NCBI GenBank assembly: GCA_944325815.1
Contig: CALVBV010000011.1
Coordinates: 1 to 35,108 of the forward strand
Length of the DNA stretch: 35,108 nt
Origin: Candidatus Gastranaerophilales bacterium
GTDB lineage: Bacteria > Cyanobacteriota > Vampirovibrionia > Gastranaerophilales > Gastranaerophilaceae
Direction of reading: 5' to 3'
A model generated the notes under the pieces. It was not told the DNA's origin and ran no database searches. It saw nothing but the letters and a program-made list of their open reading frames with translations. The first letter of the stretch is position 1. Every line of letters begins with the position of its first letter. Of the stretch, positions 1 to 35,108 are shown in pieces. Position numbers and translations under genes: made by a program.

Positions 1-378
1 GCACTCTCGTGCACTCGGCTTGCCCATTGCCCTCGCCGGGCGGGCGTCAAAACCAGTACATCCCCATGAATATTTTGGAATGAGAAAAAGACGGCTCCGC
101 TCGAAAAACCTCTTACTCAAAAACGACCGCTATACTTCTAGCGTATCCTCTCCCTCGCCCCTTGTGGGAGAGGGTAGAATTTCAAGTTGAGCATTTGCGA
201 AACTTTGAAATTCGGGTGAGGGGTTTATTTGCTATTATCGTTGAACAAATAGCCCAACCGGCAAAACTCGTCGAACGGAAAAGTACAACCATTCCATTTG
301 CTTTCAATGTGCGTAATTACAGTATAAGCGATGTGTCTTACTTTTTCAAGTGAAAAAACACAAGCTTATCAGCTAATA
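1..378. other. Gene-free left edge, GC-rich, with palindromic repeat
   Basis: I see no credible gene here. The first ~60 bases and bases 140-225 are clearly more GC-rich than the rest of the window. The only open frame (162-353) starts inside a hairpin, has no ribosome binding site and encodes no recognisable protein. The segment looks like intergenic DNA carrying an interspersed repeat. Confidence 0.6.
147..223. repeat. REP/MITE-like palindromic element
   Basis: Nested inverted repeats are visible. CCTCTCCC (147-154) pairs with GGGAGAGG (166-173). GAATTTCAAGTT (177-188) pairs with AACTTTGAAATTC (201-213) with one bulge. CCCTCGCCC (152-160) can alternatively pair with GGGTGAGGG (214-222). 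The CCCTCNCCC / GGGAGAGGG word style resembles short interspersed palindromes found between genes in many bacteria. No coding potential is seen. Whether other copies exist in this genome cannot be judged from one window. Confidence 0.5.
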
Positions 379-966
379 TCATCCGTCTATAAGAGTTTTT
401 ATTTTCTGCAAATCCTTGAGCATCAAGTCTCTCGGGCTTCCTTCTTTTATAGAATGCTGTCTTAATAAATATGACGGATGGAATATCGGAATACATTTTC
501 TAATTTTTCCGCCGATTTCAATCTCCAAAATCTCGCCTCTAATTTTAGAGATTGCAATTTTTTTATCATAAAAAGATTTTAAAGCAGTCGCACCGCAAAA
601 AATTATCACCGACGGATTAACGATGTCTATTTGCTTTAATAAATAATCTTCGCAAGACTTCTTTTCACTATCAGCCGGCACCCGATTTTTCGGCGGACGG
701 CATTTTACTGTATTAATTATATACAAATCTCTCTCTCTGGAGATTCCGGCTTTTTCCAGAAACTCATTCAAAAGTTTTCCGGCGCGTCCGACAAAAGGTA
801 TGCCTGTTTTGTCTTCATTGTCGCCGGGCGCTTCTCCGATTAAAATGGCTTTTGCGCTCTTTGGATTGCCGTCAGAAAATACAACATTGGTTCTTGTCTT
901 GCCAAGCTCGCACCTTTGGCAGTCAAGACATTCTTTTTTCAAACTTTCTAATAATTTTGTTTTCAT
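379..966 (-). CDS. udg: Type-4 (family 4) uracil-DNA glycosylase
   Basis: Removes uracil from DNA to start base-excision repair. The 195-residue length is normal for family 4. Four cysteines sit where the family binds its [4Fe-4S] cluster: C16 and C19 (CxxC near the N-terminus), C89 in KCRPP and C105. The uracil-pocket motif GEAPG is at 44-48, followed by the GIPFVGRAG segment, and the C-terminal FHPSYLLR motif is present. No Shine-Dalgarno precedes the ATG; instead a TATAAT (minus strand, 980-975) lies only 8 bases upstream, so the message may be nearly leaderless. The gene is transcribed away from the tandem small-RNA repeats, and its promoter abuts the first repeat. Family assignment is firm. 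Confidence 0.93.
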   Translation of the reverse strand: MKTKLLESLKKECLDCQRCELGKTRTNVVFSDGNPKSAKAILIGEAPGDNEDKTGIPFVGRAGKLLNEFLEKAGISRERDLYIINTVKCRPPKNRVPADSEKKSCEDYLLKQIDIVNPSVIIFCGATALKSFYDKKIAISKIRGEILEIEIGGKIRKCIPIFHPSYLLRQHSIKEGSPRDLMLKDLQKIKTLIDG

Positions 967-981
967 AATACTTTATTATAC

Positions 982-1009
982 TTGAAAAATTCAAAAAGTA
1001 AGTTAAAAT
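982..1009 (+). promoter_or_regulatory. Sigma70-type promoter of small RNA copy 1
   Basis: TTGAAA (982-987), 16-base spacer, TAAAAT (1004-1009). The same arrangement with the same spacing occurs in copies 2 and 3. Predicted start near 1016. Confidence 0.7.
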
Positions 1010-1015
1010 AAGAAT

Positions 1016-1111
1016 ACAGGCAAGGGTGACGCTAACACCCCCACCTGCAGCCCTACATAAATAGAGCTTTCAGTGTGAGAACTAATGCTAGCAATAACAT
1101 TAGTTCTTTTT
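1016..1111 (+). ncRNA. Candidate antisense (antitoxin) RNA, copy 1
   Basis: Predicted ~95-nt RNA starting about 7 bases after the -10 element. It has a 5' hairpin GGGTG-ACGCTAA-CACCC (1024-1040) and ends in a Rho-independent terminator (1078-1111). It is fully complementary to most of the small peptide gene on the minus strand (codon ~7 to the stop) and to that gene's 3' region, but not to its Shine-Dalgarno. The three copies keep both hairpins by paired changes, which supports a real RNA. Coordinates are predicted, not measured. Confidence 0.68.
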
Positions 1112-1130
1112 CGTTGATTTTAACTATCAT
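1053..1130 (-). CDS. 25-residue hydrophobic peptide, candidate type I toxin, copy 1
   Basis: ATG at 1130 is preceded by a near-perfect Shine-Dalgarno GAAAGGAGG (1144-1136) at 5 bases spacing. The peptide starts MIVKINEKEL, continues with a leucine-rich stretch and ends LTLKALFM. A charged N-terminal third, a ~14-residue hydrophobic segment and a lysine near the C-terminus suggest a small membrane peptide. Copies 2 and 3 encode almost the same peptide with conservative changes (I/L/M/V swaps, N/S, K/E). The antisense RNA 1016-1111 covers most of the gene. I do not recognise a named toxin family (it is unlike Fst, Ibs, Ldr or AapA as I know them). Function is inferred from layout only. Confidence 0.72.
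   Translation of the reverse strand: MIVKINEKELMLLLALVLTLKALFM
1078..1111 (+). terminator. Terminator of small RNA copy 1
   Basis: AGAACTAATG (1078-1087) pairs perfectly with CATTAGTTCT (1098-1107), followed by a run of five T (1107-1111). It lies inside the opposite-strand peptide gene. Confidence 0.75.
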
Positions 1131-1158
1131 CTTAACCTCCTTTCTCGATAGTTAAAAT
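1117..1158 (-). promoter_or_regulatory. Hairpin presenting the Shine-Dalgarno of peptide gene copy 1
   Basis: In the minus-strand mRNA, ATTTTAACTATC (1158-1147) pairs with GATAGTTAAAAT (1128-1117): a 12-bp perfect stem. The loop (1146-1129) holds GAAAGGAGG and the first two bases of the start codon. A second upstream segment, GATTTTAAC (1172-1164), can compete for the same 3' arm. Confidence 0.65.
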
Positions 1159-1207
1159 GTTTTGTTAAAATCTTCTGCCTGTATTCTATTTTAAAGGGAC
1201 ATACTAC

Positions 1208-1235
1208 TTGAAATTTTCAAGAAACAGGTTAAAAT
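1208..1235 (+). promoter_or_regulatory. Sigma70-type promoter of small RNA copy 2
   Basis: TTGAAA (1208-1213), 16-base spacer, TAAAAT (1230-1235). The -35 lies in a small palindrome (CTTGAAATTTTCAAG) that also places a TTGAAA on the minus strand, 21 bases from that strand's TAAAAT. The minus-strand promoter for peptide copy 1 is therefore poorly spaced and likely weaker. Confidence 0.7.
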
Positions 1236-1241
1236 AAGAAT

Positions 1242-1336
1242 ACAGGCATGGGCAGCGCAAATGCCCACACCAGTACCATATTAAAATATGGATTTTAGTG
1301 TAAGAGCTAATGCTATTATGAGTATTAGCTCTTTTT
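1242..1336 (+). ncRNA. Candidate antisense (antitoxin) RNA, copy 2
   Basis: Same organisation as copy 1. The 5' hairpin is TGGGCA-GCGCAAA-TGCCCA (1249-1267): relative to copies 1 and 3 a T-A pair has become C-G on both sides, keeping the stem. It ends in terminator 1303-1336. It is complementary to peptide gene copy 2. Ends are predicted from the promoter and terminator only. Confidence 0.68.
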
Positions 1337-1355
1337 CGCTGATTTTAACTATCAT
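1281..1355 (-). CDS. 24-residue hydrophobic peptide, candidate type I toxin, copy 2
   Basis: ATG at 1355 with GAAAGGAGG at the same spacing as copy 1. The peptide starts MIVKISEKEL, has an isoleucine/leucine-rich centre and ends LTLKSIF. It differs from copy 1 at about eight positions, all conservative, plus one residue at the C-terminus. Many third-base changes between copies (for example GAA/GAG and CTC/CTT) are silent, which argues for selection on the protein. Confidence 0.72.
   Translation of the reverse strand: MIVKISEKELILIIALALTLKSIF
1303..1336 (+). terminator. Terminator of small RNA copy 2
   Basis: AGAGCTAAT (1303-1311) pairs with ATTAGCTCT (1324-1332), then T5. Relative to copy 1 an A-T pair has become G-C on both arms (AGAAC/GTTCT to AGAGC/GCTCT), a compensatory change. 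Confidence 0.75.
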
Positions 1356-1383
1356 CTTAACCTCCTTTCTTGATAGTTAAAAT
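1342..1383 (-). promoter_or_regulatory. Hairpin presenting the Shine-Dalgarno of peptide gene copy 2
   Basis: 12-bp perfect stem (1383-1372 with 1353-1342 in the mRNA sense), with GAAAGGAGG in the loop. Same design as copy 1. The competing upstream arm is GATTTTAGC (1397-1389), which can still pair through one G-U. Confidence 0.65.
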
Positions 1384-1432
1384 GTTTTGCTAAAATCTTC
1401 TGCCTGTATTCTATTTTAAAGGTACAAACTAC

Positions 1433-1460
1433 TTGAAATTTTCAAGAAACAGGTTAAAAT
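1433..1460 (+). promoter_or_regulatory. Sigma70-type promoter of small RNA copy 3
   Basis: TTGAAA (1433-1438), 16-base spacer, TAAAAT (1455-1460). Confidence 0.7.
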
Positions 1461-1466
1461 AAGAAT

Positions 1467-1559
1467 ACAGGCATGGGTGACGTAAACACCCATACCCGTG
1501 TCTCTAAAACAGAGACTTGAGGGTTAGAACTATTGCTAGTATTAGTAATAGTTCTTTTT
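1467..1559 (+). ncRNA. Candidate antisense (antitoxin) RNA, copy 3
   Basis: 5' hairpin ATGGGTG-ACGTAAA-CACCCAT (1473-1493) and terminator 1526-1559. It is complementary to peptide gene copy 3. The loop sequences of the three 5' hairpins (ACGCTAA, GCGCAAA, ACGTAAA) stay similar while the stems covary. Confidence 0.68.
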
Positions 1560-1578
1560 CGTTGATTTCAACTAACAT
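1504..1578 (-). CDS. 24-residue hydrophobic peptide, candidate type I toxin, copy 3
   Basis: ATG at 1578 with GAAAGGAGG upstream. The peptide starts MLVEINEKEL, has a leucine/isoleucine-rich centre and ends LTLKSLF. The core pattern M(I/L)V(K/E)I(N/S)EKEL followed by a hydrophobic stretch and LTLK is shared by all three copies. A TATAAT on the minus strand (1658-1653) may give this copy a different promoter from copies 1 and 2. Confidence 0.72.
   Translation of the reverse strand: MLVEINEKELLLILAIVLTLKSLF
1526..1559 (+). terminator. Terminator of small RNA copy 3
   Basis: AGAACTATT (1526-1534) pairs with AATAGTTCT (1547-1555), then T5 (1555-1559). The A-to-T change relative to copy 1 is matched on the other arm. 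Confidence 0.75.
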
Positions 1579-1604
1579 TTTCACCTCCTTTCGTTAGCTG
1601 AAAT
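1565..1604 (-). promoter_or_regulatory. Hairpin presenting the Shine-Dalgarno of peptide gene copy 3
   Basis: In the mRNA sense ATTTCAGCTAAC (1604-1593) pairs with GTTAGTTGAAAT (1576-1565). Several positions differ from copies 1-2 on both arms and still pair. The one imperfect pair is G-U in the minus-strand RNA but would be an A-C mismatch in plus-strand RNA, which indicates that the structured transcript is the minus-strand mRNA. Confidence 0.65.
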
Positions 1605-1639
1605 GTTTTGTTAAAATCTTCTGCCTGTATTCAAATTTA

Positions 1640-1674
1640 AAGGTACAGGTTAATTATACAACCTGCACCTTTTA
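1640..1674 (-). terminator. Possible weak terminator after the flavin reductase gene
   Basis: AAAGGTACAGGTT and AACCTGCACCTTT form a 13-bp inverted repeat with one A/C position that becomes G-U in minus-strand RNA. It lies about 25 bases past the stop codon of the flavin reductase-rubredoxin gene. Only a short T run (CCTTTAAATTT) follows, so termination is uncertain; the loop also contains a minus-strand TATAAT. Confidence 0.4.
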
Positions 1675-1696
1675 AAACAATCCGTTTTTTAATGTA

Positions 1697-2302
1697 TTAT
1701 CCGATTTTTTCAAAATCGACAGCGCCGTGTTTGCAAATCGGACAGATATAATCCGGCGGTAAATTTTCTCCCTCATAAATAAAACCGCAAATTTTGCATC
1801 TCCAGCCTTTCTTTTCCGTCTTTTGAGGTTTTGGTTTTATATTATTCTGATAATATGTATAAGTTACTGTCGGTTCTTCTGACAAAACTTCTGCCGCTAC
1901 TAGCTGTGCTATAAACAGGGTATGCGTACCCAGATCAATTTCCTGTTTTACATAAGCAGACATAAAAGCATTAGTATTTTGCGTAATATACAAAACCCCG
2001 TTCGGACTTCTTTTGGTGTCGCGAAAATCTGCAAATTTGTCTGTATCACGCCCTGAGTGAAAGCCGAAACGCTCAAAAAGTTCAAATTTAGCGCTTTCTG
2101 ACAAAATAGATACATTGAATTTTTTTGTTCTCTGTATCATTTCATTTGTATAATTCTTTTTGTTAACCGCAATTGCTATCTGCAAAGGGTCAGATGTAAC
2201 CTGCATAACTGTATTTATAATACAGCCGTTATCCTTATCTCCTTCTGCTGCAGTCAGGACATAAAGTCCGTAGCCGATTTTGAACATAACATTTGTATCC
2301 AT
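1697..2302 (-). CDS. Flavin reductase domain protein with C-terminal rubredoxin (flavoredoxin / high-molecular-weight rubredoxin)
   Basis: 201 residues. Residues ~1-155 match the FMN-binding flavin reductase-like (flavoredoxin) fold. Residues ~166-201 are a compact rubredoxin with C169xxC172 and C187PxC190. In anaerobes such proteins pass electrons from NAD(P)H or ferredoxin to flavodiiron proteins or rubrerythrin-type enzymes that remove oxygen and peroxide; this partner role is known for the family, not shown here. The start has GGGAGA upstream. It lies 16 bases after rsmA on the same strand, so the two are probably cotranscribed. The short rubredoxin loop is typical of fused versions. Confidence 0.85.
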   Translation of the reverse strand: MDTNVMFKIGYGLYVLTAAEGDKDNGCIINTVMQVTSDPLQIAIAVNKKNYTNEMIQRTKKFNVSILSESAKFELFERFGFHSGRDTDKFADFRDTKRSPNGVLYITQNTNAFMSAYVKQEIDLGTHTLFIAQLVAAEVLSEEPTVTYTYYQNNIKPKPQKTEKKGWRCKICGFIYEGENLPPDYICPICKHGAVDFEKIG

Positions 2303-2318
2303 ATTAAGTCTCCCTTAT

Positions 2319-3149
2319 TTATATAAGTTTGGATAATTCGCCAAACTGTTCAATTGATAATTTTTCACCGCGGATATTCTCATCAAGCCCTAATTCAGAG
2401 ATTGCGGAAGTAATTTTATTTTTATCAAACCCCGCGCCTAAGAGACAATTTTTTAATGTTTTACGCCTTTGGGAAAATGCGGCCTTTATGGTCTTTCTGA
2501 AATGAGAATAGTCGCTTAACTCAAGAAGCGGGGTTTTTCTGACTTTCATTGAGACAAGAGCAGAGTTTACTTTTGGCGCAGGGTAAAAAGATTTTCTGCC
2601 GACAAGCCTGATTATTGAACAATCTGCCCAAAACTGAGAGAGTATAGTTAAGAGCCCGTATTGTTTAGCAGAACTCTTTTCTGTGGCGACAATTCTTCTT
2701 GCGACTTCTTCCTGCACCATTAAAATGATATCGGTTATACTGTTCCTGTTTTTGTTGTTCAAATCATCAATTTCACCAAGCAGATGGGCAATAATCGGAG
2801 ATGTAATATAATATGGGATATTTGCAACAACTTTCACTTTTTCGTCTGTAAGCATTGATATATCTGTTTTTAGAATATCCTGATGAATAATTTCCAGATT
2901 ATCGCAGTTTAATTTTTCAAGCTCTTTTACAGCCTCTTCATCAAGCTCGATTGCAATAACTTTTTTTGCATATTTAACAAGCTGTTCTGTTACAAATCCG
3001 ACACCGGGGCCGATTTCTAAGACAATATCGTCTTTTGTGATATTTGCAAAATCAATAATATCAGCAATTACCTCAGGGTTTATCAAGAAGTTCTGGCCTA
3101 ACCTTTTTTTGGTTCTAAAAAATTTTGCGCGTTGTAAATAATCCACCAT
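2319..3149 (-). CDS. rsmA: 16S rRNA dimethyladenosine transferase RsmA (KsgA)
   Basis: Dimethylates the two adjacent adenines of the terminal 16S rRNA helix, a late small-subunit assembly check. 276 residues, normal length. Visible motifs: GQNFL (18-22), SAM-binding EIGPGVG (45-51), acidic ELDEEAV (68-74) and catalytic NIPYYI (110-115). The C-terminal domain has the usual AAFSQRRKTL segment. The ATG has no Shine-Dalgarno; a TATTAT (minus strand 3162-3157) lies 7 bases upstream, so a leaderless transcript is possible. First gene of a two-gene operon with the flavin reductase. Confidence 0.96.
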   Translation of the reverse strand: MVDYLQRAKFFRTKKRLGQNFLINPEVIADIIDFANITKDDIVLEIGPGVGFVTEQLVKYAKKVIAIELDEEAVKELEKLNCDNLEIIHQDILKTDISMLTDEKVKVVANIPYYITSPIIAHLLGEIDDLNNKNRNSITDIILMVQEEVARRIVATEKSSAKQYGLLTILSQFWADCSIIRLVGRKSFYPAPKVNSALVSMKVRKTPLLELSDYSHFRKTIKAAFSQRRKTLKNCLLGAGFDKNKITSAISELGLDENIRGEKLSIEQFGELSKLI

Positions 3150-3252
3150 GGTATTAATAATAGTACAAACAGGGAAATGTTAAAACTTTAATTCTCATCT
3201 ATATTAATAACAGACATCTGTGTTTAATATATAATGTAAAAAGGAGAAAGTC

Positions 3253-4515
3253 GTGAGTTATTGCAAAACAAAGGAACATTTAGAGTACAGCCGGTTACTG
3301 GATGAATTTATTTTAGGTTGTAAAACCTCACAGAAAATCGGAATGGAATACGAACGTATTCCCGTAATCGGTTTAACCGGCGAAGCGGCACCTTACGGCG
3401 GTGAATACGGAGTATGCGAACTTCTGCGCGAAATTGCCAAGATTGATAACTGGGATTATATTTTAGATGAAACAAATATTATCGGGTTAAAAAAACTGCA
3501 TGAGACCATTACCCTTGAGCCTGGATGTCAAATTGAACTCAGTCTTGAACCCAAAGAATTTATCAAAGATTTAAAATCGAGAGTAGAAAAAATCGATGCT
3601 GTTATGAAACCTGTTTTAGAAAAATTTGGAATAAAACTTCTTAATAAAGGCGTTTCTCCGGTGAGCACTTATAAAAACATTAAACTTTTGCCCAAACGCA
3701 GATATCATTTAATGGCGAATTATCTCTGGGGAATTTTATCAGATGTGATGATGAGAGAGACAGCCGGGATTCAGGTCGGGATTGATTATAAGTCAGAAGA
3801 GGATGCGATGAGAAAATTCCGTGTCGCAAATCTTATGATGCCTTTTGCGACTGCTATGTTTGCCAATTCCAGAATAAGAGGCGGAGTAGATACCGGCTAC
3901 AAATCTTTCAGAGCCCTTGCCTGGCTTAATACTGATAATGAAAGATGCGGTTTTGCAACCAGATTCAATGACGGCATGGGCTTCAAAGATTATGTTAATA
4001 CGCTTCTTGAAACACCTATGATATTCATAAACAGACAAGGCCGTACAGTAAGTTTAAACGGAAGGCTGACTTTTAAACAATTTATGGAAAAGGGACACGA
4101 GGGCTTTCAGGCAGAAATTGATGACTGGTATCTGCATGAAAATCTTTATTTCCCTGAGGTACGGCTGAGAAACTTTATAGAAATAAGAAATCACGATTGC
4201 GTCGGTAACGGGCTTGAGTATTCAATACCTGCCTTGTACAAGGGGATTATGTATAATTTTGACGCTTTAGACGAAGTTGATACACTTTTGAGCAAATATT
4301 CATTCAATGAGATTAATGAGCTGAGGTATAATGTTGCGCGTTATGCTGTTAATGCTAAGTTAAGAAGAAATCCTATATCAACTGTTTGCAAAGAGCTTGT
4401 TGAAATTGCTTATTATTCATTAAAATCTCAATGTCATGACGAAGAGGCATTTTTAGCCCCCTTAATGGATTTGCTGCGAAAAAATAAAGTTCCTGCAGAT
4501 GTTTTGAACGGCTAA
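3253..4515 (+). CDS. gshA: Glutamate-cysteine ligase, GCS2 family
   Basis: Catalyses the ATP-dependent joining of glutamate and cysteine, the first step of glutathione-type thiol synthesis. 420 residues. The N-terminal third has the GEAAPYGGEYGV segment and the glutamate-binding ITLEPGCQIELSLEP stretch characteristic of GCS2 enzymes (plant/alphaproteobacterial/cyanobacterial type). The LRNFIEIRNHDC region near residue 310 also fits. It uses a GTG start behind AAGGAGAAAG. A TATAAT at 3230-3235 is the likely -10. No glutathione synthetase gene is next to it, so the final thiol cannot be told. It converges on the acyltransferase gene with a 4-base overlap. Confidence 0.85.
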   Translation: MSYCKTKEHLEYSRLLDEFILGCKTSQKIGMEYERIPVIGLTGEAAPYGGEYGVCELLREIAKIDNWDYILDETNIIGLKKLHETITLEPGCQIELSLEPKEFIKDLKSRVEKIDAVMKPVLEKFGIKLLNKGVSPVSTYKNIKLLPKRRYHLMANYLWGILSDVMMRETAGIQVGIDYKSEEDAMRKFRVANLMMPFATAMFANSRIRGGVDTGYKSFRALAWLNTDNERCGFATRFNDGMGFKDYVNTLLETPMIFINRQGRTVSLNGRLTFKQFMEKGHEGFQAEIDDWYLHENLYFPEVRLRNFIEIRNHDCVGNGLEYSIPALYKGIMYNFDALDEVDTLLSKYSFNEINELRYNVARYAVNAKLRRNPISTVCKELVEIAYYSLKSQCHDEEAFLAPLMDLLRKNKVPADVLNG

Positions 4516-5189
4516 AATTTGTTTTTCTGCAAAAATTCATCTGGACTTTTGCTATCCCAGCTTATATTATTCTTTACTATTTTGGCAGGAATGCCTGATA
4601 GTATAACATTACTTTCTGAAAAATTTTTATTCACAAGAGAGCCCATGCCGACGATTGAATTATTGGAAATTACAGCTCCTTTTAGGATTTTAGTATAAGC
4701 CCCGAGCCAAACATGGTCGCCGATTATTACATCCTTTTCCAAATTGCATGGGATACTCTGCCCATTAACAAATATAGCATGTCCATCGCCGCTCCAAATT
4801 TCTATATTATAGGAAAACATGCAGTCTCTGCCAATTGTTATTTTTCTGTCATTACCGTATAAACGGAATTTTGTATTGTTTACAGATGTATTTTTACCTA
4901 TTTTTAAAAGCGTATTATTTCCTCTTATTACAAGTTCTGCTTTAGAAAAAATAACATTTTCACCAATAATTATTTCGTTATTACTCCCGTAAACTTCAAT
5001 ATTAAGTCCAAACTTTACAAATTTTTGTTTTACTTTTTTCCCATTTTTAATTACATAAAATTTTACGCCTTTAGGACATAATTGAGAGACCAAGAATTCT
5101 TTTCTAATCAATCTTCTCAGCCTTTTTGAAGGGATAAAAGCCGTAGTTAAACGCATAATTGCGTTAAATATTGTAAGTAAGAATTTCAT
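4512..5189 (-). CDS. Hexapeptide-repeat (left-handed beta-helix) acyltransferase
   Basis: 225 residues. From about residue 70 there are isoleucine/valine-spaced hexapeptide turns (for example NEIIIGENVIFSKAELVIRG), then GDHVWLGAYTKILKGAVI and the closing SGIPAKIVKNNISW typical of CatB/WcaF-type O-acetyltransferases. The N-terminus is basic and amphipathic (RLRRLIRKEF). Such enzymes acetylate sugars of surface polysaccharide or LPS; the substrate is unknown here. No other sugar genes adjoin it. Its 3' end overlaps gshA by 4 bases in convergent orientation. Confidence 0.85.
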   Translation of the reverse strand: MKFLLTIFNAIMRLTTAFIPSKRLRRLIRKEFLVSQLCPKGVKFYVIKNGKKVKQKFVKFGLNIEVYGSNNEIIIGENVIFSKAELVIRGNNTLLKIGKNTSVNNTKFRLYGNDRKITIGRDCMFSYNIEIWSGDGHAIFVNGQSIPCNLEKDVIIGDHVWLGAYTKILKGAVISNNSIVGMGSLVNKNFSESNVILSGIPAKIVKNNISWDSKSPDEFLQKNKF

Positions 5190-5233
5190 AAAAAACTATC
5201 CTTTTTCAAATATTATATAAAAAAATATTTAAA

Positions 5234-5289
5234 TTTACACTCAATATTTTAGTGTATAAATAAAGTGTATAAATTATTTTAAAATACAC
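5234..5289. promoter_or_regulatory. Candidate operator: four TACAC/GTGTA half-sites upstream of the RHH gene
   Basis: Half-sites are TACAC 5236-5240, GTGTA 5252-5256, GTGTA 5265-5269 and TACAC 5285-5289; the direct repeat GTGTATAAAT occurs at 5252 and 5265. They overlap AT-rich promoter-like sequence just upstream of a ribbon-helix-helix gene, a family that commonly represses itself. Inference only. Confidence 0.4.
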
Positions 5290-5303
5290 ATAAAATATGA
5301 AGT

Positions 5304-5465
5304 ATGTTTAAAGTCAGCAAAACTGAAATGATTAATAAAACATTCAGACTACCTCTAAAGCTTGTGCAAGAGCTGCAAATAATTGCACAGAATAAGGATG
5401 TTTCTTTGAATAACCTTGTTAAACAATGCTGTGAATACGCTCTAAAACATTTAGATAAAGAATAA
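5304..5465 (+). CDS. Small ribbon-helix-helix (Arc/CopG-like) DNA-binding protein
   Basis: 53 residues, starting MFKVSKTEM. The NKTFRLPLKLVQELQIIA segment looks like the RHH beta strand followed by helix A, and DVSLNNLVKQCCEYALKHL like the turn and helix B. This is close to Arc-like proteins, where the FRLP strand contacts the major groove. The Shine-Dalgarno is weak (ATGAAGT). The upstream TACAC/GTGTA repeats could be its operator. It lies 90 bases before atpD but has its own spacing and is probably a separate unit. No toxin gene is adjacent, so I do not call it an antitoxin. Confidence 0.72.
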   Translation: MFKVSKTEMINKTFRLPLKLVQELQIIAQNKDVSLNNLVKQCCEYALKHLDKE

Positions 5466-5497
5466 GAAGTCGAGCTTCATCCTAAGTCAAAAAATGA

Positions 5498-5526
5498 TTG
5501 TAAATTTAAATTTTGTATTATATAAT
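5498..5526 (+). promoter_or_regulatory. Sigma70 promoter of the atpD-atpC operon
   Basis: TTGTAA (5498-5503), 17-base spacer, perfect TATAAT (5521-5526). Predicted start about 5533, giving a short leader with GAGGAG before the atpD ATG. It supports beta and epsilon forming their own transcription unit. Confidence 0.75.
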
Positions 5527-5529
5527 TAA

Positions 5530-6963
<1,434 letters not shown>

Positions 6964-6970
6964 GTTTAGG

Positions 6971-7040
6971 AGTTTATGGGTTTAGAAGTTTAGAAGAAAT
7001 TTATCAAGAATTTCTTTATAATCTTCTAAACCGCTAAACT
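6971..7040 (+). promoter_or_regulatory. Long intercistronic hairpin between atpD and atpC
   Basis: Just past the atpD stop, period-8 repeats of GTTTAGAA-like words precede a nested inverted repeat: AGTTTA (6971-6976) with TAAACT (7035-7040), GGTTTAGAAG (6979-6988) with CTTCTAAACC (7023-7032), and AAGAAATT (6994-7001) with AATTTCTT (7009-7016). No T-run follows, so it is not a classical terminator. It could set the 3:1 beta:epsilon ratio by processing, stabilising the atpD message or limiting read-through. Inference. Confidence 0.6.
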
Positions 7041-7064
7041 TATAAATATTTTAAGAGGTTTAGA

Positions 7065-7457
7065 ATGAAACTGAAAATCATAACCCACGAAAGAATTGTT
7101 TTTGAAGGCGAAGTCGATGAACTGGTTCTTCAAACAAAAGGCGGACAAATTGGTATTTTGAAAGACCATATTCCTATAACAACTGCTTTGGAAATAGGAG
7201 TTACAAAGGCTCGTGTTGGTGAAAAAAATAAATACTTTGCAACAATGGGCGGAATTTTCCAGTTTAAGAATAACGAAGCAACTATTTTGACAGATGTTTG
7301 CGAAGACGGCTGCGAGATAGATGTTACAAGAGCTAATGCAGCAAAAGCAAGAGCCGAGCAGAGACTTGCAGATGCAAGCGCAAAAATCGATGCAGACAGG
7401 GCTCAGGCAGCACTCGCGCGCTCACTTGCAAGATTAAAAGCAGCTTTGGCTAAATAA
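7065..7457 (+). CDS. atpC: F1F0 ATP synthase subunit epsilon
   Basis: 130 residues, normal length. The N-terminal beta sandwich (ITHERIVFEGEVDELVLQTKGGQIGILKDHIPITTAL) is the standard signature. The C-terminal two-helix arm (about 88-130) is alanine- and arginine-rich, the regulatory hairpin that can inhibit ATP hydrolysis. It is separated from atpD by about 100 bases containing a strong hairpin. The start follows AAGAGG. Confidence 0.95.
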   Translation: MKLKIITHERIVFEGEVDELVLQTKGGQIGILKDHIPITTALEIGVTKARVGEKNKYFATMGGIFQFKNNEATILTDVCEDGCEIDVTRANAAKARAEQRLADASAKIDADRAQAALARSLARLKAALAK

Positions 7458-7470
7458 AAGGAAGGTTTTT

Positions 7471-7905
7471 GTGAAAAAATACTTAATTTTCGGATTAGCT
7501 TTGATAGTAGGATGTTCTCTTGTTATTGCTGAAGAGGCAATTTCTTCCAACTTTGTAAACGCTCTCAAAACTTGCTCAACCTCTTATTCAGAAAGCGGTA
7601 ATTTCACGACAGAAGGAATGAATGTTACTTCTACCAAGAAGATTCTTGGCTGGGAAAATGATAGGTGCGTTTATCAGGAAACTGTTAACTTTTCAGGCGC
7701 AAATACTTGTATAACTTGTAAATTAGCCAAATCTCAAATTGATGAATTAGTTTCTGTCATGCAGGCTTACGAGGTCGTGCAGAAATATTCAAAAGAAGAA
7801 ATTGATACCTCCAAACTCTCCGCTGTGCAGGATAACCCTGTAGTAAAAGTTTGGAACAAGTATTTGCAAGACCCTTCTGTTTGTACAATGAAACAGGCTG
7901 AATAG
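7471..7905 (+). CDS. Secreted or lipid-anchored hypothetical protein
   Basis: 144 residues from a GTG start behind AAAGGAAGG, 13 bases after atpC, so possibly cotranscribed with it. The N-terminus is a signal peptide (KKYLIFGLALIVGCSLVIA). Cleavage after VIA (about residue 20) is plausible; a loose lipobox-like IVGC at 15 is the alternative. The mature part has four or five cysteines, including C79xxC82, suggesting disulfides or a metal site. I recognise no family. Confidence 0.7.
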   Translation: MKKYLIFGLALIVGCSLVIAEEAISSNFVNALKTCSTSYSESGNFTTEGMNVTSTKKILGWENDRCVYQETVNFSGANTCITCKLAKSQIDELVSVMQAYEVVQKYSKEEIDTSKLSAVQDNPVVKVWNKYLQDPSVCTMKQAE

Positions 7906-7912
7906 GATTTTT

Positions 7913-8224
7913 ATGTCAACAATTAATACCGAATATCTTGAAAAAGACATTTCTGTATTAGAAAGGGCGTACACTCTTATAAAAACTGTTCCGGAAGGCA
8001 GTCTTGATTATGAGATGTACAGAAACTCGCTTGTAAAGGGTTTTGAGATGACGCTTGAACAGAGCGGAAAACTTTTAAAAAAAAGATTGCTGCCCTATTT
8101 TTCAAGTAAAAAGGCTGTAGATGCTCTAAACTTTAAAGATTTATTCCGTGAAGCAGCAAAGCATTCTCTTTTATTCCCACATTCTCAATTGTTAAAAAAA
8201 AATAAATTTTCCCCATCAATCTGA
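7913..8224 (+). CDS. HEPN-type nucleotidyltransferase substrate-binding protein, truncated at the 3' end
   Basis: 103 residues. The pattern YRNSLVKGFEMTLEQSGKLL and FKDLFREAAKHSLL matches the first three helices of the HI0074 / NTase_sub_bind family (partner of MNT nucleotidyltransferases). Family members run to about 135-145 residues and carry a conserved RNxxxH-type motif just after the point where this protein ends. Here the frame runs into a nine-A tract and a short unrelated tail, and the grpE promoter begins directly after it. No MNT gene is nearby. It is probably a decaying remnant of a HEPN/MNT pair. Confidence 0.6.
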   Translation: MSTINTEYLEKDISVLERAYTLIKTVPEGSLDYEMYRNSLVKGFEMTLEQSGKLLKKRLLPYFSSKKAVDALNFKDLFREAAKHSLLFPHSQLLKKNKFSPSI

Positions 8225-8225
8225 T

Positions 8226-8253
8226 TTGATACTTTATAATTATCTTATATAAT
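8226..8253 (+). promoter_or_regulatory. Sigma70 promoter of grpE-dnaJ
   Basis: TTGATA (8226-8231), 16-base spacer, perfect TATAAT (8248-8253). Predicted start about 8260. No CIRCE-type inverted repeat is seen around it, so HrcA control is not supported here. Confidence 0.75.
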
Positions 8254-8275
8254 ATAAGTAAACAGGGAGAAAATC

Positions 8276-8929
8276 ATGAAAAATCCATTCAAAGGGGTAA
8301 ATGACGGGGTAAATGACAGGGTAAATGATGGGGTTGATATAGAAAAGACCCTGCAGGAAAGTGAAACCCTTTTAGACAAAGATAATGAAGGTGTTCAAAA
8401 AGAAGTAAAAGCAGATGAAGAAAAACTTGCTGCTGAAAACACAGAAACTGAAGCAGCTGAAAAAATAGAAACCGAACAGGCCAATCCGCTTGAAGAAAAA
8501 TATAACCAGTTAAACAATCAGTACATAAGGCTTGCTGCTGATTTTGATAATTATAGAAAGCGTCAGGAACAGGAACGTGAAGCTCTTCTTAAGTATGGCG
8601 CAGAAAATACCGTGAAAAAATTTATTGAAGTTCTTGATAATTTTGAACGGGGCATAAAAGCAATAGAAACAGTCGAAGATTGTGAAAAGGTTAAAGAATG
8701 CTATAATCTGGCATACAAAAACTTTACGGAAGTCCTGAAAAAAGTCGGTGTAGAGCCGATTCAAGCAGAAGGCGAGACTTTTGACCCGAACTTTCACGAA
8801 GCTGTAATGCAGACACCTACTGCTGATAAGCCGGAACATACAATTATTGCGGAATTACAAAAAGGATACAAACTCGGTGATAAGGTGCTTAGACCTTCTC
8901 TGGTAAATGTTGCGACAGCTGCCGAATAG
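8276..8929 (+). CDS. grpE: Nucleotide exchange factor GrpE
   Basis: Releases ADP from DnaK. 217 residues. The N-terminal ~75 residues are a charged, glutamate-rich low-complexity arm. The conserved core begins around YNQLNNQYIRLAADFDNYRKR and ends with the beta-domain VLRPSLVNVA. Close to the N-terminus a 12-bp DNA repeat encodes GVND three times. GGGAGAAAAT provides the ribosome binding site. dnaJ follows 33 bases later; dnaK is not in this cluster, which differs from the common grpE-dnaK-dnaJ order. Confidence 0.95.
   Translation: MKNPFKGVNDGVNDRVNDGVDIEKTLQESETLLDKDNEGVQKEVKADEEKLAAENTETEAAEKIETEQANPLEEKYNQLNNQYIRLAADFDNYRKRQEQEREALLKYGAENTVKKFIEVLDNFERGIKAIETVEDCEKVKECYNLAYKNFTEVLKKVGVEPIQAEGETFDPNFHEAVMQTPTADKPEHTIIAELQKGYKLGDKVLRPSLVNVATAAE
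8294..8338 (+). repeat. 12-bp tandem repeat inside grpE
   Basis: GGGGTAAATGAC at 8294-8305 and 8306-8317, AGGGTAAATGAT at 8318-8329, and a partial fourth at 8330-8338. It encodes GVND repeats in the disordered N-terminal arm. In-frame copy-number change would be tolerated. Confidence 0.85.
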
Positions 8930-8962
8930 AAAATAAATAGCAAGGAATAGAAAAAGATAAAG

Positions 8963-10090
8963 ATGAGTGATTATTATGAGATACTTGGCGTAAGCCGAAA
9001 CGCAAGCAAAGATGAGATAAAAAGCGCATTCAGAAAAATGGCGCGCAAGTGGCATCCGGATGTAAACAAATCTCCGGAAGCGGAATCTAAGTTCAAGGAA
9101 CTGGGGAAAGCTTATGAAACATTAATGGATGATGACAAACGTGCCACTTATGACAGGTTTGGAGAAGACGGACTAAAAAATGCCGGATTCAACACTCAAG
9201 GGCCTTTTGCAGGCGGTTTCGGAGACTTGGACGAAGTATTCAATACTTTCTTTGGCGGCGGATTTGGTTTTGGCGGAGGCAGCCGGAGAGCTGATCCTAA
9301 TGCACCCCAAAGAGGTGATGATTTAAGACTTGATATAGAATTAGAATTTGAAGAAGCTGTGTTCGGGCTTACTAAAGAAATTACAATAGATCATCTTGAA
9401 ACCTGCACGTCTTGTAACGGTACCGGCGCAAAAGAAGGTGCAAAACCTACGGTGTGTAAAACCTGCGGAGGTTCCGGAAGAATCCAGCAGACGACAAAAA
9501 CAATTCTCGGGCATTTTACCCAGATAGTAACCTGCCCTCACTGCCACGGCAAAGGCACAGTAATTTCAGATCCGTGTCCGGATTGCAGCGGTCAGGGAAG
9601 AAAAACCGTTGAAAAGAAACTTGAAGTAAAAATTCCGGCAGGAGTTGATAACGGATCCAAAATGAGACTTTCTCACGAGGGGGATGCCGGTATTAATGGC
9701 GGCATTGCAGGGGATTTGTATATCGTAATCCACGTTAAACCATCTCTTTATTATAAAAGAGACGGAATAAATGTATATACAAAGCTTGATATCACTCCGG
9801 CACAGGCAGTCTTAGGCGATACCGTTACAATACAGACGCTTGATGGTGAAAGAACAGTATCAATTCCTGCCGGGATTCAGCATGGAGAAGTTGTTAAAAT
9901 CAGAGGCGCAGGAGTTCCAAACCTCTCCAAACCATCAGTCAGAGGGGAACATATTGTTGTTGTAGGAATAAAAACCCCGACACATATTTCTAATGAAGAA
10001 AAACTTTTATACCAGAAGCTCTATGAGATTCAAGCAGGCAGAAAATCAAAAGAGAGTGTTAAAGAACGCTTGAAAGGTGTTTTTAAATAA
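8963..10090 (+). CDS. dnaJ: Chaperone protein DnaJ
   Basis: Hsp40 co-chaperone that delivers substrates to DnaK and stimulates its ATPase. 375 residues, class A architecture: J domain with HPD at 31-33, Gly/Phe-rich linker (about 75-110), four zinc-binding CxxCxGxG-type repeats (about 145-215) and the C-terminal substrate-binding beta domains. Operon with grpE; the Shine-Dalgarno is weak. Confidence 0.97.
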
Positions 10091-10132
10091 CAAAACTTGT
10101 GGTAGAATTATAGAAAACGGGAGAGAAAAAAT

Positions 10133-11572
10133 TTGCGCAAGTTTTTGTTATTGTTAGGAATATTACTGATTAGCTGTACGAATGCTTTTGGTGCCAAAAT
10201 ACCGGAAGCCGTAAAAAGTTATATATTAGAAAAAGTGCCCCAGGCTGATATACGTTTTGACGGCGTAATCATTTTTCCCGATAATACGATTTATCTTCCC
10301 CTATATCCGTCATTATTTTCAGATATAACAAGCCTGAAAATAAAAGAAACTTATCCGGCTAATAAAGACTTAAAACAAGAACCTGATATTATAATTTTTA
10401 ACAATGATTTTGTATTAATGAAAGTTCTGACAGACGGCCAAGGGCATAGAACCGTATTACACCAGACGACTCCGCCCCTGCAGGTCAGAACCGGCTTGCT
10501 TCCGCAGGACATGCTTGTGCCGAGCGGTTTAATTATTCCGGAAAATATCAAAGGTATAATCGGAAACCTTAAGATTGATATTAAAAACGAAGATATAATA
10601 AAAGTTGAAAACAAAGATTCCTACGAACAATTCTTGGCGGAAGGCGAGCCAAGTGTTCCGCAAACATTGATTTCACAACTCAAGGACAAAGTTCTTTACG
10701 TTTCAACAAATTATTCAAAAAATATTCAGGTAGTGGAACCTGCTAAGGCGGTTCCGAGTTATTCTCTGGCGCAAAAATCGATACCTGTTGATATAAAAGC
10801 GGTAAATAACGGCAAGTTCCTTCTGATAACTTCTTATGACAGGCCGTTTATCGATATTGTGTCTGTTGCAGATGCAAGATTTATCAAGCAAATAAATTTA
10901 ACCTCCAATCCCGCTGAGATATTGCTTGATGAGGGGAATAAAAAAGCTTACATAACCTCGCCCGAGGCTTCAACGATATTTGTGCTTGATTTGGAGACAA
11001 TGTCTCTTATCCAAAAGATTAAAATTAACGGGTATTGTGAAAAACTTCTGCTCGCGGAAGACAAGCTTTTTTATGTAGATAAATTGAAAAATGAAATCTG
11101 GGCAATTGAATTAAAAAAGGATTATGAACTGAAAGATATCGGCAGATTCCCGAATGTTTCAGCACTGGCATTTGCTGATAACAAGCTTTATATCTCAAGC
11201 AGAACCAAAAGCAGGATTGCGGTTATTGATTATACGACATTTGGTTTAATAACCGAGTTCACAACCGTTAATAAACCTCTTGCGATGCTTCTGCATAACA
11301 AGGTTTTGTACGTATTGGGCGCAGAAAATAATACAATTCAAAGAATTGATACATCTACGGATAAAGTTATCGGAAGTATTGAGCTTGGAACCGGTGGGTT
11401 CTCATCCGGTTTCCACAGGATTAATAATACAAGTCTGGCTGTTGTAACAGATTTGAAGAAAAATGCGTATTCTGTTGTAGATTTATCAAAGAATAAACTT
11501 TTGAAAACATATATTTTGAACGTTCCGATAAAAGATGTTGTGATTACAAACAAAGTTGAATTATTTGAATAG
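10133..11572 (+). CDS. Secreted YVTN-type beta-propeller repeat protein
   Basis: 479 residues from a TTG start behind GGGAG. The signal peptide ends near TNAFG-A; a weak lipobox LISC at residue 15 would make it a lipoprotein instead. From about residue 185 onwards there are repeated ~40-residue blades of the YVTN/surface-antigen type (for example NKAYITSPEASTIFVLDLET, and DNKLYISSRTKSRIAVIDY). The N-terminal 170 residues are a separate, unrecognised domain. Such proteins sit on the envelope and often bind partners or ligands; no function can be assigned. It is 9 bases before the methyltransferase gene, probably one transcript. Confidence 0.75.
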   Translation: MRKFLLLLGILLISCTNAFGAKIPEAVKSYILEKVPQADIRFDGVIIFPDNTIYLPLYPSLFSDITSLKIKETYPANKDLKQEPDIIIFNNDFVLMKVLTDGQGHRTVLHQTTPPLQVRTGLLPQDMLVPSGLIIPENIKGIIGNLKIDIKNEDIIKVENKDSYEQFLAEGEPSVPQTLISQLKDKVLYVSTNYSKNIQVVEPAKAVPSYSLAQKSIPVDIKAVNNGKFLLITSYDRPFIDIVSVADARFIKQINLTSNPAEILLDEGNKKAYITSPEASTIFVLDLETMSLIQKIKINGYCEKLLLAEDKLFYVDKLKNEIWAIELKKDYELKDIGRFPNVSALAFADNKLYISSRTKSRIAVIDYTTFGLITEFTTVNKPLAMLLHNKVLYVLGAENNTIQRIDTSTDKVIGSIELGTGGFSSGFHRINNTSLAVVTDLKKNAYSVVDLSKNKLLKTYILNVPIKDVVITNKVELFE

Positions 11573-11581
11573 CGGTGAATT

Positions 11582-12139
11582 ATGGATAAAATAACGTCAG
11601 AAGTAATGGCGGAACTTGAGAAAACTCAGAAAGAATTTTGGAATATCCCGAGAACTACAGGCGTATTATTGAATATGTTCATAAAAATGATGAATGCTAA
11701 AAGCGTTCTTGAGATAGGGACTTCAAACGGATATTCAGGGCTCTGGCTTGCAAAAGCACTGAAAGAAACCGGCGGAAGGCTTACGACAATTGAGTTTTAT
11801 GAAAAGCGCCAGAGTATCGCAATTGAAAACTTTAAAAAATGCGGAGTTTTTGATATCATCCGCCCTTTGCAAGGTTCTGCGTGCGATGTTATTAAGTCTT
11901 TTGATGAGAATGAAAAGTTTGATTTTGTATTTATAGACGCAAGTAAACGAGAATACGTTGAATACTTTTGTTTGATAAAACCGCATTTAACTCCAAGAGC
12001 AATGGTGGTTGCAGACAATATAACCTCTCACAGAGAAAAAGTTCAGACCTTTATTGATGCAGTTGCGGCTGATAAAGATTTTCAGTATGAAATAATAGAA
12101 GTCCCGGGCGGGGTTTTGACGGCATACAGAGCAGGATAA
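11582..12139 (+). CDS. SAM-dependent O-methyltransferase (family 3 / COMT-like)
   Basis: 185 residues with the class I methyltransferase fold. SAM-binding motif I is VLEIGTSNGYSGLWLA (about 41-56), with an acidic end of strand 2 in TTIEF and the FDFVFIDASKREYVEYF segment with metal-binding aspartate typical of cation-dependent catechol-type O-methyltransferases. At 185 residues it is slightly shorter than the usual ~210-220. Substrate unknown. It follows the beta-propeller gene directly and ends at a strong terminator. Confidence 0.82.
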   Translation: MDKITSEVMAELEKTQKEFWNIPRTTGVLLNMFIKMMNAKSVLEIGTSNGYSGLWLAKALKETGGRLTTIEFYEKRQSIAIENFKKCGVFDIIRPLQGSACDVIKSFDENEKFDFVFIDASKREYVEYFCLIKPHLTPRAMVVADNITSHREKVQTFIDAVAADKDFQYEIIEVPGGVLTAYRAG

Positions 12140-12141
12140 AA

Positions 12142-12170
12142 AAATAACCGGTTTAAAACCGGTTATTTTT
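12142..12170. terminator. Bidirectional Rho-independent terminator
   Basis: AAATAACCGGTTT (12142-12154) and AAACCGGTTATTT (12156-12168) form a 13-bp perfect stem with A-rich and T-rich flanks on both sides. It serves the methyltransferase gene and the convergent low-complexity gene. Confidence 0.88.
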
Positions 12171-13685
12171 TTATTTTTTATCTTTTTCATCTTCGGGCTT
12201 TTTTGAAGAATCATCTTGAGCAGGGATTCCGAAGCCTCCTCCGGTGCTGTCCCCTGTCATTTGTGTGCCGACGGGAGATGTTCCTCCTGTCGTGCCGTTT
12301 TCTGTTCCGCCGCCTTCCGGCGTAACAGGTGCTTCTTCAAGAGCTTCCATATCTTCTTCCAGTTCTTCCGGTACTTCCAGTTCAAAATCTTCAACTGTCT
12401 CCATTGAGCCTTCGTAGCCCTCTATTGATTCGTCATATATATCACTTGTATCTGCATTTAAGTCCTGGGTAGCTTCTCTCATATCGATTTCGGTTCCGAC
12501 TTCACCTGCCCACTTGAATTGCTGGGCTGAGCCTGCAGTGCTCATCGCGCCGCCTGCAAATCCCATTGCAGCACAAGCCCAGGCCCAAGGGTTGAATCCT
12601 AAAGAAGCGCTTGCAGCAGCTGTCGCCTTTGCACCGGCAGTATATCCGGAGGCTGCATTTAAGCCTTGGGCAGCAGCTTCTACATAACAGCTTGTTTTGG
12701 TTGCTTCATCAAAGCTTTCTGCGTAGTCGGTCAAACCTTGAACCTCGCCGATTGTTTCTGCTGCATAATCATAACTATCCTGATATGTACCCATTTCATC
12801 ATAAATCTCTGTTACGACATCGCCGGTTTCATCCATCATATCCTGCATGCCGACTCCGAGTTCCTGCATATAAGGTATCAATTCTTGCATAAGAGCTTTT
12901 TCTTCTTCTGTCAGCTCTTCTCCTGAATCAATTTTAGCTTTTAATTCTTCATAGCTTGCTTTATACATATCAAATTCTGTTTTTTGTTCTTCCAGTTCTT
13001 CATTAGTATCTTCATTATAAGTCTGTGCTTCATCTGAGAGTGCTGCGACTTCCTCGCCGGCTGCTGACATCTCGTCCTGCGCTGCATAAGCAGAACTTTG
13101 CGCATTTAACATCTCGTCCTGTAAAGCATCACAAGCTTCTTTCTGGTCTTTATTTGGCTTCTTTGCTATATATGCAGTTCCGATTGCGAGTGCTGCCGGG
13201 GCTGCTATAGACCAGGATCCGGTATTTTTTAGGGCATCTTTTCCAATTTCTTTTGCACCTTCTTTCGCAGCTTTTTGGCCTAAATTTCCAAAAATGGTTG
13301 TGCCAAGTTTATTTGCAACATTTGTTCCTGCAGACGTAAGCATGCCTAAAGATCCTGCGGCACCGACTGCTAAATCTACCCCTGCTCTAGTTGCCATACC
13401 CGCTTTTCCCCCGCCTTCATAACCGGCTTTTTCTTGAGCATTCTTTTTGCCGCTGTCAACAGCTGTATTGTAGTCATCATCCTCTATCTCATAAGCATTC
13501 TCATCAGATTCGGCATTCGCTTTCCAATTCACTAACTCACCACTCCAGGTTTGGGTGATTGAGTTCATGTCATCCGCAGAGATACGCATTGTATTTCCGC
13601 CATAATTGTAGTTATACCAGCATTTGTATGCATAAGACTGTGAATTTAATGCCCTTGAAACGTTGAATGAATCTTGAATTGCCAT
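12171..13685 (-). CDS. Large low-complexity Ala/Gly/Glu-rich protein with hydrophobic segments, unknown function
   Basis: 504 residues from ATG 13685, which has GGAGGG at good spacing; the frame extends to an upstream TTG that overlaps this Shine-Dalgarno and is unlikely. No signal peptide. Layout: polar N-terminus with WYNYNYGG and TWSGELVNW; Gly/Ala-rich hydrophobic stretch (about 105-125); second hydrophobic stretch IAAPAALAIGTAYIA (about 165-180); long acidic coiled-coil-like region (about 185-325); third hydrophobic region (about 355-395, Ala/Gly/Trp); acidic and then Gly/Thr-rich tail ending in lysines. Alternation of coiled coil and Ala/Gly hydrophobic segments recalls pore-forming translocator or phage tape-measure-like proteins, but I see no family match. 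Confidence 0.7.
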   Translation of the reverse strand: MAIQDSFNVSRALNSQSYAYKCWYNYNYGGNTMRISADDMNSITQTWSGELVNWKANAESDENAYEIEDDDYNTAVDSGKKNAQEKAGYEGGGKAGMATRAGVDLAVGAAGSLGMLTSAGTNVANKLGTTIFGNLGQKAAKEGAKEIGKDALKNTGSWSIAAPAALAIGTAYIAKKPNKDQKEACDALQDEMLNAQSSAYAAQDEMSAAGEEVAALSDEAQTYNEDTNEELEEQKTEFDMYKASYEELKAKIDSGEELTEEEKALMQELIPYMQELGVGMQDMMDETGDVVTEIYDEMGTYQDSYDYAAETIGEVQGLTDYAESFDEATKTSCYVEAAAQGLNAASGYTAGAKATAAASASLGFNPWAWACAAMGFAGGAMSTAGSAQQFKWAGEVGTEIDMREATQDLNADTSDIYDESIEGYEGSMETVEDFELEVPEELEEDMEALEEAPVTPEGGGTENGTTGGTSPVGTQMTGDSTGGGFGIPAQDDSSKKPEDEKDKK

Positions 13686-13805
13686 ATATCCCTCCAAAGA
13701 TTTTTAAATTTTTCTATTAATGTATACGGCATTTTCTATTAAAACTTTAGAATTATTAGCTATTTTGTTACAAAAATTAATATTTATTCTAAAAATTTTT
13801 AACTC

Positions 13806-13839
13806 TTGACTGATAGCTGCTCTCAAACTGTATTATAAT
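13806..13839 (+). promoter_or_regulatory. Probable promoter of the DXS-like gene
   Basis: TTGACT (13806-13811) is followed by TATTATAAT (13831-13839). Spacing is 19 to the TATTAT and 22 to the TATAAT, longer than ideal. AAAGGAGAG precedes the ATG. Confidence 0.45.
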
Positions 13840-13859
13840 AATAGAAAAGGAGAGTAAAT

Positions 13860-15623
13860 ATGCAAAGTACAATTACAAATGTTTTGGATAGAGTTAATTC
13901 CCCTGATGATGTAAAACAACTCTCATTAGAGGAATTAAATCTGCTTGCTGATGAAATCAGACAGACAATCATCAAAAGAGTAAATATAACAGGAGGGCAT
14001 TTCGGGCCAAATTTGGGCATAGTAGAGGCAACTATAGCTCTTCACTATGTTTTTAACTCGCCTGATGATAAGATAGTCTTTGATGTATCCCACCAGTGCT
14101 ACCCGCATAAAATGCTTACGGGAAGAAAGGAAAGCTTTACAAACCCTGAAAAATACGGAATTTATACAGGTTATACAGCGCCGGAAGAAAGTCCGCATGA
14201 TTTGTTCAAAATCGGACACACTTCAACTTCCGTAAGTCTTGCAGCAGGTCTAGCAAAAGGGCGTGATTTGAGAGGCGGAAAAGAAAATATTATTGCACTA
14301 ATTGGTGACGGCTCACTTAGCGGCGGCGAAGCTTACGAAGGCTTAAACAATGCAGCAGTGCTCGGAAGCAACATAATCATTATCATTAACGACAATGACA
14401 TGTCCATTGCCGAAAACCAGGGCGGACTTTATAAAAACCTGAAACTCCTGAGAGATACAAACGGTCAGGCTGAAAATAACTTTTTTAAAGCGTTAGGTTT
14501 TGAGTACCATTACATTGAAGAAGGGCACAATATTGAAAAATTAATTGACCTTTTCAACAAAGTTAAAGACACAAATCATCCGGTCGTTATTCATATGCAC
14601 ACGATTAAAGGCAAAGGCTTTGAGGCAGCAGAGCTTGACAAAGAAAGCTACCACTGGATTGTACCGGGTGCTCTGGATAACAAAGAGCCGGCCCCTCTTT
14701 GTGAAAGCTATGAAAGCATTATGGCTGACTACATAACAAAAAAATACAATAAAGATTCTTCCGTAATTGCCATATCTCCGGCTACTCCGGCAGTAAGCGG
14801 ATTCACAAAAGAATTTAGAGAAAAAGCAGGCATTCACTATACTGATGTCGGGATTGCAGAAGAACACGCTGTCGCTTTCTCATCAGGTATTGCAAAAAAC
14901 GGCGGGAAACCTATCTTAGCAGTGATGAGTTCTTTTATTCAAAGAACTTATGACCAGCTCTCCCAGGATTTGGCGCTCAATAGCAATCCGGTCACTTTAA
15001 TGATATCCTGGGCATCAATAAGTAATGCGGATGCAACTCACCTTACCTGCTTTGATATTCCGCTAATCAGCAACATTCCAAATATGGTATACCTGGCACC
15101 GGTTAATAAAGAAGAATTGCTAAAAATGCTTGACTGGTCTGTTGATCAAAAAGATTATCCCGTTGCAATAAGGGTTCCTGTCGGAAATGTCATATCAACA
15201 GGCTCTGAAGATACTACAGACTACTCTATTCTGAACAAGTTTAAGGTTGAAGAATGCGGAAGCGAGGTTGCAATAATCGGGCTCGGAAACTTTTTTGAAC
15301 TTGCTAAAGAAGTTAAGACTAAACTTGTATCCACTCTTGGAATAAATGCAACTTTAATAAATCCGCATTTTATTACAGGGATTGATGAAGAACTCCTAAA
15401 TTCCCTGAAAAACAATCACAAAGTTGTCATAACCCTGGAAGACGGTGTTTTAGACGGCGGATTCGGAGAAAAAATTGCAAGATTCTACGGTAATTCGGAT
15501 ATCAAAGTTCTTAACTTCGGGGCCAAAAAAGAATTTACAGATCGTGTCCCTGTGGAAACACTATATCAGCGTTATCATTTGACACCTGATTTGATTGTAG
15601 AAGATATAAAAGCATGTTTATAA
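13860..15623 (+). CDS. 1-deoxy-D-xylulose-5-phosphate synthase-like thiamine diphosphate enzyme (divergent)
   Basis: 587 residues, shorter than the usual 620-640 of DXS. Thiamine-binding GDG (149-151) to NDND (177-180), GGHFGPNLG (45-53) and the catalytic glutamate in IAEEHA (E334) are present, so it is a DXS/transketolase-family enzyme. By alignment from memory with E. coli DXS, the two arginines that hold the glyceraldehyde phosphate are gone: DRAG has become SWAS (R420 to W384), and YPRG has become VPVG (R478 to V441). The aspartate and histidine of GADGQTH are kept as NADATH. The active enzyme may therefore use another acceptor than glyceraldehyde 3-phosphate. It stands alone, with no other MEP pathway gene in the window. 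Confidence 0.8.
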   Translation: MQSTITNVLDRVNSPDDVKQLSLEELNLLADEIRQTIIKRVNITGGHFGPNLGIVEATIALHYVFNSPDDKIVFDVSHQCYPHKMLTGRKESFTNPEKYGIYTGYTAPEESPHDLFKIGHTSTSVSLAAGLAKGRDLRGGKENIIALIGDGSLSGGEAYEGLNNAAVLGSNIIIIINDNDMSIAENQGGLYKNLKLLRDTNGQAENNFFKALGFEYHYIEEGHNIEKLIDLFNKVKDTNHPVVIHMHTIKGKGFEAAELDKESYHWIVPGALDNKEPAPLCESYESIMADYITKKYNKDSSVIAISPATPAVSGFTKEFREKAGIHYTDVGIAEEHAVAFSSGIAKNGGKPILAVMSSFIQRTYDQLSQDLALNSNPVTLMISWASISNADATHLTCFDIPLISNIPNMVYLAPVNKEELLKMLDWSVDQKDYPVAIRVPVGNVISTGSEDTTDYSILNKFKVEECGSEVAIIGLGNFFELAKEVKTKLVSTLGINATLINPHFITGIDEELLNSLKNNHKVVITLEDGVLDGGFGEKIARFYGNSDIKVLNFGAKKEFTDRVPVETLYQRYHLTPDLIVEDIKACL

Positions 15624-15631
15624 AATGCGAT

Positions 15632-15670
15632 TTTTAAAAAAGGGGCTGAGTTTTGAAAAAACTCAGCCCC
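15632..15670 (-). terminator. Rho-independent terminator of the TolC-like gene
   Basis: GGGGCTGAGTTTT (15642-15654) pairs with AAAACTCAGCCCC (15658-15670), 13 bp. On the minus strand it is followed by TTTTTT. On the plus strand there is no T-run, so it serves mainly the minus-strand gene. Confidence 0.85.
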
Positions 15671-15680
15671 TCATAATTCA

Positions 15681-17162
15681 TTAATTCTTCTTTCTGTATC
15701 TTATTCTGTGAACATCCTCCTCATCACATCCGAGCGCTTTGTTAAGATGTTCTATTAATTCGCTTGAATGATAATGAACTGCATGTTCCGATTTATGATG
15801 AATGTCTGCAATATGATAATGCATTGACATTTCTACCTGAATTAAAGACATATTATAATCATAGAGTGCATTTATATATTTATTAACAGCAAAAATATAA
15901 TCTTCACGTGCTTTTTGAAGAGCAACATAATCTAAATTTCCTGATACATACTTCTCCCGAACTAAATTAAGGGTTGAAAGCGCCTGTTCCGCCCCCATTT
16001 GTGCAACAGGAATCTGACTCTGTGATTTTTCCAAATTATTGAATGCACGTTTCACCTCATAGTATAAATCTTTTTTAAAAAGATTTATCTCATTTTCAGC
16101 AATATTAACCTGCGCGTCTGCACCTTTTATACTATGTCTTAATTCCATTAAATTTACAGAGGAATTTAAATTCACTCCGACCTGAAAACTGTTGTTTGTT
16201 GAATATGTATTAGTATTATTAAATCCATATCCGGCATTCGCCGTTAAATCAGGAAAATACATTCTTTTAATATACAAAAGAGACTGAATCATAGCGTTTC
16301 TTGTTGCCTCAAGAATTGTTAAATCCGGACTGTTATTATAAGCAATTTCAACAGCATCTTTAAGCTGAAAATTAAAAACTACAGGAGTAAATTTTGGGAC
16401 ATGATAAGGCATAGAGTATGCAAAATCGTTATCAAATCCGAAGGTTTGCGTATTATTGATATTAAATTGAGGCTGACTATCCAGATACATTGAGTTATCC
16501 AAATCAATTTTTGCATTTTTACAATTATTTTCGGCCTCAATAAGCATAATTTTTGATTCACTTAAATTAAGTTCCGCAGTTTTTATATCCGGCTCTTTTT
16601 TATTTTTTGCAAGTTTAAAAAAATCTTCGTTAATTTTAACATTATTCTGAGCAGTCTGTACCAGCGCCTTTGCACGCAGGAGATTATAATATTTTTCTTT
16701 TACTTCAAATAAAGTATGACAAAGACTGTCCATAAATTCGTATTCCGCACCGAGCTGATAAAATTCTTCCATTTTAATATATGCCGTTGTTTTGCCGAAA
16801 TTCCAGACAAGTTTGTTAATCGTTACACCAACGGAAGGAAGTTCTCTGTAATGAGCATTGTAGTAGGTGCCGTTGGAATTATTTTCATTATAAAACCCGA
16901 GCCCCGCGCCGATTACCGGAAAATACTGAGCCTTTGCAATTCCTACATTGCTTTTTGCAACATCAAGATTATACTTCATCCTTTTTATTACAGGGCTATT
17001 TTTAAATGCTACAGCAACGCAATCCATAACATTAACAGTAATGCCGTCTTTAATTTCAACAGGCTTAAACAGCTCATCGTGGACATCTTCTATTGCAAAA
17101 CAGGGCTTTATTAAAAAAATAAAACTTACTAATAAAAAACAGCTAAACTTCTTAAAAGACAT
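15681..17162 (-). CDS. TolC-family outer membrane efflux protein with histidine-rich tail
   Basis: 493 residues. Signal peptide to about residue 23 (KPCFA-IED). Two outer membrane efflux repeats follow: the first around VAVAFKNSPVIKRMKYNLDVAKSNV, the second around AVEIAYNNSPDLTILEATRNAM, each followed by long alpha-helical arms. Proteins of this type form trimeric channels spanning outer membrane and periplasm. The last ~50 residues are unusual: repeated histidines (HYH, DIHH, HAVHYHSS) that could bind metal. No inner membrane pump or adaptor gene is adjacent. It indicates a diderm envelope. Confidence 0.85.
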   Translation of the reverse strand: MSFKKFSCFLLVSFIFLIKPCFAIEDVHDELFKPVEIKDGITVNVMDCVAVAFKNSPVIKRMKYNLDVAKSNVGIAKAQYFPVIGAGLGFYNENNSNGTYYNAHYRELPSVGVTINKLVWNFGKTTAYIKMEEFYQLGAEYEFMDSLCHTLFEVKEKYYNLLRAKALVQTAQNNVKINEDFFKLAKNKKEPDIKTAELNLSESKIMLIEAENNCKNAKIDLDNSMYLDSQPQFNINNTQTFGFDNDFAYSMPYHVPKFTPVVFNFQLKDAVEIAYNNSPDLTILEATRNAMIQSLLYIKRMYFPDLTANAGYGFNNTNTYSTNNSFQVGVNLNSSVNLMELRHSIKGADAQVNIAENEINLFKKDLYYEVKRAFNNLEKSQSQIPVAQMGAEQALSTLNLVREKYVSGNLDYVALQKAREDYIFAVNKYINALYDYNMSLIQVEMSMHYHIADIHHKSEHAVHYHSSELIEHLNKALGCDEEDVHRIRYRKKN

Positions 17163-17391
17163 ATAATATTTAAACCACTATAATATTAAGATGTCAATTG
17201 CACTTTATATCTTCATCAGAAGTTTATACAGCGGGTAAATACAAATTCCCTATTCTATCCAGTAACAGTTCTCCGAAATTTACCTGATTTTTTTATCCTC
17301 TTCTCCCTTGTTTCGTTTTATTAAAATTTCTGCTAAAACTATTATTATTTTTTACCTAATATGATAAAATTGAATTAAGAAAGGAGTTAGT

Positions 17392-17814
17392 ATGAAAAAA
17401 TATGTTACATTAGTATTAATGGGTTTATTAGCATTGATTTGCAGCGGATGCACAAAACAAGTTGTATTTTTAGACAGAAGCTTGACGCAAACAAAATCAG
17501 ATTTTGATAAATTTATTAAAACAACCGGATATGAATATAAATTAAAAGATGATGTTAACAATATTTATAATGTACACATGTATCAATATAATTTACAATA
17601 TCTTTTACAATCAAAACCTATGATTAGTCAGGACTATGGATTTACTTGCAAATTTAAAGCTCTTGGAAATGATACTTTAATGGACTGTAAAACTTATCCT
17701 GAACATATAGGAATAGGACAAATCCGCAGACATTTGAAGGAACAAAAATGGGACGATGTAAAATATGTTTCATATAAGAAATACAAGAAAATGAAGGCTA
17801 ATGGAGAATTGTAA
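17392..17814 (+). CDS. Small lipoprotein of unknown function
   Basis: 140 residues. Lipoprotein signal MKKYVTLVLMGLLALICSGC with the lipidated cysteine at 20. The mature part is lysine- and tyrosine-rich with two further cysteines (CKF and DCK) that may form a disulfide. It ends in a basic helix (KKYKKMKANGEL). Strong AAAGGAG before the ATG. It is alone between two intergenic regions; a TAAAAT near 17364 may be its -10. No family recognised. Confidence 0.75.
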   Translation: MKKYVTLVLMGLLALICSGCTKQVVFLDRSLTQTKSDFDKFIKTTGYEYKLKDDVNNIYNVHMYQYNLQYLLQSKPMISQDYGFTCKFKALGNDTLMDCKTYPEHIGIGQIRRHLKEQKWDDVKYVSYKKYKKMKANGEL

Positions 17815-18025
17815 TCGAATCCAGTATAAAGACTCTTCTATTTAAAAATTAAATGTACTTAAAGACGGGATTAATGCTTTTGTTATCCATTTATAACCTC
17901 ATCAATTGAGTTGTAGCTTTTTTGCGTGAATAAATTTTCTAAATCCCTCTCTAAATTAAGAGCGATTAAAATTTTTATAAACTATTCTAGCCGGAAACGC
18001 AGATTAGAACTTGAAAAGACACTAA

Positions 18026-18048
18026 AAAAGAGCCTTTTCGGCTCTTTT
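18026..18048 (-). terminator. Terminator of tRNA-Ile
   Basis: AAAAGAGCC (18026-18034) pairs with GGCTCTTTT (18040-18048) around a 5-base loop. On the minus strand it ends in a run of T and lies about 10 bases past the tRNA 3' end. Confidence 0.85.
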
Positions 18049-18057
18049 CGTAAAATA

Positions 18058-18131
<74 letters not shown>

Positions 18132-18272
18132 GTATTTCTTTTTCAATTCCGGTTAGTTTTTATAGTTCCTGCCGGCACTGCTAAATTTTACAGTCCCTGC
18201 CTCAGGTCTATTTTCCCCTCCGGCAATTTATAATCTAGCATAGACATTTTTTAAAATCAAGAGCTTTTTTAT

Positions 18273-18301
18273 TTGAGAAAATCTTTTGTTTAGAGTAAAC
18301 T
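18273..18301 (+). promoter_or_regulatory. Promoter of the GT2-like gene
   Basis: TTGAGA (18273-18278), 17-base spacer, TAAACT (18296-18301). The predicted start near 18308 lies downstream of the TTG at 18286, which rules out that upstream start codon. Confidence 0.65.
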
Positions 18302-18318
18302 TTTCTTGGAGATATTCT

Positions 18319-19830
18319 ATGATTACATTACTTTACATTTATATCACAATTTTTACGCTATACTATATTATTCTGGCTTTTGTCAGCATTAAGCCTGTCA
18401 AAAAAGTACGGGATAAATATACTTCTAAAGATGCAAACCTCTGTGTTGCAGTCTATGCAACAGGAGAAGTTAAAACGCTTGAAAATCTTATTAACCAACT
18501 GAAAAATCAAACTTATTCAAAGCAGAGATATACTATTTATGCCATTCTTGATAAGTGCGAAAACATTCCGGAAATGATGCTGCAAAGCGATTTGGACGTA
18601 AATGTTATTAATGTAAATAATCTTGAACCAATAGGAAAAAGTCAGGCATATTCTATTCTTGCTGAAAAATTATCAGAGGCTCAAAATCTCAATGCTTATG
18701 TTTTTCTTGATGCTAAGAATTATGTTGACTCTGACTTTTTAGCTAATGTTAATTATTATTTAACTAAATATGACGTTTTTATGCCTATGATTAATTATAT
18801 AGGCGAATATAAAGAAATGAAATTCTGGGATTGCGTTAAGGCTACATATTCCAGATACTGTTCAAAATTTCTTTGGAGTACACGCACCCGCCTCGGATTA
18901 ACTAATCTGATTAATACAGACTCTTTTGTTATAAAAAAAGATATCCTTAATAAAATCGGCTCTTTTGATTTTCAGGATAAGACAGCGGAAGTTAAGTATA
19001 CGATTAAGCTTGCAAGAGAAAAACTACAGGCTGCATTTATTGATGATGTAAAGGTTTATACGGATATTGCAAATTACGATTCAAGAATTCCTTCGCTATC
19101 TAAAAGGTTTGAACTGTTCAAAGATAATTTTGTTCATCCGGGAAGTTTTATGAATCAGGAATATGTATTTTCGCTAATTCAGCCCAATTGGCTGGTATGT
19201 GTTCTGGGATATGCCATATTGTTGAGGCATGCATATATATTCCCATTTTGGGTAGGATATTCTACGCTTCTCATAACATCAATAATACTTGTTCTTGCTT
19301 TCTGTATGAGTTTGTTTAATGCAAGAATCTATGCAAAAGAATATATTTATCTCTTTTCATATCCTATATATTCTATAGCTCATATTATAAGGAACTTCCC
19401 TTTAATACGAGGAGTTTTGAATTTTATTTCTAAAAAGAATCGCAAGCATAATATAGAAAAAATGATAACCGACGTAATAGTGACTGACGGAAAACACGAC
19501 TATCAATGCAAGCTGGAATTGATATCAGATGACGGTCTTGCGAGGGTTAAATTTATCAACAGAAGAAAAACTTATACAACAAAGAATAATCATCTCAGGA
19601 TGGTTGATGCAATAAAAGAATTAACAGGTAAATTGAACGATTACGGTCTTTCTTTAAAAGTATGCCAGTGCTGTAAGTATTTTCAGCCTGTGGTTGACGG
19701 TTCTACCAATATGGTAAAAGGGTGCTGTAATTGCCGTTTTGAGGGAAGGGTTGCCGGTGATATAATTCCGACATTGGTTTGGAATACATGCCCGAGATTT
19801 GAAGAACAAAACGTTGTGAATTTGTTTTAA
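18319..19830 (+). CDS. Membrane glycosyltransferase-family-2-like protein with cysteine-rich C-terminus
   Basis: 503 residues from ATG 18319, chosen because it has TTGGAGA upstream and the promoter lies between it and the earlier TTG. N-terminal transmembrane helix (ITLLYIYITIFTLYYIILAF), then a GT2/GT-A-like domain (about 30-270) including NQLKNQTYSKQRYTIYAI and GKSQAYSILAEKL. The usual DxD appears as LDAKNYVDSDF, so metal binding may be altered. Two or three transmembrane helices follow (about 285-370), as in cell-surface polysaccharide synthases. The last ~130 residues form an unusual soluble domain with seven or eight cysteines (CQCCKYF, GCCNCRF, NTCPRF). It converges on the next gene with a 4-base overlap. 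Product unknown. Confidence 0.72.
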   Translation: MITLLYIYITIFTLYYIILAFVSIKPVKKVRDKYTSKDANLCVAVYATGEVKTLENLINQLKNQTYSKQRYTIYAILDKCENIPEMMLQSDLDVNVINVNNLEPIGKSQAYSILAEKLSEAQNLNAYVFLDAKNYVDSDFLANVNYYLTKYDVFMPMINYIGEYKEMKFWDCVKATYSRYCSKFLWSTRTRLGLTNLINTDSFVIKKDILNKIGSFDFQDKTAEVKYTIKLAREKLQAAFIDDVKVYTDIANYDSRIPSLSKRFELFKDNFVHPGSFMNQEYVFSLIQPNWLVCVLGYAILLRHAYIFPFWVGYSTLLITSIILVLAFCMSLFNARIYAKEYIYLFSYPIYSIAHIIRNFPLIRGVLNFISKKNRKHNIEKMITDVIVTDGKHDYQCKLELISDDGLARVKFINRRKTYTTKNNHLRMVDAIKELTGKLNDYGLSLKVCQCCKYFQPVVDGSTNMVKGCCNCRFEGRVAGDIIPTLVWNTCPRFEEQNVVNLF

Positions 19831-20642
19831 TATATGTACGCATCGTCAAGAAGTTTTATTCTGAATTGGCTTCCTGCCGGAATATTTACGTGCCCTCCTT
19901 TTGAGAAGAAAGCGCAAATTGGGGATGCAAGGGTGTTTAAGCCAAGACAAATAGTTCCGTATGCAAACGGAAATGGGGAAAGAAGCAGAGTTGCACCATC
20001 TCCGCCGAGGTTTACGGTGAGATTAAACATTCTTCCAAATAGGGTTCTGCCCCAATTACCCTTTTTCCACATAGTTTTAAGATAAGTTCGGTCGCCTTTT
20101 ATATTGTTGAGGAAAATCATCTTATCATCGGCCCTGGTGATATAAGCATTTAGCGGAATCGTTTTTCCTTTATAAAGCATGCTTCTTACTCTTATTACAA
20201 CAAGCCCGCCGTTACAAGTAATTTGCGGCTGATGTGATTCAAGAATTTCGCCCGTAAAAACAGTGTTAGCCGGGATTGAATATTTTCTTTTATGAATAGC
20301 TGATTTGTTTGTAAACTTAACGGTTGCCCCTTTTTGCATCCAGTCAGAAATCTTTGTAGAATTAACAACATTAAAAGATGTTCCGCTTCTGATTTTTACA
20401 GTTCCGGTATTGATAACAGGCGGAGGTGTATAAGCTTCTTTTACCACAGGTGTATCCTGCTCTTTCAAAATTTCAGGAAGCGCAGGCAGGCTCTCTGTGT
20501 TTTGTGTATTTGTATCTTTTATAAGTTTCTCAGAATTGTAATTTTTCCTGATTTCATCATCAACAGTCATGTCCAAGTCAAATGCTTGTGCAATACCAGA
20601 AAGAAAAATTAATGATATAAATATATAAAATAACCTCTTCAT
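19827..20642 (-). CDS. Secreted hypothetical protein
   Basis: 271 residues from ATG 20642, which gives a clean signal peptide (MKRLFYIFISLIFLSGIAQA); an in-frame GTG 15 bases upstream lacks a ribosome binding site. A polar proline-rich linker (about 50-80) is followed by a beta-rich domain (NTGTVKIRSGTSFNVV, NTVFTGEILESHQPQ, GGLVVIRVRSMLYKGKTIPLNAYI) and a C-terminal region ending GGHVNIPAGSQFRIKLLDDAYI. The phrases on 'tolerated gel-like' surface values (IPAN-VF-GEI, IPAGSQFRIKL) resemble periplasmic conjugation/TrbI-like or SH3-like barrels, but I make no family claim. Confidence 0.65.
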   Translation of the reverse strand: MKRLFYIFISLIFLSGIAQAFDLDMTVDDEIRKNYNSEKLIKDTNTQNTESLPALPEILKEQDTPVVKEAYTPPPVINTGTVKIRSGTSFNVVNSTKISDWMQKGATVKFTNKSAIHKRKYSIPANTVFTGEILESHQPQITCNGGLVVIRVRSMLYKGKTIPLNAYITRADDKMIFLNNIKGDRTYLKTMWKKGNWGRTLFGRMFNLTVNLGGDGATLLLSPFPFAYGTICLGLNTLASPICAFFSKGGHVNIPAGSQFRIKLLDDAYIY

Positions 20643-20778
20643 ATTCTTCTTAGTCACTTAATCACAAAGTCACTCAGTCACTTCCAAAGTAATTGTAACA
20701 AATTTTTAACGAACTAGCAAAAAATATTTTTCTTTGTTTTACTATAGATGTGTAGACAGTTAGTAAAGATTGGAAACT

Positions 20779-22170
20779 ATGATGAAGATTCATACAACGC
20801 AAAATCTAAACTCATTGGCCTTAAATAGGGATATTGTGTCAACCAACCAAACCGGTGAGATTAGATTAAATTATTCGGAGAAGATGCGCAAAATGCGCAA
20901 TTCTGTCCCTGATACATACGAGAGTGGTGTGTCATTTAAGGGAAAGAAGGAAATTGTCACAAAAGCTGTAGAAGCCGGTAAAAAAACATTTGCAGAAAAA
21001 GTCGCTAATAATCAGGGTATTAAGAAGTTTATTAATAGCGGCTTTTTTAATACCTTAACAGAGATAACGTCAAAACAAGAAGTTATGGTTCAATCGGGTT
21101 CGGCTCTTGCAATATGCTTAATCTTAAGACCGGGAACAATATTAGCTTTTCCGGGCAAAAAGAATAAAAAAGACAACACTTATGCGGCAGTGCATTCAAT
21201 TTCATCCGGTATCTGGGGATTTGTTGTACCTTTAACATTAATCAAACCAACCGTAAGCGGGTACAATAAAATATTAAAAGATATGCACAAATATATGAAT
21301 AAATATATTTCAGAAAACATGATAAAGCGCAGAAATCCTCATTTGGATATGACATCTATAAGAAATGCAGACGGCAGTATAAAAAATGTAAAAGAATGGC
21401 TTGACAGAGAAGGTCGGATTTTTGTTTCAGACTGCAAGAACGTAAGAAAAATTGCACAGCCTAAGCATATTTCAGAAGTATCAGAGGATACAATGAAAAA
21501 ATATTTTAAGGATTTGGATTCAGCCACCATTAAAGACGGTGCAAATAATCTAATGACCAAAAACGGTAAAAAAGCTCAGATGGAGTTAAAAGATATTTAT
21601 ATCGCTCTAAAGGATAAGGAATCCGGCAAGGTTAAATATTATCCGCTTGAACATGCAGAAGAAAGTATTTTGAAAGAAGCTTTTCCGGATTTGGATATAA
21701 ATTCAATCGGAGGAAAAGGCATTGACAGGCTTCATCCGGAAAAATGGCTTGCAAAAGACGGCAAAGCTTTTAAATTTGATAATAACTCAATCTTTATATC
21801 AGATATGGCCGAAACGGAAGATATGATTCCTCTTATCACAGGCAGAGTCCGCGAAGAAGTCAAAGGCAAAAAGACGGAAATTAAAGATATCTGTTATTTG
21901 AATAACTCAAAAGACGGGGTTCATGACTTAGGCACGGCAGTAGAAAGAGATATGGTAGAGGCAGATTGGGCAAACACATTGCAGGATAAAATCGGAGGCT
22001 GGCTTCCGGAAGTTATAACGGCTTACCCGAGAGCAGCCGCTACAATCGCTATTTTACCGTTCCTGCTTAAACATGTATTCCATATAGAAAAGACGAAGAA
22101 GCCAAAACCTCCTATAGAAAAGGAAATAAAAACAGATACGGAAAAAACTTCCGGAAAGGCGGTGGCATAA
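20779..22170 (+). CDS. Lineage-specific membrane protein with VSFKG motif; long paralog of the next gene
   Basis: 463 residues from ATG 20779 (GGA upstream); the longest frame uses a TTG at 20770 that coincides with this weak Shine-Dalgarno. N-terminus is polar and disordered, with VSFKG near residue 50. Then come hydrophobic segment one (SGSALAICLILRPGTILAFPG), segment two (SSGIWGFVVPLTLIKP), a ~240-residue polar insert with repeated GKK/KDG-type loops, and a final hydrophobic segment (ATIAILPFLLKHVF) with a lysine-rich tail. The hydrophobic parts align with the following gene, which lacks the insert. TAATG overlap with that gene indicates translational coupling. I recognise no named family. 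Confidence 0.7.
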   Translation: MMKIHTTQNLNSLALNRDIVSTNQTGEIRLNYSEKMRKMRNSVPDTYESGVSFKGKKEIVTKAVEAGKKTFAEKVANNQGIKKFINSGFFNTLTEITSKQEVMVQSGSALAICLILRPGTILAFPGKKNKKDNTYAAVHSISSGIWGFVVPLTLIKPTVSGYNKILKDMHKYMNKYISENMIKRRNPHLDMTSIRNADGSIKNVKEWLDREGRIFVSDCKNVRKIAQPKHISEVSEDTMKKYFKDLDSATIKDGANNLMTKNGKKAQMELKDIYIALKDKESGKVKYYPLEHAEESILKEAFPDLDINSIGGKGIDRLHPEKWLAKDGKAFKFDNNSIFISDMAETEDMIPLITGRVREEVKGKKTEIKDICYLNNSKDGVHDLGTAVERDMVEADWANTLQDKIGGWLPEVITAYPRAAATIAILPFLLKHVFHIEKTKKPKPPIEKEIKTDTEKTSGKAVA

Positions 22171-22865
22171 TGAATATTCAGGGAATAAATGCTTTAAACA
22201 CCTATACCGGCAATAAATCACAAAATCAAAATGTTAATTTTACAGGCTGGGGAGACAAAGTTACAGATTTTACAGCCAAAATATACGGAAAATATATCGC
22301 AAATTCCGACAGATTAAGAAATTTTGCAGAAAAAGCTTCTAAGAAAGCAAAAGTTGAAAATGTTTCAAACCACTTTCAGGTCGCAGGCTCTGCAATCACG
22401 AGTTCTGCTTATATGGTTTCAACAATGAAAAACAAGGATTTTGATAAAGATAACGCCAGAACTCTTGCTATTAACCAGGGCTTGGGATTTCTTGTTCCGA
22501 CTGCAGGCGCATATATAACAGACCATTATATTGCTGATATCAAAAAGCAAATAGAATATAAATATGACGCTATTCATGAACATAGAATTGCACAGCAGAA
22601 GTTAACCCAGGCAGAAAAGAAAGAAGCAATGGAAAAGCTCGGGAAAAAGTTAAAGTCTGTAAGAGCGTTAATGGGTATTCTGACATTTACATTAATCTAC
22701 AGATATGTAACGCCTGTTGCTATAACACCTGTCGCAAACAAAATCGGTAACTGGGTAAACGCAAAAGTTCATGCAAAAGAAGCTGCAAGAGAACAACAGG
22801 CAGAAATGCCAAAAGAAATTGAAATGAAGCCGATGGAAGATAAAAAACTCAATACCGCGGCATAA
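22170..22865 (+). CDS. Lineage-specific membrane protein with VNFTG motif; short paralog of the preceding gene
   Basis: 231 residues, start overlapping the previous stop (TAATG). N-terminus polar, with VNFTG near residue 23. Then GSAITSSAYMVSTMKNKDFDKDN and NQGLGFLVPTAGAYI, which align with GSALAICLILRPG...KKDN and SSGIWGFVVPLTLI of the longer protein. A helical basic stretch and a second hydrophobic segment (ALMGILTFTLIYRYVTPVAITPV) follow, with a charged tail. The shared layout without the central insert indicates duplication. Function unknown; the coupled pair may form a heteromer. Confidence 0.7.
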   Translation: MNIQGINALNTYTGNKSQNQNVNFTGWGDKVTDFTAKIYGKYIANSDRLRNFAEKASKKAKVENVSNHFQVAGSAITSSAYMVSTMKNKDFDKDNARTLAINQGLGFLVPTAGAYITDHYIADIKKQIEYKYDAIHEHRIAQQKLTQAEKKEAMEKLGKKLKSVRALMGILTFTLIYRYVTPVAITPVANKIGNWVNAKVHAKEAAREQQAEMPKEIEMKPMEDKKLNTAA

Positions 22866-22903
22866 AAAGAACAAATGCAAACCTAATGTGTACATACAAA
22901 AGA

Positions 22904-22940
22904 GACTGTTCCGGGATTTATTTTCGGGACAGTTTTTTTA
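22904..22940 (+). terminator. Rho-independent terminator after the paralog pair
   Basis: ACTGTTCCG (22904-22912) pairs with CGGGACAGT (22925-22933, one G-U), followed by a run of seven T. Confidence 0.87.
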
Positions 22941-22955
22941 TTGTAAAATTAAAAA

Positions 22956-23684
22956 ATGGAGATTTATTTAGAGCAGGTTGATTCAACGAACAAGTGGGCA
23001 AAAGAACATATAGAAAACATTTCTGACAGAACGCTTGTTTATACGTACTGCCAGACGGCCGGAAGAGGGAGGCTTGACAGAAAGTGGGTTTTTGCTGGCA
23101 AAGACAATATTTTTGCAACTATTGTGCTAAAACCTTCTGCGGTTATGAAACCGGTTTATTCTAACCTGACCCAGTATTTATCGACTGTTATTGCGGATGT
23201 AATGGAGGAATACGGCGTTCTTCCCGAAATCAAATGGCCGAATGATGTTCTTATAAACTCTAAAAAAATTGCAGGAATTTTAGCGGAAGGAGTTGTTGAA
23301 AAAGAGGAACTAAAAGGGCTGGTTTTGGGATTTGGCGTTAATTTGAATATAAAAAAAGAGATTCTTGAGAAGATTAATCAGCCTGCAACAGCTTTGAATC
23401 TTGAGCTTGGAAGAGATATTGATAAAGAAGAGTTTTTATCAAGGCTTTTGGATAAATTTTATTTGCGGTATGATAGATTTATTGAGGAAGGATTTTCGTT
23501 AATTAAGAATGATTATTTAAGGAGAGTTAGTTTCCTTAATCAGGAAATCAAGGTCAGGGTATTTGATAAAGAGATTTCCGGAACAGCAAAAGAGATTACG
23601 GATGAAGGCGCTCTTTTGTTGGCAGATAACCAAGGCAGTGAACAGATTCTTACAATAGGCGATATAATAGAGAGGAAAAAATAA
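22956..23684 (+). CDS. birA: Biotin-[acetyl-CoA-carboxylase] ligase, no HTH domain
   Basis: Attaches biotin to a lysine of biotin-dependent enzymes via biotinyl-AMP. 242 residues, catalytic domain plus small C-terminal SH3-like domain. Motifs: VDSTNKWAK (8-16), CQTAGRGRLDRKW (32-44) with the GRGR biotinyl-AMP loop, and IKWPNDVLINSKKIAGIL near residue 90. The N-terminal repressor helix-turn-helix of E. coli BirA is absent, so it is monofunctional. The stop overlaps the start of oadA (TAATG), which encodes a biotin carrier, its likely substrate. No Shine-Dalgarno; a TAAAAT ends 6 bases before the ATG. Confidence 0.94.
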   Translation: MEIYLEQVDSTNKWAKEHIENISDRTLVYTYCQTAGRGRLDRKWVFAGKDNIFATIVLKPSAVMKPVYSNLTQYLSTVIADVMEEYGVLPEIKWPNDVLINSKKIAGILAEGVVEKEELKGLVLGFGVNLNIKKEILEKINQPATALNLELGRDIDKEEFLSRLLDKFYLRYDRFIEEGFSLIKNDYLRRVSFLNQEIKVRVFDKEISGTAKEITDEGALLLADNQGSEQILTIGDIIERKK

Positions 23685-25468
23685 TGTCAAAAAAACTTAT
23701 TAAAGTTATGGATACATCTTTCAGAGACGGATTTCAATCTGTGTATGGTGCAAGGGTTTTTGTAGAGGACTTTTTGCCGGCATTGAAGTCTGCTGTGGAA
23801 GCCGGAATCAAGCATTTTGAAACCGCAGGCGGTGCAAGATTCCAGTCGCCGGTTTTTTATTGTAATGAAAATGCGTTTGAAACGATGGATAAGATTAGGG
23901 AGGCAGTGGGGCCTGATGTTAATCTGCAGTCTCTGGCAAGAGGGGTAAACGTTGTAGGGCTTGATTCCCAGCCGAGAGATATGATAAATTTACACGCTAA
24001 ATTGTTCAAAAAACACGGTGTTACCACGATAAGAAACTTTGATGCTTTAAATGATGTTAATAATTTAATTTATTCAGGCCGGTGTATCAAAGATAACGGA
24101 TTGAAGCATGAAGTAACAATCACAATGATGGAATTACCGATAGGCTGTACGGGCGCACATGATGTACCTTTTTATGAAAGGGTTTTAAGAAGTATTCTTG
24201 ATGCAGGGATTCCGTTTGACAGTATTGCATTTAAAGATGCGTCCGGCACCTCCGCGCCAAGAAAGGTTTATGAGACAATAAAGAGAACAAGAGAAATTTT
24301 AGGCTCTGACGCTCATATAAGATTCCATTCTCATGAAACAGCCGGAACAGGCTTGGCAGCGTATCTGGCAGCGCTTGATGGCGGTGCTGACGGAATAGAT
24401 TTAGCGATGAAGCCTGTATCAGGCGGAACTGCCCAGCCGGATATTGTTTCAATGTGGCATGCGCTCAAGGGAACAGAATATGATTTGGGAATTGACATTA
24501 AAAAGATTCTTGAAACCGAAGAAATCTTTAAAGAGTGTATGAAAGATTATTTCCTGCCTCCGGAAGCTTTGGCTGTTAATCCGATGATTATATCATCTCC
24601 TCTTCCCGGCGGTGCCCTGACTGCTAATACCCAGATGATGAGAGATAACGGCGTAATGGATAAATTCCCGGAAGTTGTTGCTGCAATGAAAGAAGTTGTA
24701 GAAAAAGGCGGATTCGGAACATCAGTTACTCCTGTATCACAATTCTATTTCCAGCAGGCATTCAATAACGTAATGTTCGGTTCTTGGAAAAAGATTGCGG
24801 AAGGTTACGGCAAGATGGTTCTGGGGTATTTTGGGAAAACTCCTTGCGAGCCTGATATAGAAGTTGTAAAAATTGCGGAAGAACAGCTCGGTTTAGCGCC
24901 GACAAAAGAACTTGTTGTGGATTTGAATGACAAAGACCCGAATAAAGGGATTAAGGCTGCAACAAAGATGCTTGAAGATGCAGGGTTGGAAGTTAATGAT
25001 GAAAATATATTTATTGCAGGCGCCTGCAAAGAAAAAGGTATAATGTTCCTGCAGGGTAAAGGACAAATTGGTGTCCGCAAAAATCTTCCTGCAGCAAAAA
25101 GCGCAGCAGCAGGCGGAAATGAATATACCGTAAAGGTTAACGGTAAGGCTTATGCTGTTAAACTTGACGGAGACAAGGCTACTGTTAACGGAAAATCTTA
25201 TGATGTTGATGTAAAAGCCGGTATTGAAAAACAAGCAATTTCAACAGGCGAAGGTGAAGACGTTAAAGCCGGTGTACCGGGAAATGTATTGAGAATAGAA
25301 GCCTCTGTCGGAGATTCTTTAGCAGAAGGCGATGTAATTATGGTATTAGAAGCAATGAAGATGGAAATAGAAATAAAAGCGCCAAAAGCCGGCACTGTTC
25401 AGTCTATTGTTGTATCTCAAGGCGATAAAGTAGTAACAGGCCAGACATTAGCGGTAATAGGAGGGTAA
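23684..25468 (+). CDS. oadA: Oxaloacetate decarboxylase alpha subunit (carboxyltransferase plus biotin carrier)
   Basis: 594 residues. The N-terminal carboxyltransferase TIM barrel starts at VMDTSFRDGFQS; metal ligands are in the FRDG and HSHET segments, and the FKDASG loop holds the catalytic lysine. A conserved PYC/OadA domain follows (about 300-460), then a linker and a C-terminal biotinyl domain with EAMKM, biotinylated lysine about 559. It transfers CO2 from a carboxylic acid to biotin; with the adjacent beta subunit this drives Na+ export. Related enzymes act on other substrates (for example pyruvate carboxylase subunit B), but the neighbouring OadB-type gene supports a decarboxylase pump. 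Coupled to birA upstream; OadB is 6 bases downstream. Confidence 0.9.
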   Translation: MSKKLIKVMDTSFRDGFQSVYGARVFVEDFLPALKSAVEAGIKHFETAGGARFQSPVFYCNENAFETMDKIREAVGPDVNLQSLARGVNVVGLDSQPRDMINLHAKLFKKHGVTTIRNFDALNDVNNLIYSGRCIKDNGLKHEVTITMMELPIGCTGAHDVPFYERVLRSILDAGIPFDSIAFKDASGTSAPRKVYETIKRTREILGSDAHIRFHSHETAGTGLAAYLAALDGGADGIDLAMKPVSGGTAQPDIVSMWHALKGTEYDLGIDIKKILETEEIFKECMKDYFLPPEALAVNPMIISSPLPGGALTANTQMMRDNGVMDKFPEVVAAMKEVVEKGGFGTSVTPVSQFYFQQAFNNVMFGSWKKIAEGYGKMVLGYFGKTPCEPDIEVVKIAEEQLGLAPTKELVVDLNDKDPNKGIKAATKMLEDAGLEVNDENIFIAGACKEKGIMFLQGKGQIGVRKNLPAAKSAAAGGNEYTVKVNGKAYAVKLDGDKATVNGKSYDVDVKAGIEKQAISTGEGEDVKAGVPGNVLRIEASVGDSLAEGDVIMVLEAMKMEIEIKAPKAGTVQSIVVSQGDKVVTGQTLAVIGG

Positions 25469-25474
25469 GGAGTT

Positions 25475-26719
25475 ATGAATATAATAGACGGATTAAAAAC
25501 TCTCTGGGATTCAACCGGTGTTATGCTTTTTCATAAGCATATATTTGGCGATTCAAATTTAGGTATTCTCGGGGCATTGAATGACCCGAACATAACGGGT
25601 GCGGATAAATATCTGCAAGCAGCCGGGCCTGTCGTAATGATTCTGATTTGTTTATTTTTATTGTGGTTAGGCATAAAAAAACAATTTGAACCATTATTGC
25701 TGGTTCCTATTGCTTTTGGCGGAATATTATCTAATATATTAATGCCGTTAGATTTAACTCAGACACCAATATTAGATGAAAGTATAGCCGGACCGAACGG
25801 ATTTTTGGGTATAATATTTGAATTTGGTATCCACAAAGGTTTATTTCCTTTGATAATATTTATGGGCGTAGGTGCAATGACTGACTTCGGTCCGTTGATT
25901 GCGAATCCCAAAACAGCACTTTTAGGCGGTGCAGCACAGTTTGGAATTTTTGGTGCGCTATTAATGGCTTATTGTCTGTTTGGATTTAATATGCCGGAAG
26001 CTGCATCAATAGGTATTATCGGAGGTGCTGACGGGCCGACATCTATATATGTTACAACAAAACTTGCCGTGCACTTGCTTGGGCCGATTGCAGTTTCTGC
26101 ATATTCCTACATGGCTCTTGTTCCTGTTATTCAGCCTCCTATAATGAAGCTTTTAACAACAGAGGAAGAACGTAAAATCCGCATGGTACAGTTAAGAGAT
26201 GTCTCTAAACGGGAAAAAATTATATTCCCATTAGTTGTATTGATTCTGTGCGCCATACTTTTACCCAGTGCCTGCCCACTAATCGGCGCTCTGACGTTTG
26301 GTAATCTTTGCAGAGAATGCGGAGTTGTGGAGAGACTTTCTGATACAATGCAGAATGCTTTGATAAATATTGTAACTATATTTTTAGGCTTATCTGTCGG
26401 CTCAAAACTATCAGCAGACCAATTTTTAACAGTTCAGACATTATTTATATTAATTCTCGGTATCATAGCATTTTCTCTTGCAACAGCAGGCGGGGTGCTG
26501 ATGGCCAAAGTTATGAATTTGTTCAGCAAAGAAAAAATCAATCCGCTTATCGGTTCAGCCGGTGTTTCAGCCGTTCCTATGGCAGCGAGAGTTTCTAATA
26601 AAGTCGGACAGGAAGCTGATCCGCAGAACTTTCTTCTTATGCACGCAATGGGGCCGAATGTATCAGGTGTAATAGGTTCAGCCGTAGCTGCAGGTGTATT
26701 GCTTGCGCTGTGCCACTAA
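25475..26719 (+). CDS. oadB: Sodium-ion-translocating decarboxylase beta subunit
   Basis: 414 residues, about ten hydrophobic helices. It contains the family signature [18 protein letters not shown] (about 185-202) with the aspartate implicated in Na+ binding, and a C-terminal [14 protein letters not shown] segment. It decarboxylates carboxybiotin delivered by OadA and exports Na+. The small gamma subunit that normally anchors OadA is not seen between or beside these genes. GAGGGTAAGGAG precedes the ATG. Confidence 0.92.
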
Positions 26720-26734
26720 AACCCGAGGTTTGCA

Positions 26735-27217
26735 ATGGAACTTAAAAGGATTGAATTGACAGATGTAAAAGAGTTTGCTGATTTTGCATCAAGTATCTGG
26801 CATGAATACTGGCCTTGTATTTTGTCTGAGGAACAAATAAATTATATGGTTGATAAGTTCCAATCAGAGAGTGCAATTTCAGACCAGATAAAAAATGAAA
26901 ACTATACATACTATTATCTTGTAGATAATGCTGAGAAAATAGGATATACAGGGCTTTCCGATAAAGGAGATTACTTGTTTTTATCAAAACTCTATATCAA
27001 AAAAGAGTTCCGGCATAAAGGGTATGGAGGCAAGGCTTTTGATAAAATTAAAAATCTGGGATATTCAAGAATCCGCTTGACTGTAAATAAAAATAATACA
27101 AATTCTATTAATGCCTATTTTAAATACGGATTCAAAACCGTAAATGAGGATGTGACAGATATTGGCTCAGGATTTGTAATGGATGATTACATAATGGAAT
27201 ATCAAAAAGGCGCCTGA
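26735..27217 (+). CDS. GNAT-family N-acetyltransferase
   Basis: 160 residues. The acetyl-CoA-binding motif is FLSKLYIKKEFRHKGYGGKAFDKI (RHKGYGG), followed by RLTVNKNNTNSINAYFKYGFK typical of the family's C-terminal strand. Substrate unknown. It is 15 bases after oadB and shares its transcript; its stop codon lies in the loop of a terminator hairpin. Confidence 0.87.
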   Translation: MELKRIELTDVKEFADFASSIWHEYWPCILSEEQINYMVDKFQSESAISDQIKNENYTYYYLVDNAEKIGYTGLSDKGDYLFLSKLYIKKEFRHKGYGGKAFDKIKNLGYSRIRLTVNKNNTNSINAYFKYGFKTVNEDVTDIGSGFVMDDYIMEYQKGA

Positions 27218-27230
27218 TTCGGCGCCTTTT
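27205..27230. terminator. Bidirectional Rho-independent terminator
   Basis: AAAAGGCGCC (27205-27214) and GGCGCCTTTT (27221-27230). The loop TGATTC contains the GNAT stop codon. It is symmetric, so it also ends the trpS operon from the other side. Confidence 0.87.
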
Positions 27231-27263
27231 AAAATTAGAGTTTGCGAAAATTTTCTCGACTTT

Positions 27264-28268
27264 TTAGAACATTCTTACAATTTTTCTTACTTCTTTTAAA
27301 ACTTCCTGAGCCCTTACTCTTGCTTTTTCAGAGCCGTCTCGTAAGATTTTTTCCACTACTTCGGGATTCTCTTCATAGTACTTTCTTTTTTCTCTAATTT
27401 GGGCAAATTTTTCATTAATTCTTGCACCGAGCTGGCGTTTGCAGTCAGCACATCCTCTTGCACCCTTTTCGCACTCGCATCTTACGGTGTTGACTTCATT
27501 TTCTTCCCCGAAAATCTGCCAGTATTTGAATGCAACTTCACACTCATCCGGATGCCCTGGATCATCTTTTCTCATCCTGCTTCTGTCAGTTATGGCAGAC
27601 ATAACTTTTTTAGCCGTGACCTCCGGAGTATCTGAGATTTTGATATCATTATTAAATGATTTGCCCATTTTATTTCCGTCCAGTCCGCAGATAAGCGAGC
27701 AATTGTTTAACAGCGGCTGGGTTTCTTTAAAGAAATCAGTATTATATAGATTATTGAATCTTCTTGCAATGTCTCTTGTGAGTTCAACGTGTGCAACCTG
27801 ATCAATCCCTACAGGTACAAAATCCGCATTAAAACTCAAAATATCCGCTGTCATAAGAACCGGATATCCCATTAAGCCGTAATTAATCTGGGATGCCATA
27901 CCTTCTTTTGACCTTAAAATTTTTGCCATGTCTTTAAGATTCGGATCTCTTTCCACCCAGTTCTGAGGTGTTATCATACTCAAATAAATATGCAGTTCTG
28001 CGGTCTCAGGAATTAGAGACTGGACATAAATCGTTGCTTTGTCAGGATTAATTCCGCTTGCAAGCCAATCCGTTGCAACATCAATAATATCCTGTTTAAG
28101 ATTTTCCGTCTTATCATATTTTGTTGTAAGCGCATGCCAGTCTGCAATAAAGAAATAGCAGTTATACTCATCCTGCAGTTTAACCATGTTCTCAATTACG
28201 CCCAAATAGTGTCCTAAATGAAGTTTTCCGGTCGGACGCATGCCGGTAAAAACTATTTTATCCTGCAT
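27264..28268 (-). CDS. trpS: Tryptophanyl-tRNA synthetase with a four-cysteine iron-sulfur-type motif
   Basis: Charges tRNA-Trp. 334 residues. The class I motifs are HLGH (17-20) and KMGKS (200-204). The C-terminal domain has cysteines at 243, 266, 273 and 276, spaced C-x22-C-x6-C-x2-C (plus C264). This is the spacing I recall for the [4Fe-4S] site of Thermotoga maritima TrpRS; most bacterial TrpRS lack it. It starts 4 bases after the GH13 gene and is the last gene of an HTH / GH13 / trpS operon. Confidence 0.96.
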   Translation of the reverse strand: MQDKIVFTGMRPTGKLHLGHYLGVIENMVKLQDEYNCYFFIADWHALTTKYDKTENLKQDIIDVATDWLASGINPDKATIYVQSLIPETAELHIYLSMITPQNWVERDPNLKDMAKILRSKEGMASQINYGLMGYPVLMTADILSFNADFVPVGIDQVAHVELTRDIARRFNNLYNTDFFKETQPLLNNCSLICGLDGNKMGKSFNNDIKISDTPEVTAKKVMSAITDRSRMRKDDPGHPDECEVAFKYWQIFGEENEVNTVRCECEKGARGCADCKRQLGARINEKFAQIREKRKYYEENPEVVEKILRDGSEKARVRAQEVLKEVRKIVRMF

Positions 28269-28272
28269 ATTA

Positions 28273-29799
28273 TCAATTTCCTTTCGTTGCTATTCTTATA
28301 ACTTTAATTTCCCCTGCGCTAAGGTCGGTATAAATTTTATTATGTCCGGGTTTTATTGTGCCTTCGCAGTTAATAAATTCAAAATCTGTTTTCTTCTTAA
28401 TCCCCGGCGCATTTATTGTAACTTTATTCTGCGGATTTTCAAAATCAAGATTTCCGATAACAATTACAGTGTCATTTTTCAGGGTTCTTGCATAAGCAAA
28501 AACTTTATTGTTATCTGTTTTGAAATCTATGAAACTTCCTTTTGATATTAAATCTTCATTATTTTTTCTAAACTCTGAAGCTTTTTTAAAGTTATTTAGG
28601 ACATTTTGATTATTCCCCCCCGGACGCCTTGAGAAATTAAAAATATCAAGCTTTCCTCTGTGTACAAAATAATAAATATCATCTGTCTGTGTTTTATCAG
28701 CTCTTGTATTAGCCCAGGAATAAAGATATTGGTCTCCCGTAAAAAATCCGTCAATACAATACGGGTTAAAAGGCAGCGTTGCATTCAGCCAGGAAATCAT
28801 GTTGGAAAAATTTTCGCCGTGAAGAACCACAGGACTGACCTCGTCGTGAGTGGAAAAACTTAGAATAACGCTTTTGGGCTGGTTGTATGAGTTTAATAAT
28901 TTTATATTGAATTTTATATGTTCAATAAAATCCGCTGCATTCCATTCCTTAAGATTAAAAAAGCTTCCGTAATAACCGTCAAAACCTGCTTCTAACAGTT
29001 TGTTGTACGGGGTAAATTGAGCATACTTGCTTGGCGGCTCTCTCCAGGAATCTGATGCTTCTGCAAGAAACATAAATTCAGAATCTTTTGCTCTTGTATA
29101 CTTAATAATTTCTTCCCAAAAAGCATAGGGTTTAATTGTTGCAACATCGGCTCTTAATCCGTCTGCGCCTATAAGCAGAATCATATCAATAAATTTTTTA
29201 TGCGCATCAAGAACATCCTGATTCAGCTTTAAATTATCTCCCGTATTCAAAAGTCTGACATCAGTCCAGTCAGTCGGCACAATAGAGCATTGCTTGGAAT
29301 CTTTGAGGAACAATTCCGGATGGGTAAGAAACAAGTCATAAGAGCCGCAGCTCGGCAAATCAATGATTACTCTTATTCCTCTTTTGTGGCACTCATCCAC
29401 AAATTTTTTTGCCTGCTCTATAGCGGAAAGTTCAGAATTATTATCAACCAGCTGCGGATTTATACTCCAAAAATCCGAAATGGCATAAACTGAACCTGCT
29501 GTTCCGAGTGCCTTAAGCCTTCCCACAGGCGTAATCGGAAGAACATGAAGAGTATTGATATTAAGCTCTTTTAGCTCATCAAGCCTTTCAATTGCGTTTA
29601 AAAAATTCCCGCTCTCTTCATTTTCATCAATAAGCTCATTGCCGTTTAAGTCTTTTGCGTTAAAAGTTCTCAAATTAATACAGCAAATATTAGATTTATT
29701 CCTAAGAAACAGAGTTCTAAGGTTATTTTCTTCTCCGTAAGAACTTATGGCTGTAAACGCCAAAAGTATAAAAGCAGTCAATAAAAATCTTTTTTGCAT
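28273..29799 (-). CDS. Secreted GH13 alpha-amylase-family protein, divergent
   Basis: 508 residues with a signal peptide (FILLAFTAISSYG-EEN). The TIM-barrel residues are DGLRADVATI (nucleophile aspartate, about 220), FLAEASDSW (acid/base glutamate, about 245) and FSTHDEV (transition-state aspartate). Conserved region I, usually DxVxNH, reads VIIDLPSCGSY, so the Asn-His pair is missing. The C-terminal beta domain (about 405-505) is present. The catalytic triad looks intact, but specificity may differ from normal amylases. Second gene of the operon between the HTH gene and trpS; an extracellular or periplasmic glycan enzyme linked to a tRNA synthetase gene is an odd pairing. Confidence 0.85.
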   Translation of the reverse strand: MQKRFLLTAFILLAFTAISSYGEENNLRTLFLRNKSNICCINLRTFNAKDLNGNELIDENEESGNFLNAIERLDELKELNINTLHVLPITPVGRLKALGTAGSVYAISDFWSINPQLVDNNSELSAIEQAKKFVDECHKRGIRVIIDLPSCGSYDLFLTHPELFLKDSKQCSIVPTDWTDVRLLNTGDNLKLNQDVLDAHKKFIDMILLIGADGLRADVATIKPYAFWEEIIKYTRAKDSEFMFLAEASDSWREPPSKYAQFTPYNKLLEAGFDGYYGSFFNLKEWNAADFIEHIKFNIKLLNSYNQPKSVILSFSTHDEVSPVVLHGENFSNMISWLNATLPFNPYCIDGFFTGDQYLYSWANTRADKTQTDDIYYFVHRGKLDIFNFSRRPGGNNQNVLNNFKKASEFRKNNEDLISKGSFIDFKTDNNKVFAYARTLKNDTVIVIGNLDFENPQNKVTINAPGIKKKTDFEFINCEGTIKPGHNKIYTDLSAGEIKVIRIATKGN

Positions 29800-29803
29800 G
29801 TCT

Positions 29804-30205
29804 TTATTTTATTTGAAAAATGCACTTTACGCAATGCGCTTTAGGTTCAAAAACAACATTGTCCTCAAGATCGTACATTTTTGCAATGCGTGTAATAAGC
29901 GGTTCCCCGCAGATTGGGCATTTAAGATTAGTTTCTCTGTTTAAAATTTTTCTTTTTATTTCTTCTATAAAATCATCATTTACTAATTCAAACTCGTACT
30001 CTCTTTCCAGCGCTTTAAGCTCATTAGGATTACACTTAAGCACTCTGGCAATTTGCTGCCTTTGAGTTACGGACAGAAATAGCTCTTTGCCTGCTTCAAT
30101 ATCTTCCAGTATCTCTAATTTAATATTAGTTTTTTTAGCAAGTCCTGTAATCGAAAGTCCTGCATTTTCGCGTTTAGTTTGAATAAAATGAGCTAAAGTT
30201 TCCAT
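29804..30205 (-). CDS. XRE-type HTH protein with C-terminal zinc ribbon
   Basis: 133 residues. N-terminal helix-turn-helix (about 3-65: FIQTKRENAGLSITGLAKKT, LEDIEAGK), a linker, then a four-cysteine zinc-ribbon-like end with CPICG near 96 and CVKC near 126. Probably a regulator. It heads the operon with the GH13 gene (4-base gap) and trpS. TATAAT (minus strand 30219-30214) lies 8 bases before the ATG with no Shine-Dalgarno. Upstream direct repeats GTAACGAT may be its operator. Confidence 0.78.
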   Translation of the reverse strand: METLAHFIQTKRENAGLSITGLAKKTNIKLEILEDIEAGKELFLSVTQRQQIARVLKCNPNELKALEREYEFELVNDDFIEEIKRKILNRETNLKCPICGEPLITRIAKMYDLEDNVVFEPKAHCVKCIFQIK

Positions 30206-30241
30206 ACAGATATATTATATAAAAGAAAAACAGGATAAAAC

Positions 30242-30259
30242 GTAACGATTTGTAACGAT
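30242..30259. promoter_or_regulatory. Direct repeat GTAACGAT x2, candidate operator of the HTH gene
   Basis: GTAACGAT at 30242-30249 and 30252-30259, one helical turn apart, about 40-55 bases upstream of the HTH gene's ATG and next to its -10. The spacing suits cooperative binding on one face of DNA. Inference. Confidence 0.4.
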
Positions 30260-30281
30260 AAAAATATTTATCCATAAAAGG

Positions 30282-30316
30282 CTAAAAAGGGACCCTGCAA
30301 AATAACAGAGTCCCTT
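30282..30316 (-). terminator. Terminator of the His/Pro-rich membrane peptide gene
   Basis: AAGGGACCCTG (30287-30297) and CAGAGTCCCTT (30306-30316). The one imperfect pair is U-G in minus-strand RNA, and TTTTT follows on that strand. Confidence 0.78.
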
Positions 30317-30321
30317 ATAAA

Positions 30322-30645
30322 TTAATCATCTATTTCAGCCTGGGCCGGTCTTGGAGGCATTGGCTTGCCGTCTCTGTGAAATTTCTTGTGGAAATCGCCT
30401 CTGTGTCCTCTGTCAAAATGATGGTGACAGTGGCAAGGTCTTACCATTTGAGGGCCGGGGCCGAATGCGTAAGGATTCATCGGCATAGGAGGAACCGGCG
30501 GACGATGGAGTGCGGCAAACAAACTTAGTGCTAAAAATACACCAACAAATGTCCCGCCCGTTACAATTAAAAACTTTTTAAAACTTTTGCTCTGACATAA
30601 GCATTTTTCTTCTTTTGTTTCTACAATTTTGTTTTCATCTGTCAT
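30322..30645 (-). CDS. Small single-pass membrane protein with His/Pro-rich tail
   Basis: 107 residues. Short acidic N-terminus with two cysteines (KCLCQ), one transmembrane helix (FLIVTGGTFVGVFLALSLFAAL, about 25-46), then a proline-rich stretch (HRPPVPPMPM) and a histidine cluster (CHCHHHFDRGHRGDFHKKFHRD). The outer part could bind metal ions. AGGAGA precedes the ATG. It is divergent from the C_GCAxxG_C_C gene. No family recognised. Confidence 0.75.
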   Translation of the reverse strand: MTDENKIVETKEEKCLCQSKSFKKFLIVTGGTFVGVFLALSLFAALHRPPVPPMPMNPYAFGPGPQMVRPCHCHHHFDRGHRGDFHKKFHRDGKPMPPRPAQAEIDD

Positions 30646-30723
30646 AATTTACTCTCCTTTATTTTTTACATCTATATAACGAAAAATATTTTTTGTTTGT
30701 TCATTTTTTGTTAAAATACCTAT

Positions 30724-31215
30724 ATGGGAATTTATGCGGATAAAGCTTGTAAATATTTTCTGGAAGGCTATAATTGTGCCCAATCAGTATTTTTAGCCTT
30801 TTCTGACGTTGTCGGCTTAGATAAGGATACCTGCCTTAAACTTTCTTCATCTTTCGGAGGAGGAATGGGAAGGCTAAGAGAAGTCTGCGGCGCAGTCTCT
30901 TCTTTATTCGCGATTGCCGGCATGCTCAAAGGATACACCTCTCCGGTAGATTTTGAAGGGAAATCCGAACATTATAAACTTATACAAGAATTGGCCGAAG
31001 ATTTTAAAGCGGAGTTTGGAACTATAATCTGCAGGGAACTTTTAGGTTTGCCGCCCGGCGCAGATTCTCCTGTTCCGGAAAAAAGGACTGACTCATATTA
31101 TATTAAAAGACCCTGTGAAAATTTTATCAAAAAAGCCGCAGAAATCGCTGAGTCTAAACTTTTAAACCAGAGGACTGAAAACCTTGTAGTACAAGTAAAC
31201 GGCAACAAGAACTAA
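30724..31215 (+). CDS. C_GCAxxG_C_C family protein
   Basis: 163 residues with the family's spaced cysteines: GYNCAQSVFLAF (C near 18), a cysteine near 39, the REVCGAVSSLFAIAG motif (C near 59), and later cysteines in IICREL and RPCENF. Members are probably redox or metal-binding proteins, often beside electron-transfer genes; biochemical function is not established to my knowledge. A TAAAAT ends 6 bases before the ATG and there is no Shine-Dalgarno, so the mRNA may be leaderless. Its last 54 bases overlap the convergent ccdA-like gene. Confidence 0.85.
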   Translation: MGIYADKACKYFLEGYNCAQSVFLAFSDVVGLDKDTCLKLSSSFGGGMGRLREVCGAVSSLFAIAGMLKGYTSPVDFEGKSEHYKLIQELAEDFKAEFGTIICRELLGLPPGADSPVPEKRTDSYYIKRPCENFIKKAAEIAESKLLNQRTENLVVQVNGNKN

Positions 31216-31872
31216 AAGTATTCCGCTGAACTTCATTAAGGCATCCGTAAACCTTGCCATTTTTTTCAGGTTTTTAACCCCTGATGTAAATATCCCTGCA
31301 ATAATTAAAATTAACCCTTGCCCTAGAGCAAATAAAAACAACATAAAAACTGCCGCTGCAAGATTTTTTCCTATTGCAGCAAAAGCCATTATCCCCGCAA
31401 GTATCGGAGTAGAACAAGGAGTTCCCGCAAGCGCGAATGTTATACCCAGCAAAAACGGATAGATAAACAATGAACTTGTCGTATTTGCAGGCATTGATTT
31501 TATAATAACAGGCAGGTCAAAATCTATTATATCCAAGATTTTCAACCCCATTACCATAAGTAAAGACGCCATTAATAATGTAAAATAATTTCCGAAGGCA
31601 GAAGCAAAAACGCTTCCGGTAACAGCGCAAATAATGCCTATAATTGTAAAAACTACCGCAGTACCGAGTATAAAAAAGCACAGCTGCAGAAATGTTCTGA
31701 ATGGTGTTTCTTTGGAATATCCGCCTACATACCCTATAATAAGAGGAAGCATGGCCAGCGAACAAGGGGATATTGAAGCTATAACACCTCCGGCGAAGGA
31801 GGCGCCGAACATTAACAGCCATACCGGCGAACCGTTATTTGCAGAAGAAAATATTTGTACCAGATTATCCAT
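31162..31872 (-). CDS. CcdA/DsbD-type thiol-disulfide transmembrane transporter
   Basis: 236 residues, six hydrophobic helices. The two conserved cysteine motifs of CcdA are present: ASISPCSLAMLPLI in helix 1 (C near 37) and LAGTPCSTPILAGI in helix 4 (C near 153). It carries electrons from cytoplasmic thioredoxin to periplasmic thiol proteins. Its start overlaps the end of the thioredoxin-like gene by 8 bases, so the two work as a reducing relay. The 3' end overlaps the C_GCAxxG_C_C gene antisense. Confidence 0.88.
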   Translation of the reverse strand: MDNLVQIFSSANNGSPVWLLMFGASFAGGVIASISPCSLAMLPLIIGYVGGYSKETPFRTFLQLCFFILGTAVVFTIIGIICAVTGSVFASAFGNYFTLLMASLLMVMGLKILDIIDFDLPVIIKSMPANTTSSLFIYPFLLGITFALAGTPCSTPILAGIMAFAAIGKNLAAAVFMLFLFALGQGLILIIAGIFTSGVKNLKKMARFTDALMKFSGILLVLVAVYLYYKVFSPLV

Positions 31873-32260
31873 TGTTTACAAGCTCTTTTAAGTAGTTGTC
31901 CAGTATTTTAGGCTGTATTGCGCCTTCAATACGGCGTTTTACATTCCCTTGCGAATCTTTAAATACGGTCGTAGGAACAAGTTTTACTTCATATTTTTTG
32001 ATAAGCTCTTTTGTTTCGGAATTTTTTTGAGTTACATCTACCTTTTTAAGGTCAATATCTTTACTGTAATTCGGAAAAACTTCGTCAAAAACTTTTTCCA
32101 ATTCCTGGCATTCATAGCACATAGGAGACGAGAATTTAATAATTTCTGCGCCTGATGATGCAACGGACGGCAGAGTCGTCAGCTTATCTCTGGTTAATCC
32201 GAAGTATACCGCAAGAGGAACCAGAAAAATTAATAAGATTAAAATAAGATTTTTTTTCAT
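31865..32260 (-). CDS. Membrane-anchored thioredoxin-like protein
   Basis: 131 residues from ATG 32260, which has AAGGAAGGAGAG; the frame is open to 32380 but that part has no start signal. N-terminal hydrophobic anchor or signal (NLILILLIFLVPLAVYFGL). Thioredoxin fold with the active site CYEC (48-51) after SSPM, the VDVT strand, and the cis-proline segment LVPTTVF. The CxxC dipeptide YE is unusual. Partner of the downstream CcdA-like protein. Confidence 0.87.
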   Translation of the reverse strand: MKKNLILILLIFLVPLAVYFGLTRDKLTTLPSVASSGAEIIKFSSPMCYECQELEKVFDEVFPNYSKDIDLKKVDVTQKNSETKELIKKYEVKLVPTTVFKDSQGNVKRRIEGAIQPKILDNYLKELVNNG

Positions 32261-32410
32261 AATCTCTCCTTCCTTAAGTTTACCACATAATATATCATCG
32301 TTTTTAAAAAAGATATTACCCGGTCCGTTAATATCCGCAAAACTTGCAAAGAGGCTTTGTTTGTAGTAGCGTGAAAACAAGGCAGTATAAATTGAAAGGA
32401 TTTAATAAAA

Positions 32411-33703
32411 ATGAACACAACTATTGAAAAACAAGATGGCAATATTGTAAAAGTTGATATAGATATTCCGGCAAAAGATGCCGTAAATTTTTACAATCAG
32501 GCTGTAAAAAGATTAGCACAGTATGTAAATATTCCAGGTTTTAGAAAAGGAAAAGCACCCCGGAATATTATTGAACAAAACATAGGCGAAGAAAGAATTA
32601 AGCAGGAAGCTTTGGAAGGCGCCCTTCCCCGAATTTTTTCCGAAGTAATAAGAGAAAATGAGTTTGATGTAGTAGCCCAGCCTTACGTAGAATCTTATTC
32701 TTATAAAATCGGCGAGGATTTGAAAATAACTGCCAAAATAGAACTCCGACCGGAAGTTATTTTGGGAGAATACAAAGGATTAACCATAGAAGTTCCGGAA
32801 TACAAGATTCCTGATGATGATATGCAGAAGTCTATCGACGCTCTGCTGGAACAGCATGCTTCAACTGTCGTTGTTACTGACAGAAAAACCTTAGGAACAG
32901 ATACCGTCGTTTTTGATTTTGACGGATACTCAGACGGCGAAAAAATTGAACACGGTGATGCTAAAAATTATACACTTGATTTAGCACACTCAAGCTTTAT
33001 TCCCGGTTTTGCCGAACAGCTTGCTGACAGAGCTCTTGGCGAAGAGTTTGAAATCAATGTAACATTCCCTGAAGAATATCATGAAAAGAAATTAGCAGGA
33101 AAGCCGGCAGTATTTAAATGCAAAATTAATGAAATCAGAACAAAAGTTCTGCCGGAATTAAATGATGAATTTGTGCAGAAAATCGGCCCGTTTAAAACGG
33201 TTGACGAGTTAAAGGCAGATATTCAAAAATATCTCGACACCCGTAAAGCAGATATAGATAGAACAAATTCTGAAAAAGCTGTTTTTGAAAAAGTTACAGG
33301 AGATGCAAAAGTCGATATTCAACAGTCTATGATTGACCGTGAAGCTGATCAGCTTGTTGAAGAATACAGACAAAGACTTGCTATGCAGGGATTCAGCTGG
33401 GAACAGGCGGTTGAAGCTCAAGGGTATGATAACATCATGAAAGACCTTAAAGAAGACGCACAGGTTAGAGTGAAAAATTCGCTTGTTATTGACAAAATTG
33501 CAAAAGAAGAAAAAATAACCGTTTCCCAAGAAGAATTTGGGGCAAAATTGGCTGAATTAAGCAGAATGTACCAAATGGATACAAAAACAATGGTTAAACA
33601 GCTTTCTCAAACCCCAGGAGTATTTAATGCAATTTCCCAGCAGGTATTGAATGAAAAAGTTACTCAATTCCTTGCTGATAACAATACGGTAAAACTTGTA
33701 TAA
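32411..33703 (+). CDS. tig: Trigger factor (ribosome-associated chaperone, PPIase)
   Basis: 430 residues, full length. The ribosome-binding tail has VNIPGFRKGKAPRNIIEQNIG (the GFRKGK signature, about 39-50). The FKBP-like domain is at about 150-240 (DTVVFDFDGYSDGEKIEHGDAKNYTLDL) and the C-terminal helical chaperone arms follow. AAAGGA precedes the ATG. It stands alone and ends at a strong terminator; clpP/clpX, its common neighbours, are not here. Confidence 0.96.
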   Translation: MNTTIEKQDGNIVKVDIDIPAKDAVNFYNQAVKRLAQYVNIPGFRKGKAPRNIIEQNIGEERIKQEALEGALPRIFSEVIRENEFDVVAQPYVESYSYKIGEDLKITAKIELRPEVILGEYKGLTIEVPEYKIPDDDMQKSIDALLEQHASTVVVTDRKTLGTDTVVFDFDGYSDGEKIEHGDAKNYTLDLAHSSFIPGFAEQLADRALGEEFEINVTFPEEYHEKKLAGKPAVFKCKINEIRTKVLPELNDEFVQKIGPFKTVDELKADIQKYLDTRKADIDRTNSEKAVFEKVTGDAKVDIQQSMIDREADQLVEEYRQRLAMQGFSWEQAVEAQGYDNIMKDLKEDAQVRVKNSLVIDKIAKEEKITVSQEEFGAKLAELSRMYQMDTKTMVKQLSQTPGVFNAISQQVLNEKVTQFLADNNTVKLV

Positions 33704-33708
33704 TTTTT

Positions 33709-33740
33709 AATGAGGGGCTCAAAAAAGCCCCTCATTTTTT
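33709..33740 (+). terminator. Rho-independent terminator after tig
   Basis: AATGAGGGGCT (33709-33719) pairs with AGCCCCTCATT (33726-33736), followed by T6. The stop codon of the convergent DUF3326-like gene lies within it. Confidence 0.88.
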
Positions 33741-34672
33741 AGTATTTCATCATAAGTGTTTACAACTTCACAATCAGAGAAAAAATTCGTTTTAGTAACA
33801 TTTAAAACCGTTTTATTTTCATTTACTACAAATATTTTTTTATTTCTTTTCCCCATCTCAAGAACCGGGATTCCCCCGAGACAGTCAGCGGGATATACCA
33901 GAAAGTCAACATCATTAACAGAAATTCCGCCTTTTGGGGCGATTTTTGGCGCCTGACTGAGTCCTATAAGGATACAAGGCAGAAATGTCGGGGTAATATA
34001 TTCGGCAGAACATCTTTTATCTACAATATCAACCGTAATTGTAATGTCGTCAAAAGCCGGTGCGTGAGCACAAGGAATTAATAGTTCTTTAGAAATGTAG
34101 TGTGAAATAATTGCTTCCACACCGCCGACAGGGTCGACCCCCTTTCCTTCAGCGTAATCATCTCCCTGTTCTTCCGGAAAACGACATACAATTGCGATTG
34201 CGTCCGCACCTTTTGCAATAAGTTTTTGCGCAGAATGCTTTAAGGCAGACAGGTTTTTTACATTGCCGGTTGACGCACCTGATTTATCAATAAAAAACTC
34301 TACACCGGCCTCTTCCTCAGTTACCTCCCAGCCTGTTATATTTATATCATACACTGTTTCTACCGCATTAACCGTATTAATATGAACATTCAAAATGTTC
34401 TGCGGAATTGCCTTATCAAAAACAATGCCGATTTTATTGTTTTTAGAAGGTATCAGCGTTAAATTTCCTTTAAAAAATTCATCAAGAATATACCCTTCGA
34501 CATAAAGCATATTCGGTGTAATAGCGGAAAAACAGGCTGCGTTTACGACATTCGGATTTACAATAAGCCTGCATTTTTCGGCAAATTTCCTTGCCCATCG
34601 GCCCGCATCACCTGCGAAGCCTCCAATTGATGCCCCTACACCTGTCGGAACTATAAATGCTGATGTTTTCAC
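33719..34672 (-). CDS. DUF3326-like conserved protein
   Basis: 317 residues from the GTG at 34672, preceded by AAGGAGAAAAC; the frame is open to a GTG 27 bases upstream but that reading runs through the Shine-Dalgarno. The N-terminus FIVPTGVGASIGGFAGDAGRWAR, the PNVVNAACFSAITPNMLYVEGYILDEF segment and the CAHAPAF / PTFLPCILIGLSQAP parts fit the DUF3326 family as I remember it, common in cyanobacteria. Function unknown. Glycine-rich GVGASIGGFAGD may bind a nucleotide or phosphate (inference). Confidence 0.72.
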   Translation of the reverse strand: MKTSAFIVPTGVGASIGGFAGDAGRWARKFAEKCRLIVNPNVVNAACFSAITPNMLYVEGYILDEFFKGNLTLIPSKNNKIGIVFDKAIPQNILNVHINTVNAVETVYDINITGWEVTEEEAGVEFFIDKSGASTGNVKNLSALKHSAQKLIAKGADAIAIVCRFPEEQGDDYAEGKGVDPVGGVEAIISHYISKELLIPCAHAPAFDDITITVDIVDKRCSAEYITPTFLPCILIGLSQAPKIAPKGGISVNDVDFLVYPADCLGGIPVLEMGKRNKKIFVVNENKTVLNVTKTNFFSDCEVVNTYDEILKNEGLF

Positions 34673-34788
34673 GTTTTCTCCTTGATAATATTTTAGCACG
34701 AATATTTACTTATTCTTGAAAGATTAAAAGAGAGAACTAAAAACACATTTTAGTGAATTATCCATATCATCAAGAATTTTATATGCCG

Positions 34789-34817
34789 TTGCAAAATATT
34801 CAAGTATCATGTAAAAT
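34789..34817 (+). promoter_or_regulatory. Promoter of the CNNM/CorC-type gene
   Basis: TTGCAA (34789-34794), 17-base spacer, TAAAAT (34812-34817). The predicted start is about 15 bases before the ATG, leaving room for the TAGAGG binding site. Confidence 0.7.
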
Positions 34818-34838
34818 TAAAACTGTAGGATATAGAGG

Positions 34839-35108
34839 ATGAACCTGACAGATATATTTATAAATATTTTTGTAATTGCATTTTTACTCTTTGTTAACGG
34901 TTTTTTTGTCGCGGCAGAGTTCTCGCTGGTAAAAGTTCGAAAAACGAGGCTGGAACAGCTTTGCAACGAGGGGAATTATCAGGCAAAAAAAGCTTTGAAG
35001 CTTGTTAATAATGTAAATAGAATGCTTGCTGCAGCACAGCTCGGGGTCACAATCGCAAGTATCGCATTAGGTTGGGTTGCGGAGGCGACTATTGTTCAAT
35101 TGATTGAG
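34839..35108 (+). CDS. CNNM/HlyC/CorC-family transmembrane protein, partial (cut by window end)
   Basis: The first 90 codons are visible, starting MNLTDIFINIF. A transmembrane helix is followed by FFVAAEFSLVKVRKTRLEQL and the AAQLGVTIASIALGWVAEATI segment, the hallmark start of the DUF21/CNNM domain. Full-length members add two CBS domains and a CorC domain and move divalent cations (Mg2+/Co2+) or Na+. The rest lies beyond the window. Confidence 0.9.
   Translation, partial: MNLTDIFINIFVIAFLLFVNGFFVAAEFSLVKVRKTRLEQLCNEGNYQAKKALKLVNNVNRMLAAAQLGVTIASIALGWVAEATIVQLIE

Follow-up and report, generated by a model that had tools for sequence, protein, structure and literature searches.

The trpS gene and its product

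The window analysed here, a stretch of 35,108 nucleotides from a gut bacterium of the Gastranaerophilales (Melainabacteria), carries a gene for a tryptophanyl-tRNA synthetase (TrpRS; P0001) together with the features listed in Table 1. The limits of the gene had been given correctly in an earlier sequence-only reading, which left the strand unstated; it is the minus strand. Genes for a GNAT protein and a decarboxylase come after trpS. Elsewhere in the window, at 30724-32380, genes for a C_GCAxxG_C_C redox protein, a DsbD-like membrane protein and a thioredoxin-like protein adjoin one another.

Table 1 Features of the trpS locus and related loci (positions refer to the window)
Feature	Position	Strand	Remark
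trpS, tryptophanyl-tRNA synthetase, four-cysteine (predicted [4Fe-4S]) type, 334 aa (P0001)	27264..28268	-	TIGR00233; best PDB match 2g36
HIGH-type signature, HLGH, residues 17-20	28209..28220	-	Sequence
KMSKS-type signature, here KMGKS, residues 200-204	27657..27671	-	Sequence
Arg231 codon, aligned with cluster-contacting Arg224 of 2g36	27576..27578	-	Arg in 123/126, Lys in 3/126 relatives
Cys243 codon, predicted cluster ligand (Cys236 of 2g36)	27540..27542	-	Cys in 126/126 relatives
Cys266 codon, predicted cluster ligand (Cys259 of 2g36)	27471..27473	-	Cys in 126/126 relatives
Cys273 codon, predicted cluster ligand (Cys266 of 2g36)	27450..27452	-	Cys in 126/126 relatives
Cys276 codon, predicted cluster ligand (Cys269 of 2g36)	27441..27443	-	Cys in 123/126, Asp in 3/126 relatives
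Amylase-like gene, upstream of trpS, 4 bases between	28273..29799	-	Conserved trpS neighbour in part of genus; synteny marker
Cys-Cys-Cys-Asp loci	L195, L196, L201, L202, L211, L214		Five f10 genomes and one f16 genome

The earlier identification of the product as a TrpRS is borne out by its match to the trpS model TIGR00233, which scores 290.7 bits where the cut-off is 176.75 and covers model positions 2-326 of 328. P0001 displays both class I synthetase signatures, the second of which differs by one residue from the KMSKS consensus. It is the only TIGR00233 match over cut-off in its genome (1.84 Mb, 99.8% complete), the second hit, on contig C90, being a tyrosyl-tRNA synthetase (TyrRS) according to TIGR00234 (366.5 bits). 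The same genome includes a tRNA-Trp(CCA) gene; this gene and the finding of a single TrpRS serve as supporting evidence only for the probable charging of tRNA-Trp by P0001. The nearest named records are Candidatus Gastranaerophilales bins, the top one of which is 96% identical. Conservation was assessed among 126 distinct relatives that share at least 45% identity and span more than 310 residues of the query. Residue 202, the variant position of KMGKS, is occupied by Gly in 114 of these relatives and by Ser in the other 12; Gly marks the order Gastranaerophilales and one genome of family f8 (G056), and KMSKS is found in three fully read f9 genomes and in two genomes of the host family (L328 and L336; genus g22).

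The best PDB match by sequence is the Thermotoga maritima TrpRS TM0492 (2g36; E 1.4e-78), and the same entry ranks first when the AlphaFold2 model of P0001 is compared by Foldseek (6.7e-25) and by VIA-align (Z 35.2 with an rmsd of 2.1 across 313 residues, the next two entries scoring 34.0 and 33.6). That other TrpRS should score so close behind 2g36 is as expected of one fold, which the model suggests is shared with enzymes such as the Deinococcus radiodurans TrpRS II (PDB 1yi8 and 2a4m; VIA Z 33.6 for 1yi8). The mean pLDDT of the model is 79.8; it falls below 50 at residues 126-133 and 190-206, and block means of 63-73 are found just before Cys243.

Predicted cluster cysteines and their conservation

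The cysteines of P0001 lie at residues 37, 190, 194, 243, 264, 266, 273 and 276, and four of them follow the spacing C243-x22-C266-x6-C273-x2-C276 exactly as the sequence-only reading had described, an arrangement that arose in five of 200,000 permutations of the shuffled protein. At the ligand columns of 2g36 they fit C-x(21-24)-C-x6-C-x2-C, the motif range given for TmTrpRS-type [4Fe-4S] enzymes in a passage of the T. maritima study (Han et al. 2010, PMC2954223). According to the same source, Cys236, 259, 266 and 269 of the T. maritima enzyme are the [4Fe-4S] ligands and Arg224 contacts the cluster in the crystal; the cluster was seen in the electron density, with iron detected by X-ray fluorescence, and was further documented by mass spectrometry. 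The earlier proposal that the four cysteines of P0001 correspond to these ligands was followed up by aligning the two proteins: 139 of 321 aligned positions are identical (43%), all four cysteines fall on ligand columns and Arg231 falls on the contact column. The proposed location of this T. maritima-type ligand set in the tRNA anticodon-binding domain is supported as well.

Both proteins are class Ic TrpRS, and P0001 is an addition to the [4Fe-4S] type already known from T. maritima. They differ in their modest overall identity, in the KMGKS of P0001 where T. maritima has KMSKS, in Cys190, 194 and 264, which are Val, Pro and Glu in 2g36, and in the host, here a gut bacterium. Cys264, near the ligands, is Cys in 72 of the 126 relatives. 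Cys190 and Cys194 belong to a CSLIC stretch directly before KMGKS, and each is Cys in 101 of the 126. A [4Fe-4S] cluster at four cysteines has likewise been predicted for TrpRS-A2 in a passage of PMC5370408. A search of full texts, few of them from subscription journals, returned no title or abstract reporting an Fe-S TrpRS in Melainabacteria.

Four-cysteine and cluster-free enzymes in Cyanobacteriota

The survey was made up of genomes of Cyanobacteriota, and within the host lineage the four-cysteine form is the usual one, contrary to the earlier remark that it is uncommon. All four cysteines are present at 80 of 80 relatives' loci from a scan of genome contigs, at 30 of 30 loci from a separate genome search, and in each of the 69 host-family genomes read for this type, a set that overlaps the 80 loci. 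Outside the family they were read in genomes of f2, f3, f4, f6, f7, f8 and f9, the exceptions there being G049 (f6), which is cluster-free, and G037 (f5), which has an odd match only. On the tree the Fe-S TrpRS clade tracks taxonomy, with 2g36 outside it, which makes the four-cysteine enzyme look ancestral in this lineage. The TrpRS of oxygenic cyanobacteria, members of the same TIGR00233 family, are about 34-37% identical to P0001, have KMSKS, and possess C273 and C276 in none of the 30 read, these being the best-scoring of the draw rather than a random sample.

The draw from the family comprised 383 genomes, 367 of which have a match to P0001. The E-value is 5.1e-70 or lower in 342 of these and between 1.7e-54 and 9.9e-66 in another 23; two were set aside. 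The 342 were assigned to the four-cysteine type by E-value, the cysteines themselves having been read in the 69 genomes mentioned above; the two genomes assigned to neither class are G438 and G541, the latter with a fragment. Two matching stretches occur in each of ten genomes, and three of these genomes were resolved as fragments (G014 and G016) or as two four-cysteine copies (G409). In G409, a bin with 4% contamination, the two genes (L355 and L356) encode proteins 82% and 74% identical to P0001 and may represent two organisms in one bin. The remaining 16 genomes have no TrpRS match to P0001. Ten of these and five other genomes were searched with PF00579; 12 of the 15 hold only a TyrRS (by TIGR00234) and G524 yielded nothing, and additional odd PF00579 matches in G037 and G438 were set aside as possible contaminants. 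We work on the assumption that TrpRS was simply not assembled in the genomes with no match. Two such bins with a TyrRS only, G259 and G162, have stated completeness values of 99% and 98%.

With the addition of G002 and G049 the weaker-matching group comprises 25 genomes, all of which encode an enzyme 66-100% identical to P0002, the cluster-free TrpRS of a congener, and none of which has Cys at any of the four ligand columns. These enzymes form one clade beside the Deinococcus TrpRS II, which also lacks the cluster cysteines of P0001 in the aligned region and whose relatives replace the four-cysteine enzyme in some Gastranaerophilales. The clade spans eight genera of the family (g1, g18, g21, g23, g35, g37, g131 and g140) and one f6 genome; within it g23 and g37 are not monophyletic, several support values being low, and this topology suggests that the cluster-free TrpRS has been transferred between genera. 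No four-cysteine copy was found in any of the 23 cluster-free family genomes.

Within the genus of P0001 the replacement can be followed at the locus itself. Four-cysteine congeners (for example L007, L013, L016 and L046) display the order HTH, amylase-like, trpS, YkuD-type protein and der, which is incomplete at some four-cysteine loci. In all seven cluster-free congeners this region is assembled but lacks trpS, the order being HTH, amylase-like, YkuD-type protein and der, and no trpS remnant was found in it. In a tree of the amylase-like gene the seven group as a single clade (support 0.976), and one event therefore explains the cluster-free state in the genus. In five cluster-free congeners the cluster-free trpS has a conserved neighbour in common, either a 344-aa protein (L173/L234, L174/L237, L208/L233 and L236) or a 194-aa one (L235 and L238). 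Neither neighbour gave a Pfam match at these loci (L173, L174, L208 and L234-L238).

All 73 bases of the tRNA-Trp gene are the same in each of the 12 four-cysteine family genomes examined, several of which were typed by E-value only, and in 11 of 12 cluster-free ones, the twelfth being 99% identical. A change of tRNA was consequently rejected, at gene level, as the cause of the enzyme swap, and the constancy of the gene argues only against the need for a changed tRNA sequence. Escape from a TrpRS inhibitor such as indolmycin or chuangxinmycin might have driven the swap. The existence of congeners with a cluster-free enzyme and the same tRNA gene suggests that the cluster is dispensable. Such congeners, with and without the cluster and alike in tRNA-Trp gene and remaining neighbourhood, provide a matched comparison of what the loss of the cluster costs or gains.

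Oxygen and the probable role of the predicted cluster

The sequence-only reading had raised the possibility that the cluster makes charging sensitive to oxygen. The evidence does not support this. Forty-six genomes were screened for COX1 (PF00115) and cytochrome bd (PF01654), and indirect evidence against such sensitivity comes from five non-photosynthetic Cyanobacteriota that pair a four-cysteine TrpRS with a terminal oxidase over the NCBIfam cut-off: CtaD in G077 and G097 (f19), G082 (f20) and G066 (f12), and CcoN in G103 (f23). In G097 the cbb3 oxidase genes ccoN, ccoO and ccoG, which all exceed their cut-offs, share a 573-kb contig with trpS (C14:566601-567569) at a distance of about 9 kb, and misbinning is therefore improbable; the genome holds a second, cluster-free TrpRS on contig C35. 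Four-cysteine enzymes further coincide with untyped COX1 matches in G100 (f20), with CcoN-like proteins below cut-off only in G091 (f23), G056 (f8) and G152, G289 and G293 (f9), and with a weak cytochrome bd match and no COX1 match in G133 (f9). We infer from the oxidase genes that these organisms respire with oxygen. Within the Gastranaerophilales neither PF00115 nor PF01654 was found in any of the 23 genomes examined, and oxygen-linked loss was on this count rejected as the cause of the replacements in the order.

Why an Fe-S cluster should sit beside the anticodon in an enzyme of translation is a question that has stood since 2010. In our best explanation, which we regard as most probably correct, P0001 is the sole TrpRS found in its host and charges normally, its anticodon-binding domain being built around a structural [4Fe-4S] cluster and not around a redox or oxygen switch. 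The enzyme would activate Trp with ATP and charge tRNA-Trp(CCA) as other bacterial TrpRS do; Cys243, 266, 273 and 276 would hold the cluster as the core of the domain, and, as in the T. maritima enzyme, the cluster would hold in place the loop and helix opposite the anticodon. Cluster binding, nuclearity and structural role are ascribed to P0001 by analogy with one solved relative, and the site could hold Zn instead. Four-cysteine sites in general can bind either Zn or an Fe-S cluster. That the cysteines of P0001 hold Zn2+ and no Fe-S cluster is nonetheless highly improbable given that they and the contacting Arg occupy precisely the columns of a relative whose cluster and iron were documented directly (PMC2954223). 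The proposal that the cluster-free genomes are artefacts of draft bins, with a contaminant cluster-free gene present and the four-cysteine gene unassembled, draws on the facts that all are draft bins, that several are less than 90% complete and that some family genomes have no TrpRS match at all. We consider it very unlikely, since the slot is assembled without trpS in every one of the seven congeners, these form one well-supported clade and in five cases share conserved neighbours of the new gene, and the four-cysteine copy is missing from all 23 genomes.

A redox or oxygen switch, whereby Trp charging, and with it translation, would slow down once the cluster is oxidized or lost, accords with the lack of the oxidases sought in the host lineage and with the oxygenic cyanobacteria, whose lack of C273 and C276 would be expected, on a larger scale, from a link with oxygen. 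Passages in two published surveys are likewise favourable: one lists TrpRS among its Fe-S families specific to anaerobes and notes that aerobes have homologues devoid of the ligand pattern (PMC5279795), and the other links the form to anaerobes and to thermophiles or other extremophiles (PMC2954223). The five genomes with a terminal oxidase, one of them with both genes on a single contig, qualify these ties and the view of the Fe-S TrpRS as an anaerobe form. Furthermore, all 12 genomes tested in which a cluster-free enzyme has replaced it are devoid of both oxidases, and the T. maritima enzyme kept its cluster through a purification for which neither a term search nor the relevant passages of PMC2954223 mention anaerobic handling; we therefore judge a switch to be quite improbable. 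Han et al. suggested that a modified anticodon loop of tRNA-Trp is recognized through the cluster, and in the docking model of the T. maritima enzyme described in their paper the cluster lies near C34 (PMC2954223). This too appears unlikely, as the tRNA-Trp gene is unchanged beside the cluster-free enzyme, with the proviso that identity of a gene is not identity of modification.

To a broader reading that builds on the structural cluster we give even credence: the Fe-S TrpRS would be an ancestral enzyme open to replacement, with no part in oxygen sensing and no tie to a special tRNA, that was displaced in several Gastranaerophilales genera by a cluster-free TrpRS II serving the same tRNA-Trp gene, was kept in oxygen-respiring Cyanobacteriota, and in f10 and one f16 genome acquired a 3Cys/1Asp cluster. 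Cys-Cys-Cys-Asp occurs outside the order, in all five f10 genomes drawn (G057, G063, G072, G085 and G106) and in G069 (f16). That each of the six retains three cysteines suggests that Asp serves as the fourth ligand of a cluster, which, if true, would give an aminoacyl-tRNA synthetase with 3Cys/1Asp coordination. COX1 matches occur in three of these genomes (G057, G072 and G106), those of G057 and G072 being nearest to CtaD and below its cut-off. In f12, G060, G074 and G088 combine COX1 matches with a cluster-free TrpRS, whereas G066 of the same family has all four cysteines.
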